This document shows, one piece after another, positions 1 through 64,000 of a stretch of DNA of 64,000 bases. The DNA comes from Bradyrhizobium canariense (lineage in GTDB: Bacteria > Pseudomonadota > Alphaproteobacteria > Rhizobiales > Xanthobacteraceae). Under the pieces are notes generated by a model. It was given only the letters and a program-made list of their open reading frames with translations. It was not told the origin of the DNA and searched no databases. Location of the stretch: the NCBI RefSeq assembly GCF_900105125.1, contig NZ_LT629750.1, positions 124,001-188,000 on the forward strand, written 5' to 3'. The first letter of the stretch is position 1. Every line of letters begins with the position of its first letter. The position numbers were made by a program, and so were the translations under genes.

Positions 1-768
1 AAGCGCCCGCAGGCGGTGTTTCTGGCCGCGGCCAAGGTCGGCGGCATCGTCGCCAACAACACGCTGCGCGGCGAATTTCTCTACGACAACCTCGTCATCG
101 CGGCCAATGTGATCCAGGCCGCCCACACCAACGCGACCCAGAAACTGATGTTTCTCGGCTCGTCCTGCATCTATCCAAGGCTCGCGCCGCAGCCGCTGCG
201 CGAAGATTCGATGCTGACCGGGCCGCTGGAGCCGACCAACGAACCCTACGCGATCGCCAAGATCGCCGGGATCAAGATGGTCGAGGCCTATCGCAGCCAG
301 TATGGCTCCGACTTCATCAATGTGATGCCGACCAATCTGTACGGGCCCGGCGACAATTATCATCCCGAATACAGCCATGTCGTCGCCGCGCTGATCCGCA
401 GGTTTCACGAGGCGAAGGTTTCCGGCGCTTCCAACGTCGTGGTTTGGGGCACCGGCACGCCGCGGCGGGAATTCCTGTATGTCGACGATCTTGCGGATGC
501 CTGCATTCATCTGATGAAGAGCTATTCCAGCGACGAGCTGGTCAATATCGGCACCGGCGAAGACATCACCATCGCCGAATTCGCCCGCGTCGTCGCCGCA
601 GCCGTTGGCTATACCGGCGGGATCAGCTTCAATCCCTCGCGGCCCGACGGCACGCCGCGCAAATTGCTCGATGTCAGCCGTCTCGCCAAACTCGGCTGGC
701 GTGCAAGCACCTCCCTCAAGGATGGGATCGGGCTCGCCTATCAGGCGTATTTGCGCGACTCGAAATGA
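1..768 (+). CDS. fcl: GDP-L-fucose synthase, 3' portion (partial)
   Basis: The reading frame is open from base 1, so the N-terminus with the NADPH-binding Gly-rich loop lies outside the window. About 255 of roughly 310-320 residues remain. Visible are the SDR active-site pattern (Ser-Ser-Cys-Ile-Tyr followed by Tyr-Ala-Ile-Ala-Lys, the YxxxK pair), the GDP-sugar-binding stretch NLYGPGDNY and the C-terminal [13 protein letters not shown] motif typical of GDP-fucose synthase. The enzyme epimerises and reduces GDP-4-keto-6-deoxymannose to GDP-L-fucose in the cytoplasm. Its partner gmd probably lies just upstream, outside the window. manC at 37.6 kb could supply GDP-mannose. Family assignment is firm; the true start cannot be seen. 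Confidence 0.93.
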
Positions 769-827
769 TCGCCGGGTTTTCCCGGTCGGGTCGCTAACCG
801 AAGACCAGCCGAATCAAACATAGTTGA

Positions 828-983
828 AGCCGGATTCGGACGCGTGTTTCCGGGTTGTCCGCCAGCATCGCGTCGGCGGCAAGCAATACACAACTCTACA
901 CCCGCGCCGCCGAGGCCGCCTATCGGACGATGTGGAAGGAATATTGCATCTCACGCGGCGAACGCGCCCGGGCCGCGCCATAG
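828..983 (+). pseudogene. C-terminal remnant of a SPINDLY/OGT-type glycosyltransferase (tentative)
   Basis: A 51-codon frame that opens right after a stop and ends at TAG 981-983 has no usable start. Its residues read YTRAAEAAYRTMWKEY near the end. This matches the C-terminal helix pattern (FTRxxEAAYRxMW) of TPR-containing O-GlcNAc-transferase-like proteins, which are common in bradyrhizobia. The rest of such a protein is absent: the frame is closed upstream and fcl lies immediately before it. I read it as the debris of a deleted gene. The match is a remembered motif, not a search result. Confidence 0.4.
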
Positions 984-993
984 CGCGCGTTGA

Positions 994-1839
994 TCAGCGG
1001 TGGGCGGCGGAACGCGGCGCGGTCTTGCCCAGCTCTGCTGCCATTGCCGAGATCAGCGGCTTCATGAAATAGGCTTCGTTGGCCGGCGAGATGTCGGTGC
1101 GCAGGCCGTGCGCTTTGAGTTCCTCCGACACCACCGGGCCGACGGAAGCGATCGGCGTGCGCTCAAGCCCCTCGCGCAACCGCGCTTCGCAATCGTGGGC
1201 CTGGGCCACTTCGAACAGGCGGCGCGCCTGACCGGAACTGGTCAGCGCAATCGCATCAATACGGCCATTGGCCATTTCGTCGATGGCGGTGATGATGTTG
1301 GTTTCGGCCGCCTGCGCGTCATAGACATAGGGCAATACGGTATCTACTTCGGCGCCTTGCGCCGTGATGGCGCCGATCAGTCGGCCGTGATCCTTGTCCG
1401 GGTAGAGCTGCAGGCCCAGACGATGCCCTGTGAGATCGACGCGTGACAGCATCTCGGCAATGCCTTCCGAGGTTGGCTTTTCCGTCGTGACCTGCGGCTC
1501 GAGGCCGATCTCGCGCAGTGCACGGCCGGGCTTCGGCCCGCGGGCGAATTTTCGCGCCTTGCCGAGCGCGGCAATGAAGTCGCCGTCGACGTTGATCCGC
1601 CGCGCCACCTTCATCAGCCGCCGCAGGCCTTCGCCGGTCATCAGCACCAGATCGTCGAAAGGCGCGTCAATGAAACGCCTGATCCATGCCTCGATCGGGG
1701 CGGAATCGGGCGAATCGTGGATGGTGAACATCGGACATTGCACCACATCGGCGCCTTGCTCGGCGAGTAGGCGGGAAAACTGCGCTTCCTCGCGCGTTTC
1801 CATGATGAGAATGCGATAGCCGTTCAGTCTGTCCGCCAT
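994..1839 (-). CDS. hemD: Uroporphyrinogen-III synthase family protein
   Basis: 281 residues, close to the HemD family length. The layout is the two-lobed HemD fold: an N-terminal segment beginning RILIMETREEAQ, a central crossing around LQLYPDK, and a C-terminal segment with the family-typical ALTSSGQARRLFE and PIASVGPVVSEEL motifs. HemD cyclises hydroxymethylbilane to uroporphyrinogen III, the branch point for heme, siroheme and cobalamin. No hemC or other tetrapyrrole gene is adjacent, so this may be a second, stand-alone paralogue serving another pathway rather than the housekeeping copy. ATG start; the 3' end faces the remnant at 828-983. Confidence 0.8.
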   Translation of the reverse strand: MADRLNGYRILIMETREEAQFSRLLAEQGADVVQCPMFTIHDSPDSAPIEAWIRRFIDAPFDDLVLMTGEGLRRLMKVARRINVDGDFIAALGKARKFARGPKPGRALREIGLEPQVTTEKPTSEGIAEMLSRVDLTGHRLGLQLYPDKDHGRLIGAITAQGAEVDTVLPYVYDAQAAETNIITAIDEMANGRIDAIALTSSGQARRLFEVAQAHDCEARLREGLERTPIASVGPVVSEELKAHGLRTDISPANEAYFMKPLISAMAAELGKTAPRSAAHR

Positions 1840-1898
1840 GATGTTGCTCCAGAGGCTGCTTCAGCTCTGCTGGAGCAGACTCACCTTACCTTTTGTTT

Positions 1899-1972
1899 GA
1901 GCATGATCTCCGCGCAAACGCTCCGCGTTTGTCGCGAGGGAAAACCGGTTTCCACTTTTCGGGATCATGCCC
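1899..1972. repeat. Intergenic palindromic repeat, family C, copy 1
   Basis: The element begins GCATGATCTCC and ends GGGATCATGC, so its ends are inverted copies of GATCATGC. The interior carries CAAACG/CGTTTG and the block AACCGGTTTCCACTTTTCGG. Related copies are at 40252-40300, 41528-41576 and 45604-45652. It lies in the 260-bp gap between hemD and purU; an apparent 65-codon frame across it is not a gene. Confidence 0.8.
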
Positions 1973-2099
1973 TAACGCCGGTCGCCTTCGGTTTGTTCAT
2001 CTTGACCCCTTGACCGGGATTGGCGCAAGGCCGCCGCGGGTGATAGAGCAGGGCATGTCATACCGTTCCGTCGTCATCCCCGTGTTGTAAACAGCCCAC

Positions 2100-2963
2100 A
2101 TGCCCGACCATCAATTCGTTCTGACACTATCCTGCCCGGACCGTCCCGGCATTGTCTCCGCGGTGTCGACGTTCCTCGCCCATAACGGGCAGAACATTCT
2201 CGACGCGCAGCAGTTCAACGACGTCGAGACCGGTCATTTCTTCATGCGGGTGGTGTTCAACGCCGCCGATCTAGCGGTCAATCTCGCCGCCCTGCAAACC
2301 GGATTCACCGCGATCGCGGACCGTTTCGGCATGGACTGGCTGATGCGCGATCGCGCCACGCGCCGCCGGGTGATGCTGCTGGTCTCCAAATCGGATCACT
2401 GCCTCGCCGATATCCTTTATCGCTGGCGGACCGGTGAGCTGGAAATGATCCCGACCGCCATTGTCTCCAACCATCCGCGAGAAACCTACGGCAGTCTCGA
2501 TTTCGGCGAGATCCCGTTTCACTTTTTTCCCGTAACCAGGGAAACCAAGCGCGAACAGGAAACCTCGATCTGGGACCTGGTCGAACAAACCAAAACCGAT
2601 CTGGTGGTGCTGGCGCGTTACATGCAGATCCTGTCGGACGAGATGTCCGCCAAACTGTCCGGACGCTGCATCAACATCCACCACTCGTTTCTGCCGGGCT
2701 TCAAGGGCGCGCGGCCGTATCATCAGGCGCATGAGCGCGGCGTCAAATTGATCGGCGCCACCGCGCATTACGTGACCCGCGACCTCGATGAGGGCCCGAT
2801 CATCGACCAGGACGTCGAGCACATCAGCCATCGCGACACGCCCGACGATCTCGTCCGCAAGGGACGCGATATCGAGCGCCGCGTGCTGGCGCGCGCGATG
2901 CGCCATCATCTGGAAGATCGCGTGCTCCTCAACGGCCGCAAGACCGTGGTGTTCATGGGGTGA
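2100..2963 (+). CDS. purU: Formyltetrahydrofolate deformylase
   Basis: 287 residues, matching PurU. Residues 1-80 form an ACT regulatory domain ([12 protein letters not shown], then EQFND-type motif here as [14 protein letters not shown]). Residues about 88-280 form the formyltransferase-fold catalytic domain. The N/H/D catalytic set is visible: Asn192 and His194 in [11 protein letters not shown], and the acidic pair in RDLDEGPII near 228-231. The enzyme hydrolyses 10-formyl-THF to formate and THF, balancing one-carbon pools for purine and methionine metabolism. ATG start at 2100. The gene is alone on its strand, with the convergent lipoprotein gene ending 24 bp downstream. Confidence 0.95.
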
Positions 2964-2987
2964 CGCGCCCGTGCGCTGGCAGCGCGC

Positions 2988-3269
2988 TCAATGAACCGGA
3001 TTGATCGCGCTCGAGGATGCCGGCGGATTGGCCGCATCCGCTGCCGGCGCGGGTTCGAGCCGCTTGCGGTCGCGTTCCTGCATCCATTCATCGTACTTAG
3101 CGCTGCCCGGACGAGGCGGCGCGTCCGCAGGCAGGCCGCCGAGCCATTGCGGAACATAGTCGCCCATGCCGTTCGCGAGCTTTTCGTTGATGGTCCCACA
3201 GCCGCTCAGCGCGCAGGCTGAAAGCGTGAGGGCAAGCATGATGACGAGATGGCGGCTTCTGATCGGCAT
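2988..3269 (-). CDS. Small putative outer-membrane lipoprotein
   Basis: 93 residues. A basic N-terminus (MPIRSRH), a hydrophobic run and the lipobox LSGC (Cys23) indicate a signal-peptidase-II substrate. The mature part is short and Pro/Ala/Asp-rich, with no recognisable domain. It begins GTINEKLANGMGDYVPQWLGGLP, a pattern I associate with conserved bradyrhizobial hypothetical proteins. Asn-Glu and not Asp follows the lipidated Cys region, so no inner-membrane-retention signal is evident. Function unknown. It is convergent with purU and divergent from the ABC cassette. Confidence 0.75.
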   Translation of the reverse strand: MPIRSRHLVIMLALTLSACALSGCGTINEKLANGMGDYVPQWLGGLPADAPPRPGSAKYDEWMQERDRKRLEPAPAADAANPPASSSAINPVH

Positions 3270-3628
3270 TTGCGAGCGCGTTACGGCCTAGTCGTTGGTT
3301 TTGGGTCAAAGTGCCTAAGAGCGCATTTTGGTGCGGTGCAGCGCGGCCGAAGCTTGTTCGGACCACAATACGGTAAAATTGCAATCCGTGTTGAATGAAA
3401 TATATGGTACTTAAATACCTATATCATCGGAAGGGCATGATGCGCTCGCGCCAGCGATTCGATGGGGAGGCGCTGCAAAACAGGTTGCGCCCATCGTCGC
3501 GATTGACAAGGTCACAGCGCTGAGACGCCATGCCGCGCCGATACACGGTTGAAGATTTTCAGCTATACGGTCAGGCAAAGGGCCGGGGACTCGGTTCGAA
3601 AGACGAAACTGATCAGGGGAGGGTGTTA
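3270..3628. other. 359-bp divergent intergenic region upstream of the ABC cassette
   Basis: No gene is supported here. It must hold the promoters of the lipoprotein (leftward) and of the binding-protein gene (rightward). It contains a conspicuous AT-rich inverted repeat at 3400-3424. An in-frame upstream extension of the binding-protein frame from 3530 is leader sequence: it would put 33 polar residues before a normal signal peptide. Confidence 0.6.
3400..3424. promoter_or_regulatory. AT-rich inverted repeat, possible operator
   Basis: Left arm ATATATGGTA and right arm TACCTATAT surround a CTTAAA centre, with one unpaired base in the left arm. In a genome this G+C-rich, a 25-bp AT-rich dyad about 205 bp upstream of the ABC-cassette start stands out. 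The binding factor is unknown. Confidence 0.35.
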
Positions 3629-4807
3629 ATGTCGATTTCCAGGATGTTGTCGCAGGCTGCACTGGGCGCTGCGATATTGGGCACGCTGGCGCTGGTGCCT
3701 GCGCGCGCGCAGGAGACCGTCAAGATCGGCCTGATCCTGCCGATGACCGGCGGACAGGCCTCGACCGGCAAGCAGATCGACAATGCGATCAAACTCTACA
3801 TGCAGCAGAACGGCGATACCGTCGCCGGCAAGAAGATCGAGGTCATCCTCCGGGACGACGCGGCGCTCCCTGACAACACCAAGCGCCTCGCGCAGGAGCT
3901 GATCGTCAACGACAAGGTCACTATCATCGCCGGCTTCGGCGTCACCCCGGCAGCACTTGCGGCGGCGCCGCTGGCGACGCAAGCCAAGATTCCGGAAGTG
4001 GTGATGGCGGCGGGCACTTCTGTTATCACCGAGCGCTCGCCCTACATCGTGCGCACTTCTTTCACGCTGCCGCAGTCATCCACCATTATCGGCGACTGGG
4101 CCGTCAAGAACGGCATCAAGAAGGTTGCGACGCTGACCTCCGACTACGCCCCCGGCAACGACGCGCTGGCTTCCTTCAAGGAGCATTTTACGGCCGGCGG
4201 CGGCGAGATCGTCGAAGAGGTCAAGGTGCCCCTGGCCAATCCCGACTTCGCGCCGTTCCTGCAGCGGATGAAGGATGCCAAGCCCGATGCCATGTTCGTG
4301 TTCGTTCCGGCAGGCCAGGGCGGTAATTTCATGAAGCAATATGCCGAGCGTGGGCTCGACAAGTCAGGCATCAAGGTAATCGGCCCCGGCGACGTCATGG
4401 ACGACGATCTGCTCAACGGCATGGGCGATGCGGCGCTCGGCGCCGTCACCGCGCATATCTACTCCGCGGCGCATCCCTCGCAAATGAACAAGGATTTCGT
4501 CGCCGCCTACAAGAAGGCTTTCGGTTCGCGCCCGGGCTTCATGGCGGTCAGCGGCTATGACGGCATGCACCTGATTTATGATGCGCTGAAGAAGACCGGC
4601 GGCAAGACCGATGGTGACGCGCTGATCGGGGCCATGAAAGGGATGAAGTGGGAAAGCCCGCGCGGCCCGATCTCGATCGATCCGGATACCCGCGACATCG
4701 TGCAGAACGTCTATATCCGCAAGGTCGAGAAGGTCGACGGCGAGCTCTATAACGTCGAATTCCAGACCTTCGAAGCCGTCAAGGATCCCGGCAAGACGAA
4801 GAAGTGA
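3629..4807 (+). CDS. ABC transporter periplasmic binding protein, HAAT family
   Basis: 392 residues. The start at 3629 is chosen because it gives a Sec signal peptide (MSISRMLSQAALGAAILG, cleavage near ARAQE) and is preceded by AGGGGAGG at the right distance. The mature protein starts VKIGLILPMTGGQAS, the Leu/Ile/Val-binding (Peripla_BP_6) signature, and shows GFGVTPAALA, SDYAPG and SGYDGMHLIYDAL as in that fold. It delivers a ligand to the permeases encoded downstream. The ligand could be a branched-chain amino acid, but related proteins bind aromatic acids, amides or urea, so it is not assigned. First gene of a five-gene cassette. Confidence 0.92.
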   Translation: MSISRMLSQAALGAAILGTLALVPARAQETVKIGLILPMTGGQASTGKQIDNAIKLYMQQNGDTVAGKKIEVILRDDAALPDNTKRLAQELIVNDKVTIIAGFGVTPAALAAAPLATQAKIPEVVMAAGTSVITERSPYIVRTSFTLPQSSTIIGDWAVKNGIKKVATLTSDYAPGNDALASFKEHFTAGGGEIVEEVKVPLANPDFAPFLQRMKDAKPDAMFVFVPAGQGGNFMKQYAERGLDKSGIKVIGPGDVMDDDLLNGMGDAALGAVTAHIYSAAHPSQMNKDFVAAYKKAFGSRPGFMAVSGYDGMHLIYDALKKTGGKTDGDALIGAMKGMKWESPRGPISIDPDTRDIVQNVYIRKVEKVDGELYNVEFQTFEAVKDPGKTKK

Positions 4808-4850
4808 CGTCGACTCGACGTCATTCCGGGGTGCATGCTTCACACTCTTC

Positions 4851-4938
4851 CGTCATGGCCGGGCTTGTCCCGGCCATCCACGCCTTCCTTCGTGCTGAAA
4901 AAAAGACGTGGATGCCCGGCACAAGGCCGGGCATGACG
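4851..4938. repeat. Intergenic palindromic repeat, family A, copy 1
   Basis: An 88-bp imperfect palindrome. It begins CGTCATGGCCGGGCTTGTCC and ends GCCGGGCATGACG, with ACGTGGATG / CATCCACG internal arms. Copies 2 and 3 are at 14171-14257 and 15811-15896. It sits between the binding-protein gene and the first permease, so it is probably transcribed and could form a stable RNA hairpin that sets the ratio of binding protein to permease. Confidence 0.85.
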
Positions 4939-4995
4939 ATGTAACTACTTCGGTACTATTGCCGAGATATCGCTGGTTTCGGTTGACCTGATCCC

Positions 4996-5865
4996 ATGAC
5001 CTCCGTACTCACCAATCTGTTCGACGGCGTCGCCTACGGCATGTTGCTGTTCGTGCTGGCCTGCGGTCTGGCGGTGACGCTCGGGCTGATGAACTTCGTC
5101 AACCTCGCGCATGGCGCATTCGCGATGGCGGGCGGCTATGTCTGCGCGGTCCTGGTCAATCAGTCGGGCTGGCCGTTTTTTGCGGCGCTGCCGCTGGCAT
5201 TTGTCGCAAGTGCCGCGACCGGCATCGTGTTCGAGCGCGCGCTCTATCGCCATCTCTACACGAGAGGCCATCTCGACCAGGTGCTGTTCAGTATCGGCCT
5301 CGTGTTCATGTCGGTGGCGGCGGTCGATTACATCATGGGGTCGTCGCGGGTCTTCATCAAATTGCCGGCGGCGCTCGAAGGCCAGTTCGATGTCTTCGGC
5401 GTCGGCATCGGCCGCTACCGACTGATGATCGTGGTCATCTGCGGTCTTTTGACCGTGGCGCTGCAACTGGTGCTGGCGCGGACCAGATTCGGCAGCCGGC
5501 TTCGCGCCGCGGTGGACGATCCGCGCGCCGCCAGCGGGCTCGGCATCAACGTGCCGCAGGTATTCGCCTTCACCTTTGCGTTCGGATGCGGTCTTGCCGG
5601 TCTCGGCGGCGCGCTCAGCGCCGAGATCCTCGGGCTCGATCCGTATTTTCCGCTGAAATTCATGATCTACTTTCTGATCGTGGTGACCGTCGGCGGCTCC
5701 TCTAGCATCACCGGGCCATTCCTCGCCTCGCTGCTGCTCGGCATCGGCGACGTCGCCGGTAAATATTACGTGCCGAAGATGGGACCATTCGTGATCTACA
5801 CCATTATGATCGTGATCCTGATCTGGCGTCCCAACGGCCTGTTCGGCCGCACCGCTGCGCGGTGA
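4996..5865 (+). CDS. HAAT ABC transporter permease (LivH type)
   Basis: 289 residues with about eight hydrophobic segments. It opens TNLFDGVAYGMLLFVLACGLAVTLGLMNFVNLAHGAF, whose GLMNFVNLAHG core is the LivH hallmark. The EAA-like cytoplasmic region sits near RAAVDDPRAASGLGIN. It forms the inner-membrane channel with the next permease. It follows the binding-protein gene after a 188-bp gap that contains a palindromic repeat, and is separated from the next gene by 7 bp. ATG start. Confidence 0.93.
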   Translation: MTSVLTNLFDGVAYGMLLFVLACGLAVTLGLMNFVNLAHGAFAMAGGYVCAVLVNQSGWPFFAALPLAFVASAATGIVFERALYRHLYTRGHLDQVLFSIGLVFMSVAAVDYIMGSSRVFIKLPAALEGQFDVFGVGIGRYRLMIVVICGLLTVALQLVLARTRFGSRLRAAVDDPRAASGLGINVPQVFAFTFAFGCGLAGLGGALSAEILGLDPYFPLKFMIYFLIVVTVGGSSSITGPFLASLLLGIGDVAGKYYVPKMGPFVIYTIMIVILIWRPNGLFGRTAAR

Positions 5866-5872
5866 CGCCGAC

Positions 5873-6904
5873 ATGACCGCGCTCGCCGATGTCGGATATT
5901 ATTCAAGGCGGCAGGCACGATGGCGCTGGAGCGAGATCGTGTTCTGGCTGGCGGCGCTGGCTTGCGCGTTCGCATTTCCCTCGCGCTATCTGATCATGAC
6001 CGACATCGTGCGGCTCGGTCTGTTTGCGCTATCGCTGGATCTGATCCTCGGATACGCCGGCATTGTCTCGCTCGGCCATGCGGCGTTCTTCGGCGTCGGC
6101 GCCTATGCGGCCGGGCTGCTCGCGGTGCACGGCATCATTAATGAGCCGGTGATTGCTCTGGTCGTAGCCGGCCTTGCCGCCGCGGTGCTCGGATTTTTGA
6201 CGAGTTTCCTGGTGATCAGGGGCGTCGACCTGACCCGCCTGATGGTGACGCTGGGGATTGCACTGTTGCTGGAAGCGCTGGCGGAGCGGTTCTCGGATAT
6301 CACCGGCGGCACCGACGGGCTGCAAGGCATCGAGATCCAGCCGATTCTCGGTTTCTTTACGTTCGACATGTTCGGCAAGACCGGTTTCTTCTACTCGCTT
6401 GCCGTGTTGTTTGTTCTGTTCCTGCTGGCGCGGCGGATCGTGCATTCGCCGTTTGGCCTGTCGCTGCGCGCGATCCGCAACAATCCGCTGCGCGCGTCCG
6501 CGATCGGCATTCCCGTCAATCGCCGCCTGATCGCGGTGTACACGCTGGCCGCGTTTTATGCAGGGATCGCGGGCGCGCTGTTCACCCAGACCACGGCGCT
6601 GGCCTCGCTGGATGTATTCTCATTCGAGCGCTCTGCCGACCTGATGCTGGTGCTGGTCCTCGGCGGCACCGGCTATCTCTATGGCGGACTGATCGGCGCC
6701 GTCGTGTTCCGGTTGCTGCAGGAAGTGTTTTCCTCGATCACCCCGCAATACTGGCAGTTCTGGATCGGTCTTGTGCTGGTCGTGATCGTGCTGATCGGCC
6801 GCCAGCGCCTGCATCGCTGGGTGTTGTGGGCGCCGAACCTGATCGTGCGGCAGCTCGGTGGACGCAAGGCGATCGTCGCGGTTCCGGAAGGCGACGCGCC
6901 ATGA
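5873..6904 (+). CDS. HAAT ABC transporter permease (LivM type)
   Basis: 343 residues, with hydrophobic segments throughout and a short basic N-terminus. The motif LDLILGYAGIVSLGHAAFFG is the LivM signature, and RAIRNNPLRASAIGIPVNR is the coupling-loop region that contacts the ATPases. It pairs with the upstream permease. The stop codon overlaps the next gene's ATG (ATGA), indicating translational coupling. Confidence 0.93.
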   Translation: MTALADVGYYSRRQARWRWSEIVFWLAALACAFAFPSRYLIMTDIVRLGLFALSLDLILGYAGIVSLGHAAFFGVGAYAAGLLAVHGIINEPVIALVVAGLAAAVLGFLTSFLVIRGVDLTRLMVTLGIALLLEALAERFSDITGGTDGLQGIEIQPILGFFTFDMFGKTGFFYSLAVLFVLFLLARRIVHSPFGLSLRAIRNNPLRASAIGIPVNRRLIAVYTLAAFYAGIAGALFTQTTALASLDVFSFERSADLMLVLVLGGTGYLYGGLIGAVVFRLLQEVFSSITPQYWQFWIGLVLVVIVLIGRQRLHRWVLWAPNLIVRQLGGRKAIVAVPEGDAP

Positions 6905-7653
6905 CCTTTGCGCTGGAAACCCGCGCGCTCGAAAAGCAATTCGGTGGCCTGAAGGTCACGTGCGATCTGTCGCTCGGGATCGCGCCGGGCGCCCGCCACG
7001 CCGTGATCGGCCCGAACGGCGCCGGCAAGACCACCGTCATCAATTTGCTGACCGGCGTGCTCAAACCCAATGCCGGGCGCATCCTGCTAGAAGGCCACGA
7101 CATCACCGATTTGCCGGTGCATACGCGGGTGCGGCGCGGCCTGTCGCGCACCTTCCAGATCAACCAGCTTTACGCCGACCTGACGCCGCGCGAGACCATC
7201 GGCCTTGTGGTCTCGGAACGGCTCGGTCATGGCGGCGACTGGTGGCGAAGGCTCGGCACGCGCGACGATGTCAACGCCGAGATCGCCGAGAATCTGGCGC
7301 GCTTTCATCTGCTCGACGTCATGAACGAGACCACCGCGACGCTGCCTTATGGAAAACAGCGGCTGCTGGAGATCGCGGTCGCGATTGCCACCAAGCCGCG
7401 CGTGCTGCTGCTCGATGAACCCGCCGCTGGCGTGCCCGAAGGCGAGCGCCACGATATTCTCTCCGCCGTCGCAGCACTGCCCCGCGACGTGACCGTGCTC
7501 CTGATCGAGCATGACATGGATTTGGTGTTTTCGTTCGCCGACCGCATCTCCGTGCTGGTCAATGGCGCGCTGCTGGTCGAGGGCGCGCCCGACGAGGTCG
7601 CGCGGGATCCGAGGGTCAAAGCGGTCTATCTCGGCGAGGCGGCGGATGCCTGA
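6901..7653 (+). CDS. HAAT ABC transporter ATP-binding protein (LivG type)
   Basis: 250 residues from the ATG that overlaps the LivM-type stop. Walker A is GPNGAGKTT near residues 37-45. Typical LivG features follow: RTFQINQLYADLT at the Q-loop, Walker B LLLDEPAAGVP and the H-loop in LLIEHDMDLVFSFADRI. The usual LSGG signature is replaced by LPYGKQRLLEIA, a form regularly seen in this branch. It overlaps the next gene by 8 bp. The frame extends upstream to 6826, but that part lies inside the LivM-type gene and is not translated as this protein. Confidence 0.92.
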   Translation: MTFALETRALEKQFGGLKVTCDLSLGIAPGARHAVIGPNGAGKTTVINLLTGVLKPNAGRILLEGHDITDLPVHTRVRRGLSRTFQINQLYADLTPRETIGLVVSERLGHGGDWWRRLGTRDDVNAEIAENLARFHLLDVMNETTATLPYGKQRLLEIAVAIATKPRVLLLDEPAAGVPEGERHDILSAVAALPRDVTVLLIEHDMDLVFSFADRISVLVNGALLVEGAPDEVARDPRVKAVYLGEAADA

Positions 7654-8356
7654 TCTTCTCACCATCGAGGGTCTACGCGCCGGATATGGCGAAGCGGTGG
7701 TGCTGCCCGGCATGTCGCTGCGCCTTCCGGAAAGCCAGGTGCTGGCGCTGCTGGGGCGCAACGGCACCGGCAAGACCACGCTGATCAATTCGATTGTCGG
7801 GGTCACGCGTCGGTTTGGCGGAAGCATCGCCGTCGGCGGGCGCGATATCACCTCGATGCGGCCGGACCAGCGGGCGCGGGCCGGCATCGGCTGGGTGCCG
7901 CAGGAGCGGAATATCTTTCGCTCGCTGACGGTGGAAGAAAACATGACCGCGGTGGCGCAGCCCGGACATTGGACGGTGACAAAGGTTTTCGAGATGTTTC
8001 CGCGCCTGAAAGAGCGGCGCAACAATTTCGGCAACCAGCTTTCCGGCGGCGAGCAGCAGATGCTCGCCATCGGCCGCGCGCTCACGCTCAACCCGAAAGT
8101 TTTGCTGCTGGACGAGCCGACCGAGGGGCTGGCGCCGATTATCGTTGAGGAACTCCTAAAGGCGCTCGGCAAAATTACCCGATCAGGCGGCACCTGTTCG
8201 ATCATCGTCGAGCAGAATGCGCAAAAGGTTCTAGGGCTCGCCGATCGTGTTGTGATATTGGAGCGCGGCGCGATCGTTCATGATGCGGCGAGTGCCGATC
8301 TGAAGGCCGATCCCGCGGTGCTGGAGCGCTATCTGGGGGTCTCCGCCAAGGTATGA
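7646..8356 (+). CDS. HAAT ABC transporter ATP-binding protein (LivF type)
   Basis: 236 residues. Walker A GRNGTGKTT, Q-loop WVPQERNIFRSLTVEEN, signature LSGGEQQMLAIGRAL, Walker B LLLDEPTEGLAPII and H-loop IIVEQNAQ are all intact. The start at 7646 gives the LivF-type beginning MPDLLTIEGLRAGYGEAVVL and overlaps the previous gene by 8 bp, so the two ATPases are translationally coupled. It is the second nucleotide-binding subunit and the last transporter gene of the cassette. Confidence 0.93.
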   Translation: MPDLLTIEGLRAGYGEAVVLPGMSLRLPESQVLALLGRNGTGKTTLINSIVGVTRRFGGSIAVGGRDITSMRPDQRARAGIGWVPQERNIFRSLTVEENMTAVAQPGHWTVTKVFEMFPRLKERRNNFGNQLSGGEQQMLAIGRALTLNPKVLLLDEPTEGLAPIIVEELLKALGKITRSGGTCSIIVEQNAQKVLGLADRVVILERGAIVHDAASADLKADPAVLERYLGVSAKV

Positions 8357-8486
8357 TTTCTTTCGTCATTCCGGGGCCGCGAGTGAACCGAGCGAACTCG
8401 GAATCTGGCATTAGGCGTGATGCCGGGCCGGCGTCTTCGGCGCATCCCGGACTGACTTTGAGATCGTTTTCGAGGGAGTGAACACC

Positions 8487-9605
8487 ATGCAAAGAACCAA
8501 AGCCCCGTTCCGCGCCGACGAGGTCGGCAGCCTGTTGCGGCCGCCGCGCATCAAGGAAGCGCGCGCCAGGCTCGAGAAGGGGGAGATCACGGCTGCCGAT
8601 CTGCGCAAGGCCGAAGACATGGAAATCGAGAAAGTCGTGCACCGGCAGGCCTCGACCGGTCTGAAGCTGGCGACCGACGGTGAATTCCGCCGCTCCTGGT
8701 GGCATTTCGATTTTCTCGCAAAGCTCACCGGCTGCGAATTGTTTCACCCCGACGAAGGCATCCAGTTTGCCGGCGTGCAGACCCGGCATGATGCCATCCG
8801 CGTCACCGGAAAGCTGGATTTTCCCGCCGATCATCCGATGCTGGATCACTTCAAGTTTCTGAAGAGGCAGTGCGATATCGCCCATGTCACGGCGAAGATG
8901 ACGATCCCGTCGCCGGCCGTGCTGCATTTCCGCGGCGGCCGCAAGCTGATCTCGAAAGAAGTATATCCCGATCTCGAAGTGTTCTTCGAGGATCTCGGCA
9001 AAACCTATCGCAAGGCGGTCAAGGCTTTTTACGACGCCGGTTGCCGCTATCTGCAATTCGACGACACGGTGTGGGCCTATCTCTGCTCGCAGGATGAACT
9101 GAGGAAGTCGCGCGAGCGTGGCGACAATCCTGACGGCCTGCAGGAAATCTATGCCCGCATCATCAACTACGCGATATCAGAGCGGCCGGCCGATATGGTG
9201 ATCACGACCCATGTCTGCCGTGGCAATTTCCGTTCGACCTGGATTTCGTCCGGCGGCTACGAGCCGGTGGCGGAGACCATGCTGGCCGGCACCAATTACG
9301 ACGGCTATTTCCTGGAATATGATTCCGACCGCGCCGGTGGCTTCGAGCCGCTGCGCTATTTGCCGAAGGGCAACAAGATCGTGGTGGTCGGCGTCATTAC
9401 CTCCAAGACCGGCGCGCTCGAGAAAAAAGACGACATCAAGCGCCGGTTGGAAGAGGCGGCCAAGTTCGTGCCGCTCGAACAACTCGCGCTGTCGCCGCAA
9501 TGCGGCTTTGCCTCCACGGAAGAGGGCAACATCCTCAGCGAGGAAGAACAGTGGGCGAAATTGAAGCTCGCGGTCGACGTCGCGAACGAGGTGTGGGGGA
9601 AGTGA
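8487..9605 (+). CDS. MetE-like zinc-dependent methyltransferase family protein
   Basis: 372 residues, equal to only the C-terminal catalytic half of MetE. The start is placed at ATG 8487 because CGAGGGA lies 10 bp upstream; GTG 8478 has no room for a ribosome site. Zinc-ligand candidates are His242 and Cys244 (TTHVCRGNF) and Cys339 (LSPQCGFAS), the arrangement used by cobalamin-independent methionine synthase and by epoxyalkane:coenzyme M transferase. It probably activates a thiol as a zinc thiolate; the methyl donor or electrophile is unknown. It lies 130 bp after the ABC cassette on the same strand, so it may act on the imported compound. Confidence 0.85.
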   Translation: MQRTKAPFRADEVGSLLRPPRIKEARARLEKGEITAADLRKAEDMEIEKVVHRQASTGLKLATDGEFRRSWWHFDFLAKLTGCELFHPDEGIQFAGVQTRHDAIRVTGKLDFPADHPMLDHFKFLKRQCDIAHVTAKMTIPSPAVLHFRGGRKLISKEVYPDLEVFFEDLGKTYRKAVKAFYDAGCRYLQFDDTVWAYLCSQDELRKSRERGDNPDGLQEIYARIINYAISERPADMVITTHVCRGNFRSTWISSGGYEPVAETMLAGTNYDGYFLEYDSDRAGGFEPLRYLPKGNKIVVVGVITSKTGALEKKDDIKRRLEEAAKFVPLEQLALSPQCGFASTEEGNILSEEEQWAKLKLAVDVANEVWGK

Positions 9606-9641
9606 TTTCCTTTCCTTCGCACCGCGCGAGGTTGACCTTTC

Positions 9642-9723
9642 CGTCATTGCGAGGAGCGTAAGCGACGAAGCAATCCAGACTGCCTGTGTGGTCCTGGATT
9701 GCTTCGTCGCGCTCGCAATGACG
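9642..9723. repeat. Palindromic repeat, family B, copy 1 (intact)
   Basis: Left arm 9642-9680 starts CGTCATTGCGAGGAGCG and ends GACGAAGCAATCCAG; right arm 9694-9723 runs CTGGATTGCTTCGTCGCG then CTCGCAATGACG. The arms are reverse complements except for an 8-base bulge on the left, separated by a short loop. The second copy, at 10072-10228, has the same orientation. The two flank the GIY-YIG gene. Confidence 0.9.
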
Positions 9724-9750
9724 GCGTGATCGCAACGCGCGCCCGTCGAC

Positions 9751-10038
9751 CTATGCCAGCGTTTCGTAGAGGTCTTTCCATTGAGGATTGAGGCCTTCAA
9801 TCAGAGCTAGTTTATCCGCCCGGCTCCCAGCCTTAATCTGCTTCTCGCGCGTAATGGCTTCGATCATGCTGTCGTGAAGTTCATACCAGACAAGTATCTT
9901 GCAGCTATATTTTGCTGAAAAACCCTTGGCCAACCCTTCGCGATGTTCGAAAGCACGTTTCGGCAAATCGGACGTAACGCCTGCGTAAAGCGTTCCGTTG
10001 CGGCGGCTTGCCATGATGTAAACGCAGGGTTGCTTCAT
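9751..10038 (-). CDS. Small GIY-YIG nuclease family protein
   Basis: 95 residues. The start at ATG 10038 gives MKQPCVYIMASRRNGTLYAG, placing the GIY-YIG pair (here VYI and LYAG) at the usual position; the TTG five codons upstream is less likely. Conserved Arg and Glu follow in KRAFEHREG, and YSCKILVWYE and AITREKQIK match the YhbQ/UPF0213-like single-domain subfamily. GIY-YIG proteins cut DNA with a metal ion; these small ones have no attached DNA-binding domain and their role is poorly known. It is flanked on both sides by the same palindromic repeat, with 27 and 33 bp gaps. Confidence 0.88.
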   Translation of the reverse strand: MKQPCVYIMASRRNGTLYAGVTSDLPKRAFEHREGLAKGFSAKYSCKILVWYELHDSMIEAITREKQIKAGSRADKLALIEGLNPQWKDLYETLA

Positions 10039-10071
10039 CGGAGTTACTGCCAATACGCTGGTATATTACCG

Positions 10072-10228
10072 CGTCATTGCGAGGAGCGACAGCGACGAAG
10101 CAATCCAGACCGCCTGTGTGGTCCTGGATTGCACCGCGAAGCCTTTCATCGGTCGGCGCGTTGCCCCGATCCGTTGGCTCACCATGAGGATATGATAGCC
10201 TACGCAGATCCCGTCGCGTGCAATGACG
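10072..10228. repeat. Palindromic repeat, family B, copy 2, split by about 80 bp of other sequence
   Basis: Bases 10072-10132 match the left arm, loop and first part of the right arm of copy 1. The end of the right arm reappears at about 10211-10228 (CGTCGCG then CAATGACG). Between them is unrelated sequence. The last repeat base abuts the ribosome-binding site GAGAGGGG of the monooxygenase gene at 10238. Confidence 0.75.
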
Positions 10229-10237
10229 AGAGGGGAC

Positions 10238-11368
10238 ATGACACCAAGCCCTGACGCGATCATTGTCGGCGCCGGCCCCGCGGGGCTTGCTTGCGCCGCT
10301 ATGATACGCGCGGAGGGGCTCAACGTGATGGTGCTGGAAAAGGCTGACAGCGTCGGATCGGTTTGGCGTCGCCATTACGATCGGCTGCACCTGCATTCAG
10401 ACCGCAAACATTCTGGTTTGGCCGGCATGGAAATGCCGCGGACCTATCCGCTGTATCCATCTCGCCAACAGGTGGTCGAATATCTCGAAAGCTACGCCGC
10501 ACGCTTCGACATCCGCCCGGTTTTCAATATGGCGGTGTCGTCGGTTCGGCGCGACGGGGTGCAGTGGCGCGTGGAGGCCGGTCACACCTCGATGGCCGCT
10601 CCCGTGGTAGTCGTTGCAACAGGTCTTGCCGACGCACCCTATCGTCCGTCATGGCCGGGGTTGGAGACCTATCAAGGATCGGTCGTTCACAGCAGCGAAT
10701 ATCGCAACCCGACACCGTATGCGGCAAAGCGTGTGCTCGTTGTCGGCTTCGGCAATTCCGGCGGTGAGATCGCGCTCGATCTCACCAGTGCCGGCGTCGA
10801 TGTCGCGCTGGCGGTTCGCGGCCCCGTTCAGGTCTTGCCGCGCGATCTCCTGGGTTTTCCGATCGTGGCATGGGCGATCTTATATCGGCGCCTGCCTGCG
10901 CGGCTGGTCGACCTGATCAACGCGCCGGTGTTGCGGCTCGCTTTGGGTGATATCGAAAAGCTTGGATTGCGCCGCGCGGCGAGAGGGCCGCTGCAAATGA
11001 TCGAAGAGAACGGACGCGTGCCGCTGATCGATGTCGGCACGCTGGACAGGATCAGGGATGGCTCCATCAAAATATACGGTGCCATCGACCGCCTTGCGTC
11101 CGATAGCGTCGTGTTTGCCGATGGCAAGAACGAAAAGTTCGACGCGATCATTCTGGCGACCGGCTTCCGCCCCGATCTGCGCCGCTTGATGCCGGACGTG
11201 GAAGACGTGTTCGACAAGCATGGCATGCCGCTGGTGACCGGGCGGGCGACCAGCGCGCCCGGTCTCTATTTCTGTGGCCAGATCACCGCGGCGACCGGAC
11301 AATTTCGCGAGATCGGACTTGAGGCGCAGCGGATCGCGGAGAGCGTGAAGGGCTATGTGAGAAAATAG
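10238..11368 (+). CDS. Flavin-containing monooxygenase family protein
   Basis: 376 residues from ATG 10238, which has GAGAGGGG just upstream; ATG 10223 lies inside the repeat and lacks one. The FAD-binding GAGPAGLA loop is near residue 12, a second dinucleotide (NADPH) loop VVGFGNSGGE is near 170, the class-B monooxygenase-like fingerprint YQGSVVHSSEY precedes it, and the ATG motif ILATGFRPD is near 310. The small size and single-subunit architecture fit the YUCCA/FMO-like group, which oxidises N, S or C atoms, including tryptophan-derived acids in some organisms. The substrate is not predictable. It stands alone, with a palindromic repeat immediately upstream. Confidence 0.85.
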   Translation: MTPSPDAIIVGAGPAGLACAAMIRAEGLNVMVLEKADSVGSVWRRHYDRLHLHSDRKHSGLAGMEMPRTYPLYPSRQQVVEYLESYAARFDIRPVFNMAVSSVRRDGVQWRVEAGHTSMAAPVVVVATGLADAPYRPSWPGLETYQGSVVHSSEYRNPTPYAAKRVLVVGFGNSGGEIALDLTSAGVDVALAVRGPVQVLPRDLLGFPIVAWAILYRRLPARLVDLINAPVLRLALGDIEKLGLRRAARGPLQMIEENGRVPLIDVGTLDRIRDGSIKIYGAIDRLASDSVVFADGKNEKFDAIILATGFRPDLRRLMPDVEDVFDKHGMPLVTGRATSAPGLYFCGQITAATGQFREIGLEAQRIAESVKGYVRK

Positions 11369-11456
11369 CCTCATCGGCATTTCCCCGTTGGGCAGATGAT
11401 GGTAGGACGTTTGGGCCAAATGCCGCTGCCCACCCAATCTTCCCATTTCCGGCCTG

Positions 11457-12812
11457 ATGAAAAACGACCAGATCCTCAGCCAGATCTCCGAATTCTGCCG
11501 CCAGATCGACATGGCGGAATCGACCTTTGGCCGCCGTGCGGTCAATGACGGCAAGCTGGTGCACCGGCTGCGCGAGGGCAAGCGCATCACCATCGACACC
11601 CTCGATCGCATCCAGGCCTATATCGCAGCATCGATGCCGGGCGGGGTGCCACCGCCGCGCGGCCTCGAAGTCCCACCTGAAAAACGCGATCCCCGCGGCA
11701 ATTTCCGGTTTTTCGAGAACCGGCAGAAATATCTGCTGTTCGTCCACACCTGCAGCGAGAAGCGGGTGATCGCCGAGCGGGTGGCGCTGGAGCTTTCCAG
11801 CATCCATCCGCGTCCGCCGGCGCTGCGGGTGTTCGACGCCGGTTGCGGCGACGGCACCGTGCTGGCGCGGGTGATGCGGTCGATGCACAGCCGCCTGCCG
11901 CATATGCCGTTCTATATCGCGGGCAAGGAGCTCAGCCTGGAGGACGTCCGGCTGACGCTGGACAAGGTGCCGGACCGGCTGTTCGAGCATCCGGCGACCG
12001 TCTTTGTGCTCACCAACATGTATTACGCCGAGGCGCCCTGGCTGACGCCGGCCTCGCCCGCGGCGGCGGCTGGGATGATCTGGCACGAGGTGGCGCTGCG
12101 CGGGGCCTCATCCGGAGAGTTCGAGACCCAGATCGCCGAACTCGGCCCATTTCTTGAGCAGAACTGGCGCGCCAATGTCAGCCCGCGCTCGGGCATGCCG
12201 ACCTATGAGCGGCCGGTCGCGCTGGTGCTGTATCGGGACGACCACCGGTTCCTGCTTGATTCGATCATTCCGCGTGCCGGCCGCTCCGAGGCCAATTTCG
12301 ACCTGATCATCGCTTCCCAGCCTTATCGGGCCAAATCCTCGGTTAATTTCCGCGCCAAGCGTATCATTGCACCGCTCGCGCGCGCGCTACGGGCAGGGGG
12401 CCGCTTGATTGGAATCCACTCCCACGGGCAGGATCCGGGCCTCGAAATGATCCAGGCCGTATGGCCCGGAGAAAATCCTTTCGCGGTCAGTCGCCATGAG
12501 CTATTGCGCGCGGTGAAATACGAGCTGGGGTCGGCCGGGCGCGACCTTAACTTTAATGCCTACGCCGATAACCGTTCGATCTTCCGTTATGATATGGAAG
12601 CGCTGCCCAATGAGGTCACCGGCACGATCGGAACCTCAACGGCCTTTGCAGCATGGAACGCGGCGGTGTATGTCGCGCAGATTGAAGACGACCGGTTGAC
12701 GGACATGGCTCAAAGCGGCCGCACTCTCGATGCCGCCAGAGAAGTTCTGCGCAAGCATAACGGGCTCTGGTTTTACGACGAATCCTACGTCATCTCGCGT
12801 CGTCGAGACTGA
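11457..12812 (+). CDS. SAM-dependent methyltransferase-like protein with N-terminal helical domain
   Basis: 451 residues. Residues 1-65 resemble a small DNA-binding-like helical domain (SEFCRQIDMAESTFGRRAVNDGKLV, then LREGKRITIDTLDRIQAYI). Residues about 122-330 form a Rossmann-type methyltransferase fold with motif I VFDAGCGDGTVL at 125-136 and a later NFDLIIASQPYRAK segment with a PY-type catalytic-loop look. It ends 58 bp before metK on the same strand, and ahcY follows, so it lies with the genes that make and recycle SAM and its product SAH. The methyl acceptor is unknown. Some features recall PRMT-like or histidine-methyltransferase (EgtD) folds, but I could not match either convincingly. 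Confidence 0.75.
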   Translation: MKNDQILSQISEFCRQIDMAESTFGRRAVNDGKLVHRLREGKRITIDTLDRIQAYIAASMPGGVPPPRGLEVPPEKRDPRGNFRFFENRQKYLLFVHTCSEKRVIAERVALELSSIHPRPPALRVFDAGCGDGTVLARVMRSMHSRLPHMPFYIAGKELSLEDVRLTLDKVPDRLFEHPATVFVLTNMYYAEAPWLTPASPAAAAGMIWHEVALRGASSGEFETQIAELGPFLEQNWRANVSPRSGMPTYERPVALVLYRDDHRFLLDSIIPRAGRSEANFDLIIASQPYRAKSSVNFRAKRIIAPLARALRAGGRLIGIHSHGQDPGLEMIQAVWPGENPFAVSRHELLRAVKYELGSAGRDLNFNAYADNRSIFRYDMEALPNEVTGTIGTSTAFAAWNAAVYVAQIEDDRLTDMAQSGRTLDAAREVLRKHNGLWFYDESYVISRRRD

Positions 12813-12814
12813 CA

Positions 12815-12853
12815 TTTCAGGACACACATGAAAGGGCCGCCGACATCAGGCGG
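12815..12853 (+). promoter_or_regulatory. Two short hairpins in the metK leader (candidate cis-RNA)
   Basis: A weak TTTCA/TGAAA hairpin (12815-12833) is followed by CCGCC/GGCGG (12837-12841 with 12849-12853) around a GACATCA loop. The metK ribosome site AAGGGG lies 5 bp after it and the ATG at 12871. A short structured leader before metK suggests SAM-responsive control, but I could not match it to a known SAM riboswitch class. Confidence 0.25.
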
Positions 12854-12870
12854 AAACAAGGGGTTAGTTG

Positions 12871-14133
12871 ATGCGCGAGTCTTATCTGTTCACCAGTGAA
12901 TCGGTTTCAGAGGGGCACCCGGACAAGGTCTCGGACCAGATTTCGGATGCTATCCTCGACGCGTTCCTTGCCAAGGATGTCGAGCTCGGCATTGCCGACA
13001 ACAGCCTCGTCAATACGAGGCTCGGCTGCGAGACGCTGTGCACCACCAACAAGATCGTCATCGCCGGCGAAGGCCGCGGCCAGTTGTTCCGCACCATCCA
13101 TGGCGTCCCGGTCGTCGACCGCGAATTGATCAGCGAGATCGCCCGCGGCGTGGTCAAGGATATCGGCTACGACCAGAACGGCTTTTCCTATCACGGCGCC
13201 GACATCGAGGTGCTGCTGCATGGTCAGTCGCCCGACATCGCGATGGGCGTCGATGCCAAGAAAAAGAAGAGCGGCGAGGAAGAAGGCGCCGGCGACCAGG
13301 GCATGATGTTCGGTTACGCCTGCAACGAGAGCGAAGTGTACGAAAAGGGCTCCTACATGCCCGCGCCGATCTACTTCGCGCACAAGATTCTGAAGGTGCT
13401 GTCCGAGAAGCGCCGCAACGGCCAACTCGCCGATCTGCAGCCCGACGCCAAGAGCCAGGTGACGGTGAAATATGTCGACGGCAAGCCGACCGGTTGCACC
13501 AAGGTCGTGGTCTCGACCCAGCACAACGAGAAAAGCCGCAACGGCAAGAAGTACTCACCCGGCCTGATCAAGGACATGATCTCGACCGCGGTCGAATCGG
13601 CGCTGCCGAAGGGCTGGATGCCACAAAAGAACTCCGACTTCCTGGTCAACCCGACCGGCAACTTCGTGGTCGGCGGCCCCGACGGCGATTGCGGTCTCAC
13701 CGGACGCAAGATCATCGTCGATACCTATGGCGGCTATGCGCCGCATGGCGGCGGCGCGTTCTCCGGCAAGGATCCGACCAAGGTCGATCGCTCGGCCGCC
13801 TATGCCGCGCGCTATCTTGCCAAGAACGTGGTGGCGGCGGGTTTCGCCGACCGCTGCACCATCCAGGTCGCCTACGCGATCGGCGTCGCCGATCCGATGT
13901 CCGTGCTGGTCGATACCCACGGCACCGGCAAGGTCGATGAAAAGAAGCTGGAGAAGGTGCTGCCGCAGATCTTCCGCCTGACGCCGACCAACATCCGCCG
14001 TTCGCTCAAGCTGAACCGCCCGATCTACCGCCGCACCGCGGCTTATGGTCACTTCGGCCGTGCGCCGGAAAAGGACGGCGGCTTCTCGTGGGAAAGAACC
14101 GACCTCGCCGCGGAACTGAAGCGCGCGATCTGA
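12871..14133 (+). CDS. metK: S-adenosylmethionine synthetase
   Basis: 420 residues from ATG 12871, with AAGGGGTT upstream; the TTG three bases earlier is not needed. It begins [31 protein letters not shown], the invariant MetK start, and carries the ATP-loop [12 protein letters not shown] (near 145) and the phosphate-binding [19 protein letters not shown] motif (near 295). Alphaproteobacterial MetK proteins are near this length. It makes SAM from methionine and ATP. The gene lies between a methyltransferase and ahcY, giving a methyl-transfer gene set. Confidence 0.97.
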
Positions 14134-14170
14134 TTGTGTATTTGAGTAGGACGCCGCGACATACATAAGC

Positions 14171-14257
14171 CGTCATGGCCGGGCTTGTCCCGGCCATCCA
14201 CGTCCTTCTTTTGTAGCGGCCAAGACGTGGATGCCCGGCACAGGGCCGGGCATGACG
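14171..14257. repeat. Intergenic palindromic repeat, family A, copy 2
   Basis: Nearly the same 5' part as copy 1 (CGTCATGGCCGGGCTTGTCC) and the same closing GCCGGGCATGACG. It occupies half of the 184-bp metK-ahcY gap and would form a hairpin in a joint transcript. Confidence 0.85.
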
Positions 14258-14317
14258 AGACATTGCAGACCCCTTCGTATGAACGGTCGTTCGAGCGAAG
14301 ATAAAGGAACCCATTAC

Positions 14318-15748
14318 ATGACCGCCACCGCCAAGAAGCCCGCCTTCACCGATTACATCGTCAAGGACATCTCGCTCGCCGAGTTCGGCCGCAAGGAAAT
14401 CTCGCTGGCCGAGACCGAAATGCCTGGCCTGATGGCGACGCGCGAGGAATACGGCCCCAAACAACCTCTGAAGGGCGCGCGCATCGCGGGCTCGCTGCAC
14501 ATGACGATCCAGACCGCGGTCCTGATCGAGACGCTGGCGGCGCTTGGCGCCGATATCCGCTGGGTCTCCTGCAACATCTATTCGACGCAGGACCATGCGG
14601 CGGCCGCGATCGCCGCAGCCGGCATTCCCGTGTTCGCGGTAAAGGGCGAGAGCCTCACTGAGTACTGGGATTACACCGCCAAGCTGTTCGACTGGCATGG
14701 CGGCGGCACGCCCAACATGATCCTCGACGACGGCGGCGATGCCACCATGCTGGTGCATCACGGCCTGCGCGCCGAGAACGGCGATGTGGCGTTCCTCGAC
14801 AAGCCGGGATCGGAAGAAGAGGAAGTGTTCTTCGCGCTGATCAAGAAGCTCCTGAAGGAAAAGCCCAAGGGCTGGTTCGCCGAGATCGCGAAAAACATCA
14901 AGGGCGTCTCGGAAGAGACCACGACGGGCGTGCACCGGCTCTACACCATGGAGAAGGAAGGCAAGCTGCTGTTCCCGGCGATCAACGTCAACGACAGCGT
15001 CACCAAGTCGAAGTTCGACAATCTCTATGGCTGCCGTGAATCGCTGGTCGACGGCATCCGTCGCGGCACCGACGTGATGATGTCGGGCAAGGTAGCGATG
15101 GTCGCGGGCTTCGGCGACGTCGGCAAGGGCTCGGCTGCGTCGCTGCGCCAGGCCGGCTGCCGCGTCCTGGTGTCGGAAGTCGATCCGATCTGCGCGCTGC
15201 AGGCGGCGATGGAAGGCTATGAAGTCGTCACGATGGAAGATGCAGCTCCGCGCGCCGACATCTTCGTCACCGCGACCGGCAACAAGGACATCATCACCAT
15301 CGAGCACATGCGCGCGATGAAGGACCGCGCCATCGTCTGCAACATCGGTCACTTCGACAACGAGATCCAGATCGCAGGCTTGCGCAATCTGAAATGGACC
15401 AACATCAAGCCGCAGGTCGACGAGATCGAATTCCCCGACAAGCACCGCATCATCCTGTTGTCGGAAGGCCGCCTCGTCAACCTCGGCAATGCCATGGGTC
15501 ATCCGAGCTTCGTGATGTCGGCGTCCTTCACCAACCAGACGCTGGCGCAGATCGAACTGTTCGCCAACAACAAGGGCGGCAAGTACGACAAGAAGGTCTA
15601 TGTGCTGCCGAAGTCGCTGGACGAGAAGGTGGCGCGGCTGCATCTCGCCAAGATCGGCGTGAAGCTGACGAAACTGCGGCCCGACCAGGCCGAGTACATC
15701 GGCGTCAAGCCGGAAGGCCCGTTCAAGGCCGACCATTACCGGTATTGA
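14318..15748 (+). CDS. ahcY: Adenosylhomocysteinase
   Basis: 476 residues. The start at 14318 is chosen from AAAGGA about 10 bp upstream and from the family-typical beginning [19 protein letters not shown]. The in-frame extension to 14231 lies in repeat sequence. The NAD-binding loop [11 protein letters not shown] and the active-site region around [13 protein letters not shown] (catalytic Lys and Asp) are intact, and the C-terminus ends KADHYRY, where the penultimate Tyr and preceding Lys reach into the neighbouring subunit's NAD site. It hydrolyses SAH to adenosine and homocysteine, relieving product inhibition of methyltransferases. Confidence 0.97.
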
Positions 15749-15810
15749 GCTTTTAAATCGTTATTCCGGGTTCGCTCGCTCTGCTGGCGTCCCGGAATTA
15801 CGCAATATTT

Positions 15811-15896
15811 TGTCATGCCCGGCCTTGTGCCGGGCATCCACGTCTTTAGAGTCGGTGTGAGCAGACGTGGATGGCCGGGACGAAGCCTGGCCATGG
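15811..15896. repeat. Intergenic palindromic repeat, family A, copy 3 (opposite orientation)
   Basis: Begins TGTCATGCCCGGCCTTGTGC and ends with GGCCATGGTGG, so the two arm types are swapped relative to copies 1 and 2. The ahcY side carries a further small dyad around TTCCGGG / CCCGGAA at 15764-15797. Confidence 0.75.
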
Positions 15897-15923
15897 TGGT
15901 GGTGAGCCAGGCAGGCCTCGGTG

Positions 15924-17390
15924 ATGATCACACCTTCCGAACATTTCGACGTGCTGATTGTCGGCGCCGGGTTGTCCGGCATCGGCGCGGGCTATCATTT
16001 GCAGAGCAAATGTCCCGGCAAGAGCTACGTCATTCTGGAGGGCCGCGATTGCATCGGCGGCACCTGGGATCTGTTCCGCTATCCCGGCATCCGCTCCGAC
16101 AGCGACATGTTCACGCTGGGCTATTCGTTCAAGCCATGGACCGAGCCCAAGGCGATCGCGGACGGCCCGCGAATTCTCAATTACGTGCGCGAAACCGCGG
16201 TCGACAACGGCATCGACCAGAAGATCCGCTTCAACCATCGGGTCAAGCGCGCGTCGTGGTCGTCGCCGGATGCGCGCTGGACCGTGGAGGCTGAACGCAC
16301 GGTCGGCGAGGGGGCGACCGAAATCGTGCGCTTCACCTGCAATTTCCTGTTCATGTGCTCCGGCTACTACAATTACGAGAACGGCTACGCGCCGGAATTC
16401 CCGGGCGCGAAGGATTTTGCGGGCCGTATCGTGCATCCGCAGAAATGGACCGACGACGTCGACTACGCCGGCAAGCGCGTGGTGGTGATCGGCTCGGGCG
16501 CGACCGCGGTGACGCTGGTGCCGGAGATGGCCAAGCAGGCCGCGCATGTCACCATGCTGCAGCGTTCGCCGACCTATGTGGTCGCGCGTCCGGCGCAGGA
16601 TCCGGTCGCCAACAAATTGCGCGCGCGGCTGCCGGCCAAATTGGCGTATCAGCTGATCCGCTGGCGCAACGTGATGTGGGGGATGTATTTCTTCCAGCTC
16701 TCGCGGCGCAAGCCGGAGCGGGTCAAGCAGCTCATCCTCGGCGGCGTCAGGATGGCGCTGGGGCCGGACTACGATATCGGCACCCATTTCACGCCGCGCT
16801 ACAATCCCTGGGATCAGCGGCTGTGCCTGGTGCCTGATGGCGATCTGTTCAGGGCGATCCGGGAAAAGCGCGCCTCGGTCGTGACCAACCAGATCGATAC
16901 CTTCACGGCCAAAGGCATTCGCCTGAAGGACGGCAGCGAGCTCGACGCCGACATCATCGTCACCGCCACCGGGCTGAATTTGCAAGTGCTCGGTGGTCTC
17001 GAAGTTAGCGTCGACGGCCGTGTTGTCGATTTCGCCCGCGCGCTGAACTACAAGGGCATGATGTATTCGGACGTGCCCAACCTCGCATCCGCATTCGGCT
17101 ACACCAACGCGTCGTGGACGCTGAAATGCGATCTCACCTGCGAATATGTCTGCCGCCTGATCAACTACATGGATCGCCGCGGCTACAAGCAATGCATGCC
17201 GCACAATGTCGATCCCACCATTACCGAGTTGCCGTCGCTGAACTTCACCTCAGGCTATGTGCAGCGCTCGGTGGCGAAGATGCCGAAACAGGGATCGAAA
17301 CGGCCGTGGCGGCTGTATCAGAACTACGCGCTCGACGTCGTGACCTTGCGCTTCGGCAAGGTCGATGATGGCGTGATGCAGTATTCGTGA
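15924..17390 (+). CDS. Flavin-binding monooxygenase, Baeyer-Villiger type
   Basis: 488 residues from ATG 15924; GTG 15921 is also possible and neither has a strong ribosome site. FAD loop GAGLSGIGAGYHL sits near residue 16, GGTWDLFRYPGIRSDSD near 50 is the BVMO/FMO Gly-Thr-Trp region with the Asp that follows, and NADPH loop IGSGATAVTLVPEM is near 190. The usual second fingerprint is represented by FAGRIVHPQKW. The C-terminal FGYTNASWTLKCDL is characteristic of this long-chain subgroup (related to EthA-like monooxygenases). It inserts oxygen next to a ketone or oxidises a heteroatom; the substrate is unknown. A family A repeat lies just upstream. Confidence 0.88.
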   Translation: MITPSEHFDVLIVGAGLSGIGAGYHLQSKCPGKSYVILEGRDCIGGTWDLFRYPGIRSDSDMFTLGYSFKPWTEPKAIADGPRILNYVRETAVDNGIDQKIRFNHRVKRASWSSPDARWTVEAERTVGEGATEIVRFTCNFLFMCSGYYNYENGYAPEFPGAKDFAGRIVHPQKWTDDVDYAGKRVVVIGSGATAVTLVPEMAKQAAHVTMLQRSPTYVVARPAQDPVANKLRARLPAKLAYQLIRWRNVMWGMYFFQLSRRKPERVKQLILGGVRMALGPDYDIGTHFTPRYNPWDQRLCLVPDGDLFRAIREKRASVVTNQIDTFTAKGIRLKDGSELDADIIVTATGLNLQVLGGLEVSVDGRVVDFARALNYKGMMYSDVPNLASAFGYTNASWTLKCDLTCEYVCRLINYMDRRGYKQCMPHNVDPTITELPSLNFTSGYVQRSVAKMPKQGSKRPWRLYQNYALDVVTLRFGKVDDGVMQYS

Positions 17391-17535
17391 CGCCTGGCGC
17401 AAGCGCCGCGCCGGCGAGCAGGCCGGAACATTCTTCCCGGCAGTTTTTTCTCCCCCCGCCTGATCCGGAGCTTTTTGCCCGGTTCGGTGCGCCGCCAACT
17501 CAATGAAAAATTGTAGCTTTTGGCTTTTGCGCGTC

Positions 17536-17551
17536 TGGCACGCCGTTTGCT
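17536..17551 (+). promoter_or_regulatory. Sigma-54 (RpoN) promoter
   Basis: TGGCACGCCGTTTGCT matches the -24/-12 consensus TGGCACG-N4-TTGCW at every defined position with correct spacing. The expected transcription start is near 17563, 16 bp before the ATG at 17579. The sequence before it (17505-17530) is locally AT-rich, as often seen where IHF bends DNA. No clear NifA or NtrC site was found in the 140 bp upstream. Confidence 0.75.
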
Positions 17552-17578
17552 GGACGGCGTAATAGTCCGGAGTTTGCC

Positions 17579-17890
17579 ATGTCGGTTTCGTTTTCGGGCG
17601 TTTCCTCGACGCCCTCCTCAGGCACGCCGCAGTCAACGAGCCTGACCGCCAAGCCTGCTGCTCAAACCAATTCAGCGGTGCAGCAATTTTTAGAATACGC
17701 CAACATGACGCCCGCCCAGCGCATGTTCGCTTCCATGCTCAACAAGCTCGGCCTCACCCAGGACCAATTCAACGCGATGAGTCCTGCCGATCAGCAGAAG
17801 GTCGAACAAAAAATTCAGCAGATGATCAAGCAACAGGTTCAGGACAGCTCCGACAAGCGCACCGGCATGATCACTGACATTTCGGCCTGA
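17579..17890 (+). CDS. Conserved hypothetical protein behind a sigma-54 promoter
   Basis: 103 residues. The first 30 are Ser/Thr/Pro-rich and probably disordered (SGVSSTPSSGTPQSTSLTA). Residues 33-90 are helical with two regular segments, NMTPAQRMFASMLNKLGLT and MSPADQQKVEQKIQQMIKQQ. There is no signal peptide, membrane segment or Cys. I recognise it only as a small hypothetical type found in bradyrhizobia. ATG start at 17579 with CCGGAG 9 bp upstream. The promoter suggests expression under nitrogen limitation or another RpoN-dependent condition. Confidence 0.78.
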   Translation: MSVSFSGVSSTPSSGTPQSTSLTAKPAAQTNSAVQQFLEYANMTPAQRMFASMLNKLGLTQDQFNAMSPADQQKVEQKIQQMIKQQVQDSSDKRTGMITDISA

Positions 17891-17965
17891 TCCTGGGTCC
17901 AAACGCCCTATGCGTTGTTTTGCGTATACGCGCCGGGGGGTGAATCGGTGATCTTGGCAAAACGG

Positions 17966-17980
17966 TTAACGCCGGATTAA
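17966..17980. promoter_or_regulatory. CtrA-box (TTAA-N7-TTAA)
   Basis: TTAACGCCGGATTAA is an exact full CtrA motif, 64 bp upstream of the small gene at 18045 and 76 bp downstream of the preceding stop. Surrounding CGG and CCG make an extended dyad. CtrA is the alphaproteobacterial cell-cycle and motility response regulator. Confidence 0.6.
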
Positions 17981-18044
17981 CCGGTGACGCCTACGCTGTG
18001 CGGCTTGAGGCTGCTGTCAGCACGAGGAGCCCAGGGAACACCAC

Positions 18045-18200
18045 ATGGACGCCCAGCGAATTGCCGTCGATGCCGTCATGGCCTTGACCGACTGTGATCG
18101 CGATACGGTCACCGCCTTCATCCGCAGGTTTTACCTGTCCGGCGTGAAGGACCCCAAGCGCCTGACTTTCAAGGGCCTGCAAGCCCTGGCGAGAATCTGA
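18045..18200 (+). CDS. 51-residue hypothetical protein, possibly CtrA-controlled
   Basis: A short frame starting ATG 18045 and ending TGA 18198-18200, with CCAGGGA 7 bp before the start. The product begins MDAQRIAVDAVMALTDCDRD, is mostly helical by composition and ends LTFKGLQALARI. It has the average codon use of its neighbours and is followed by a strong terminator, so I consider it a real gene. No known domain. The pattern DAVMALTDCDRDTVTAFIRRFY is not one I can place. Confidence 0.65.
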   Translation: MDAQRIAVDAVMALTDCDRDTVTAFIRRFYLSGVKDPKRLTFKGLQALARI

Positions 18201-18224
18201 GCGCGCCGCGATAAAACGCGATAC

Positions 18225-18258
18225 AAAAAAGGCCCCGAACATGTCCGGGGCCTTTATT
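18225..18258. terminator. Bidirectional intrinsic terminator
   Basis: Stem GGCCCCG (18231-18237) with CGGGGCC (18246-18252), an 8-base loop, a run of A on the left and TTTATTATTTT on the right. It can end both the rightward 51-codon gene and the leftward FAH-family gene. Confidence 0.85.
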
Positions 18259-18284
18259 ATTTTCAGAAGATACAGGCGAGGCGG

Positions 18285-18989
18285 TTACGCCGCCGGCTTG
18301 CCGATCGAGACTTTCAGGGTGCCGATGCCATCGACCCCGCATTCGATGTTGTCACCGGGCGAAACCGCAGCGACGCCGGCCGGCGTTCCCGTCATGATGA
18401 TGTCGCCGGCGCCGATCTCGACCTGCTGCGAGAGCTGCCAGATGATCTCCGGCACGCTCCAGATCAGTTCGGTGAGATCGCCTTTCTGGCGTTCGGTGCC
18501 GTTGACCGAGAGCCAGATCTTGCCCTTAGCGGGGTGACCGATCTTCGAGGCCGGCTGCAACGCAGAGCAGGGCGCGGAATGATCGAAGGACTTGCCGATC
18601 TCCCACGGCCGTTCCTTCTTGCGCGCGGCCTGCTGCAGGTCGCGGCGGGTCAGGTCGATGCCGACGGCGTAGCCGTAGACGTGATCGAGCGCCTTGTCGG
18701 CGGGGATGTTGAGGCCACCACTCTTCATCGCCACGATCAACTCGACTTCGTGGTGCATATCCTTGGTCAGCGGCGGGTAGGGGATCGTGGCGCCATCCGG
18801 CTCCAGCATGTCGGCATGCTTGGCGAAGAAGAACGGCGGGGCGCGCTCGTCATTTCCCATCTCGCGGATGTGCTCGAGATAATTGCGCCCGACACACCAG
18901 ATGCGGCGAACCGGGAACGATTTCGACTCGCCGGCGACGGGGATCGCGGCTTGCGGGGCGGCGGGGATGACAAAGGATGTAGCGTTCAT
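18285..18989 (-). CDS. Fumarylacetoacetate hydrolase family protein (fumarylpyruvate-hydrolase-like)
   Basis: 234 residues, the short single-domain FAH length. It carries RRIWCVGRNYLEHIREMG near the N-terminus, KHHADM-like FFAKHADMLEP, and the metal-binding acidic set in DMHHEVELIVAM (Glu...Glu) plus VGIDLTRRDLQ. GDIIMTGTPAGVAAVSPGD is the conserved C-terminal signature. Such enzymes hydrolyse C-C bonds of acylpyruvates, for example fumarylpyruvate in gentisate breakdown. No gentisate genes are adjacent, so the substrate is open. The terminator lies 27 bp past its stop. Confidence 0.88.
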   Translation of the reverse strand: MNATSFVIPAAPQAAIPVAGESKSFPVRRIWCVGRNYLEHIREMGNDERAPPFFFAKHADMLEPDGATIPYPPLTKDMHHEVELIVAMKSGGLNIPADKALDHVYGYAVGIDLTRRDLQQAARKKERPWEIGKSFDHSAPCSALQPASKIGHPAKGKIWLSVNGTERQKGDLTELIWSVPEIIWQLSQQVEIGAGDIIMTGTPAGVAAVSPGDNIECGVDGIGTLKVSIGKPAA

Positions 18990-19028
18990 GAAAGGGTCTC
19001 GGGGGTTGCGGACTAGAGGTCGTCGTTT

Positions 19029-20837
19029 TTACGCGGTTGCGCTGATCGGCGCCAGTGTGAGCGGGCCGGCGTCGCGATGTTGCAGGCGGAAGAACGAGGC
19101 ATAGCGCCCGCCGCGGCGCAGCAGATCGTCATGCCGCCCGCGCTCGACGATCTCGCCGCCCTCGACCACCAGGATAGCGTCGGCATGCATGATGGTGTGC
19201 AGGCGATGGGCGATGACGATGGTGGTGCGGTTCTGGCAGAGATGCTCGATCGCTTCCTGGACCTGCTGTTCGGATTCCGAATCGAGCGCGGCGGTCGCCT
19301 CATCGAGCAGGATCACCGGCGCATTCTTGATCAGCGCCCGCGCCACGGCAATGCGCTGACGCTGGCCGCCGGATAATTGCGCGCCATGCTCGCCGACCGG
19401 CGTGTCGTAGCCGAGCGGAAAGCCCGTGATGAACTCATGCGCGCAGGCTGCCTTGGCGGCGGCTTCGATTTCGGCCTCGCTGGCGCCGATCTTTCCGAAT
19501 GCAATGTTCTCGCGGATGGTACCGCGGAACAGATAGACGTCCTGCCCGACATAGGCGGTTTGCTGGCGCAGCGACTTTCGCGAGACCTTGGAGATGGCTT
19601 GGCCGTCGATCAGGATATCGCCGCTGGTCACGTCGTAGAAATGCAGCAGCAGCGCCAGCACGGTCGACTTGCCGCCGCCGGAGGGGCCGACCAGCGCGGT
19701 GACTTTGCCAGGCTCTGCGACAAAGCTCATGCGGTTGAGCACCGGCTCGTTCGCTCGATAACTGAAGGTCACGTCGCGCAGTTCGATCCGCGCCTCGGTC
19801 AGCTTCAGTGCCGGCTTGTCGTCATCGGCCGGTTCGGTGGCCGGACTGTCGACGATTTCCAGCAGCTTGCGCGCGCCGATCAGATTGCTGTTCAACTCGA
19901 TGTTCAGCCGCGCCAGCCGCTTGGCGGGCTCATAGGCGAGCAGGAACGCGGTCAGGAACGAAAAGAACTCGCCCGGGGTCGCGCCCATCGCCACCACGCG
20001 ATAGCCGCCATACATCAGGCCGCCCGCGATCGCGAAGCCGCCCAGCGTTTCCATCAGCGGGCTCGAACGGTTGGTGACATGCGCCATCTTGTTGGCGTTG
20101 TGCTCGACCGCGCTGATGCTGACATCGATGCGGTCGCTCATGGTCTGTTCGAGCGTGAAGGCCTTCACGGTGCGGATGCCCTGCAGCGATTCCTGCATGG
20201 TTTCCATAATGTCGGCTGTACCCGTGAACTGGTTATGCGCCAGACCCTTGATCCGCTTTACCAGCTTGCGCAGCACGATCATGGCCGGCGGCGCCACCAG
20301 GAAGCCGAGCAGCGACATCAGCGGATCCTGCGTCACCATGACGATCACGAGCGCGATCAGCGACAGCAGATCGCGCCCGACCGCGTTGATCAGGAGGCTC
20401 AGCACCTGCGTGACCGAATTGGCGCCGGCGGTCAGCCGCGCCAGAAATTCGGACGAATGCCGTTCCGAGAAGAAGGCGATGCTTTCGTTCATCAGCTTGG
20501 CGAACAGCCGCCGCTGGTTATTGGCCAGGATCGCGTTGCTGATCTGCGACAGGATCACGGTGTGGCCGTAGGTCGCCGCACCCTTGAGCATGAAGATCAC
20601 GATCGTGATCCCCGACAGGATCGCGATGCCGCGAATGTTCTTGTCGACATAGGCCTGGTTGATGACCTTGCCGAGCAGATAGGCCGATCCGGCGGTCGTT
20701 GCCGCCGAAATGCCCATCAGCCCGAACGCCAGCAGATAGCGCCGCCAGTAGGCGACTCCCTGTTCCATGATCAGGCGGCGGATCAGGATCGCCGCGCCAT
20801 AGGGGTCGTCGGTGATTTTCTTTGGAAGTTCGGTCAT
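19029..20837 (-). CDS. ABC exporter, fused permease and ATPase (MsbA-like)
   Basis: 602 residues from ATG 20837, preceded by GGAA; the 31 extra residues of the open frame are not typical. Six membrane segments occupy about residues 35-330 and the ATPase 360-600: Walker A GPSGGGKS, signature LSGGQRQRIAVARAL, Walker B VILLDEATAALDSESE and H-loop IVIAHRLHTI. It resembles half-transporters that flip lipid A core or other lipids and glycolipids across the inner membrane. Its position 40 bp from the FAH gene and next to galE gives weak context for an envelope role. Confidence 0.9.
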   Translation of the reverse strand: MTELPKKITDDPYGAAILIRRLIMEQGVAYWRRYLLAFGLMGISAATTAGSAYLLGKVINQAYVDKNIRGIAILSGITIVIFMLKGAATYGHTVILSQISNAILANNQRRLFAKLMNESIAFFSERHSSEFLARLTAGANSVTQVLSLLINAVGRDLLSLIALVIVMVTQDPLMSLLGFLVAPPAMIVLRKLVKRIKGLAHNQFTGTADIMETMQESLQGIRTVKAFTLEQTMSDRIDVSISAVEHNANKMAHVTNRSSPLMETLGGFAIAGGLMYGGYRVVAMGATPGEFFSFLTAFLLAYEPAKRLARLNIELNSNLIGARKLLEIVDSPATEPADDDKPALKLTEARIELRDVTFSYRANEPVLNRMSFVAEPGKVTALVGPSGGGKSTVLALLLHFYDVTSGDILIDGQAISKVSRKSLRQQTAYVGQDVYLFRGTIRENIAFGKIGASEAEIEAAAKAACAHEFITGFPLGYDTPVGEHGAQLSGGQRQRIAVARALIKNAPVILLDEATAALDSESEQQVQEAIEHLCQNRTTIVIAHRLHTIMHADAILVVEGGEIVERGRHDDLLRRGGRYASFFRLQHRDAGPLTLAPISATA

Positions 20838-20962
20838 TCGCGTTCCATTGACAGCGCGAGGCTCGGATATCGGCCGGCGCGTCAGGGCCTTAGCGAAGGA
20901 CTCCTTGCCCGCTATGTCAGGGTTTTTCAAGCCGAATCAGGGCTTGCGCGGAACTAGATTTT

Positions 20963-21050
20963 ATCGCGTTTTCGAGCGAAACGGGTCCCGGTTCGCGCCG
21001 GGAAAACGTGTCAAAACAAAAAGCTGGAGCCGGGTTCTGATTCAATCACA
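20963..21050. repeat. Intergenic repeat, family D, copy 1
   Basis: Begins TCGCGTTTTCGAGCGAAACG, contains CCGGTTCGCG and GAAAACG inverted to the start, and ends with a tail reading GGAGCCGGGTTCTGATTCAA. A related copy is at 54488-54572. It fills the gap between galE and the exporter gene. Confidence 0.75.
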
Positions 21051-21064
21051 GAACCGAACAGGTT

Positions 21065-22078
21065 TTAGGCCGACGCGGCGTGCTGCTGGTCGCCATTGCG
21101 TTCCTGGAACAGCTTGTGTTCCCAGGCCAGCGCATGCTCGGCGATGGTCTCGAGATTATCGTAGTGCGGCGTCCAATCCAGCAGCGTGCGCATGCGGCTG
21201 GTGTCTGCGACCATGGTCATGATGTCGCCGGGCCGGCGCGGGGCATATTGAACCGCAAAATTGCGTCCGGAGACGCGCCGGACCGCTTCGATGGTTTCCA
21301 GCACCGAATAGCCGCGGCCATAGCCGCAATTGAGGGTCACCGAACTGCCGCCCCCGCGCAAATAAGCCAGCGCCGCGCGATGCGCCTGCGCGAGATCACT
21401 GACATGGATGAAGTCGCGGATGCAGCTTCCGTCCGGCGTCGGATAATCGGTCCCGAACACGTCGATCTTGGCGCGCTGTCCGGTTGCAGCTTCCACCGCG
21501 ATCTTCAGCAGATGGGTTGCGCCAACCGTCGCAAGTCCGATCCGCGCCAGCGGATCGGCGCCCGCGACATTGAAGTAGCGCAGCACGACGTAGTTCATGC
21601 CGTGCGCGGAGGCGACATCGTGCAGCATGATTTCGGTCATCAGCTTCGAGGAGCCGTAAGGAGACAGCGGTCGCGTCGGGGCGCTCTCGGAAACCGGCAC
21701 CTGATCGGGATTGCCGTACACCGCCGCGGTCGATGAAAAGATGAAACGGTTGATGCCGCATTTCACCGCGACGTTGAGCAGGCTGCGCGTCGTCATGGTG
21801 TTGTTGCGATAATAGGCGAGCGGATCGCGCATCGAGTCCGGCACCACCACCGAGCCGGCAAAATGAATGATGCTCTCGACGCCATGCGCCGCAATCACGC
21901 CCTCGACGAGATTCTCGTCGGCGGCATCGCCGATGAACAGCGGCACGCCTTCCGGCACGAATGACGAAAAACCGGTGGAAAGATTATCGATCACAACGAC
22001 GCCTTCGCCGGCATCCGCCAGCGCGCGAAGCATATGACTCCCGATATAACCGGCGCCGCCGGTCACAAGCACGGTCAT
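21065..22078 (-). CDS. galE: UDP-glucose 4-epimerase
   Basis: 337 residues, the GalE length. NAD loop GGAGYIGSH at residue 7, FSSTAAVYG with the catalytic Ser/Thr, YGSSK as the YxxxK motif, and RYFNVAGAD are all present. It interconverts UDP-glucose and UDP-galactose (some members also the N-acetyl forms), feeding the polysaccharide genes to the right. ATG start; oppositely oriented to the glycosyltransferase gene at 22213. Confidence 0.95.
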   Translation of the reverse strand: MTVLVTGGAGYIGSHMLRALADAGEGVVVIDNLSTGFSSFVPEGVPLFIGDAADENLVEGVIAAHGVESIIHFAGSVVVPDSMRDPLAYYRNNTMTTRSLLNVAVKCGINRFIFSSTAAVYGNPDQVPVSESAPTRPLSPYGSSKLMTEIMLHDVASAHGMNYVVLRYFNVAGADPLARIGLATVGATHLLKIAVEAATGQRAKIDVFGTDYPTPDGSCIRDFIHVSDLAQAHRAALAYLRGGGSSVTLNCGYGRGYSVLETIEAVRRVSGRNFAVQYAPRRPGDIMTMVADTSRMRTLLDWTPHYDNLETIAEHALAWEHKLFQERNGDQQHAASA

Positions 22079-22212
22079 GAGCTCACCCTGTTAGTCAATT
22101 TTTTTGTTGGGCCGATGCTAGCCGTTGTTGGGTGAAGAGGGGGTTTCACCGCGGGCGAACTGGTCACGATGCTTAATGTTGCGTATAGCAGTTGCGCGAA
22201 ACGGAGCCTGAT

Positions 22213-23259
22213 GTGCCGATCGAGAACAATTTTGCCGGCGATCTGCAACTGATCGTGCCGAATCTCCACAGGCGTTACTCAGGCGTTACCGCGACCAACC
22301 GCATGGTGGCGCCGAAGTTAGCTAAGCTTTTACGTTCGGCCTGGTTCGGTTCCGACGCGCCTGACGGCATCGCCCGGATGGGCGTGGCGGATCTTTTGAA
22401 ACTATGGCGACGCCGCGCGCCGCTGATCTGGCACGCGCGCCGCAACAACGAGATGATCATCGGCGTTGTATTACGATCGCTCGGCTGGCCTCTGAAGCTG
22501 GTGTTCACTTCCGCGGCCCAGCGTCATCACACCTGGATCACGCGATGGCTGATACGGCGGATGGACGCGATCATCGCGACCTCCGACATCTCCGCGTCGT
22601 TTCTCAAGCGCGAAGCGACCGTGATTCCGCATGGCGTCGATACCGATCGCTACGCCCCGCCCGTCGATCGCGCGGCAGCGTTTGCGGAAGCCGGATTGCC
22701 GGGCCGCTATGCGATCGGCTGCTTCGGCCGGGTGCGCGCGCAAAAGGGCACCGACGTGTTTGTCGATGCGATGTGCCGATTGCTGCCGCGCTATCCTGAT
22801 TTCACCGCTGTGATCGTCGGCGCGATTGCGGTGGAGCAGACCGCCTTTGCCAATGAACTGAAAAAGCGGATCGAGGCGGCCGGCCTGCGTCAGCGCATCG
22901 TCATCACGGGCGAGGTCCCGATCGAGGAGGTGCCGCGCTGGTATCAGCGGTTGACGATCTACGCTTTCACCTCGCGCAATGAAGGTTTCGGGTTGACGCT
23001 GATCGAGGCGATGTCAGCAGGCGCAGCGTTGGTGGCGTCGCGCGCGGGCGCGGCTGAACTTGTCGTCGAAGACGGCGTGACCGGCATGTTGACGCCGCCG
23101 GGCGACGCAGATGCGCTGGTCGCGGCGCTGGAGCCATTGATGCGCGATCCATCCTCTGCGACCGCGATGGGCGCGCGGGGGCGAGCCCGCGTGGTGGAGA
23201 AATTCAGTCTGGATGCCGAGGCAAACCGGATCGCGGCGGTTTATCGCACACTGGTTTGA
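22213..23259 (+). CDS. Glycosyltransferase family 4 protein, probably LPS core
   Basis: 348 residues from GTG 22213, chosen because GGAG lies 6 bp upstream; the TTG at 22192 has no ribosome site. The C-terminal half shows the GT4 nucleotide-sugar site: VIPHGVDTDRY, GCFGRVRAQKGTDVFVDA and the EX7E motif in SRNEGFGLTLIEAMSAG. The acceptor is unknown, but the heptose genes next door suggest LPS core assembly. Its 3' end overlaps the convergent gmhB by 19 bp. Confidence 0.9.
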   Translation: MPIENNFAGDLQLIVPNLHRRYSGVTATNRMVAPKLAKLLRSAWFGSDAPDGIARMGVADLLKLWRRRAPLIWHARRNNEMIIGVVLRSLGWPLKLVFTSAAQRHHTWITRWLIRRMDAIIATSDISASFLKREATVIPHGVDTDRYAPPVDRAAAFAEAGLPGRYAIGCFGRVRAQKGTDVFVDAMCRLLPRYPDFTAVIVGAIAVEQTAFANELKKRIEAAGLRQRIVITGEVPIEEVPRWYQRLTIYAFTSRNEGFGLTLIEAMSAGAALVASRAGAAELVVEDGVTGMLTPPGDADALVAALEPLMRDPSSATAMGARGRARVVEKFSLDAEANRIAAVYRTLV

Positions 23260-23813
23260 TGCATCACGTCGGCAACGAACGCGTCGAGATCGCCGCCCGC
23301 AAACAGAAAACCCGGCAAGCCCGCGGCTTCCGCGGCCTCGATATCCGTCGCGCGATCGCCAATGACAAAACTGCCGTCATGCCGCACCGGCCAATGCTGC
23401 ATCAGGTCTTGGATCATGCCCGGGCTCGGCTTTCGCCAGTGATGGTCTTCGAGATAGCCGGCCACTGTTCCGTCGGGATGGTGCGGGCAATACCTGACGT
23501 CGTCGATGACAGCGCCTTCCGCGGCGAGTTCGGCGCGCATCCAGTCGAGCAGCGTGTTGAGTTCGTCTTCGGTAAAGTGGCCGTGCGCGACGCCGGACTG
23601 ATTGGTGAAGAAGAAGACGAGATACCCGGCATCGTTCAGCCGGCGGATCGCTTTCGCGGCATTCGGCATCCAGCGGATTCGGTCGTGCGTGCCGATATGG
23701 CCATCGTCGTAGTTGACGACGCCGTCACGGTCGAGGAAGGCCGCGGGTCTTGGTGTAGATGGCCTTGGCGTAGATGGTCTTGGCGTGAAGCGGGCGGGAT
23801 CGATGGCGTTCAT
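23241..23813 (-). CDS. gmhB: D-glycero-D-manno-heptose 1,7-bisphosphate 7-phosphatase
   Basis: 190 residues. HAD motif I is FLDRDGVVN, motif II FFTNQSG, a zinc-binding-like loop CPHHPDG and motif III/IV RKPSPGM and VIGDRATDIEAAEAAG follow. It removes the 7-phosphate from heptose bisphosphate in ADP-heptose synthesis. The N-terminus carries three 15-bp units coding for TPRPS-like repeats before the HAD fold, not typical of the family. Only one zinc-type Cys is in the visible loop, so the cluster is incomplete compared with E. coli. The upstream heptosyltransferase gene is in the same orientation, 18 bp away. Confidence 0.85.
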   Translation of the reverse strand: MNAIDPARFTPRPSTPRPSTPRPAAFLDRDGVVNYDDGHIGTHDRIRWMPNAAKAIRRLNDAGYLVFFFTNQSGVAHGHFTEDELNTLLDWMRAELAAEGAVIDDVRYCPHHPDGTVAGYLEDHHWRKPSPGMIQDLMQHWPVRHDGSFVIGDRATDIEAAEAAGLPGFLFAGGDLDAFVADVMHQTSVR

Positions 23814-23831
23814 CTTGATGCAGCAGTCCTG

Positions 23832-24893
23832 TTAATGCGATGTGGCCTCTGCCAGCACGCGCTGGGCGGCGGCGACCACGTCGGCGGCGGCAATGTCGCG
23901 CATGCAGCGATGGTCGTTCATGGTGCAGACCGGACGGTGGCAGGGCTGGCACGGCACCACGGTCTTGGTCACGATGGTCGCGGCGAGGCCATTGAGCGGA
24001 GCCCAGTGATAGGGGCTGGTGGGGCCGAAGATGCCCATGGTCGGGGTGCCGATCGCTGCCGCGATGTGCATCAAGCCGGAATCGTTTGAGATCGCCACGC
24101 TGGCTGCGGCGACAGCCAGAATGCCGTTGCGCAAATCAGTACCGGTGAGGTCGCGGACGCGCGGGCCGCCCGCGGCCACGATCTCCGCCGCCAGCGCCTT
24201 TTCGCCGGGACCGCCGACCACCCAGACATCCAGGCCCTGTTTGGCGAGCCGTCGCGCCGCCTCTGGATAATAGGTCCAGCGCTTGGACGAGCCGACCGAG
24301 CCTGGCGCCAGCGCCACTGCGGGAGCCGTGCCCAGCCCGTTCGCTTGCCGCCAGCGGCCGGTTTCATCGGCGGGAACCATCAATTGCGGCGCTGGCCATT
24401 CCGGTGGCAGCGGCGCGCCGTCCGGCAGCGCCAGTGCGGCGTTCTTGTCGATGAAGCGGGGCAGGGCCTTCTCGCCCCAGCGCCATCGATTGAGCAGGCC
24501 GAACCGGGCTTCGCCGACAAAACCCACCCGTTCCGGAATGCCGGCCAGCGCCGGCGCAATGGCCGATTTCCAGGTGCGGGGCAAGACCAGCGCGGTGCCG
24601 TAATGGTTGGCCCGGAGCTGCCGTGCCAGCCCCCATTGTTTGGCGACCGCAAGCCGGCTCCGCGGCAGGTCCCAAACGATCCCGGTGCGGACGCCCGGCA
24701 TGTAATCGACCAGCGGAGCGCACAGGGGGGTCACCAGGAGGTCGACCGGCCGGTTGGGCCAGCGCTGCTTCAGGACCCGCACCACCGTGTGGCCGCGGAC
24801 GAAGTCACCGATCCACATATAGGGGACGATGAGGATCGGCCGGGCATCTTCCCGGTCCTCCGCGCCCGCACGATGCACTGAATCAATGTTCAT
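23832..24893 (-). CDS. waaF: ADP-heptose:LPS heptosyltransferase (WaaF type)
   Basis: 353 residues from ATG 24893 by homology of length; the open frame reaches 24989, and the ribosome site before either start is weak. GT9 features: ILIVPYMWIGDFVRGHTVVRVLK at the N-terminus, APGSVGSSKRWTYYPEAARRL in the middle and SNDSGLMHIAAAIGTPTMGIFGPTSP in the ADP-heptose site. It adds L,D-heptose to the LPS inner core. The Cys-rich tail CQPCHRPVC...HRC is typical of WaaF-like proteins. It is followed by gmhB 18 bp later, an operon on this strand, and diverges from hldD. Confidence 0.88.
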   Translation of the reverse strand: MNIDSVHRAGAEDREDARPILIVPYMWIGDFVRGHTVVRVLKQRWPNRPVDLLVTPLCAPLVDYMPGVRTGIVWDLPRSRLAVAKQWGLARQLRANHYGTALVLPRTWKSAIAPALAGIPERVGFVGEARFGLLNRWRWGEKALPRFIDKNAALALPDGAPLPPEWPAPQLMVPADETGRWRQANGLGTAPAVALAPGSVGSSKRWTYYPEAARRLAKQGLDVWVVGGPGEKALAAEIVAAGGPRVRDLTGTDLRNGILAVAAASVAISNDSGLMHIAAAIGTPTMGIFGPTSPYHWAPLNGLAATIVTKTVVPCQPCHRPVCTMNDHRCMRDIAAADVVAAAQRVLAEATSH

Positions 24894-25064
24894 ATCTTTG
24901 GTAGATTCGTCCCGGTTGATTCGGCGATGTCGGTAGCCCCTCCGCAGCGGCAGGTAAAGCCGCACCGAGCGGCGCATTGCCGTCTTCACAACGCCTTATG
25001 AGGCACGTTGCCTGCGGAGCGCGGGTGGGGCAAAGCTTGCATTGCAATCAGGGCGGGGACTTTC

Positions 25065-26045
25065 ATGTTGCTGGTGACCGGGGGTGCCGGTTTTATCGGA
25101 TCGAACGTCGTGGCCGCGCTCAATGACGCCGGCCGCACCGACGTGGCGGTTTGCGACGGGCTCGGCCATGACGGCAAATGGCGCAACCTCGCCAACCGCC
25201 AGCTCGCGGACATCCTGCCGCCGGCTGAACTGCCGGCCTGGCTGAACGGCCGCAGGCTAGACGCCATCATTCATCTTGGCGCCATTTCCGAGACCACCGC
25301 GACAGATGGCGATCTCGTGATCGAGACCAATTTCCGGCTGTCGATGCGGCTGCTCGACTGGTGCACGACCAACGCCACGCCGTTCATCTACGCCTCGTCG
25401 GCGGCCACCTATGGCGATGGTGCGCAGGGTTTTGACGACGACCCGTCGCTATTGGCGCTGAAGACGCTGCGGCCGATGAATTTGTATGGCTGGAGCAAGC
25501 ATCTGTTCGACATGGCGGTCGCCGAGCACGTGGCGCGTGGTGATAGGCTGCCGCCACAATGTGTCGGCCTGAAATTTTTCAACGTGTTCGGGCCCAACGA
25601 ATACCACAAGGGCACGATGATGAGCGTGCTGACGCGGCGCTTCGACGACGTCAAGGCCGGCCGCGTCGTGCAGTTGTTCAAGTCGCACCGCGAGGGAATC
25701 GCTGACGGCGATCAGCGGCGCGATTTCATCTATGTCGACGACGTGGTGCGGGTCGTGATGTGGCTGCTGGCGACGCCGTCGGTCAGCGGTCTCTTCAATG
25801 TCGGCACCGGCAAGGCGCGCAGTTTCAGGGATTTGATGCTCGCAACTTACGCCGCGCTCGGCGCGGCTCCGAATATCGAATATATCGACATGCCCGAGCA
25901 GATTCGCGGCAGCTATCAATACTTCACGCAAGGCAATGTCGATCGGCTGCGGCGCGCGGGGTATAATGGTGGTTTCACGGCGCTTGAAGATGCCGTCGAA
26001 ACTTACGTCAAAGGCTTCCTTGACCGGGCCGATCGTTTCCGCTGA
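25065..26045 (+). CDS. hldD: ADP-L-glycero-D-manno-heptose 6-epimerase
   Basis: 326 residues. The start at 25065 is supported by GGGCGGGGAC just upstream and by the NADP loop GGAGFIGSNVVAALND at residue 5. Other marks are YASSAATYGDG, YGWSKHLFD (YxxxK) and FFNVFGPNEYHKG with RVVQLFKSHREGIADGDQRRDFIYVDD, the HldD-specific segment. It epimerises ADP-D,D-heptose to ADP-L,D-heptose, the donor for WaaF. hldE follows 22 bp later. Confidence 0.95.
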   Translation: MLLVTGGAGFIGSNVVAALNDAGRTDVAVCDGLGHDGKWRNLANRQLADILPPAELPAWLNGRRLDAIIHLGAISETTATDGDLVIETNFRLSMRLLDWCTTNATPFIYASSAATYGDGAQGFDDDPSLLALKTLRPMNLYGWSKHLFDMAVAEHVARGDRLPPQCVGLKFFNVFGPNEYHKGTMMSVLTRRFDDVKAGRVVQLFKSHREGIADGDQRRDFIYVDDVVRVVMWLLATPSVSGLFNVGTGKARSFRDLMLATYAALGAAPNIEYIDMPEQIRGSYQYFTQGNVDRLRRAGYNGGFTALEDAVETYVKGFLDRADRFR

Positions 26046-26067
26046 CGGCAATAGATGACGAGAACAC

Positions 26068-27540
26068 ATGTTCGATTTTGACGCCCTGTCGAATGCGATC
26101 ACCCGCCAGACCGTGCTGTGTGTCGGCGACCTCATGCTGGACGAATTCGTCTATGGCGAGGTGTCGCGGGTTTCGCCTGAGGCTCCGGCACCGGTCATCG
26201 CGGTCCAGCGCAGCGAGACCGACATCGGCGGCGCCGGCAATGTCGCGCGCAATATCGCCTCGCTCGGCGCGCGCTGCATCTTTGTCGGCCTGATCGGCGA
26301 GGACGACGCCGGCGCCAAGCTGCAGGCGGCGTTGGCGCGGGAAAGCCTGATCGAAAGCACGCTGGTTCGCGATTCGGCCCGGCCGACGACGCGAAAGGTG
26401 CGTTTTGTTTCCGAGCATTTCTCCACGCACATGCTGCGGGCGGACTGGGAACTGGCCGCGCCGGCTTCCATCGATATCGAGCAGAAACTGATCGATGCGA
26501 TTCTGCCGCAATTGCCGCGCGCGAGCGTCGTGTTGTTATCAGACTATGCCAAGGGCGTGCTGACGGCGCGTGTGATCCGCAACGTGATCGATGCCGCGCG
26601 CAAGCTCGGCAAGCCCGTGATCGTCGATCCCAAGAACCCCAACCTTGCGGTCTATCGCGGCGCGACGCTGCTCAAGCCCAATCGCAAGGAATTCAACGAG
26701 GCGACCCGCAGCCGCGCCGACACCGGCAAGAGCCTCGCGGAAGCGGCGCAGGAGATCATGCAGCTTGCGGATTGCGAAGCCGTGCTGGTGACCCAAAGCG
26801 AACACGGCATGACCCTGGTGCCGCGTCATGGCGAGCCGATTCATGTGGCCGGCCTGCCGGTCAAGGTCCGCGACGTCTCGGGTGCGGGCGATACCGTCGC
26901 CGCGGTTGTTGCGGTGACGCTGGCGGCCGGAGCCGATTGGGAGGCCGCGCTGCGGATGGCGAACGCAGCGGCCGCGGTCGCCGTCAGCAAGAAAGGCGCG
27001 GCGGTGGTGACGCCGGCGGAATTGCGCCGCAAGATCCTGCCGCACGCTTTTCTCGCGGCCGAAGAAAAAATCCTCGCTCAAGGCAGCGAACTCGACGCAC
27101 AGCTTCTGGAATGGCGCAAGCAGGACCTGCGGGTCGGCTTCACCAATGGCTGCTTCGATATCCTGCATCCCGGCCACGTCAAACTGCTGACGGCGGCGCG
27201 TGCCACCTGCGACCGGCTGATCGTGGGCCTCAACTCGGATGCCTCGGTGAAGCGGCTCAAGGGCGAGGGCCGTCCGGTTCAGAACGAGCGCGCCCGCTCC
27301 GAAGTGCTGGCGGCGCTGGAGGCGGTCGACCTCGTGGTGCTGTTCGAAGAGGACACCCCGCTCAATTTGATCACGCAGATCAAGCCGGGCGTGCTGGTGA
27401 AGGGCTCGGACTATACCCGCGAGCAGGTGGTCGGCCACGAGGTCGTCGAAGCCTATGGCGGCGAAGTGCGGCTGGTCGATATCCTGCCGGGCTTCAGCAC
27501 AACGTCGCTTGTCAACCGCGCGCGTGGGGGCGCGGCGTGA
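26068..27540 (+). CDS. hldE: Bifunctional heptose 7-phosphate kinase / heptose 1-phosphate adenylyltransferase
   Basis: 490 residues. Residues 1-320 are a PfkB-type kinase ([15 protein letters not shown], then [11 protein letters not shown] with the catalytic Asp). Residues 350-490 are a nucleotidyltransferase with [17 protein letters not shown] (HxGH). Both halves look complete. It makes ADP-heptose from sedoheptulose-7-P-derived intermediates together with GmhB. gmhA, which makes the initial heptose-7-phosphate, is not in the window. Its stop overlaps the GTG start of the next gene. Confidence 0.95.
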
Positions 27541-28835
27541 GCGCTGCCATGGCAACCGTGCCGGCCAACCCCGCGCTGCCGGTTTGGCGCAACCCGCTGG
27601 CCTGGACCAAAGTGGCGGATATCATCGCCGTTCTGATCGCGCTCTCGCTGCCGTGGTCGACCTCGCTGGTCGCCATCTTCGCGGTGGCCTGGATCGTCGT
27701 CGTGGTGCCGATGATCGATCCGAGGGATTTTGCGGCGCTGCTGAAGCGTCCGATCTGCACCGTCCCGATTGCGCTGTTCGCCCTGGCTGCGATCGGAACC
27801 CTATGGTCGGACGCGCCATGGGGCGTGCGGCTTTACGCCATCGGCCCGACCGTGAAACTGCTGGTGCTGCCGATCCTGTTTTATCACTTCGAGCGTTCGA
27901 CGCGCGGCATGTGGGTATTCACCGCGTTTCTGATCTCCTGCTCGCTGCTGATGGTGATGTCGTGGATCGTAGCGTTCGATCCAAACCTCTCGCTCAAGCC
28001 GAGGGCGGAATCCACCTTCGAACGAGGCATCTTCGTCAAGAATTACATCGATCAGAGTCAGGAATTCGCGCTGTGCGCGGTGGCGCTGGCGTTTCCCGTG
28101 ATCGCGCTGTTCCGCGAAAAGCGGATTGTGCCGGCGCTGCTGTTGAGCGCACTGGCGTTCAGTTTCGTTGTCAACATGGCGTTTGTCATCGTGTCGCGCA
28201 CGGCGATGGTGACCATGCCGATCATGCTCGCGGTGTTCGCGCTGCTGCATCTGAGATGGCGGAGCATCGTGATCATCGCGTGCCTGCTAACCGCATTCGC
28301 GGGGCTGGCCTGGGTAACGTCGCCGCAATTGCGCAAGACCGTCGGGACGTTTTCGAGGGACTATCGGTTATACAAGGAGCAGAACGTCCCGACCTCGATG
28401 GGCTTGCGGATCGAGTTCTGGGAGAAGTCGCTGCGATTCTTTGCCGAGGCTCCAGTGTTCGGGCACGGCACCGGCTCGACACGCGGGCTGTTCGAGCAGG
28501 CCGCCATCGGCAAGACCGGCGCGGCCGGTGAGGTGATCGGCAATCCGCACAATCAAACGCTCAACGTGGCGGTGCAGTGGGGCGCGATCGGAATTGTCGT
28601 GCTGTATGCGATGTGGCTGTTGCATCTGCTGCTGTTCCGCGGCGAAGGACTGGTGGCCTGGATCGGGCTGTTGGTGGTGGTGCAGAATATTTTCACCTCG
28701 CTGTTCAATTCTCACATCTTCGATTTTCACGAGGGGTGGATGTATGTCCTCGGCGTCGGCGTCGCCGGGGGAACATTGCTCAAGGCAGGTTCACAGGGTG
28801 TGGCCGCGGAACAGGAAAATTCCGGCAATTCATGA
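27537..28835 (+). CDS. O-antigen ligase family membrane protein (WaaL/Wzy_C type)
   Basis: 432 residues from GTG 27537, which overlaps the hldE stop (GTGA) and has GGGGG 6 bp upstream; ATG 27549 is an alternative. About ten to twelve hydrophobic segments and one large periplasmic loop (residues 270-350) with the conserved [12 protein letters not shown] motif place it in the Wzy_C ligase/polymerase superfamily. Members either ligate O-antigen to lipid A-core or polymerise repeats. Genetic coupling to hldE favours ligation to core. Topology is judged from hydropathy by eye. Confidence 0.85.
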
Positions 28836-28902
28836 CGACTGGCATGCCCGCGGGAGATGAGCTATCAGCAGCCAGTAACCCAGTCCGCCACCGGCCAGCG
28901 AA

Positions 28903-30813
28903 ATGATGCGTCTTTCAAATCTGACCTCGCGTAACGCGTTGATTGCGGCGCATGACGCTGTGGCGACGGCGATCGCGCTTTTCGCAAGCTTCTATGTGCG
29001 CTTTGAGGGCGGCGAACTGTTCTACGCCCGCGTGCCGCTGCTGTTGCACATCCTGCCTTATTTCATCGCGTTTACCGTGGTGGTTTGTTACGTCTTCAAC
29101 CTGACCACCACGAAATGGCGTTTCATTTCGTTACCGGACGCGTTGAACATCCTGCGCGTCGCCACCGCGCTGACGCTGGCGTTGCTGGTGCTGGATTACA
29201 TTTTCGTCGCGCCCAACGTTCGCGGCGCGTTCTTTGCCGGCAAGATCACCATCATCCTTTTCTGGTTTCTTGAAATATCCTTCCTGAGCGCGCTGCGTTT
29301 TGCGTATCGATATTTCCGCTATACGCGCGTCCGCCGCCACGCCCGCACCGATGGAGCCTCGCCGGCGCTGCTGATCGGCCGGGCCGCCGACGCCGAGATC
29401 CTGCTGCGCGGAATCGAAAGCGGCGCCGTCACCCGGCTGTGGCCGGTCGGCGTGTTGTCGCCGTCGATGGCCGATCGCGGCCAGTCGATCCGGAACATTC
29501 CGGTACTTGGTGGGATCGACGACATCGAGGACGTGATCCGTGATTTCGCCCGGCGCGAAAAGCCGATCACGCGCGTGGTGATGACGCCATCGGCATTCGA
29601 GCCGGAGGCGCATCCCGAATCCGTGCTGATGCGCGCGCGCCGCCTCGGGCTGATCGTCAGCCGTCTTCCATCGCTGGAGGGCGGAGAGACGCCGCGGCTG
29701 ACCACGGTCGCTGTCGAGGATTTGTTGCTGCGTTCCAGCGTCGAAATCGACTACGCCCGCCTCGAGGCCCTGGTGAAGGGCAAGGCGGTCATCGTCACCG
29801 GCGGCGGCGGCTCGATCGGTTCGGAAATCTGCGACCGTGTCGCAACCTTCGGCGCCGCGCGCTTGCTGGTGCTCGAACATTCCGAGCCGGCGCTTTATGC
29901 CGTGACCGAGGCGCTGACGGGGCGCGAGACCGGCGCAGTTATCGAGGGCCGGATCGCCGACATTCGCGACCGCGAACGCATCATGCGGCTGATGGCCGAG
30001 TTCAAGCCGGACATCGTGTTTCACGCCGCCGCGCTCAAGCATGTGCCGATCCTCGAACGCGACTGGAGCGAAGGCGTCAAGACCAACATTTTCGGATCGG
30101 TGAACGTCGCCGACGCGGCGCTGGCGGCGGGCGCCAAGGCGATGGTGATGATCTCGACCGACAAGGCGATCGAGCCGGTCTCCATGCTCGGTCTGACTAA
30201 ACGATTTGCCGAGATGTATTGCCAGGCGCTTGATCACGATCTTGCGGCGCAGGCCGGCAACGCACCGCGGATGCGCATCATCTCGGTGAGATTCGGCAAT
30301 GTCTTGGCGTCGAACGGCTCTGTGGTGCCCAAGTTCAAGGCGCAAATCGAGGCCGGCGGACCGGTGACGGTGACGCATCCGGATATGGTCAGATATTTCA
30401 TGACCATTCGCGAGGCTTGCGATCTCGTGCTGACGTCAGCGACCCATGCGCTGACGCCGGCGCGCGCGGACGTCTCGGTCTACGTGCTCAACATGGGGCA
30501 TCCCGTCAAGATCGTTGAATTGGCCGAGCGGATGATCCGCCTGTTGGGGCTGGAACCCGGCCATGATATCGAGATCGTGTTCACCGGCATGCGGCCGGGG
30601 GAACGGCTGAACGAGATCCTGTTCGCCAATGAGGAGCCGGCCGTCGAGATCGGCGTTGCGGGCGTCATGGCGGCGAAGCCAAACGAGCCGCCGATGCAGA
30701 TGATCCGGAAATGGCTGGGGGCGCTCGATCAGGCCATTGCCAATGACGACCGGGTTACCATCAGGGCCATTCTGAAGGATGCGGTGCCGGAGTTCGGTTC
30801 GACGGCGGCGTAG
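28903..30813 (+). CDS. Membrane-anchored nucleotide-sugar 4,6-dehydratase (CapD/WbpM/FlaA1 type)
   Basis: 636 residues. Four membrane segments occupy about residues 15-145, then a CoA-binding-like Rossmann domain, then an SDR-type dehydratase from about 290 with GGGGSIGSEICD and STDKAIEPVSMLGLTKRFAE; the catalytic Lys is kept, with a MLGLTK variant of the usual MGxxK. GMRPGERLNEILF is diagnostic. It converts UDP-GlcNAc to UDP-4-keto-6-deoxyhexose, the first step to QuiNAc or FucNAc residues that begin many O-antigen units. The next gene, 12 bp downstream, is a WbuB-like glycosyltransferase. Confidence 0.93.
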   Translation: MMRLSNLTSRNALIAAHDAVATAIALFASFYVRFEGGELFYARVPLLLHILPYFIAFTVVVCYVFNLTTTKWRFISLPDALNILRVATALTLALLVLDYIFVAPNVRGAFFAGKITIILFWFLEISFLSALRFAYRYFRYTRVRRHARTDGASPALLIGRAADAEILLRGIESGAVTRLWPVGVLSPSMADRGQSIRNIPVLGGIDDIEDVIRDFARREKPITRVVMTPSAFEPEAHPESVLMRARRLGLIVSRLPSLEGGETPRLTTVAVEDLLLRSSVEIDYARLEALVKGKAVIVTGGGGSIGSEICDRVATFGAARLLVLEHSEPALYAVTEALTGRETGAVIEGRIADIRDRERIMRLMAEFKPDIVFHAAALKHVPILERDWSEGVKTNIFGSVNVADAALAAGAKAMVMISTDKAIEPVSMLGLTKRFAEMYCQALDHDLAAQAGNAPRMRIISVRFGNVLASNGSVVPKFKAQIEAGGPVTVTHPDMVRYFMTIREACDLVLTSATHALTPARADVSVYVLNMGHPVKIVELAERMIRLLGLEPGHDIEIVFTGMRPGERLNEILFANEEPAVEIGVAGVMAAKPNEPPMQMIRKWLGALDQAIANDDRVTIRAILKDAVPEFGSTAA

Positions 30814-30825
30814 TCCGGCCACGCC

Positions 30826-32046
30826 ATGCCGAAAGCGTTGATGCAGCAGACTGCCAAAATCGTTGTCGTCAGCCAACATTATCCGCCGGATCGCAGCACC
30901 ACCGCGGCCATCATGGCGGCGATCGCGGGCCACCTGGTATCGGTGGCGCCGGTCACGGTGCTTTCGGGAATGCCCGGCTCGGCCACGCAAGAGGCCGTGA
31001 ATCCGGGCCAACCTGCCGTCATCGAAATCAAAAACAGATTGCCGGAAAAGGCCGCGCTGATCCGGCGCGCGATTGCGGAAATAATTTTCACGGTCCGCGT
31101 ATTCGCTGCACTGTTGCTGCGGCTGCGCAAGGGAGACGTCGCGCTTACCGTCACCGCGCCGTTCATGCTGCCCTATGCGGTGGTTGCCGCCGCCAAACTA
31201 AAGCGCGCCCGTTCAGCGCTGATCATGCACGACCTGTTTCCGGACGTGCTTGTCATGGCCGGTCTGCTCAAACCCTCGTCGATGGTTGCGAAAGCCATCC
31301 GCGGCGCCAATGCGCTGATGTTTCGCGCGCTGAACGCGGTCGTGATCATCGGGCGCGATACCGAGCCGCTTTTGCTGCGTTACAAGGGGCTGACGCGCGA
31401 TGAGATCTGCTTTATCCCGAATTGGGCTACGCTTACTCCGGCGTTGCGCCCGGTCGATCCCGATAACCCTTATCGCCGGCCGATCGCGGCGCGCTTCATT
31501 GTCGGTCTGTCCGGCAATCTCGGTTTCACGCATGACCCCCTCGTGGTGTTCGAAGCCGCGCGAATGCTGCGGGATGATCCGCAAATCCATTTTCTGCTCT
31601 CGGGCTGGGGCATCGGTTTCGAGCGGTTGAAGGAAATGCAATCAACGGCGAACCTTCCGAACGTGACGCTGGTCGAGCGGGTTCCGGAGGAAAAACTCGA
31701 AGCGTTTCTGTGCGCGGCGGATGTCTGGCTGATTCCTTATCGCAAGGATCTCGCCGGCGTGTCCGTTCCCAGCCGGTTCTATAATCTTCTCGCGATCGGG
31801 CGGCCGGTCATTCTCGTGTCCGAAGCGAATGCCGAGGCGGCGCTGACGGTCAGGGAGCATAGCCTCGGTTGGGTGGTCGAGCCGGGTAATGCTGACGATC
31901 TCGCCGGCGCGATCCGCCTTGCGTCTTCATCCGACAATTCATCGATCGGCGAGCGTGCGGCCATTGTCGCGCAGCGCTTCAACTTTGCCGACGCCATGAC
32001 CGGCTACGCCGCGCTGATGCAAAAATTGTTGCGGGAAAGCCGATAG
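30826..32046 (+). CDS. WbuB-like glycosyltransferase (GT4)
   Basis: 406 residues. It shows VVSQHYPPDRSTTAA at the N-terminus, VVIIGRDTEPLLLRYKG, SGNLGFTHDPLVVFEAARML and VSVPSRFYNLLAIGRPVILVSE, the series typical of WbuB (transfers FucNAc/QuiNAc-type sugars in O-antigen and capsule synthesis). The second Glu of EX7E is not obvious; the PSRFYNLLAIG segment stands in its place. It faces the MraY-like gene, whose stop is 16 bp away on the other strand. Confidence 0.88.
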   Translation: MPKALMQQTAKIVVVSQHYPPDRSTTAAIMAAIAGHLVSVAPVTVLSGMPGSATQEAVNPGQPAVIEIKNRLPEKAALIRRAIAEIIFTVRVFAALLLRLRKGDVALTVTAPFMLPYAVVAAAKLKRARSALIMHDLFPDVLVMAGLLKPSSMVAKAIRGANALMFRALNAVVIIGRDTEPLLLRYKGLTRDEICFIPNWATLTPALRPVDPDNPYRRPIAARFIVGLSGNLGFTHDPLVVFEAARMLRDDPQIHFLLSGWGIGFERLKEMQSTANLPNVTLVERVPEEKLEAFLCAADVWLIPYRKDLAGVSVPSRFYNLLAIGRPVILVSEANAEAALTVREHSLGWVVEPGNADDLAGAIRLASSSDNSSIGERAAIVAQRFNFADAMTGYAALMQKLLRESR

Positions 32047-32062
32047 CCCGCGACGATAAATC

Positions 32063-33079
32063 TCACGCAGAACGCGGTTGCGAAAATCTGTACATCACGA
32101 ACGCCGTCGCAGCGCCGCCGGCGACAAGCAGCGCGATTCCGACCGAGGCCGATGGCGCCGCGACCGACCCGATCGCCAGTGCCGCCAGCAGGATGTTGAG
32201 CGCGAACACTTCGCTGACCACGCGCCACACCGTGAAACCATTGTCGGTCGCGCGCTGATAAAAATGCGAGCGATGCGCCGCCCAAAATGGCTCGCGCCTT
32301 GCCATCCGGCGCAACAAGGTCACGGTGGCGTCCGCCAGATAATACATCGGCAGCAGCAGCGCGGCGGCGAAGTGCCCCTCATGGGCGAGCTGCACCAGGC
32401 ACCAGCCCAACAATAGACCGATCGGCAAGCTGCCGACATCGCCGAGAAAGACTTTCGCGACGGGGCGGTTGAACGGCGCAAATCCAAGCATGGCGCCGCA
32501 TAGCGTCGCGGCCACAAGGGTTGCCGAGGCCGGAAATTCGCTGAGCCAGCCGAGGAGCAGCAGCGCCGATGTAATCGGGACGACCTCAGCGACGGTCATC
32601 CAGTCGAGTCCATCCATGAAGTTGACGAGATTGACGAACCAGATCCCTGCAAGCAAAAGCAGGCCGCGTTCGATCCAAAGCGGGCAGGCTGGGACAATCC
32701 GGAAATCGCCTGATGCCATGAAGATGATCACGGCGACGGCCGCAGCCTGCAGCAACAGCCGCGGCAACACGTCGATGGATTTGACGTCGTCGGCGAAGCC
32801 TACGATTGCAATGAACAGCGTGGCGGCGAAGGCCGCGACCGGGATTTTCAAGTCGGCGGCGCCGGCCCAAGCCATGACCGCTCCGGCGACCAGCAGCGTC
32901 GCAGCGATCACCGCGATGCCTCCGCCTTGAGGGGTGGGAATGCGATGCGAAGACCGCGCATTCGGCCGCGCGAGCGCATGCCGCAACAGCATCGGCCGGA
33001 TCGCCCAGGTCAGGGCGGCCGAAAGCAGCGCCGCGGCGAGCAGGGCAACCAGCGCCAGGAAGAATTTGGAATCAGTCAT
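32063..33079 (-). CDS. WecA/MraY-type polyprenyl-phosphate sugar-1-phosphate transferase
   Basis: 338 residues, about ten membrane segments. It carries the family sequence SSHRIPTPQGGGIAV (residues 43-57), VGFADDVKSI with the catalytic-site DD pair, LVNFMDGLDWM (NxMDG) and KVFLGDVGSLPIG. These mark a GT4-transferase family member, which starts O-antigen or capsule units by adding a sugar 1-phosphate, commonly QuiNAc or FucNAc, to undecaprenyl phosphate. Together with the dehydratase and WbuB-like genes this makes a coherent initiation set. It lies 15 bp after the flippase-like gene. Confidence 0.9.
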   Translation of the reverse strand: MTDSKFFLALVALLAAALLSAALTWAIRPMLLRHALARPNARSSHRIPTPQGGGIAVIAATLLVAGAVMAWAGAADLKIPVAAFAATLFIAIVGFADDVKSIDVLPRLLLQAAAVAVIIFMASGDFRIVPACPLWIERGLLLLAGIWFVNLVNFMDGLDWMTVAEVVPITSALLLLGWLSEFPASATLVAATLCGAMLGFAPFNRPVAKVFLGDVGSLPIGLLLGWCLVQLAHEGHFAAALLLPMYYLADATVTLLRRMARREPFWAAHRSHFYQRATDNGFTVWRVVSEVFALNILLAALAIGSVAAPSASVGIALLVAGGAATAFVMYRFSQPRSA

Positions 33080-33094
33080 TCTGTGCGATGGCCG

Positions 33095-34054
33095 TTATTC
33101 GGGAATCTCGATCGGCTTGGCGCCCTGGGCTGCCTTCTCGGCGCTGAAAATCCACACCAGGCCACCGAATGCGCCGACGATGAAGGATACCGCACCGAAC
33201 AGCAGCGAAACGTTGACGCCCTCATTCGTCATCAGTCCGGCATACCCGAACGCAAGACCCATCGTGGCCTCGCGGACGCCCCAGCCGGCGATCGAAATCG
33301 GCAGCATCGTGATCATCATGACCGGCGGAATCAGCTGAAACGTTTGAGCAAACGTTACCGGTGCGGCAATCGATTGCTCCACACACCAGGCAATCACGGC
33401 GGCGAGAACGTGAACAAGGACCGACTGCACGGCGATGGCCGGTCCGTGCGCGCGGCTGAAGATGACGCGGTTCGCGATCACCGAGCAGGCGTGGAGATGG
33501 TGCATTCCCCACAGACGCTCGAGCCAGGGCCACCGCAACCAGCCGAGACCCAGAAATCCAAGCCCACACGCAAGTGCCGCGAAATCGACGAACAAGAGCG
33601 CTGACCGACCTCGGGGATCGGTGATGAGATTGTAGCTCCACGGCAGGGTGGCGACGATGATGATGGCAAGCGTGATGAGGCCGATAGCCCGGTCGACGAA
33701 GATGGAATAGGTCGCCGCGCGCCATCCGGCGCCGCCACGCGCGACCAGCCAGAGTCGCACCGCGTCGCCGCCGATCGAGGATGGCAGCGTCTGGTTGAAG
33801 AACGTCCCGATCAGATTGAAACGCATCGCCTGCTTGGTCGCCAGTGGCGCGCGGCACTCGGCGCTGATCTCGCACCACCGCAATACGCCAACATAAATCT
33901 GCAGGAAGGTCGCGGCTATCGCGAGACCGATCCAGCCCAGGCTCGCAATATCGAGGCGTGACGCAAGCTCCGACAGATTGACCTTGCGCAGCGAGAAATA
34001 AAGCAGCGCCGCGGAGATCAAAATCTTGATCGTCGAAAACAGAATCCGGCGCAT
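33095..34054 (-). CDS. Lysylphosphatidylglycerol-synthase-TM / UPF0104 family flippase-like protein
   Basis: 319 residues with about eight membrane segments. The pattern LYFSLRKVNLSELASRL near the N-terminus, FNQTLPSSIGGDAVRLW (residues 85-101) and MITMLPISIAGWGVREA near 240 identify the AglD/MprF transmembrane family, which is thought to move lipid-linked sugars or aminoacyl lipids. The gene is linked to a lipid-linked sugar transferase, so a role in lipid-linked glycan handling is inferred. ATG start. Confidence 0.85.
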   Translation of the reverse strand: MRRILFSTIKILISAALLYFSLRKVNLSELASRLDIASLGWIGLAIAATFLQIYVGVLRWCEISAECRAPLATKQAMRFNLIGTFFNQTLPSSIGGDAVRLWLVARGGAGWRAATYSIFVDRAIGLITLAIIIVATLPWSYNLITDPRGRSALLFVDFAALACGLGFLGLGWLRWPWLERLWGMHHLHACSVIANRVIFSRAHGPAIAVQSVLVHVLAAVIAWCVEQSIAAPVTFAQTFQLIPPVMMITMLPISIAGWGVREATMGLAFGYAGLMTNEGVNVSLLFGAVSFIVGAFGGLVWIFSAEKAAQGAKPIEIPE

Positions 34055-34132
34055 CTCATCCGCGCTTCGTGAGGATTGGGAAGGAGGTCAAAGACAGCGC
34101 ACCCCGGCGCTGCGCGCCGAACTTCGCCGCCT

Positions 34133-34213
34133 TGGTATGGTTTTAAAGCCGATCTGGCAATAGCTGCCAAACGGGTATTGTGACACCCTCAAAACGGCGA
34201 GTAAGGGAGGCCG
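34133..34213. repeat. Direct repeat A (81 bp), left boundary of a lower-G+C cassette
   Basis: Aligns over its whole length with 36515-36595 at about 80-85% identity by eye, in the same orientation. Shared blocks include ATGGTTTTAA, GCCGATCTGGC, AAACGGGTATTG and GACACCCTC. In one rightward frame both copies read GMVL(K/R)PIW followed by one residue and TAG, so they may be debris of a duplicated gene end. Confidence 0.75.
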
Positions 34214-34230
34214 TTGCGGTACTGCCAGGC

Positions 34231-35673
34231 TCAGGAGGCTTGGCTGGAGCACCTCGGTGTCTGGTTTGTTTCTGTTATCAACCGCGGAATCCACTCGAAA
34301 CCCCAATCCTTCGATGCGGACTCCAGGTCCGCAAGCGTGATGTCCGGATGTTGTCGGCAGATGGATTGTATCGCCGTGGCATACTTCGCCTGGGCCGTTC
34401 TCGAAATTTCGACCGTCTGCATGATCAGACCGTAGGTATTTTCGAGGTAGGGCCAGATCATTGCCCAAACAACCGCCATGAGCAAAGCCGCCGTCGCGAG
34501 ATCTGCGCCGACAGATGTGGCGCGGCTGGTCGTCACTCGATGCAGAGACCTCCGGGTAAAAAACACCGCCTCCGATATGATCAGGCCAAAAATCGGGCAG
34601 ATCGCCATGAAGCTGTATTGGCCGACAAAGGCGTGGATGTGCGTGTGCTGAAACATCACACAATACCAGGAAAATCCGCCCGCAAGTAAGATGAGCGCCG
34701 AGACCAGGGCTCTCCTGTTGTGCAGCGATAGAAGAAAGAATGTGCAGACGGTGGCGATGGCAAACCAGAAGACGTTGAGGGAGTACGACCACTCCAGCCT
34801 GGTTGCGACGGTCGTTGGGTAGACCAGCCAGTCCAGCGTGTTCATGAACCGCTGTTCGGGATGCCATGCGCCGCCGGGAATGCGGGCATCAAACGTGCGC
34901 GCGACGAGGATGTCGGCGAGACGCAAAACGCCTTGCTTCACTCCTCCGGAGAGCGACATTACCATGATCGCCGTAAAGGTAGCCGCAGCGATCGGCGGCG
35001 CCGATATGATCGCGACATCCCTGACACGGGGGCGCCCCCGGTATTGCCACCAGAGTCCGACCATGATGATCCACGAGGACATATAATAGAACCAGTAGTT
35101 CATGCACGTTATGAACATGGCTACCAGCGAGGCGACCAGATAAGCTTTTTTGTTGTTTTTCAAAAAGAGAACAAAGAACAACATCGTGATATTGAAGAAG
35201 GCGAATTCATACGGAAACGTGTGGGTAACGCCGGGGAAAAAGAGAAAAAATTTCGACAACAACAGAAATGCCGTGGCGAACGCTGCGACCACCAGGTCGG
35301 CGAACAAGGCGTATACCCAGAAAAAGAAACAGAGGGCGCCGACGTTGAACAAGACGATCGACGTGATTTCGAGCGGAAGCGGTGTCGTCGCGCCTGCGCG
35401 CGTGTATAATTCCGCCACCAGCAGAAAGAGGCCGGGGTTCTGCACATCATAGATCGGCAGAAATGATGATGGGTTGCCCTTGGCGCGGACGGTGGCGCGC
35501 TCATAGATGTTGAGCACATGGTCGTCATAGTTGGGCTTTTCGGCGATCCAGCCGATAGCCGAAACTTCAGGCTTCAACCGCAACCAGCCGACATAGTCTG
35601 CGACCGATAGTGAGACGAATATGAGCGTCGCGGCCAGGAAATAGGCGACGCCGTTGCGCACGGCGGGTTGCAT
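34231..35673 (-). CDS. Multi-pass membrane protein, unknown (possible lipid-linked glycosyltransferase)
   Basis: 480 residues from ATG 35673; a TTG four codons earlier is less likely. About ten to eleven hydrophobic segments are seen with a large N-terminal periplasmic loop containing YDDHVLNIYERATVRAKGN, a DD-like acidic pair as in GT-C enzymes. Its C-terminal 60 residues are hydrophilic. No family signature is firm; the layout resembles GT-C glycosyltransferases such as mannosyl or arabinosyl transferases. Its codon use and AT content differ from its neighbours (for example 35141-35260), and it lies between direct repeats, which suggests lateral gain. Confidence 0.72.
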   Translation of the reverse strand: MQPAVRNGVAYFLAATLIFVSLSVADYVGWLRLKPEVSAIGWIAEKPNYDDHVLNIYERATVRAKGNPSSFLPIYDVQNPGLFLLVAELYTRAGATTPLPLEITSIVLFNVGALCFFFWVYALFADLVVAAFATAFLLLSKFFLFFPGVTHTFPYEFAFFNITMLFFVLFLKNNKKAYLVASLVAMFITCMNYWFYYMSSWIIMVGLWWQYRGRPRVRDVAIISAPPIAAATFTAIMVMSLSGGVKQGVLRLADILVARTFDARIPGGAWHPEQRFMNTLDWLVYPTTVATRLEWSYSLNVFWFAIATVCTFFLLSLHNRRALVSALILLAGGFSWYCVMFQHTHIHAFVGQYSFMAICPIFGLIISEAVFFTRRSLHRVTTSRATSVGADLATAALLMAVVWAMIWPYLENTYGLIMQTVEISRTAQAKYATAIQSICRQHPDITLADLESASKDWGFEWIPRLITETNQTPRCSSQAS

Positions 35674-35772
35674 GCTCTGTACCAATTTATTCGAGAACCG
35701 ATGGCGCCCGCCGAGACCGGTCGGGCATCTGGATTGTTAGCAATGAAGCAGAGATGGCGTAATGCTCAGGCA

Positions 35773-35836
35773 AGGCTTGATGATCAGAGAAGGCTTGATG
35801 ATCAGAGAAGACTTGATGATCAGAGAAGGCTTGTAC
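35773..35836. repeat. Tandem repeat, 18-bp unit, about 3.5 copies
   Basis: Units AGGCTTGATGATCAGAGA at 35773-35790 and 35791-35808, a one-base variant at 35809-35826, then a partial unit. It ends six bases before the stop of the next gene, in the promoter region of the leftward membrane-protein gene. Confidence 0.9.
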
Positions 35837-35842
35837 GACTGA

Positions 35843-36205
35843 TTAAAATCCATGGTCGGGCTTGGCGCGTTCTGGCTTGCCGGGTGCACCATCATCGTTA
35901 AGCGCATCGAAATATGGCTTGTACTTCAACGAAAGCCGATGAATGGCATCGATGATTTTTTGCTTTTTTTCCGGAGCGATGTCCGGCGCATCCGCGAGGG
36001 TATAAAGCTTCTGCTCCATCGCTCCCCAGAAGGCGGCGCCACCTTTTAATGCCTTTAACTGTTCGCTTTGAGTTGTGACAAAGGATACGGCGAGGGAGGA
36101 TGCGAAATAGAGGGTGGTCAAGAGGGCGCCAGTGACAATTGCGACCTTGGCAAAAAAAGTTTGAAGTGGGGAAAGAGAGTACTCTTCTGGTTGACCTTGG
36201 TTCAT
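35843..36205 (-). CDS. Small single-pass membrane protein, unknown
   Basis: 120 residues. Residues 16-45 hold a hydrophobic segment (VAIVTGALLTTLYFASSLAVSF) and the rest is soluble, with a helical part (TQSEQLKALKGGAAFWGAMEQKL) and a charged, Pro-rich tail. The topology is short cytoplasmic N-terminus then periplasmic C-terminus, by the positive-inside rule only weakly. No family recognised. It lies in the same cassette and strand as the membrane protein above. Confidence 0.68.
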   Translation of the reverse strand: MNQGQPEEYSLSPLQTFFAKVAIVTGALLTTLYFASSLAVSFVTTQSEQLKALKGGAAFWGAMEQKLYTLADAPDIAPEKKQKIIDAIHRLSLKYKPYFDALNDDGAPGKPERAKPDHGF

Positions 36206-36634
36206 CGGGTTTTCGCGCTTTCCGGTTGGCGCATCGATGATCGCAAGCCTTGTTGGCCTCTCGAGCGCAGACCAAGGCTTTCTGTGTCGTCGCTAACGCG
36301 AGAGGGAACCTAACTTAGCGACTTCTGCGAGTAAAGATTTTATGGCTTTTATCCGCATCTACTTGGGTCAAAGGTGTGGATCGTTTGGACGGATGGTGCC
36401 TCCGCCCGAAAATCCGCTCTGCATCTGGCCGCAGTTTCGCGACGCAGCAGCACCGCGCGAAAAAGCAGAAAGAGCTCAAGTGAACGGTGGATTGCGAACT
36501 TCGGAAACGGGCGCTGGCATGGTTTTAAGGCCGATCTGGCCGTAGCCGCGCAAACGGGTATTGCGACACCCTCCATACGGCGGCTAAAGAGGCCGGGGCC
36601 GGCGCTGGCGGGCCTTGGATATCCTTGGGGTATT
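36206..36634. other. 429-bp intergenic region with decayed sequence
   Basis: No gene supported. A rightward frame from 36374 runs into the epimerase gene, but it lacks a ribosome site and family homology before residue 88. The region holds the right-hand direct repeat (36515-36595) and presumably the epimerase promoter. Confidence 0.6.
36515..36595. repeat. Direct repeat B (81 bp), right boundary of the cassette
   Basis: Partner of 34133-34213. Similarity probably extends leftwards to the shared GAACTTCG at 36496, with a different spacer length (19 versus 14 bases). It ends 39 bp before the epimerase start. Confidence 0.75.
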
Positions 36635-37621
36635 ATGTCTGATCAGACAATATTGGTCACGGGCGCGGCGGGGTTTATCGGCTTTCACATTGCCCGGCGG
36701 CTGCTCGCTGAGGGCCGCGATGTTGTCGGTCTGGACAGTGTCAACGCTTACTACGATCCGGAATTGAAGCGGGCGCGGCTGAATATCCTGCGCGAGAATT
36801 CACGGTTCAGTTTCGTACAGACAGATCTGGCGGATCGTCCGGCCATCGCCGCGCTGTTTGCGAAGCATCGCTTCGAGGTCGTGATCCACCTCGCAGCCCA
36901 GGCCGGCGTCCGCTATTCGATCGAGCATCCTCAGACTTACGTCGATGCTAATCTGGAAGGCTTCGCCAATGTTCTGGAGGGATGCCGGCACAATCAGTGC
37001 CGTCATCTGCTCTATGCATCGTCATCGTCGGTCTATGGCGCCAATACCAAGGTGCCGTTTTCGGTCGACGACAAGACCGATCATCCCATAAGTTTCTACG
37101 CCGCGACCAAAAAAGCCAACGAGCTGATGGCCTATTCGTACAGCCATCTCTACCATCTCCCGGTCACCGGCATGCGCTTCTTTACCATTTACGGGCCGTG
37201 GGGACGGCCCGACATGGCGCTGTTCCTGTTTACCAAAGCCATCCTCGAAGGCGCGCCGATCAGGCTTTTTAACCATGGCAGGATGCGCCGCGACTTCACG
37301 TATATCGATGATGTGACCCGTATAGTATTACGTCTGATCGATCTCGTTCCCGCGGGCGAACGGACGGGATGCGCGCCGGCGCGAGTCTATAATATAGGCA
37401 ATCAGCATCCTGAAGAGCTGATGCATGTGGTAACGCTGCTGGAGAAGGAGTTGGGCCGCCCGGCAGTAAAGGATATGCTGTCGATGCAGCCCGGTGATGT
37501 CGTGGAGACCTTTGCCGATGTTGGGGACCTGACGCGCGATACAGGGATGAAGCCCGAGACCTCCATCGAGGATGGCATTCGTGATTTTGTCGCGTGGTAT
37601 CGCGACCATTACAAGGTTTGA
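36635..37621 (+). CDS. UDP-glucuronate 4-epimerase-like NAD-dependent epimerase
   Basis: 328 residues from ATG 36635, with TTGGGG just upstream. The NAD loop VTGAAGFIGFHIARRLLAEG, LDSVNAYYDPELKRARL (a motif typical of UDP-glucuronate epimerases), YASSSSVYGANTKVPFSVDD, SFYAATKKANE (YxxxK) and TIYGPWGRPDMALF are all present. It makes UDP-galacturonate from UDP-glucuronate for polysaccharides. It lies 5 bp before manC, so the two are one operon. Confidence 0.92.
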   Translation: MSDQTILVTGAAGFIGFHIARRLLAEGRDVVGLDSVNAYYDPELKRARLNILRENSRFSFVQTDLADRPAIAALFAKHRFEVVIHLAAQAGVRYSIEHPQTYVDANLEGFANVLEGCRHNQCRHLLYASSSSVYGANTKVPFSVDDKTDHPISFYAATKKANELMAYSYSHLYHLPVTGMRFFTIYGPWGRPDMALFLFTKAILEGAPIRLFNHGRMRRDFTYIDDVTRIVLRLIDLVPAGERTGCAPARVYNIGNQHPEELMHVVTLLEKELGRPAVKDMLSMQPGDVVETFADVGDLTRDTGMKPETSIEDGIRDFVAWYRDHYKV

Positions 37622-37626
37622 CGGCG

Positions 37627-39039
37627 ATGGACAGACGAATTGTTCCACTGATCATGTGCGGCGGCGCCGGAACGCGGCTGTGGCCCGCCTCGCGCGAGGT
37701 TCGTCCAAAACAATTTCTGCCGCTGTTCGGGACGCGTTCGACATTTCAGGATACGATTCTGCGGGTTTCGGATACGGCGCTGTTTGAACGTCCGATCGTC
37801 ATCACCAATGCGGCGTACCGCTTCATGGTGCTCGAGCAACTGGCCGAGATCGGACTTGAGGCGGATATCCTGCTGGAGCCGGCGCGGCGTGATTCCGGCC
37901 CGGCGATCGCCGCCGGCGCGGTATTCGCGCAAGCGCGTGACAGCAACGCCGTCGTTCTCGCGCTTGCCGCCGATCACGTGGTCGGCGATACCCCGGCGTT
38001 CATCGTGGCCTGCCGGCAGGGACTGGTCGCCGCCGACGCGGGGCATATCGTGACCTTTGGCGTCCAGCCCGAACGTGCGGCCACCGAATATGGCTACATC
38101 AGCCCCGGCGAGGTCATTTCCGGCGATGTCCGTTCGGTGGTCAAATTTGTTGAAAAGCCCGATCCGGCCACGGCGGCCGCGTATATCAAAGCGGGCTATC
38201 TCTGGAACAGCGGCAACTTCATGTTCCGCGCTTCCGTCCTGCTCGATGAATACCGCAACGTCGATGCCGAGAGCGTGCAAGCGGTCAGCGATGCCGTGAG
38301 CAAGGCCGGACGCGATCTTGGCTTCGTGACGCTTGACCCGGAATCGTTCGGGAAGGTCAAGGCGATCTCGATCGATTATGCGGTCATGGAAAAGACCTCG
38401 CGCGCTTCCGTGGTGCCGGTGGCGTGCGGCTGGTCCGACGTCGGCTCCTGGCACGCGGTGTGGGAACTGTCCGACAAGGACGGGCAGGGCAATGCCGCGC
38501 AAGGCGCTGTCGTGTTCGAGGATTCGCGCAACTGCAACGTTTCGACCGACAGGGCGCTGGTCGCGCTGGAAGGAGTCGACGATCTCGTGGTCGTGGCGAC
38601 CCAGGATGCAGTGCTGGTCTCGCGCCAGAAGGACGCCAACGGATTGAAGCGGCTGGTCGCCAAGGTCAAGACCGTTGCGCCCGAGGTGACTCAGAACCAC
38701 ATCAAGGTGCATCGTCCCTGGGGAGCCTATCAGTCGGTCGACAATGGCGATCGCCATCAGGTCAAGCGCATCACGGTGAAAGCGGGCGAGCGGCTTTCGC
38801 TGCAGAAGCACCATCACCGCTCCGAGCACTGGATCGTGGTGCGCGGGACCGCCAAGGTGACGGTTAATGAACTCGTCAAGATCGTGCACGAGAATGAATC
38901 GATCTATATCCCGATCGGTGCCGTTCACCGGCTGGAGAATCCCGGCAAGATTCTGCTGGAGTTGATCGAGGTCCAGACCGGAAGCTATCTCGGCGAGGAC
39001 GACATCATCCGGATCGAGGACGACTACCGGCGCTCCTGA
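37627..39039 (+). CDS. manC: Mannose-1-phosphate guanylyltransferase / mannose-6-phosphate isomerase
   Basis: 470 residues from ATG 37627. The N-terminal nucleotidyltransferase has CGGAGTRLWPASREVRPKQF and FVEKPDPATAAAYI; the C-terminal cupin has the isomerase motif QKHHHRSEHWIVVRGTAKV and PIGAVHRLENPG. It gives GDP-mannose, the precursor of GDP-fucose (via the fcl product), so it connects the window's left end with this region. Start selected by family length, in an operon with the epimerase. Confidence 0.95.
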   Translation: MDRRIVPLIMCGGAGTRLWPASREVRPKQFLPLFGTRSTFQDTILRVSDTALFERPIVITNAAYRFMVLEQLAEIGLEADILLEPARRDSGPAIAAGAVFAQARDSNAVVLALAADHVVGDTPAFIVACRQGLVAADAGHIVTFGVQPERAATEYGYISPGEVISGDVRSVVKFVEKPDPATAAAYIKAGYLWNSGNFMFRASVLLDEYRNVDAESVQAVSDAVSKAGRDLGFVTLDPESFGKVKAISIDYAVMEKTSRASVVPVACGWSDVGSWHAVWELSDKDGQGNAAQGAVVFEDSRNCNVSTDRALVALEGVDDLVVVATQDAVLVSRQKDANGLKRLVAKVKTVAPEVTQNHIKVHRPWGAYQSVDNGDRHQVKRITVKAGERLSLQKHHHRSEHWIVVRGTAKVTVNELVKIVHENESIYIPIGAVHRLENPGKILLELIEVQTGSYLGEDDIIRIEDDYRRS

Positions 39040-39159
39040 GCGATTGGACCGAATCCGTGGAGTTCGACCTCCTGGTTTGTGACTTTTTTGGCGCCTAAGC
39101 AGCTCGCCAAACCGTGTAACTTTTTGACTCAAAACGTGTCTGGGAGCGACTCGGGATAT

Positions 39160-39177
39160 TCGCCACAACTGTGGCGA
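39160..39177. promoter_or_regulatory. Perfect 8-bp inverted repeat
   Basis: TCGCCACA, a 2-base spacer and TGTGGCGA form a perfect dyad in the 193-bp gap before the oxidoreductase gene, about 55 bp from its start. It may be an operator or an RNA hairpin. Confidence 0.45.
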
Positions 39178-39232
39178 CGTGCTAGGAGAGCACCGGGACG
39201 TTCGTGACGAAAATATTACCGGGGTTGACGGG

Positions 39233-40252
39233 ATGGGTTCTAATGGGTCCGCATCGGATGTGAAAGCCGACGCGAAACAATCGCTTCGCGTTGGGGTGGT
39301 CGGCGCAGGTGTCATGGGCAGCAATCATGCCCGCGTGCTGGCCGGGCTGCCGGGTACGACGCTGGTCGGGGTCGTCGATCCCTTGCCGGCGCATCGGACA
39401 CGCGCCACCGAGCTGACAGGCTGCCGCACCTTCGCAAATCTCGACGAACTGATCGCGGAAGGCGTGGATGCCGTAACCATCGCCGCGCCGACGCATCTGC
39501 ATCATGAGATTGCACTCGCCTGCATTGCGCACAACATCCACGTCCTCGTCGAAAAGCCGATCGCGTCCTCGGTCGAGGAGGGACAGGAGATCGTTGCCGC
39601 TGCCGCTCGCGCCGGCGTGACGCTGATGGTCGGGCATGTCGAGCGCTTCAACCCGGCGGTCGCCGCGATCAAGCAGGCGATATCGGGCGAGGATATCCTC
39701 TCGATCGCCATCACCCGCGTTGGTCCGTTTCCGCCGCGCATGTCCAATGTCGGCGTGGTCATCGATCTCGCCGTGCACGACATCGATCTGATCCGCTGGT
39801 TCACCGAGTCGGACATCGTGGAAGTGCAGCCGCAACTCTCCAGCGCGGTCGCCGAGCGCGAGGATATCGCGCTGCTGCAGTTCCGCACGGCTTCGGGCGT
39901 GCTCGCCCATATCAACACCAATTGGCTGACGCCGTTCAAGGCGCGCAATGTCACCGTCGCGACCCGCGGCAAATATGTCATGGGGGATCTTCTCACCCGT
40001 CAGGTCACCGAATGTTTCGGCTTCAAGCCGGACGGCAGCTATTCAATGCGCCATCTGCCCGTCGGTCATGACGAGCCGCTGCGCGCCGAATTGATCGCAT
40101 TCCTCCATGCGGTCCGCTCCGGCGGCATACCGGCGGTCACCGGCGACCAAGGCGTCGCCAGCCTTGAAATTGCAATCCGTTGCCTGGAAACCCCTGCAAG
40201 GCCAGCCGCCGCCGCATCCGCCCGCAAGGGACCGCGCCGCGTCGTGGGCTAG
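39233..40252 (+). CDS. Gfo/Idh/MocA family oxidoreductase (UDP-sugar 3-dehydrogenase type)
   Basis: 339 residues from ATG 39233; GTG 39179 would add 18 residues. NAD loop GVVGAGVMGSNHARVL, and EKPIASSVEEGQEI with the conserved EKP Lys. The C-terminal domain has VIDLAVHDIDLIRWF, with the His and Asp of the WlbA/WbpB group that oxidises C3 of UDP-GlcNAcA-like sugars. The DegT aminotransferase encoded 125 bp later would then aminate C3. The exact substrate is inferred from this pairing. Confidence 0.85.
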   Translation: MGSNGSASDVKADAKQSLRVGVVGAGVMGSNHARVLAGLPGTTLVGVVDPLPAHRTRATELTGCRTFANLDELIAEGVDAVTIAAPTHLHHEIALACIAHNIHVLVEKPIASSVEEGQEIVAAAARAGVTLMVGHVERFNPAVAAIKQAISGEDILSIAITRVGPFPPRMSNVGVVIDLAVHDIDLIRWFTESDIVEVQPQLSSAVAEREDIALLQFRTASGVLAHINTNWLTPFKARNVTVATRGKYVMGDLLTRQVTECFGFKPDGSYSMRHLPVGHDEPLRAELIAFLHAVRSGGIPAVTGDQGVASLEIAIRCLETPARPAAAASARKGPRRVVG

Positions 40253-40300
40253 AGCATGATCCCTCGCGGCAAATGCGAGGCGTTTGCGGCGAGATCATGC
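40252..40300. repeat. Intergenic palindromic repeat, family C, copy 2 (variant)
   Basis: Begins at the oxidoreductase stop (AGAGCATGATCCC) and ends GAGATCATGC, with inner GGCAAATGCGAGGCGTTTGC. It lacks the AACCGGTTTCC block of copies 1 and 4. It is followed by a second GATCATGATGC stretch. Confidence 0.65.
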
Positions 40301-40376
40301 GTGAACAAAGAAACGAGATCATGATGCGAGTTCAATCGGATCGTGATCCAGACCAATCTCAAGAGCTGAAGGCGCC

Positions 40377-41534
40377 ATGAACCAGCACATGACCGTAGAA
40401 CCCGTGCCCTTTATCGATATCGGCGCGCAACGCCGCCGGCTCGGCAAATCGATCGATGAGGCGGTTGCCCGTGTGCTCGATCATTGCCAGTTCATCAACG
40501 GTCCGGAAGTGACGAAGCTCGAGGCGCTGCTTGCGGAGTTCAGCGGCGCCAAGCATGTCGTGAGCTGCGCGAGCGGCACCGATGCGCTGTTGATGGCGCT
40601 GATGGCAAAGGGCATCGGCCGCGGTGACGCCGTGCTCTGCCCGTCCTTTACATTCTGTGCGACCGGCGAGGCGGTGGCGCTGACCGGCGCGACGCCTGTG
40701 TTCGTCGACGTCGATGAAGCGACCTTCAACATCGACGCCCGCTCGCTGGAGCGCGGCATCTCCGCCGCGAAGAAGCGCGGGCTCAAGCCAAAGGCGGTGA
40801 TTCCCGTCGATCTGTTCGGACAGAGCGCCGATCACGACGCCATCGGCGCGGTTGCGGCGGCCGAGGGTCTGTTTGTTCTCGATGACGCCGCGCAGGGTTT
40901 TGGCGCCAGCTACAAGGGCCGCCGTCTCGGCACTTTCGGCCTCGTCACCGCGACCAGCTTCTTCCCCGCCAAGCCGCTCGGCTGCTTTGGCGACGGCGGC
41001 GCGATCTTCACCGACGATGCCGAACTCGCCGCAACGCTGCGCAGCATCCGCGTCCACGGCCAGGGCCAGGGCTCGGACAAATACGACAACGTCCGTCTCG
41101 GGGTCACCGGCCGGCTCGATACCATGCAGGCCGCGATCCTGATCGAGAAGCTGAAGATCTTCGAAGACGAGATCGCCGCGCGCAACAAGGTCGCGGAGCG
41201 CTATGCGCGGGGCCTCGGCAATGTCGTGACCGTTCCGCGTCTCGCCAGCGGCTGCACCTCGGTGTGGGCGCAATATACCATTCGCCTGCCAAAGGGCACC
41301 GACCGCGATGGTTTTGCGGCGGCGTTAAAGGCGCAGGGCGTACCGACCGCGATCTATTACCCGAAATCGATGCATCAGCAGACGGCCTACCGGGATTTTC
41401 CGGTCGCGGACGGCGGCCTGCCGGTCAGCGAACGTCTGTCCTCCGATGTGATCAGCCTGCCGATGCATGCCTATCTCGATGAGCCGGCGCAGGAGCGTAT
41501 CATCAAGGCTGTGCGCGGCGCTCTTAGCGCATGA
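40377..41534 (+). CDS. DegT/DnrJ/EryC1/StrS aminotransferase
   Basis: 385 residues; ATG 40377, with a second ATG four codons later. The PLP Lys is in TSFFPAKPLGCFGDGGA, with SCASGTDALLMALMAKG and DDAAQGFGASYKG in the coenzyme site and FTFCATGEAVALTGATPVFVDVD near residue 90. It transaminates a 3-keto (or 4-keto) nucleotide sugar. With the preceding dehydrogenase it would build a diamino or 3-amino sugar; the N-acetyltransferase needed to finish one is not in the window. Confidence 0.92.
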   Translation: MNQHMTVEPVPFIDIGAQRRRLGKSIDEAVARVLDHCQFINGPEVTKLEALLAEFSGAKHVVSCASGTDALLMALMAKGIGRGDAVLCPSFTFCATGEAVALTGATPVFVDVDEATFNIDARSLERGISAAKKRGLKPKAVIPVDLFGQSADHDAIGAVAAAEGLFVLDDAAQGFGASYKGRRLGTFGLVTATSFFPAKPLGCFGDGGAIFTDDAELAATLRSIRVHGQGQGSDKYDNVRLGVTGRLDTMQAAILIEKLKIFEDEIAARNKVAERYARGLGNVVTVPRLASGCTSVWAQYTIRLPKGTDRDGFAAALKAQGVPTAIYYPKSMHQQTAYRDFPVADGGLPVSERLSSDVISLPMHAYLDEPAQERIIKAVRGALSA

Positions 41535-41576
41535 TCCCGAAAAGTGGCGTCCGGTTTTCGGAAAAGATTATGCGCA
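41528..41576. repeat. Intergenic palindromic repeat, family C, copy 3, overlapping a stop codon
   Basis: GCGCATGATCCCGAAAAGTGG pairs with the reverse-complement-like CCGGTTTTCGGAAAAGATTATGCGC. Its ATGA includes the DegT stop TGA (41532-41534), so the element was inserted at, or supplied, the end of the gene. Confidence 0.75.
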
Positions 41577-41637
41577 AAAGGATGTCTCTGCTGATTTCGC
41601 CGTTTTGAAGCACCGCCTCATGCTGTAGAAGCGGCGC

Positions 41638-43167
41638 ATGCTCGGTCGTATCTTTACCGTCGGCGGTTATACGCTGCTTTCGCGCCTGACCGGCTTCGCG
41701 CGCGACATCATGTTGGCGGCGATCCTGGGCGCGGGGCCGGTCGCCGACGCGTTTTTCGTGGCGTTCCGGCTGCCCAATCACTTCCGCGCGATTTTCGCCG
41801 AGGGCGCATTCAACGCGTCGTTTGTGCCGGCTTACGCCCATGTGCATGGCAAGGGTGGCGAGACCTCGGCGCGATTGTTCGCCGACCGCATCTTTACGCT
41901 GCTGTTTCTGTCGCAAGTGGTTCTGCTCGTCGTCGCCTGGCTGTTCATGCCGCAAGCCATGAGCCTTCTGGCGCCCGGCTTTACCGACGAACCCGAGCAG
42001 CGCCGGCTCGCGATCGAGCTGACACGGATCACTTTCCCTTACCTTCTGCTGATCACGCTGGTGACGCTGTATGGCGGCATGCTCAACGTGATGCATCGTT
42101 TTGCCAGTGCCGCGGCGGCGTCGATCTTGCTCAACATCTCGATGATGGCGACGCTGGCGCTGGCCGCGTTCTTCCCGACCGTCGGTCACGCCGCGGCGTG
42201 GGGCGTGCTGATCTCGGGCTTTCTGCAGTATTTTCTGCTCGCCGGCGATCTGTCGCGCCATGGCGGCCTGCCGCGCTTTGCGCCGCTGAAGCTTGACGAG
42301 GACGTGCGCGCCTTCTTCCGCGCCATCGGCCCGGCGACGCTGGGCTCGATGGGCACACAGGTCGCGATGTTCGCCGATACCATCATTGCAACCTTCTTGC
42401 CGGCGGGTGCGCTGTCGGCGCTGTATTACGCCGACCGGCTCTATCAACTGCCGATCGGCGTGATCGGCATCGCCATCGGCACCGTGCTGCTGCCGGAAAT
42501 GTCGCGGCGAATTACAGCGGGCGATGATGCGGGCGCCGCGGCGGCGCAGCGGCGCGCCTTTGAATTCACCTTGCTCGCGGCCGTGCCTTTCGTCGCTGCG
42601 TTTCTCACGGTGCCCGATGTCATCACCCGCGCCATGTTCGCGCGTGGCGCCTTCACCAAGGGCGATGCCGCGGCCGCGGCGATGACGCTTGCGGCATACT
42701 CGATCGGACTCATTCCGTTCGTGATGATCCGCAGCGCGGTCGCGACGTTCTACGCCCGCAAGGACACCGTGACGCCGGTGAAGGCGTCGCTCACCGGCTT
42801 GACCGTCAACGTGCTCCTGAAGGTTTTTCTGATGGGGTCGCTGGCGCAGGTCGGTCTTGCGCTCGCAACCGCGGTCGGCGCCTGGATCAATCTGTTGCTG
42901 GTGCTGGGTTTTGCGGTGCGGGCCGGGTATCTCGAAATCGATCGCGCGCTGACGCAATCGCTGGCGAAGTTTGCCGCCTCCGGCTTGGTCCTCGCCGCGT
43001 CGTTCTGGTTTACGGCAAGGCTCGCCGCGGCGCACCTTGCGCGATTGCCCGCGTTTCGCGATGAAACCGCGCTTTTGCTGCTGATGGTCGTCGGCACGAT
43101 CGTCTACGCCGGATTGATCCTGCTGTTGTTCGGCAGAGGCTGGCTGAGATCGCTGGTGCGCAGCTAA
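41638..43167 (+). CDS. murJ: Lipid II flippase / MviN family
   Basis: 509 residues, about fourteen membrane segments. It opens MLGRIFTVGGYTLLSRLTGFARDIMLAAILGAGPVADAFFVAFRLPNHFRAIFAEGAF, the MviN/MurJ start. Charged residues Arg/Asp in FARD and the FRAIFAEGAF loop are conserved and needed in the central cavity of MurJ. It exports lipid II for peptidoglycan, although the family also includes O-antigen unit flippases. ATG start; it follows the DegT gene after a 104-bp gap containing a repeat. Confidence 0.93.
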   Translation: MLGRIFTVGGYTLLSRLTGFARDIMLAAILGAGPVADAFFVAFRLPNHFRAIFAEGAFNASFVPAYAHVHGKGGETSARLFADRIFTLLFLSQVVLLVVAWLFMPQAMSLLAPGFTDEPEQRRLAIELTRITFPYLLLITLVTLYGGMLNVMHRFASAAAASILLNISMMATLALAAFFPTVGHAAAWGVLISGFLQYFLLAGDLSRHGGLPRFAPLKLDEDVRAFFRAIGPATLGSMGTQVAMFADTIIATFLPAGALSALYYADRLYQLPIGVIGIAIGTVLLPEMSRRITAGDDAGAAAAQRRAFEFTLLAAVPFVAAFLTVPDVITRAMFARGAFTKGDAAAAAMTLAAYSIGLIPFVMIRSAVATFYARKDTVTPVKASLTGLTVNVLLKVFLMGSLAQVGLALATAVGAWINLLLVLGFAVRAGYLEIDRALTQSLAKFAASGLVLAASFWFTARLAAAHLARLPAFRDETALLLLMVVGTIVYAGLILLLFGRGWLRSLVRS

Positions 43168-43232
43168 ACCCTTTGCGCTGGCGCGCGATCCGCTGCAATA
43201 TGCCGCAAATCAAGGCTGCAAGTGGAGATCAC

Positions 43233-45542
43233 ATGGCTGCTCCGGTGAAATTTGGCGTCGGTCAAAGCGTCCTTCGCAAGGAAGATGATGCGCTCATTCG
43301 CGGCAAGGGCCGCTACACCGATGACCACGCGCCGCAGGCTTCGATGCATGCGCTGATGCTGCGTTCGCCGCACGCGCACGCGAAATTTACCATCGATGCG
43401 ACCCGCGCCCGCGGTCTCCCCGGCATTGGCGTGATCCTGACGGCTGCCGACGTGAAGGATCTCGGCGGGCTGCCGTGCTTGTTCAATCTGGAGGACAATC
43501 CCTTCACCGGTCCGCCCTATCCGATCCTGGCCGAGGGCGAGGTGAGGCATGTCGGCGATGCCGTTGCATTCGTGGTCGCTGAAACCATCGATCAGGCCCG
43601 CGACGCCATCGAGGCGATCGAGGTCAACTGGACGCCGCTGCCGGCGGTGGTCGGCGTCGCCAATGCGGTGAAGAAGGATGCGCCGCAGGTCTGGCCGGAT
43701 CATGCCGGCAACGTGCTGTTCGATGTGCCGATCGGCGACAAGCAGGCGACGGACGCTGCGTTCGCCAAGGCGCATGCGGTGGCCGAAGTGTCGATCGTCA
43801 ATCCACGCGTCGTCACCAATTTCATGGAAACGCGCGCGGCGGTCGCCGAATACGACGCCAAGCAGGATCACCTCACGCTGACCATCGGCAGCCAGGGCAG
43901 CCATCGGCTGCGCGAGATCCTGTGCCAGAACGTGCTGAAGATGCCGCTCGAGAAGATGCGGGTGATCTGCCCCGACGTCGGCGGCGGATTCGGCACCAAG
44001 CTGTTTCCCTATCGCGAATATGCGCTGATCGCGGTTGCCGCGCGCAAGCTGCGCAAGACGGTCAAATGGACCGCCGATCGCGCCGATCACTTCATGGGCG
44101 ACGCGCAGGGCCGCGACAACGTGACCAAAGCGCGGATGGCGCTGGCCGAGGACGGTAAATTCCTGGCGATGGATGTCGATCTGATGGGCGACATGGGCGC
44201 GTATCTGTCGACCTTCGGCCCCTACATTCCGCATGGCGGCGCCGGCATGCTGCCCGGCCTCTACGACATCCAGACGTTCCATTGCCGCGTGCGCACCGTC
44301 TTCACCAACACCGTGCCGGTCGATGCCTATCGCGGTGCCGGCAGGCCGGAAGCCGCTTACGTGGTCGAGCGCCTGGTCGATGCCGCGGCGCGAAAACTCG
44401 ACATGACGCCGGATGCGATCCGCCGCAAGAATTTCATTGCGCCGCGCGCGATGCCCTACAAGACCGCGACCGGAAAAGTCTATGATTCCGGCGATTTCAC
44501 CGCGCACATGAAGCGTGCCATGGAAATCGCGGATTGGAAGGAATTTCCCAAGCGCGTCAGGGCCGCGAAAAAAGACGGCCTGGTGCGCGGCATCGGGATG
44601 TCCACTTACGTTGAGGTCTGCGGCACCATGGGCGAGGAGACCGCCAATGTGCGGCTCGATCCCAATGGCGACGTCACGGTTCTGATCGGCACCCAGTCGA
44701 GCGGGCAGGGCCATCAGACCGCTTACGCGCAGTTGGTCGCCGAGCAGTTCGGGCTTGCGCCCGAGCGTGTCCACATCTTCCAGGGCGATACCGACATGAT
44801 CGCCACCGGCCTTGGCACCGGCGGTTCGGCGTCGATTCCCTCGGGCGGCGTCAGCGTTGAGCGGGCCACCCGCACGCTGGGCGTGAATTTGCGCGAGATC
44901 GCGGCTGAAGCGCTGGAGACCAGCGCCGCAGATCTCGAAATCAACGACGGCACCATTCGCGTCGCCGGTACCGATCGCTCGATCAGCTTTGCCGATCTGG
45001 CCAAGCGGCCGGGCGTCGATCCATCGAAGCTCAATGCGAGCGCGACCTTCGCCAGCGCCGACGGTACATTCCCCAACGGCACGCATGTCGCCGAGGTCGA
45101 GATCGATCCCGCCACCGGCATCATCAGAATCGTGAACTACGTCATCGTCGACGATTTCGGGGTGACGCTGAACCCGCTATTGCTTGCCGGCCAGGTTCAT
45201 GGCGGCGCCATGCAGGGGATCGGGCAGGCCTTGATGGAGCAGGCGGTATACGACCCGAAGGATGGCCAGCTCGTCACCGGGACCTTCATGGACTACGCCT
45301 TGCCGCGCGCGGCCGACGGTCCGTCGTTCGTGTTCGAGACCCATAACGTGCCGTGCACGACCAATCCGTTGGGCGTCAAAGGCGCGGGCGAGGCCGGGGC
45401 GATCGGCTCCTGTCCGGCGGTGGTCAATGCGATCATCGAAGGGCTGTGGCGCGAATACAAAATCGACCATATCGACATGCCGGCCACGGCTGAGCGGGTC
45501 TGGATTGCGATCCGGGAGCATCAACGCCGCCATAGCCTCTGA
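43233..45542 (+). CDS. Xanthine-dehydrogenase-family molybdopterin subunit (form II CoxL-like), orphan
   Basis: 769 residues from ATG 43233, with GTGGAGAT upstream; the extension to 43173 is not expected. It shows the a/b hammerhead domain at the N-terminus, the molybdopterin-binding GGFGTKLFPYREY and QSSGQGHQTAYAQ, and the C-terminal catalytic Glu in GVKGAGEAGAIGSCPAVVNAI. The active-site loop reads AYRGAGRPEAAYV (near 365-375), the form II type, not the AYxCSFR of true CO dehydrogenase. No FAD or iron-sulfur subunit gene is next to it, so partners are elsewhere or are the cytochromes downstream. Substrate unknown. Confidence 0.88.
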   Translation: MAAPVKFGVGQSVLRKEDDALIRGKGRYTDDHAPQASMHALMLRSPHAHAKFTIDATRARGLPGIGVILTAADVKDLGGLPCLFNLEDNPFTGPPYPILAEGEVRHVGDAVAFVVAETIDQARDAIEAIEVNWTPLPAVVGVANAVKKDAPQVWPDHAGNVLFDVPIGDKQATDAAFAKAHAVAEVSIVNPRVVTNFMETRAAVAEYDAKQDHLTLTIGSQGSHRLREILCQNVLKMPLEKMRVICPDVGGGFGTKLFPYREYALIAVAARKLRKTVKWTADRADHFMGDAQGRDNVTKARMALAEDGKFLAMDVDLMGDMGAYLSTFGPYIPHGGAGMLPGLYDIQTFHCRVRTVFTNTVPVDAYRGAGRPEAAYVVERLVDAAARKLDMTPDAIRRKNFIAPRAMPYKTATGKVYDSGDFTAHMKRAMEIADWKEFPKRVRAAKKDGLVRGIGMSTYVEVCGTMGEETANVRLDPNGDVTVLIGTQSSGQGHQTAYAQLVAEQFGLAPERVHIFQGDTDMIATGLGTGGSASIPSGGVSVERATRTLGVNLREIAAEALETSAADLEINDGTIRVAGTDRSISFADLAKRPGVDPSKLNASATFASADGTFPNGTHVAEVEIDPATGIIRIVNYVIVDDFGVTLNPLLLAGQVHGGAMQGIGQALMEQAVYDPKDGQLVTGTFMDYALPRAADGPSFVFETHNVPCTTNPLGVKGAGEAGAIGSCPAVVNAIIEGLWREYKIDHIDMPATAERVWIAIREHQRRHSL

Positions 45543-45603
45543 TATCATCGCTGCAATCTGCTTCAGCAAAGCTGAATCGGATTCTGCGCTTATCTTTTGT
45601 TGG

Positions 45604-45652
45604 GGCATGATCTTTTTCCGAAAGCCGGTTTCCACTTTTCGGGATCATGCCC
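45604..45652. repeat. Intergenic palindromic repeat, family C, copy 4
   Basis: Runs GGGGCATGATCTTTTTCCG to CCACTTTTCGGGATCATGCCC, a near-perfect dyad with the AAGCCGGTTTCC block. It lies in the 202-bp gap between the CoxL-like gene and cytochrome c'. Confidence 0.85.
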
Positions 45653-45744
45653 TGGAATGAAACGCGAGCCGCGGTGTTGAAATGACCGCAGGGATAGTTT
45701 CCGGGACGCGAATTGATCGCGGCCGAAAAACAAGGGGAATTGGA

Positions 45745-46194
45745 ATGATGATGCGGGCTGTCGTGGTTGCCGGAGCGTTGTTGCTCGGGTTTGGTGCCGT
45801 CGTGGCACAGCAGGATGCGGTCAAGCATGCGCAGACCTTCATGAAGGGCAACGGAAAGAATGCAGGCGCGCTGGCCGCGATGGTCAAGGGCGAAAAGCCC
45901 TACGACCAGGCGACCGTCGATACGGCGCTTGCCCAGTTCGCAGATACCGCCAAGAATCTTCCGACGTTATTTCCCGACAGCATCAAGGGTCTCAAGGCGG
46001 ATGGCGATTACAGCGCCTCGTCAAAGATCTGGGAGGACAAGGCCGGTTTCAGCGAGCACATCGCAAGCTTCGGCAAGGTCGTGACCGACGCCAAGGGCAC
46101 GATCAAGGATCTCGATACGCTGAAGGCGACGTTGCCGGTCATCGGCAAGCAATGCGGCGGCTGTCACGAGACCTTCCGCGTCAAGAACAGCTGA
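45745..46194 (+). CDS. Cytochrome c' family protein
   Basis: 149 residues. Signal peptide MMMRAVVVAGALLLGFGAVVAQQ (start at 45745, with AAGGGGA 6-10 bp before it), four-helix-bundle composition and a single C-terminal heme motif CGGCHETFRVK. The C-terminal CxxCH near the chain end is diagnostic of class II cytochromes c. These bind NO or CO or guard against nitrosative stress in the periplasm. A strong terminator follows. Confidence 0.9.
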   Translation: MMMRAVVVAGALLLGFGAVVAQQDAVKHAQTFMKGNGKNAGALAAMVKGEKPYDQATVDTALAQFADTAKNLPTLFPDSIKGLKADGDYSASSKIWEDKAGFSEHIASFGKVVTDAKGTIKDLDTLKATLPVIGKQCGGCHETFRVKNS

Positions 46195-46219
46195 TTTCAG
46201 TTCGAGCAGAGCACAAAGC

Positions 46220-46256
46220 AAAAGGGGCGGACACCCGATGTGTCGGCCCCTTTTTT
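46220..46256. terminator. Bidirectional intrinsic terminator
   Basis: AAAAGGGGC, GGACAC, loop CCGAT, GTGTC, GGCCCCTTTTTT: a strong stem with A and T tracts on both sides. It separates the cytochrome c' gene from the convergent CHRD gene. Confidence 0.88.
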
Positions 46257-46279
46257 GGATTATTCGTCGACCGACGGGC

Positions 46280-46705
46280 TTACTTGGTCACCTGGCCACG
46301 GATTTCGCCGGCCGGATTGGCCGCGGTGTGGATGTTGACATAGTACTTGCCGGCCGTCAGATCGGCGGCCTGCGCGTCTGTCAGCGTGGCGCTGCCTTGG
46401 ACGGGGCTCGAGGTGGCGTTCGGAATCGCGACCGCAACGCCGGCGTTCTTGCCGGGTTCGGCCGGCCCGTGGAAATGGGCCGCGGTCGCGGGACCGGAAA
46501 GTCCGGAATAGGTCAGCTTCCAGGTCAGCTTCTTGGTGGCCGCATCATAGTCGATGTCGGCTTCGCCCTTGCCGGCACTGGCGTTGGGCGGGGTTTCGGA
46601 CTTGCCGTCAAGGGTTGCCTTCATCTTCTCGGCGAAGGCGGAGCTGGTGAAGGCGACGGTCGCACCCAGTGCCAGCGTAACAAGCGCGATCTTGATTTTC
46701 GACAT
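46280..46705 (-). CDS. Exported CHRD-domain protein
   Basis: 141 residues. Signal peptide with cleavage at SSAFAEK (about residue 25), then a single CHRD domain: THxxG-type AHFHGPAEPGKNAG and YYVNIHTAANPAGEIRGQV are the diagnostic blocks. CHRD domains are found in secreted bacterial proteins of unknown biochemistry and in the animal protein chordin. The pattern of His-rich motifs hints at metal or ligand binding, unproven. ATG start. Confidence 0.9.
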   Translation of the reverse strand: MSKIKIALVTLALGATVAFTSSAFAEKMKATLDGKSETPPNASAGKGEADIDYDAATKKLTWKLTYSGLSGPATAAHFHGPAEPGKNAGVAVAIPNATSSPVQGSATLTDAQAADLTAGKYYVNIHTAANPAGEIRGQVTK

Positions 46706-46888
46706 GCTTCTCTCCCTGTTGACGTCAAGTGGTTGGAACGGTCTTAAAACAATGACATTTCCTCAAAACAATAAGATTGCAGATTTATTCCCCTGGCAGG
46801 CACCGAGGCTCAAAATTTCGGGCAGTCTATGGCTGGAAATCAGGCCGTGCTAGCCGTTAAATTGAAGCGGTCAGTGACGGATCGGTGA

Positions 46889-47827
46889 ATGACGCGACGA
46901 ATAGTCCTTGCTGTTGTGTTGGCCGGTGCGGCTGCCTTCGGCGTTTACTGGTGGCTCACGATTCCGTCGGTCATATCCACAGTGACAGAACCGGCTTACA
47001 CGCCAAATCTCGCGAACGGTCAGACAACATTCAACGCCGGAGGATGTTCCTCCTGCCACGCCGTGCCCGGCCAGCCCGATCGCACCCGCCTTGGCGGCGG
47101 CCTTGCGCTGCCGTCGCCGTTCGGGACCTTCTACGTCCCGAACATCTCGCCCGATCCGGTCGATGGCATCGGGCGATGGTCCGAGGCGCAGTTCGTCAAC
47201 GCCGTCATGCGCGGGGTTTCTCCGTCAGGCGTTCATTATTTTCCGGCCTTTCCCTACGATTCCTATGCGCATGCGAAGCGCGAAGACATCCGCGATCTCT
47301 TCGCCTACCTGAAAACGCTGCCGCCGGTTTCGGGCAGGGTGCGCGATCACGACGTGCCGTTTCCGTTCGACATCCGCCGCAATGTCGGAATCTGGAAATG
47401 GCTGTTCATGGATGACAAGCCGTTCACGCCGGACGCCGCGCGCTCGGCGCAATGGAATCGGGGCGCGTATCTCGTGAACAGCCTCGGCCATTGCGCGGAG
47501 TGTCACAGCCCGCGCAATTTCCTCGGCGGCATTGTCGCCTCGCAACGTTTCGCGGGCGGACCGGAGCCGGACGGCAAGGGCTGGGTGCCGAACATTACGC
47601 AAAAGGGAATTTCGGATTGGAGCGAAAAGGATGTCGCGTATTTTCTTGAAAGCGGACAAACCCCCGATGGCGATTCTGCCGGCGGCTCGATGGTGGCTGT
47701 GCTCAGAAATATTTCGCAATTGAGCGGCGGGGACCGCGGCGCCATCGCGGAATATCTGAAGTCGCTGCCGCCGGTGGATGGACCACCGCGGCCCAAGAAG
47801 AAGACCGAGGATAGCGGCAAGTCGTGA
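46889..47827 (+). CDS. Diheme cytochrome c, exported or membrane-anchored
   Basis: 312 residues. An N-terminal hydrophobic anchor (IVLAVVLAGAAAFGVYWWL) is followed by two class I heme sites, CSSCH near residue 53 and CAECH near 205, each with later Met-containing loops. The tail is Pro/Lys-rich. Such diheme proteins accept electrons from periplasmic dehydrogenases of the alcohol/aldehyde and Mo-hydroxylase types, which makes the CoxL-like protein an attractive partner. A decayed copy of part of this gene lies at 51877-51963. ATG start 46889. Confidence 0.9.
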   Translation: MTRRIVLAVVLAGAAAFGVYWWLTIPSVISTVTEPAYTPNLANGQTTFNAGGCSSCHAVPGQPDRTRLGGGLALPSPFGTFYVPNISPDPVDGIGRWSEAQFVNAVMRGVSPSGVHYFPAFPYDSYAHAKREDIRDLFAYLKTLPPVSGRVRDHDVPFPFDIRRNVGIWKWLFMDDKPFTPDAARSAQWNRGAYLVNSLGHCAECHSPRNFLGGIVASQRFAGGPEPDGKGWVPNITQKGISDWSEKDVAYFLESGQTPDGDSAGGSMVAVLRNISQLSGGDRGAIAEYLKSLPPVDGPPRPKKKTEDSGKS

Positions 47828-47862
47828 TCAAGTAGGGATCGCGATGCGAGCCGGTCAGACCG

Positions 47863-48312
47863 CTATTTCCCGTTCGCCGGATCGTGTTGATCGGCGATTT
47901 GCATCAGCTCGATGGAAAATTTGATCGGGATGCCCTGGCCATCGCGGCAGCTCAGCAGTCCCGAGTAGGATTGTGCTGCAGAGGCGACGATGTGGCAGTT
48001 GTCGTCCTGCATCGCCAATGTTCCCTCAATGCCCGAGGTCTTCGGCGAAACCTTTAGCTGCACGGTGCCGGATTTTTCCTCGACGCCGTTGACGCTGCAC
48101 AGGCCGACATGGCGCAGCGTCACCGGGCCATCGTAACTTGCGCCGGTAGCGGTCATGGTTTTCGCAAGACTGGCCTTCATCTCCCATTCCTGGAGATAGC
48201 CGATCTGACCACTGGCCGAATAGGTTTGCGCACTTGTCGCGGAAGCTGCCGCACAGATCCCGATCGCCAGCGCGAGCTCGCGCTGCAACACATCAAATGA
48301 ATGATGGGCCAT
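47863..48312 (-). CDS. Putative exported protein, unknown, paired with an FGE-like protein
   Basis: 149 residues from ATG 48312, whose A overlaps the stop of the upstream gene (TGATG), so translation is coupled. A signal-peptide-like start (ELALAIGICAAASATSAQ) precedes a beta-rich mature part with three Cys (GLCSVNG, DDNCHIV, LLSCRDG). The N-terminus has a polar stretch of 10 residues before the hydrophobic core. No family recognised. Confidence 0.7.
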   Translation of the reverse strand: MAHHSFDVLQRELALAIGICAAASATSAQTYSASGQIGYLQEWEMKASLAKTMTATGASYDGPVTLRHVGLCSVNGVEEKSGTVQLKVSPKTSGIEGTLAMQDDNCHIVASAAQSYSGLLSCRDGQGIPIKFSIELMQIADQHDPANGK

Positions 48313-49175
48313 CACTGTATTTCCCGCAGCACCCGAAAACCGTTGGCGTAGTAGCGCACGTCGACATCATAGCGAAACCGCGACGCGGAGCGGACTTCTG
48401 CAGCCTTGCTGGTGAAATTGCCGCCGCGCAATACGCGCAGGCGGCAATCGCCGCTGGTCCAGGCCGAGGCATCCTTCGGCGCGCCCCGATAATTGTCGTT
48501 CCAGCAATCTTCGACCCATTCGGCGGCGTTGCCGGCGGTATCGTACAGTCCGAACCCGTTGGGCCGAAATGAACCGGTGGCAACCAGTCTCTGGGTGGTC
48601 GGGCTGCCGCAATTGTCGCATTGCGCGTGTCCGGAGCCTGCGTCGCGGCCCCACCAGAACGCGGTCTTGGTTCCCGCGCGCGCCGCATATTCCCATTCGG
48701 CTTCGCTCGGAAGGCGGTATCTCTGCCCGGTCTTCTGCGACAGCCAGGCGAGAAAAAGCCTGGTGTCGTCCCAACTCACATTGACGACCGGCAGGTTGCC
48801 GCGCCCCCAGCCGTGATCGTCGGGACGGTGCTTGCAGGCGCCGGCGTCGGCGCACTGATCCCATTCGGCGAACGTCACCTCACGGCGGCCGATCGCGAAC
48901 GGGCGCGGGATCGCGATCATGCGCTCCGGTTTTTCATAGGGCGTATCGTTCGCTCCCATCACGAAGTCACCGGAAGGAACAACCACAAGTTCTGGGCAAT
49001 CGTCGCAATCGCGAAAAATATCGCCGGGTTCGACCGCTGGTTGCTGCTTTTGCGCAACGACTAAGTTCGGCTCGGATGGCGGGCTGGCGGCAAGGTCACG
49101 CTGCGCATTCGCGCCAGTGCCGGCTGCGGCAGCCAACGCTGTGAGGCATATCACAAACAACAAACGGAACTTCAT
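48312..49175 (-). CDS. Exported formylglycine-generating-enzyme (SUMF1/EgtB) family protein
   Basis: 287 residues from ATG 49175, which gives signal peptide MKFRLLFVICLTALAAAAGT. The FGE-sulfatase domain spans about 70-287: FVMGANDTPYEKPE, RREVTFAEWDQC, PVVNVSWDDTRLFLAWLSQ, RLPSEAEWEYAARAGT and GNAAEWVEDCW with VLRGGNF. Such domains form formylglycine or sulfoxides, or serve as binding domains with no enzyme activity. Cys pairs are present (for example CDDC, CDNC), but the catalytic-Cys pattern of true FGE is not evident, so an enzyme role is uncertain. Confidence 0.88.
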   Translation of the reverse strand: MKFRLLFVICLTALAAAAGTGANAQRDLAASPPSEPNLVVAQKQQPAVEPGDIFRDCDDCPELVVVPSGDFVMGANDTPYEKPERMIAIPRPFAIGRREVTFAEWDQCADAGACKHRPDDHGWGRGNLPVVNVSWDDTRLFLAWLSQKTGQRYRLPSEAEWEYAARAGTKTAFWWGRDAGSGHAQCDNCGSPTTQRLVATGSFRPNGFGLYDTAGNAAEWVEDCWNDNYRGAPKDASAWTSGDCRLRVLRGGNFTSKAAEVRSASRFRYDVDVRYYANGFRVLREIQ

Positions 49176-49540
49176 GTTATGGTTTCCGGTCAGGCCATCC
49201 GGATGTTTTTCGACATCCAGGGTCTCATGTTGCTGACGCAGCATGCTTCATTTGGCCATGATCGGCAAGGCGAGGCGTCTGTGTGACTGAGGCGTTTAGC
49301 CCCGAGCGGGCCCAAGGTTATGGGTTTACATCGCGCGGTAAAAGAATATCGTTTGAGGATTGCTAGAAATGAATTGGCCGCTTCGGCTTACGGTCCAAGT
49401 TACCACGCAACTTACGATCGCAGTTTGCGGTCCTGTCGTTACGACCTGGTTGTCACGATCCAGTCGTTACGATGCCGTCGGCACGATCAAAATGTAATGT
49501 TACGACCTAAGTTTTGCGGTGCTAGTGCTGGGGAATTGCA
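49176..49540. other. 365-bp intergenic region with an iterated short motif
   Basis: No gene supported. It holds the divergent promoters of the FGE-like and DUF4399 genes. From 49387 it consists largely of a degenerate motif of about 10 bases, described at 49387-49521. Confidence 0.65.
49387..49521. repeat. Degenerate iterated motif, roughly GTTACGATC, about ten copies
   Basis: Copies begin near 49387, 49399, 49411, 49424, 49438, 49452, 49465, 49480, 49499 and 49512, mostly spaced 12-15 bases. Examples are CTTACGGTCC, CTTACGATCG, GTTACGACCT, GTCACGATCC and GTTACGATGC. The last ends 19 bp before the start of the DUF4399 gene. Confidence 0.6.
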
Positions 49541-50437
49541 ATGATCCACAGAATGCTGGCCTTGTTTTTTATTCCGTTGGTTGGCTTGCTCGCTCTTTGC
49601 GACGCGGCGATCTGTCAGACCGGCGGACCGACGCCGTCTCCACCGGGAGCCGCGGTGTATTTTATCGGCCTCAAGGATGGCGACACGTTGCCAACCAAGT
49701 CGACGATCCATTTCGGTCTTCGCGGCATGGGCGTTGCGCCGGCGGGCTCGGATCGGGCGAATTCCGGTCATCACCATTTGATCGTGGATGCGCCGACGCC
49801 GCCGCTCAACGTCGAGATCCCGAACGACTTTCAGCACCTGCATTTCGGCGCCGGCCAGACCGAGACCGAACTGACGTTAACACCGGGCGAACATACGTTG
49901 CAGCTGGTGTTCGGCGACAAGAATCACGTTCCCCATTCGCCGCCGCTGGTATCCGATCGCATCAAGGTGAAAGTGGTCGATCAGGCCGTTCCGCCGCCGC
50001 AGGCATCAGGCACCGGCGCGCGCAAACCTTCGCCAAAGGATGCCAAGGTCTATTTCATCTATCCGACCAACGGCGCCTACATTTCGCCGAATCCGGTCAT
50101 TCGCTTTGGCCTCCTGAACATGGGCGTCGCGCCGGCAGGCTTCGACAAGCCGAACACCGGACATCATCATTTGCTTGTCGACGCCGATCTGCCGCCGCTC
50201 GACCAGCCTATACCGAACGATTTTAATCATCTGCATTTCGGCGCCGGTCAGACCGAGGCCAAAATCACCTTGCCGCTCGGCCCGCACAAGCTGCGCCTGC
50301 TGTTCGCGGATGCGAACCATGTGCCGCACGATCCGCCGGTTTATTCCGAGGTGATCAATGTCACGGTGACCGCCAATGGTCGTCCGCCACACAGGCCGAA
50401 ACGGCACCGTCATTTTTGGCACCACTATTCTTACTGA
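49541..50437 (+). CDS. Exported protein with two DUF4399 domains
   Basis: 298 residues. Signal peptide (LALFFIPLVGLLALCDAAICQ), then two tandem copies of one domain (about 37-135 and 165-263). Each has VYFI, GLRGMGVAPAG / GLLNMGVAPAG, GHHHLIVD / GHHHLLVD, HLHFGAGQTE and NHVPH. The paired His clusters resemble metal-binding sites. It ends in a basic His-rich tail (HRPKRHRHFWHHYSY-like). DUF4399 has no assigned function. The next gene is 24 bp downstream. Confidence 0.88.
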   Translation: MIHRMLALFFIPLVGLLALCDAAICQTGGPTPSPPGAAVYFIGLKDGDTLPTKSTIHFGLRGMGVAPAGSDRANSGHHHLIVDAPTPPLNVEIPNDFQHLHFGAGQTETELTLTPGEHTLQLVFGDKNHVPHSPPLVSDRIKVKVVDQAVPPPQASGTGARKPSPKDAKVYFIYPTNGAYISPNPVIRFGLLNMGVAPAGFDKPNTGHHHLLVDADLPPLDQPIPNDFNHLHFGAGQTEAKITLPLGPHKLRLLFADANHVPHDPPVYSEVINVTVTANGRPPHRPKRHRHFWHHYSY

Positions 50438-50461
50438 CACAGAACTCTTACTGACATAGCG

Positions 50462-51850
50462 ATGAAACTTAGGAACCTTCTGGTCTACTGCCTCTGCGTC
50501 ATGGTGGGCGCGTTGTTCGCAACCGCCGCCGCCGCCGATCGGCGCGTTGCGCTGGTGATCGGCAACTCCGCCTACAAGAGCGCTCCGCCGCTGAGCAATA
50601 CGATCAACGACTCGACCGCCATCGCGAACATGTTCAAGTCGGTCGGTTTCGAGGTGGTGATTTCGCGCAACGATCTTGGCGTGGTCGACTTCAAGCGCGC
50701 GGTGCGTGAGTTCCTGCTCACGGCGGAGACCGCCGATATTGCGGTGGTTTATTATGCCGGCCACGGCGTCGAAATCGGCGGCACCAATTATCTGGTCCCG
50801 ACCGATGCCAGGCTCGGCCGCGACTATGATGTGGAAGACGAGGCCGTGGCGCTCGACCGCATCATCTGGGCGCTGCAGTCGGTGCGGCGCCTGCGCCTGA
50901 TCCTGCTCGATGCCTGCCGGGACAACCCGTTCCCCTCGAAGCTGCGCTCTGCCGGCATCCGCTCGACGATGAAGGGGGGACTTGGAAAACTTGAGGATGT
51001 CAGCGCCGACACGCTGGTCGCCTACGCCGCGAAGGCGGGCTCTGTTTCCTACGATGGCGACGGCGTCAACAGTCCTTATGCCACGGCGTTGCTCAGGCAT
51101 CTCACCGAACCGGGCGTCGATATCCGCATCGCGTTGGGCCGGGTTCGTGACGACGTGCTCAACATAACGGGCGGACGGCAGGAACCGTTCATCTACGGCT
51201 CGCTCGGCGGTTCGACGATTTCACTCGTTCCGGCACCAGCGCCGAAGAAGATCGAGCCGCCGCCACCGCCTGCGGTGGCCAAACGGGAGCCGGCCGTGGC
51301 GCCTCCGCCGAGTGCGCCTGCGGTCGTGGCGGCGCCGCCGAGCGCTACCGCACCGCCGTCGTCCGCCACGGTCGTCGCCAAGGTCGAGCCTCCCAAAACG
51401 TCTCAACCGACGTCAGCCGTACGCGACGCGATCGATCCGGCGGCCGCCTGCATCCGCGACGAGCAGCGCCTGGCGCGGTTGCGCGCCGACCCGTTGCGCG
51501 AGCAGATTACGAGCTTCCAGAAAGAGCTGTCCTGCGATCGATTGCGCCCACAAGTGCAGCGCCTGCTCGAAAGCATCCTGACCGAGCCGCAGCCGCAGGC
51601 CGCTCCCGCCAATTCCAACGCGGCGGGGAAGGGAGCGACTCAGCCTCCAGCCCAGCCTCAACCACAGCCTCAAGTGCAAGCTCAGGCGCCACCGATGCAG
51701 ACCGAGGATGTGTGCGCGCGTGACGCGGCGCGTCTGATGCGCCTGCGGGCAGAACCCAGCGCCGATGCGATTGCGAAGTTCGAGCGGGAACTCGGCTGCG
51801 AACACATCCGTCCCCAGCTTCAGCGGCTGCGCGAGAGCCTGGGTCTGTAA
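50462..51850 (+). CDS. Caspase-like (peptidase C14) exported protein with duplicated C-terminal module
   Basis: 462 residues. Signal peptide (LVYCLCVMVGALFATAAAAD); caspase-like domain about 27-250 with catalytic His in VVYYAGHG near 100 and Cys in LILLDACRDNPF near 150, both intact. A Pro/Ala linker of about 70 residues follows. The C-terminus holds two copies of a 44-46-residue helical module (about 327-371 and 416-462): Cys, RD, RL.RLRA.P, I..F..EL.C, RPQ.QRL.ES. It resembles bacterial metacaspases or orthocaspases with Pro-rich linkers. ATG 50462. It is co-directional with the DUF4399 gene. Confidence 0.88.
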   Translation: MKLRNLLVYCLCVMVGALFATAAAADRRVALVIGNSAYKSAPPLSNTINDSTAIANMFKSVGFEVVISRNDLGVVDFKRAVREFLLTAETADIAVVYYAGHGVEIGGTNYLVPTDARLGRDYDVEDEAVALDRIIWALQSVRRLRLILLDACRDNPFPSKLRSAGIRSTMKGGLGKLEDVSADTLVAYAAKAGSVSYDGDGVNSPYATALLRHLTEPGVDIRIALGRVRDDVLNITGGRQEPFIYGSLGGSTISLVPAPAPKKIEPPPPPAVAKREPAVAPPPSAPAVVAAPPSATAPPSSATVVAKVEPPKTSQPTSAVRDAIDPAAACIRDEQRLARLRADPLREQITSFQKELSCDRLRPQVQRLLESILTEPQPQAAPANSNAAGKGATQPPAQPQPQPQVQAQAPPMQTEDVCARDAARLMRLRAEPSADAIAKFERELGCEHIRPQLQRLRESLGL

Positions 51851-51876
51851 TATCCGCGGAGCGCCGGTTGCGGGAA

Positions 51877-51963
51877 GGGGGCCTTGCTTTGCTCTCGCCA
51901 CTCGCAATGTTCTACGTCCAGAACATCTTGCCAGATCCGGTCGGGGCGTCGCGCGGCAGAGCG
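51877..51963 (+). pseudogene. Decayed fragment of a diheme cytochrome c gene
   Basis: The frame reads GGLALLSPLAMFYVQNILPDPV, closely matching residues 70-92 of the cytochrome at 46889-47827 (GGLALPSPFGTFYVPNI). Bases align without gaps over at least 70 positions. The heme sites and the rest of the gene are absent, and there is no start. It lies in the 141-bp gap between the caspase-like gene and the convergent patatin gene. Confidence 0.7.
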
Positions 51964-51991
51964 AAACACAAACCATCTTCATCGAAAGCCC

Positions 51992-53839
51992 TTATCGAAA
52001 TGCCCTAAGCTTGTCCTCGGACTCGGCCGCCAGTATTTCCTTGGCGTGATTGTACCCCACAGCGACAATGTCTTCGTAACGCTTCCATTCCAGCAGTCCG
52101 ACCTGTTCGATGCGCGGCTGAAACAGCAGGTCGGCAAATCGGCGCATCGTCTTCTGTTTCGACAACGAGCTGATGAATGATGACGTAATCAGTGTTTCCG
52201 GCACTGTCGGCAAACGGTAGCGCTGCTTTTTTCGCGGCCGGAATTTGTCGTACAAATGCGCGATCGTTCCCGGAATACGGTCGATGTCGAAGATCCGGCC
52301 ATGGTCGGTCGACAAGTCGACGCCGATGATCTGCCCGGCGCCGAGCCGCGCCATGACGTCGACCGGAAAATTATTGAACGTGCCGCCGTCGAACATCATG
52401 TGGCCTTTGATGAACATCGGCGGCAGCGCGCCGGGAATGGCGTAGCTTGCGATGACGTTGCGGGCAAGGTTGCCCTTGTCGAGAACGACCTCGGCACCGG
52501 TGGAGAAATCCGAGGCAATCACGAAGAACGTCTTCCAGGTATCTTCCGAATCGATGTCGGTCCCGGCAGCTTCCTCGATCGCCAGAGCCAGGGCGCCGTG
52601 CGTCCGCTTTCCCTTGATTAGAGATACCAGCGGGATGAAATTGTAATCGCCGGTGATGTTGCCTTTGGGGTGGCGCAGAAACGCCTTGTGAACGGCGGCC
52701 GAAATCGTGTCGGCCGACTGATCCATCGCAAGGCACATGCCCATGATCGCGCCGATCGAAGTGCCGCCGACGAAATCGACCTCGATACCCGCTTCTTCGA
52801 GCGCCTTCATGACGCCGACATGGGCAAATCCCTTGGCACCGCCACCTGCGAATACGATGCCGATGGCATTGCCCGAAATGATCCGTGCTATCCGGCTGAT
52901 GTCGCGTGGCAGCTTGGGGCGAATATGAAAATGTCGCGCGATGCGACGTGCGCTCAACCAGCGGGCTGTGCCGATCGGGCTTTTGGTTTCCACGGGATGC
53001 AGCAGCACGAGCGTCTGTTGCGCGATCGAAATCGGTGTGTCGCCTGCCAGATAGTGGGTTTCCACGCCGGTCATGCCGGGTCGCTGGTTGGCATCCGCCA
53101 GCAGCATGATCTCGTCGCAGTGCTGCAGACAAAGTTTTGTCCAGGCGGATTCGCTGCCATCGGTCACGAGATAGACCGCTTTGCTGCGGGTCTCGATTTC
53201 GTCGATATAATCCGTCACCGCTTCGGAGGCGGCGTTCGCGCCGAAGCGTGCATCAATATCCACAGGACCGATAATCGCGGTGGCCTTGCCATCCTCCCCC
53301 CGTGCAGCCCGCATGTTTTGCGCGAGCGCCATCGCATCGATGCCGGCCGAGATCGGAACGATGCACAGGTTGACGGGAACGATCGGTGTCTGTCGCTGAC
53401 GTTCGGAGCGGCGAAACCGCTCAATGATGGTGCGCGTCATTTGCAGCGCAATCTGGGGCGATTTGGCGAGCGCGCGTTCGACCAGCCGACGCGTCACCTT
53501 GACCAGGGACGAGTCCCGCAGGGCGACGATGGATGCAGAGCGGGGTTCGCCGGTAAACAACGCCAACTCGCCGACGGTCTCGCCGCGGCCGATTTCGCCG
53601 AATGTTATGCGTTCGCCGCCGATTTCCGTGTACGCCCGCAAGCGGCCCGACAAAAGGAAATAGACGTCGTCGCTGTGGTCACCCTGGAGAAACAACAATC
53701 CGCCCGACGGCAGATCGATGAATTCGGCTTCGGATTGGATGTTATCGATCAGATCGGCATCGTCAGTGGAAAAATGGCCTTTCAGGATCGTCTGTAAAAG
53801 CTCGTATCCGTGGCGATCTTCCCTGTTCAACTCGGACAT
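51992..53839 (-). CDS. Patatin-like phospholipase with N-terminal cyclic-nucleotide-binding domain
   Basis: 615 residues from ATG 53839; the open frame reaches 53932. Residues about 10-135 form a cNMP-binding-type domain (LPSGGLLFLQGDHSDDVYFLLSGRLRA, GETVGELALFTGEPRSAS). A linker follows, and the patatin domain runs from about 325: oxyanion loop AGGGAKGFAHVGV, GTSIGAIMG with the nucleophilic Ser near 362, and Asp in MMFDGGTFNNFP near 481. This is the NTE-like family, predicted as a membrane-bound lysophospholipase regulated by nucleotide or its domain. It is convergent with the caspase-like gene. Confidence 0.93.
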   Translation of the reverse strand: MSELNREDRHGYELLQTILKGHFSTDDADLIDNIQSEAEFIDLPSGGLLFLQGDHSDDVYFLLSGRLRAYTEIGGERITFGEIGRGETVGELALFTGEPRSASIVALRDSSLVKVTRRLVERALAKSPQIALQMTRTIIERFRRSERQRQTPIVPVNLCIVPISAGIDAMALAQNMRAARGEDGKATAIIGPVDIDARFGANAASEAVTDYIDEIETRSKAVYLVTDGSESAWTKLCLQHCDEIMLLADANQRPGMTGVETHYLAGDTPISIAQQTLVLLHPVETKSPIGTARWLSARRIARHFHIRPKLPRDISRIARIISGNAIGIVFAGGGAKGFAHVGVMKALEEAGIEVDFVGGTSIGAIMGMCLAMDQSADTISAAVHKAFLRHPKGNITGDYNFIPLVSLIKGKRTHGALALAIEEAAGTDIDSEDTWKTFFVIASDFSTGAEVVLDKGNLARNVIASYAIPGALPPMFIKGHMMFDGGTFNNFPVDVMARLGAGQIIGVDLSTDHGRIFDIDRIPGTIAHLYDKFRPRKKQRYRLPTVPETLITSSFISSLSKQKTMRRFADLLFQPRIEQVGLLEWKRYEDIVAVGYNHAKEILAAESEDKLRAFR

Positions 53840-54205
53840 CAACGTCCTGTCTCCTCGAAGATCAAGGTCTGCCAAGTGATTTTGCGATATACGAATCTTT
53901 CTTGATCTGGCTGTGCGTTTGCTGCGGTGCAAAGCTTATCATGATAAAGAACGGTCGCTTCGTTCCAGCTTTCACGGGTGCGGCTTGAGTTCCGGAGCCG
54001 GCCTTCGTGCAGATCGAAAATAGTTAAAACATGGTCCGAAACACGATGGCTTGCCCGTCGAATGGTTCACAAGATCAGGTCCCAACCGCGCGATAGCTGG
54101 AGCCAGTCTGTCCAGGCCAACGCCGTCAAGTCGCGAGCATCTTCCCGTGGGCGTTCTCGAACGTCGCCTGGAAGCGGCTTTGACGGCGGCTGTTCGCCGA
54201 TGGGC
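53840..54205. other. 366-bp intergenic region, no feature recognised
   Basis: Contains the promoter of the patatin gene near its left end. An open frame across 53978-54418 overlaps the next gene antisense and lacks a ribosome site. I see no repeat, tRNA or hairpin of note. Confidence 0.5.
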
Positions 54206-54451
54206 CTAACCGGTGCCGAACGCCTTGAACGTAATGATGGTGTGGGTGTCCTGGATGCCCGGAATCACTTGCACCTTCTCGTTGATGAAATGCCCGATAT
54301 CGGTGTCATTCTCGACGTAGAACTTCACCAGCAGGTCGTAATCGCCCGCGGTGGAATAGATCTCGGAGGCGATTTCGGCCTCCGCAAGCGCGTTGGCAAC
54401 GGCATAGGACTGGCCTAGCTTGCATTTGAACTGGACAAAAAAGGGTACCAT
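54206..54451 (-). CDS. Stand-alone Lrp/AsnC effector-binding (RAM) domain protein
   Basis: 81 residues from ATG 54451. It begins VPFFVQFKCKLGQSYAVANALAE, continues with STAGDYDLLVKFYV and ends QVIPGIQDTHTIITFKAF, the full RAM domain. The N-terminal helix-turn-helix of Lrp-type regulators is missing; nothing in the upstream frame encodes one. Such proteins form dimers or octamers that bind amino acids and may modulate full-length Lrp paralogues. The family D repeat lies 37 bp upstream. Confidence 0.9.
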   Translation of the reverse strand: MVPFFVQFKCKLGQSYAVANALAEAEIASEIYSTAGDYDLLVKFYVENDTDIGHFINEKVQVIPGIQDTHTIITFKAFGTG

Positions 54452-54487
54452 TGCTGTCGTCTCCGAAAACGCGTTTTGCGTCACTAT

Positions 54488-54572
54488 AGCGTTTTCGAGC
54501 GAAGTGGATACCGGTTCGCGTGAGGAAAACGCGTCAAACGAAAGTCAGAGGCCCGGTCCTGCTTCAATCAGA
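54488..54572. repeat. Intergenic repeat, family D, copy 2
   Basis: Begins AGCGTTTTCGAGCGAAGTGG, has CCGGTTCGCG and GAAAACGCG, and ends GCCCGGTCCTGCTTCAATCA. It aligns with 20963-21050. Confidence 0.75.
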
Positions 54573-54693
54573 AGGAGCGGGCCCTGAAGCAAAAAACCGC
54601 ACCGCGCGGCAAGCGAACTTGCTGAGAATGGAACGCCGCGCTAGGACACATTATGGGCTTTGAGAGGCCGCTAAAACTCCTGCGGGCAGATTG

Positions 54694-55494
54694 ATGGCTA
54701 TTCCGATCGCGCTGACGATCGCCGGCTCGGATTCCTCTGGTGGCGCCGGCATTCAGGCGGACCTGAAAACGTTTGCCGCGCTCGGCGTCTATGGCGCGTC
54801 CGTGATCACGGCCCTGACCGCGCAGAACACGACCGGCGTGAGCGGGATTCATCAAGTGCCGCCGGATTTCATAACCGCGCAAATCGATGCCGTGTTCAGC
54901 GATCTCGACGTCAAGGCCGTCAAGATTGGGATGGTGGCGCAAGGTGCTGCGATCGACGCCATTGCCGCAGGCTTGACGCGGTGGTCGCCCGGGCACCTCG
55001 TGCTCGATCCGGTGATGGTGGCCACATCGGGCGATCATCTGCTGGCGGCCGATGCCGTCGACGCGTTGCGGACCAAGCTCATTCCGCGCGCGGTACTCAT
55101 CACGCCAAATCTGCCGGAAGCGGCCGCGCTGCTGGAAGAACCGGTCGCAGCGAGCGAGACGGCGATCGCGAGCCAGGGCAAGCGGCTGCTTGCGATGGGG
55201 TGTGGCGCGGTGCTGATCAAGGGCGGTCACGGGCAGGGCGCCGAGAGCATCGATTATCTCTTCGGCAGTCACGGCACCATGGCGCTGGCAGCGCCTCGCG
55301 TCGCGACCGGGAACACCCACGGCACGGGGTGCTCGCTGTCTTCCGCCATCGCGGCAGGGCTTGCGAAGGGCCTGGATCTGGAAACCGCGGTGCGACGTGC
55401 CAAGACCTGGATCAGCGCGGCGATCGCTGAGGCCGATCGTCTTGGCGTCGGTCGTGGCCATGGACCGGTCCATCATTTTCACGGGTTTTATTGA
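54694..55494 (+). CDS. thiD: Hydroxymethylpyrimidine / phosphomethylpyrimidine kinase
   Basis: 266 residues. It starts IPIALTIAGSDSSGGAGIQADLKTFAALGVYGASVITALTAQNT, the ThiD beginning, and shows DPVMVATSGDHL and NTHGTGCSLSSAIAAGLA with the catalytic Cys/Asp region. It phosphorylates HMP twice for thiamine synthesis. ATG 54694; the TTG before it is not needed. No TPP riboswitch was recognised in the 240 bp upstream. Confidence 0.95.
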   Translation: MAIPIALTIAGSDSSGGAGIQADLKTFAALGVYGASVITALTAQNTTGVSGIHQVPPDFITAQIDAVFSDLDVKAVKIGMVAQGAAIDAIAAGLTRWSPGHLVLDPVMVATSGDHLLAADAVDALRTKLIPRAVLITPNLPEAAALLEEPVAASETAIASQGKRLLAMGCGAVLIKGGHGQGAESIDYLFGSHGTMALAAPRVATGNTHGTGCSLSSAIAAGLAKGLDLETAVRRAKTWISAAIAEADRLGVGRGHGPVHHFHGFY

Positions 55495-55765
55495 GGCCGC
55501 GCCGAGCGTTTTCCCGGCTTTCGCGGCAACGATGGCCGCATCTTCCAATGCTGTCGCTTGGTTGTCGCAGAGCACTGTTATCGCGGCTTAAGCAAACAGA
55601 CGTCCGATTCGGTTCGGGCATATCGGTGGTGGATGGACCCCGGCCTGTGGAACGTCGCAAGGCTGCGCCGTTCGGGATTTACGCGCTGGTCGGCCTTGAA
55701 TGGCTGGTTCCGTCCGCAGCGTGACGCGTCATCGCGCTGTCACGGGATCGTGGTAGGGGCGGCAT

Positions 55766-56578
55766 ATGGGAAGTGACTCGATAGGTGAGGAAAGCCCGGA
55801 ACGGCGCTTTCGCACTTTGTTTATCTCCGATGTCCATCTCGGAGCGCGCGGTTCGCAGGCCGAACGATTGCTGGACTTCCTCCGAACCCATGATGCCGAC
55901 ACCATCTATCTGGTCGGCGATATCGTCGATGGCTGGGCGCTGAAGTCCAGCTGGCACTGGCCGCAATCGCACAACGACTTCGTGCAGAAGATGCTGCGCA
56001 AGGCGCGCAAGGGCGCCAAGGTCGTTTACGTGCCCGGCAACCATGATGAGTTCCTGCGGAACTATTACGGCACGCATTTCGGCGGCATCGACGTCGTGGA
56101 AAACATCGTCCATGAAGGCGCCGACGGCAAACGCTATCTGGTGATTCACGGCGATATCTTCGATCTCGTGGTGCAGAACGCGCGCTGGCTCGCCCATCTT
56201 GGCGACACCGCCTATGATCTCGCCATCCGGATCAATCGCTTCGTCAACATGTTCCGGCGATGGTTCGGCGCGCCCTATTGGTCGCTGTCGCAATGGGCCA
56301 AGCTGAAGGTGAAGAACGCCGTGAACTACATCGGTGCCTTCGAGCAGACGCTGGCCGCCGAAGCGCGGCGTCACGGTGCGGACGGTGTCATCTGCGGCCA
56401 CATCCACTACGCCACCATCCGCGACGAGCATGGCATCCGCTATATGAATTGCGGCGACTGGGTGGAAAGCTGCACCGCGCTGGTCGAGCACGAAGACGGC
56501 CGTTTTGAAATCATCACCTGGACCGAACCGCTGCGTAAGGTGGCGCCGGTCGCCTCGATGACGGCGCGCGCTGCCTGA
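55766..56578 (+). CDS. UDP-2,3-diacylglucosamine diphosphatase-like metallophosphoesterase
   Basis: 270 residues. Metallophosphoesterase motifs: ISDVHLG, VGDIVDGW, PGNHDE, ICGHIHYA and MNCGDWVES, all intact. It belongs to the LpxH-related COG2908 group, which in many alphaproteobacteria is linked to a glycosyltransferase gene rather than to lipid A genes. The stop TGA overlaps the next ATG (TGATG). Hydrolysis of a nucleotide-sugar lipid or phospholipid is likely; the substrate is not fixed. Confidence 0.88.
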   Translation: MGSDSIGEESPERRFRTLFISDVHLGARGSQAERLLDFLRTHDADTIYLVGDIVDGWALKSSWHWPQSHNDFVQKMLRKARKGAKVVYVPGNHDEFLRNYYGTHFGGIDVVENIVHEGADGKRYLVIHGDIFDLVVQNARWLAHLGDTAYDLAIRINRFVNMFRRWFGAPYWSLSQWAKLKVKNAVNYIGAFEQTLAAEARRHGADGVICGHIHYATIRDEHGIRYMNCGDWVESCTALVEHEDGRFEIITWTEPLRKVAPVASMTARAA

Positions 56579-57633
56579 TGCGGATTCTGGTCGCGACCGA
56601 TGCGTGGCACCCTCAGGTCAACGGGGTGGTTCGCACGCTGACCATGATGGCGGAAGCGGCAAAAGCATTCGGGGTCGAGATCAGTTTTCTCACGCCGCAA
56701 TCGTTTCCTACTTTTGCGATGCCGAGCTATCCCGATCTGCGCCTGGCGTTGCCGGGTCCAACCAAGACAGCGCAACTGATCGAAGCGGCACAGCCCGACG
56801 CCATTCACATCACGACTGAAGGCCCGATCGGGTTTCTGGTGCGGCGTTATTGCCGTCAACGCAAATTGCCCTTCACCACCAGTTTCCACACCCGCTTTCC
56901 CGAATATGTTTCGGCGCGGCTGCCGATTCCCGAGTCCTGGATCTGGGCGGCGCTGCGCCGGTTCCACGGAGCCAGCCAGGCGGTGATGGCGGCAACGCCG
57001 GCGCTCGCAACCGAATTGCGCGTGCGCGGCTTTCGCAACGTGGTGCTATGGCCGCGCGGTGTCGACACCGGGCTTTTTCATCCGCGCAGCGTGGATCTCG
57101 GCCTGCCGCGTCCGGTCTTCGTCTGTGTCGGCCGCGTGGCGGTGGAGAAGAATCTCGAGGCGTTTCTCGATCTCGATTTGCCCGGCACCAAACTGGTCGT
57201 CGGCGACGGGCCGGCGCGAACGGCGCTGGCGCGGAAATATCCGCAAGCCGTGTTTCTTGGCGCGCGGCAGGGCGAAGAACTGGCGCAGGCCTATGCGGCC
57301 GCCGACGTCTTTGTGTTTCCGAGCAAGACCGACACCTTTGGCCTCGTCCTGCTGGAAGCGCTCGCCAGCGGCTTGCCGGTCGCAGCGTTCCCCGTCACCG
57401 GTCCCCGCGATGTGATCGGTACGGCGCCGGTGGGCGTTCTGAACAATGATTTGCGTACCGGGTGCCTGTCGGCGCTCTCCATCCCGCGGGAAGCCTGCGT
57501 CGCGTTTGCGCAAAAGCACACCTGGGAAGCGTCGGCGCGCGCATTCGTCGATCACAACGCGGCGATGCGTGTTGTCGATGCGACCAGCGATTCGGCCGAA
57601 TTCGGGGCGAAGCAGCCGCATTTAGTGGCCTGA
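56578..57633 (+). CDS. Glycosyltransferase, GT4, mannosyl/glucosyl-diacylglycerol type
   Basis: 351 residues; ATG overlaps the previous stop. Motifs: TDAWHPQVNGVVRTL, FHTRFPEY, WPRGVDTGLFHP, CVGRVAVEKNLEAFLDLDLPG and SKTDTFGLVLLEALASGLP (EX7E). Such proteins (MgtA/PimB-like) transfer mannose or glucose to lipid acceptors. Coupling with the phosphatase suggests they act in one glycolipid pathway. Confidence 0.9.
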   Translation: MRILVATDAWHPQVNGVVRTLTMMAEAAKAFGVEISFLTPQSFPTFAMPSYPDLRLALPGPTKTAQLIEAAQPDAIHITTEGPIGFLVRRYCRQRKLPFTTSFHTRFPEYVSARLPIPESWIWAALRRFHGASQAVMAATPALATELRVRGFRNVVLWPRGVDTGLFHPRSVDLGLPRPVFVCVGRVAVEKNLEAFLDLDLPGTKLVVGDGPARTALARKYPQAVFLGARQGEELAQAYAAADVFVFPSKTDTFGLVLLEALASGLPVAAFPVTGPRDVIGTAPVGVLNNDLRTGCLSALSIPREACVAFAQKHTWEASARAFVDHNAAMRVVDATSDSAEFGAKQPHLVA

Positions 57634-57674
57634 CCGGCTTGCGGCTCAGCCCGGCCCCGCGATAAAAGCCGCGA

Positions 57675-58664
57675 ATGACCGATCAATCGCAAGCTTTGCC
57701 CGTTACTTCGCAGGATATCGACGCGGCCGCGCGGGTGATCGCGCCGTTCGCGGTACGGACGCCTTTGCTGTCACCGCCTGTTCTCAGCGAACGCGTGGGA
57801 GCGCGCGTGTTCCTGAAGCCGGAGCTGTTGCAGCGGACCGGCTCGTTCAAGTTTCGCGGCGCCTTCAACAAGCTGTCGTCGATCCCGTTGAGCGCGCGCG
57901 GCGGCGGCGTGGTGGCGTTCTCGTCCGGCAACCATGCCCAGGGCGTGGCGGCGGCGGCGCAGCTTCTGAAGATGCAGGCGACCATCGTGATGCCGGCGGA
58001 TGCGCCGCTGTCCAAGCGCGAACGCACCAAGGCCTATGGCGCCGAGGTCGTGCTGTACGACCGCGACCGCGAGGATCGCGAAGCCATCGCCCGCGACATT
58101 GCCGGCAAACGCGGCGCGACGCTGGTGCCGCCTTATGACGATCCTTTTGTGATCGCGGGCCAGGGCACGGTGGGGCGGGAAATCGCCGAGGACATGGCCG
58201 CGCTCGGTTTGACGCCCGATATCGTGGTGGCGCCGGCCTCGGGGGGCGGCCTGGTGGCGGGGATCGCGACGGCGGTGAAGGCGCGTTATCCGCAAGCCCA
58301 GCTGATGTCAGCGGAGCCCGACGGTTTTGACGATCATGCGCGTTCGCTGCGCGCGGGCAAACGCGAGCCGCATCGCGCCGAAGGCCGCACCATCTGCGAC
58401 GCGCTGATGGCGTCTATCCCGGGCGAAATCACCTTCGCCATCAATTCCCGGCTGCTCTCACAGGGCGTCACCGCAACGGACGCGGAAGTAGGGACGGCTG
58501 TCGGGTTTGCGTTCCGCGAGCTGAAGCTCGTGGTCGAACCGGGCGGCGCGGTTGGGCTGGCGGCGCTGCTCGCCGGTCACATCGATGCGAAGGCCAAGAA
58601 CGTCGTCATCGTGCTGTCCGGCGGCAATGTCGATGCGGATCTGTTCGCGAAACTGATCGGCTGA
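57675..58664 (+). CDS. Threonine/serine dehydratase, PLP-dependent
   Basis: 329 residues, the short catabolic type with no ACT regulatory tail. The PLP Lys lies in TGSFKFRGAFNKL, SSGNHAQGVA binds the carboxylate, and ASGGGLVAGIA binds phosphate. It deaminates threonine or serine to 2-oxo acids; racemase activity is also possible in this family. The RBS before ATG 57675 is weak. It is 41 bp after the glycosyltransferase. Confidence 0.9.
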   Translation: MTDQSQALPVTSQDIDAAARVIAPFAVRTPLLSPPVLSERVGARVFLKPELLQRTGSFKFRGAFNKLSSIPLSARGGGVVAFSSGNHAQGVAAAAQLLKMQATIVMPADAPLSKRERTKAYGAEVVLYDRDREDREAIARDIAGKRGATLVPPYDDPFVIAGQGTVGREIAEDMAALGLTPDIVVAPASGGGLVAGIATAVKARYPQAQLMSAEPDGFDDHARSLRAGKREPHRAEGRTICDALMASIPGEITFAINSRLLSQGVTATDAEVGTAVGFAFRELKLVVEPGGAVGLAALLAGHIDAKAKNVVIVLSGGNVDADLFAKLIG

Positions 58665-58680
58665 GCGCAGGATCAAGCCG

Positions 58681-59922
58681 TCACGAGAACAGCGCGATCT
58701 TCTCGGCCTGGCTCAAGCGCCGGATCGGCGCCAGCGGATCGGACGCTGAAATGGGCTTGCGCAGGATGCCGCTCGCGACAAGCGTCGATCCGAGCGACGG
58801 CTCGTCCGCCGGCTCAGGCGAAGAATCGTACGACGGTTTAGCAAGGCGATCGGCGGCGGAGTCCAAAGAAGGCTGCAGCGGCGGCGGAGCAGGGGACGGC
58901 GGCATGACCGGCACCACCGCCATCGCGGCCGGCGGCTCGGGCACCGATACAGCCACTTCAGGTTCAGGAAGCGGCGGATCTGCGCGATGCATTTCCGGCA
59001 ATGGCGCTTCGGCATCCAGATCGGAAGCATCGGGCGCGGCCATTTCCATCGCGATCATGTCGAGTACCGCCTCGTCATGGGCGTCGGCAGCCATGTCGGC
59101 CACTTCTGAAGTCACCACCTCGACGGCGGTATCGGCCATCGCGGCTGGTGCATCTATCGTCTCGGCCGTTACGGCCGCGGTCTCCACGACCTCAACGGTT
59201 TCTACGATCGCTTCGGCGGCTGCGCCGGCCGGCGCAGCCTGGGCGCTCTCGGCCACCTCAGTATGGCCGGTTGCGGCTGGGGCTTGCTCCATGGCCGCAG
59301 CCGGCATTTCGTCCGAAGTCATCGGCGACGAGACGGAGGAGGGCGGTGGCGCAATATCAGTTGCCGCTTCTGCTGGCGCGCTGTCGCGCCCGTCAAACGC
59401 CGCGAGGCTGCTGTCGATCAGATCGAATGCGGCGCTGAGTGCGGTGCCTGGCTCACTCGACGAGATTCGCTCGCAGCTGGCTTCGATGGCGGCGATCTGC
59501 GAATCGATCAGGTCGCAAATCCGGCCGTCGGCGCCGATCTCGCGCCATCGCCAGGAAATTTCCTTGATGACCCGCACGCCCTTGTGCACCGGCGCCAGAT
59601 TTTCCTCCAGCGCAAAATTGTCGAGTGCGGCCGATGCTACGGCTCTGGCATCGTCGAGCGTGGCCTTGATCGTCGCCAAGGCATCCGCGAGCCTGTTGTC
59701 GGCGTCCTGTTGTTTCTGCGCGACGATGGACTGTTCGATCCGCGCCACCGCATCGAGCACCATGCGCGTGTCGGCGTTGCGGTTGCGCTTGGCATATTCG
59801 CCGAGAAACCAGCGGCCCCGCGCGGTCTCCATGAAGGCTTCGCTGATCGCGTCATAATCTTCCTCGCTCGGCTGGGTTGCGCGAGCGGAAATCGGCGACA
59901 GGGCAAATGCTTCGTTGGCCAT
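58681..59922 (-). CDS. Acidic, Ala-rich hypothetical protein
   Basis: 413 residues from ATG 59922, with GAAGAG upstream. Residues 1-150 are helical and conserved-looking (EEDYDAISEAFMETARGRWFLGEYAKRNRNADTRMVLDAVARIE). Residues 180-370 are Ala/Glu/Pro-rich and low-complexity, probably disordered, and the C-terminus ends LAPIRRLSQAEKIALFS. It has no signal peptide or membrane segment. No function recognised. It resembles bradyrhizobial conserved hypothetical proteins; the C-terminal end may be a short binding motif. Confidence 0.78.
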   Translation of the reverse strand: MANEAFALSPISARATQPSEEDYDAISEAFMETARGRWFLGEYAKRNRNADTRMVLDAVARIEQSIVAQKQQDADNRLADALATIKATLDDARAVASAALDNFALEENLAPVHKGVRVIKEISWRWREIGADGRICDLIDSQIAAIEASCERISSSEPGTALSAAFDLIDSSLAAFDGRDSAPAEAATDIAPPPSSVSSPMTSDEMPAAAMEQAPAATGHTEVAESAQAAPAGAAAEAIVETVEVVETAAVTAETIDAPAAMADTAVEVVTSEVADMAADAHDEAVLDMIAMEMAAPDASDLDAEAPLPEMHRADPPLPEPEVAVSVPEPPAAMAVVPVMPPSPAPPPLQPSLDSAADRLAKPSYDSSPEPADEPSLGSTLVASGILRKPISASDPLAPIRRLSQAEKIALFS

Positions 59923-59998
59923 CTTAAACTCTTCCGCGCAAATCACTGCGCGTTACGCTAACGATCATCATGATCTCAAGCGAATCGCAATTGAATTG

Positions 59999-61198
59999 AT
60001 GCCGCCCGAATCACAAATCCCCATCGCATCGCGTGACATGGCCAGGCGATTCGCGGTCTGGCTGCGGTTATTCTACGGCACGACGTTCGGCCTGGGCGGC
60101 ACTTATTTGCCGTTCTTCCCGGTGTGGTTGAAGGCGGTCGGGATCGATCCGTCGTGGATCGGGATGATCGCCGCCGCACCGCCGGTGACGCGGTTTACGG
60201 TGCTGCCGTTCATCACCGGCCTTGCCGAGCGCCGGCAGTCGGTGCGCGGCGCCATGATCGCCACCGCATTCGCGACGGCGGTCGGATTCACCCTGGTCGG
60301 AACGCAGCATCAGCCGCTGCTGGTCTTCCTGTTGTTCGCGGTGACGGCCTGCGTGTGGACGCCGATGGTGCCACTGACCGACGCCTATGCGTTGCGCGGC
60401 GTGGCGCGCTACGGCCTGAATTACGGGCCACTGCGGCTGTGGGGCTCGGTGGCGTTTATCCTGGGCGCGCTGGCCTGCGGGGTGCTGGTCGATATCATCG
60501 CGGCCCGGCATCTGATCTGGGTCATTGCCGGCATGGCGGGGCTGGGCGCCGTGATCGGCCTTGGGCTTCAGCCGCTGGACCAGCCGAAGGCCGCGCCAAC
60601 ACCGCTTCAACCGGCGGGCGCGCTGCTCCGCGATCCCGGCTTTGTGGCGATCATCCTGGCTTCGGCGCTGATCCAGGGCAGCCATGCCGCGTACTACGCT
60701 TTCGGCTCCATCACCTGGCAGGCTTCCGGTCTAAGCGGGCTGACCATTGCGGGCTTGTGGGCGCTGGGTGTGATCGCCGAAATCGTGGTGTTCGCGCTGT
60801 CGCCGCGATTCACGCTGGCGCCGTCGCTACTGGTGGTGATCGGGGCACTGAGCGGGGTCGTGCGCTGGACGCTGACCGCGCAGGAGCCGCCGATCGCCGT
60901 CCTTGCGCTTGTCCAATTGACGCACGGATTGACCTTCGGGCTCACCCAGGTCGGGACCATGAGCCTCCTCGTGTATCGCGTCCCCGGTCACGTGATGGCG
61001 CGGGGCCAGGGCTATCTCGCGGCCTGCGGCGGCATCGTCGCGAGCAGCGCATCGATCCTGTCGGGGGCGGTCTATGCCCGCTACGGGCAGGGCGTTTATT
61101 ACGTCATGGCCGCGATGGCGTTGTCAGGCGCCATCGTGATGTGGCTGGCGCGGCACAGATTAGCGGATCACCCCCAGAGCGTTGCCTCCGGCGGATAG
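59999..61198 (+). CDS. MFS transporter (HcaT-like)
   Basis: 399 residues from ATG 59999; ATG 60038 is an alternative, and the open frame back to 59915 overlaps the divergent gene. Twelve hydrophobic segments, and the start WLRLFYGTTFGLGGTYLPFFPVWLKAVG typical of the MFS_1-like (3-phenylpropionate transporter) group. The substrate is unknown. Its 3' end overlaps the convergent epimerase gene by 31 bp. Confidence 0.88.
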   Translation: MPPESQIPIASRDMARRFAVWLRLFYGTTFGLGGTYLPFFPVWLKAVGIDPSWIGMIAAAPPVTRFTVLPFITGLAERRQSVRGAMIATAFATAVGFTLVGTQHQPLLVFLLFAVTACVWTPMVPLTDAYALRGVARYGLNYGPLRLWGSVAFILGALACGVLVDIIAARHLIWVIAGMAGLGAVIGLGLQPLDQPKAAPTPLQPAGALLRDPGFVAIILASALIQGSHAAYYAFGSITWQASGLSGLTIAGLWALGVIAEIVVFALSPRFTLAPSLLVVIGALSGVVRWTLTAQEPPIAVLALVQLTHGLTFGLTQVGTMSLLVYRVPGHVMARGQGYLAACGGIVASSASILSGAVYARYGQGVYYVMAAMALSGAIVMWLARHRLADHPQSVASGG

Positions 61199-62163
61199 AC
61201 CAGGCTGCCGTCGTAGCGCAGGCCGTCCTTGCGGTCGCGCGCCAGCAGCAAGGGACCGTCGAGATCGACAAATTGCGCGTCCTGCGCCAGCAGCATCGCC
61301 GGCGCCATCGCCAGCGATGTGGCGACCATACACCCGATCATCAGTTCGAATCCAAGCGCACGCGCGGCGTCCGCCATCGCCATCGCCTCCGTGAGGCCAC
61401 CTGTCTTGTCGAGCTTGATGTTGATGGCATCGTAGCGCTCGCGCAGTCCGTCGAGCGAAGCGCGATCGTGCACGCTCTCGTCGGCACAGACGGCGAGCGG
61501 CCGCTTGATGCGCGCCAGCGCCTCGTCGCGGCCGGCGGGCAGCGGCTGTTCGACCAGCGTGACGCCGACTTCACCGCATTCGGCGAGGTTTTGCTCGAGA
61601 TTCTCAGGGGTCCAGGCCTCATTGGCGTCGACGATCAGTTCTGATTCGGGCGCAGCCTTGCGCACCGCGGCGATTCGCGCCCCATCGCCGTCGCCGCCGA
61701 GCTTGATCTTGAGCAGCGGCCGGTGCGCGGCCTTGGCGGTCGCAGCCGCCATCGCCTCCGGCGTTCCCAATGAGATGGTGTAGGCCGTGGTGCAGGCCCG
61801 GGGCGAGGGGCGTCCGAGCATGTCCCAGGCGCGCAAGCCCTTGGTCTTGGCCTCCAGGTCCATGAGCGCGCAATCCAGCGCATTGCGGGCGGCGCCTGCC
61901 GGCATCGCGGCTTGCAAGGCCTGCCGGTCGAGGCCTCGCCGCAACAGCTCCCGCATCGGCTTCAGCGCCGCCAGTGTGGCTTCCGGCGTCTCGCCATAGC
62001 GGGGATAGGGAACGCATTCGCCACGCCCGGTCAGGCCGCCGCAGCTTACTTCCGCCACAACCGTCACGGCTTCTGTCTTGGCGCCACGGCTGATGGTGAA
62101 GGTGCCGGCGATGGGCCAGCGTTCGATTCGGGCAGAAAGCTTTAGGGATTGGCTGGAAGTCAT
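61168..62163 (-). CDS. Enolase-superfamily dipeptide epimerase (L-Ala-D/L-Glu epimerase type)
   Basis: 331 residues from ATG 62163. It shows the enolase-superfamily capping domain, then LLKIKLGGDGD (KxK catalytic Lys), IVDANEAWT (metal Asp), EQPLPAGRDE, VCADESVHD and NIKLDKTGGLTEA (second Lys). The family epimerises L-Ala-D-Glu from recycled peptidoglycan, but its dipeptide range varies. With the overlapping MFS gene it might form an uptake-and-epimerisation pair. Confidence 0.9.
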   Translation of the reverse strand: MTSSQSLKLSARIERWPIAGTFTISRGAKTEAVTVVAEVSCGGLTGRGECVPYPRYGETPEATLAALKPMRELLRRGLDRQALQAAMPAGAARNALDCALMDLEAKTKGLRAWDMLGRPSPRACTTAYTISLGTPEAMAAATAKAAHRPLLKIKLGGDGDGARIAAVRKAAPESELIVDANEAWTPENLEQNLAECGEVGVTLVEQPLPAGRDEALARIKRPLAVCADESVHDRASLDGLRERYDAINIKLDKTGGLTEAMAMADAARALGFELMIGCMVATSLAMAPAMLLAQDAQFVDLDGPLLLARDRKDGLRYDGSLVYPPEATLWG

Positions 62164-62269
62164 TTTAAGGTCTGGCAATTTCTGAACCGTATGCTTGCCC
62201 GGTGCAACCAAGTATGGCTGGTTATGGGCCGCTTCGACAAGGCAGCGGCGTGTGGGAACCTTCCTCTTC

Positions 62270-63436
62270 ATGAATAGCGGAGAATCGGCACTGGAGCAGC
62301 GCGTGAGCGGCGACCCGACATTGGAGCGGATCGCGCAAGGCAATGGACTTGCGCTGTGCGCCGCGGGGCCGTGGATCGCTTCCTTTGCCCCGGTGCTGGA
62401 GCAGATCGTCGCCGAGGCTGAAAAGCTCGGGGGCAGCCGGCCCGACATCTTCATCGATGTGTCTGGGGTTTCCAGGCTCGACACCTTCGGGGCCTGGCTG
62501 ATCGAGCGGCTTCGCCGCAGCCTGACCCAGGGCAACACCGAGGCGAAGATCGCGGGCCTTTCGGCAAACTATTCCAGCCTGGTCGACGAGGTGCGCCGGG
62601 TGAAGGCCGCGCCGGCTGATGTCTCGACATCGGTGAGCATCACCGGGATGCTGGATCAGATCGGCCGCAGCGTGGCCGGCTTCGGCACCACGATCGTGCA
62701 ATTGATCGACATGCTCGGCGCCGTGCTCGCCGCGACCGGCAGGGTCATGATCCGTCCGACGACCTTCCGACTGACCTCGACCGTGCATCATCTCGAACAG
62801 GTCTGCTGGCGCGCGGTGCCGATTGTCGGGCTCATCACCTTCCTGATCGGCTGCATCATCTCCCAGCAGGGCATCTTTCATTTTCGCCGCTTCGGCGCCG
62901 ACATCTTCGTGGTCGACATGCTCGGCGTGCTGGTGCTGCGCGAGATCGGCGTGCTGCTGGTCGCCATCATGGTGGCGGGCCGCTCGGGCAGCGCCTACAC
63001 CGCCGAGCTTGGCTCGATGAAGATGCGTGAGGAGATCGATGCGCTTCGCACCATGGGCTTCGATCCGATCGAGGTTTTGGTGCTGCCGCGGCTGCTGGCG
63101 CTGATCATCGCGCTGCCGATCCTGGCGTTCCTCGGCGCGATGGCGGCGCTGTATGGCGGCGGGCTGGTGGCATGGCTTTACGGCGGCGTCGATCCCGAAG
63201 CGTTCCTGCTCCGGCTGCGCGACGCCATCTCGATCGATCATTTCATCGTCGGAATCGTCAAGGCGCCGGTCATGGCGGCGGTGATCGGGATCGTCGCCTG
63301 CGTCGAAGGCCTTGCGGTCGAAGGCAGTGCGGAATCGCTCGGTCAGCACACCACGTCCTCGGTCGTGAAAGGGATCTTCTTCGTCATCGTGATGGACGGC
63401 GTGTTCGCGATCTTCTTCGCATCGATCGGAATTTGA
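62270..63436 (+). CDS. mlaE: MlaE-type ABC lipid-transport permease with N-terminal STAS-like domain
   Basis: 388 residues from ATG 62270. Residues about 15-120 are STAS-like (a beta-alpha fold with DIFIDVSGVSRLDTFGAWLIERL). Residues 150-388 are the MlaE permease: VCWRAVPIVGLITFLIGCIISQQG, GVLVLREIGVLLVAIMVAGRSGSAYTAELG and GFDPIEVLVLPRLLA. It keeps outer-membrane lipid asymmetry by moving phospholipids inwards. mlaF follows 2 bp later. In E. coli the STAS protein MlaB is separate, so this is a fusion form seen widely in alphaproteobacteria. Confidence 0.92.
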   Translation: MNSGESALEQRVSGDPTLERIAQGNGLALCAAGPWIASFAPVLEQIVAEAEKLGGSRPDIFIDVSGVSRLDTFGAWLIERLRRSLTQGNTEAKIAGLSANYSSLVDEVRRVKAAPADVSTSVSITGMLDQIGRSVAGFGTTIVQLIDMLGAVLAATGRVMIRPTTFRLTSTVHHLEQVCWRAVPIVGLITFLIGCIISQQGIFHFRRFGADIFVVDMLGVLVLREIGVLLVAIMVAGRSGSAYTAELGSMKMREEIDALRTMGFDPIEVLVLPRLLALIIALPILAFLGAMAALYGGGLVAWLYGGVDPEAFLLRLRDAISIDHFIVGIVKAPVMAAVIGIVACVEGLAVEGSAESLGQHTTSSVVKGIFFVIVMDGVFAIFFASIGI

Positions 63437-63438
63437 CG

Positions 63439-64000
63439 ATGGCGGCTGAAATTTCCGACGCCATCATCCGGGTTCGCGACATCACCGTGCAGTTCGGGGC
63501 GACGCGCGTGCTCGACGGGCTCAATCTCGACGTCAAGCGCGGGGAAATCCTCGGCTTTGTCGGTCCGTCGGGCGCGGGCAAATCGGTGCTGACGCGCACC
63601 ATCATCGGCCTGGTGCCGAAGGTGGCCGGGCGCATCGAGGTGTTCGGCATCGATCTCGATGCGGCCGATGCCAAGGCGCGGCGCGGCGTCGAGCGGCGCT
63701 GGGGCATCCTGTTCCAGCAGGGCGCGCTGTTTTCCTCGCTGACGGTGCGGCAGAACATCCAGTTCCCGGTGCGCGAATATCTCAACGTCTCGCAACGGCT
63801 GCTCGACGAAATCACGGTTGCCAAGCTCGGCATGGTGGGGCTGCGTCCCGAAGTAGCCGATCGTTTCCCCTCCGAGCTCTCCGGCGGCATGATCAAGCGC
63901 GTGGCGCTGGCACGCGCGCTGGCGCTCGATCCGGAACTCGTCTTCCTCGACGAGCCGACCTCGGGCCTCGATCCGATCGGCGCCGGCGATTTCGACGAGC
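63439..64000 (+). CDS. mlaF: Mla ABC transporter ATP-binding protein (partial, 3' end outside window)
   Basis: 187 complete codons from ATG 63439, no stop before the window ends. Walker A GPSGAGKS at 42-49, Q-loop FQQGALFSSLTVRQN, signature LSGGMIKRVALARAL and Walker B VFLDEPTSGLDPIGAGDFDE are present. It powers MlaE. It overlaps no gene and lies 2 bp after mlaE; the substrate-binding MlaD would be expected next. Confidence 0.94.
   Translation, partial: MAAEISDAIIRVRDITVQFGATRVLDGLNLDVKRGEILGFVGPSGAGKSVLTRTIIGLVPKVAGRIEVFGIDLDAADAKARRGVERRWGILFQQGALFSSLTVRQNIQFPVREYLNVSQRLLDEITVAKLGMVGLRPEVADRFPSELSGGMIKRVALARALALDPELVFLDEPTSGLDPIGAGDFDE

What the first reader, a model, noticed from the sequence alone, without database searches (positions are those of the whole stretch)
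9642..10228. Small GIY-YIG nuclease gene bracketed by two copies of one palindromic repeat
The gene for a 95-residue GIY-YIG protein lies between an intact palindrome (9642-9723) and a second copy in the same orientation (10072-10228). The ends are 27 and 33 bp from the gene. The repeat has strand-exchangeable arms CGTCATTGCGAG and GACGAAGCAATCCAG. A dedicated nuclease next to its palindromic repeats would parallel the known REP/RAYT pairing, but with a different enzyme class. The link is my inference from position.
Basis: partly seen in the sequence, partly recalled or inferred. Interest (0 to 1): 0.72.

Follow-up and report, generated by a model that had tools for sequence, protein, structure and literature searches.

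The report
Nuclease gene with its own repeats
A small DNA-cutting enzyme gene sits between two copies of a palindromic repeat, and related bacteria pair each version of the enzyme with its own version of the repeat, which points to a dedicated enzyme for a repeat class once reported to have none.

Summary
Confirmed and extended. The repeat is a head-to-head dimer of a CGTC-tagged REP, a superfamily reported in 2013 to lack a dedicated transposase (PMC3733652). The 95-residue GIY-YIG gene belongs to a subfamily that neighbours such repeats far above chance: a REP unit within 150 bp on both sides in 39 of 72 usable loci, against 2 of 792 other ORFs in the same loci; 11 of 28 in a second sample. 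Within the genus, nine REP types need 8 changes on the nuclease tree, the fewest possible (shuffled mean 54.6). Same-type elements at unrelated sites stay alike up to the tag in 213 of 294 flank pairs (null 5.6%). Against: copy number follows the nuclease for two of four REP families, not for the window's own. Best reading: a REPtron-like unit with a GIY-YIG nuclease. I recall, but could not read, a 2025 paper on 'Ssn' GIY-YIG single-strand nucleases acting on Neisseria repeats; a Neisseria homologue (59.6% identity) lies in such an array. So the pairing is probably a new member of a known kind; movement as a unit is the newer, inferred part.

The parts
9642..9723 (+). Intact palindrome: head-to-head dimer of a CGTC-tagged REP (family A: CGTCATTGCGAG...GAAGCAATCCAG and its inverted partner)
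   Evidence: features of CGTC REPs from PMC3733652
9751..10038 (-). GIY-YIG nuclease gene, 95 aa from the ATG at 10038 (ORF open to a TTG at 10053, 100 aa)
10072..10132 (+). Second REP copy, same orientation, 95% identical to 9642-9702
   Evidence: D7
10133..10190 (+). Degenerate right half of the second copy, resembling a longer dimer variant in relatives (L161, L169); end approximate, read by eye
8478..9605 (+). Context: left neighbour, Meth_synt_2 domain gene; its end is followed by different REPs or none in relatives
10223..11368 (+). Context: right neighbour, FAD/NAD-dependent monooxygenase-like gene (true start may lie a few codons in); directly next to the left gene in five relatives

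Best explanation
The gene encodes a GIY-YIG nuclease whose cognate substrate is the CGTC-tagged REP beside it. REP units with their CGTC tags outermost plus the nuclease gene form one evolving unit, like the REP/RAYT 'REPtron' but with a GIY-YIG enzyme. Likely working: the palindromes fold into hairpins when the DNA is single-stranded (replication, uptake), the nuclease cuts at or next to the CGTC tag, and occasional re-joining moves either the whole REP-gene-REP unit or, more often, the short gene-less dimers, which outlive the enzyme. SHOWN: bracketing above chance, matching of nuclease and repeat types, homology ending at the tags, presence or absence of the unit between related species, conserved catalytic residues. 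INFERRED: that this enzyme cuts this repeat, that it does so on single strands and at the tag, and that cutting drives movement. I put the enzyme-repeat link alone at about 0.93 and movement driven by the enzyme at about 0.5.
For: Both-side bracketing 39 of 72 versus 2 of 792 control ORFs; 45 of 72 versus 14 of 741 without any repeat definition; unit density 9.6 and 10.5 per kb within 50 bp versus about 0.12 and 0.14 per kb at 2-10 kb; second sample 11 of 28. Own genome: all three genes of this subfamily are bracketed, each by a different REP family. Type matching: 8 changes, the minimum, shuffled mean 54.6; Mantel 0 of 999 permutations as high. Homology ends at tags in 213 of 294 flank pairs, null 5.6%. 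Tags outward in 62 of 79 two-sided loci, outermost units. Sites with and without the unit. Y7, G20, R28, H32, E65, N84 invariant in 44 members.
Against: Copy number does not follow the nuclease for families A and D. In the window the gene lies between two dimers, not between the two halves of one, and family A reaches only 10 of 26 tag-matched ends. 33 of 72 named loci and 17 of 28 in the second sample are not bracketed on both sides by the CGTCAT detector. No target duplication and no exact empty site was established. No biochemical test.
Confidence: 0.65

Rival explanations
1. Homing into existing REPs: the dispersed dimers arise by another route, and the GIY-YIG gene is a homing endonuclease that invades dimers of its own family by cut-and-repair. 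The REP is then the target, not the moved end.
For: GIY-YIG enzymes include classical homing endonucleases (general knowledge); 13 of 44 members match a group I intron endonuclease model weakly. Homology ending at the tags is also expected if the flanking halves belong to a dimer already in place. Nine of 29 relatives have a family-A REP, without the gene, at the window site.
Against: Several gene-less relatives at the L002 site have 9-14 bp and no REP (L314, L317, L318, L321), so there the REPs are as absent as the gene. In the window the gene does not split a dimer.
Confidence: 0.2
2. A stationary nuclease and its sites: the enzyme processes single-stranded DNA or hairpins at REPs (for example during DNA uptake or replication) and is kept near a few REPs by selection; REP spread is due to other enzymes.
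For: The recalled Ssn work describes effects on natural transformation rather than transposition (recalled, not read). Many REPs persist without a cognate gene. The B1 gene is at one orthologous place in 36 of 146 genus genomes.
Against: Same-type elements at unrelated places with homology bounded by the tags, near-gene remnants and stop-bearing copies, and patchy presence (41 of 200 phylum genomes) look like mobile DNA.
Confidence: 0.15
3. Coincidence or hitch-hiking: REPs are abundant between genes, and the gene simply happened to land there.
For: REPs are common (59 family-A units in the own genome by the looser pattern) and lie mostly downstream of genes (PMC3733652 abstract).
Against: Other small ORFs in the same loci are bracketed in 0 of 123 cases; chance cannot give the type-by-type match.
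Confidence: 0.02

Closest known systems
Ssn family of GIY-YIG single-stranded nucleases and their repeats (Chenal, Veyrier and colleagues, Nature Communications 2025; RECALLED, not held, nothing of it seen)
   Same: As recalled: small GIY-YIG enzyme, cuts repeats present in many copies, thousands of homologues each with its own sequence. A Neisseria gonorrhoeae homologue 59.6% identical to the window protein lies in an array of dRS3-like repeats.
   Different: As recalled it is framed as a nuclease that modulates transformation; I found no held paper that ties it to the CGTC-REP superfamily or to movement as a unit. Activity of the window enzyme is untested.
CGTC-tagged REPs, including dRS3 and RPE-4/RPE-6 (PMC3733652; abstract, sections 6 and 8 and passages read)
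   Same: CGTC tag, stem beginning AT, CCA tail, head-to-head dimers, Bradyrhizobium among the hosts.
   Different: That paper reports no associated transposase and does not mention GIY-YIG (0 occurrences).
REP/RAYT REPtrons
   Same: An enzyme gene flanked by its own REPs, with type-matched pairs.
   Different: RAYTs are tyrosine (HUH) transposases with GTAG REPs; here a GIY-YIG nuclease with CGTC REPs.
UPF0213 / UvrC / Slx1 GIY-YIG domains
   Same: Fold: best solved relatives are UPF0213 1zg2 (profile E 3e-6; Foldseek E 7e-4), then Slx1 and UvrC domains.
   Different: Only 19-25% sequence identity in the structural matches; no REP association was tested for them here.
Br-REP1 of Bradyrhizobium (PMC5082802; passages read)
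   Same: Its consensus CCGGAATCTCGAGATTCCGG is the centre of the B1 dimers that bracket the own genome's L002 nuclease.
   Different: Described there as a repeat only; GIY-YIG is not mentioned (0 occurrences).

Membership tests
CGTC-tagged REP superfamily | Terminal CGTC (or TGTC) tag next to a stem beginning AT | tested here: met
   definition in PMC3733652 section 6
CGTC-tagged REP superfamily | Short tail fitting CCA | tested here: met
   ...GAAGCAATCCAG in the window and in the pattern matches
CGTC-tagged REP superfamily | Predominantly head-to-head dimers | tested here: met
   All 13 close pairs in the list are (+,-) with tags outward (my count)
CGTC-tagged REP superfamily | Stem of 8-9 bp with a 4-5 nt loop within each unit | tested here: inconclusive
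   The single family-A unit folds only weakly (-4.2 kcal/mol, 57 of 200 shuffles as good); the dimer folds strongly. PMC3733652 notes odd loops in Bradyrhizobium CGTC-1.
Ssn nuclease family (definition recalled) | Stand-alone GIY-YIG domain with the catalytic residues | tested here: met
   which residues are catalytic is general knowledge
Ssn nuclease family (definition recalled) | Homologous to the Neisseria enzyme | tested here: inconclusive
   59.6% identity over residues 3-91 to a Neisseria gonorrhoeae ORF; that this ORF is the published Ssn is my inference
Ssn nuclease family (definition recalled) | Gene next to its multi-copy repeat | tested here: met
Ssn nuclease family (definition recalled) | Site-specific cutting of single-stranded DNA | not testable with these tools
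REP/RAYT REPtron | Tyrosine (HUH) transposase gene flanked by GTAG REPs | tested here: not met
   The gene is GIY-YIG and the tag is CGTC
Mobile element bounded by the REP tags | Homology between copies at unrelated sites ends at the tags | tested here: met
   213 of 294 flank pairs, null 5.6%; family A only 10 of 26
Mobile element bounded by the REP tags | Empty site equal to the rejoined flanks, with or without target duplication | tested here: inconclusive
   L311 has 18 bp of joined tag ends in place of 589 bp; relatives too distant to tell insertion from loss

The most novel reading that the evidence does not exclude
CGTC-REPs are the ends, or the non-autonomous derivatives, of a widespread class of mobile elements whose mover is a roughly 95-residue GIY-YIG nuclease: a second, independent counterpart of REP/RAYT with a different enzyme. 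Nuclease clades and REP families diversify together, and a second, distant GIY-YIG subfamily does the same with a longer CGTC-tagged repeat.
Probability: 0.45. Interest if true: 0.85.

Novelty: new member of a known kind. Interest (0 to 1): 0.66.

Why it matters
CGTC-REPs, including Neisseria dRS3 and Rickettsia RPEs, occur in several phyla and in 2013 had no known enzyme. A dedicated nuclease with one repeat type per clade gives each repeat family a testable partner, suggests where new repeats come from, and offers many natural enzyme/target pairs for learning how a tiny GIY-YIG protein reads a hairpin. If the unit is mobile, it is a transposon-like element run by a GIY-YIG nuclease.

Tried and rejected
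Coincidence and hitch-hiking were rejected. Rfam gave only miRNA matches far below their gathering scores. PADLOC gave no family for the two proteins scanned. NCBIfam gave none for the window protein; 13 of 44 members match a group I intron endonuclease model weakly. The phage collection had no match at 1e-5. My first unit detector demanded [CT]GTCAT and missed several genus clades and the Sphingomonas loci; reading flanks showed stem-loops with a CCA-like tail but other letters after the tag, or another tag. Those loci stay negative. 'Copy number tracks the nuclease' failed for families A and D. The L003 site search gave no informative empty site. No target-site duplication was established. 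Literature searches (listings and abstract starts seen; capped lists) showed no paper linking GIY-YIG genes to CGTC-REPs; the library lacks many papers, including the one I recall.

Full report
OBSERVATION. The window lies at 124001-188000 of a single-contig 7.84-Mb genome. Its nearest named relatives are Bradyrhizobium; the genus name is my inference. The left repeat, 9642-9723, is an intact palindrome. The second copy, from 10072, is 95% identical over 61 nt and then degenerates. Between them a minus-strand ORF (9751-10053; 95 aa from the ATG at 10038) carries a GIY-YIG domain (PF01541, E 7e-13).

THE REPEAT. It fits the CGTC-tagged REP superfamily of Di Nocera et al. (PMC3733652; abstract, sections 6 and 8 and passages read): CGTC tag, stem beginning AT, CCA tail, head-to-head dimers. 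[quoted passage not shown] The own genome has 52 exact matches to one family-A pattern and 0 to the reversed control, 59 to a slightly looser one. All 13 close pairs in the list have tags outward (my count).

ENRICHMENT. The own genome has five PF01541 loci. The three of this subfamily are all bracketed on both sides, each by a different REP family: A at the window, B1 at L002, B2 at L003. The other two (L001, another subfamily; L005, probably UvrC by its 693-aa frame) showed no such unit in the scans made (L001; L005: only). REP units lie at 9.6 (left) and 10.5 (right) per kb within 50 bp of the gene, and at about 0.12 and 0.14 per kb at 2-10 kb. In the 72 of 79 loci with enough flank, 39 genes are bracketed on both sides and 54 on at least one, against 2 and 66 of 792 other ORFs of 80 aa or more in the same loci (small ORFs: 0 and 12 of 123). 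A test that names no repeat (an exact word of 14 nt or more shared by the two 200-bp flanks) gives 45 of 72 against 14 of 741 controls, and 86 of 102 in the relatives' set. A second sample, drawn across the phylum, with unchanged detectors (29 loci after leaving out the own one, 28 with enough flank) gives 11 both sides, 19 any side, and 10 of 28 by the shared-word test. Two of those 29 (L349, L354) are genes already in the relatives' set; both are negative, so without them it is 11 and 19 of 26.

COGNATE PAIRING. In 34 genomes of the genus I used 79 loci (L115 dropped as a duplicate of L002, L181 as overlapping L129; weak hits under 80 bits set aside). Each of the 79 carries at least one of nine REP types within 220 bp; the types were written after seeing the flanks, and three loci with both C and G were called C. 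On the protein tree the nine types need 8 changes, the fewest possible, with a shuffled mean of 54.6 and 0 of 200 as low; seven types are one side of a branch, C and F need two changes each; with 94 columns many forks are weak. After removing 234 of 3081 pairs with homologous outer flanks, pairs from different genomes with at least 80% protein identity share flank repeats in 99% of 82 cases, and pairs under 55% in at most 1% of 1515; Mantel rho 0.36, 0 of 999 permutations as high.

UNIT BOUNDARIES AND PRESENCE/ABSENCE. For same-type elements at unrelated sites, the outer end of homology falls within 3 bp of a tag in both copies in 213 of 294 flank pairs, against 5.6% for shifted ends; pairs are not independent, and family A reaches only 10 of 26. 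In one clear pair, L141 and L144, homology runs from CGTC to GACG and no further. Outermost units within 150 bp point their tags outward in 62 of 79 two-sided loci (17 of 21 named, 45 of 58 relatives); for the nearest units it is 41 of 79. At the window site none of the 29 other loci read (of 146 genomes searched) carries the nuclease. Nine of them carry a family-A REP there by a simple expression; six were called B-like, one of which (L173) is a false call inside the next gene; 14 had neither by that expression, though L150 and L169 hold variants by eye. Five (L147, L159, L163, L165, L173) have the same right-hand gene with 28-67 bp between the homologous parts, against 617 bp in the own genome. 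At the L002 site 36 of 146 genomes, own included, hold the gene, intact or broken, in place (my count of spanning rows). Of 18 gene-less sites read, L311 keeps 18 bp of fused tag ends (CGTCATTCCAGAATGACG) where the own genome has 589 bp; L314, L317, L318 and L321 have 9-14 bp and no REP; others hold unrelated or other repeat DNA. In Azospirillum lipoferum the gene with REP dimers sits between sufB and sufC.

RESULTS AGAINST. Over 36 genus genomes, REP copy number is higher with an intact cognate nuclease for family E (median 31 versus 4, one-sided p 0.001) and B2 (33 versus 9, p 0.026), but not for the window's family A (134.5 versus 107, p 0.46) or D (23 versus 26, p 0.33); p values are not corrected for four tests. 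Two genomes without a subfamily member at 80 bits or more (G008, G024) have 182 and 139 family-A units. Remnants of cognate genes account for some high-copy exceptions (G004 for E; G007 and G019 for B2; G012 for A). Families A, B2 and E have 0 exact matches in all 24 genomes outside the genus; D occurs in 4 of them.

THE ENZYME. Y7, G20, R28, H32, E65 and N84 are invariant in 44 aligned members and Y18 nearly so; their catalytic roles are general knowledge. The AlphaFold model is confident (pLDDT 96.4); the nearest solved folds are UPF0213, Slx1 and UvrC GIY-YIG domains. 41 of 200 phylum genomes hold a member at E 1e-15 or better: patchy, as for accessory or mobile genes.

WHAT IS KNOWN. I recall a 2025 Nature Communications paper (Chenal, Veyrier and colleagues) on Ssn, a GIY-YIG family that cuts single-stranded DNA at repeats in Neisseria, with many homologues each acting on its own sequence. 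It is not held and I saw nothing of it. A Neisseria gonorrhoeae homologue, 59.6% identical to the window protein, lies in an array of CGTCATTCCCGCG...GCGGGAATC repeats (16 matches with up to 2 mismatches in 3.3 kb; sequence). So the enzyme-repeat link is probably already known in Neisseria, and the window pair is a new member of that kind. What I found in no held paper, by the searches listed, is the tie of this nuclease to the CGTC-REP superfamily as a whole, the type-by-type matching, and tag-to-tag units.

VERDICT. How the unit moves is inferred; homing into existing REPs and a stationary nuclease remain live rivals.

Noticed in passing
L249-L254 (also L248): A second, distant GIY-YIG subfamily (34-42% identity to the A1 proteins) is also flanked by a palindromic repeat, a longer CGTC-tagged one (CCGTCATCCTGAGG...CCTCGAAGGATGA), clearest in L250, L251, L252 and L254; 6 of 10 loci under 80 bits share a word of 14 nt or more between flanks.
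   Followed up: partly
window 4850-4937, 14170-14266, 15802-15891: Other CGTC-type palindromic units (family D, ATGGCCGGGCTTGTCCCGGCCAT and relatives) lie in the window; the own genome has 21 exact family-D units but no family-D nuclease among its three members.
   Followed up: partly
L078, L091 (Sphingomonas): Loci scored negative by the CGTCAT detector still show stem-loops with a CCA-like tail on both sides of the gene, with a different tag.
   Followed up: no
L328 1140-1960 (Sinorhizobium meliloti pSymB): A 3' remnant of the nuclease gene lies just upstream of the intact gene, with copies of one CGTC repeat between and around them.
   Followed up: no
L001 (own genome, 5413508-5413723): The fourth small GIY-YIG gene has two copies of a different repeat of about 80 bp on one side only.
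   Followed up: no
L144 (G007), outside the tags: The bases outside the tags form an inverted repeat (cacactc / gagtgtg), as if the element sat inside a palindrome; PMC3733652 reports CGTC dimers inside palindromes in H. neapolitanus.
   Followed up: no
NZ_CP119140.1 and NZ_CP119142.1: Two 2.17-Mb Neisseria gonorrhoeae records, the size of a chromosome, are filed as plasmids in the plasmid collection.
   Followed up: no
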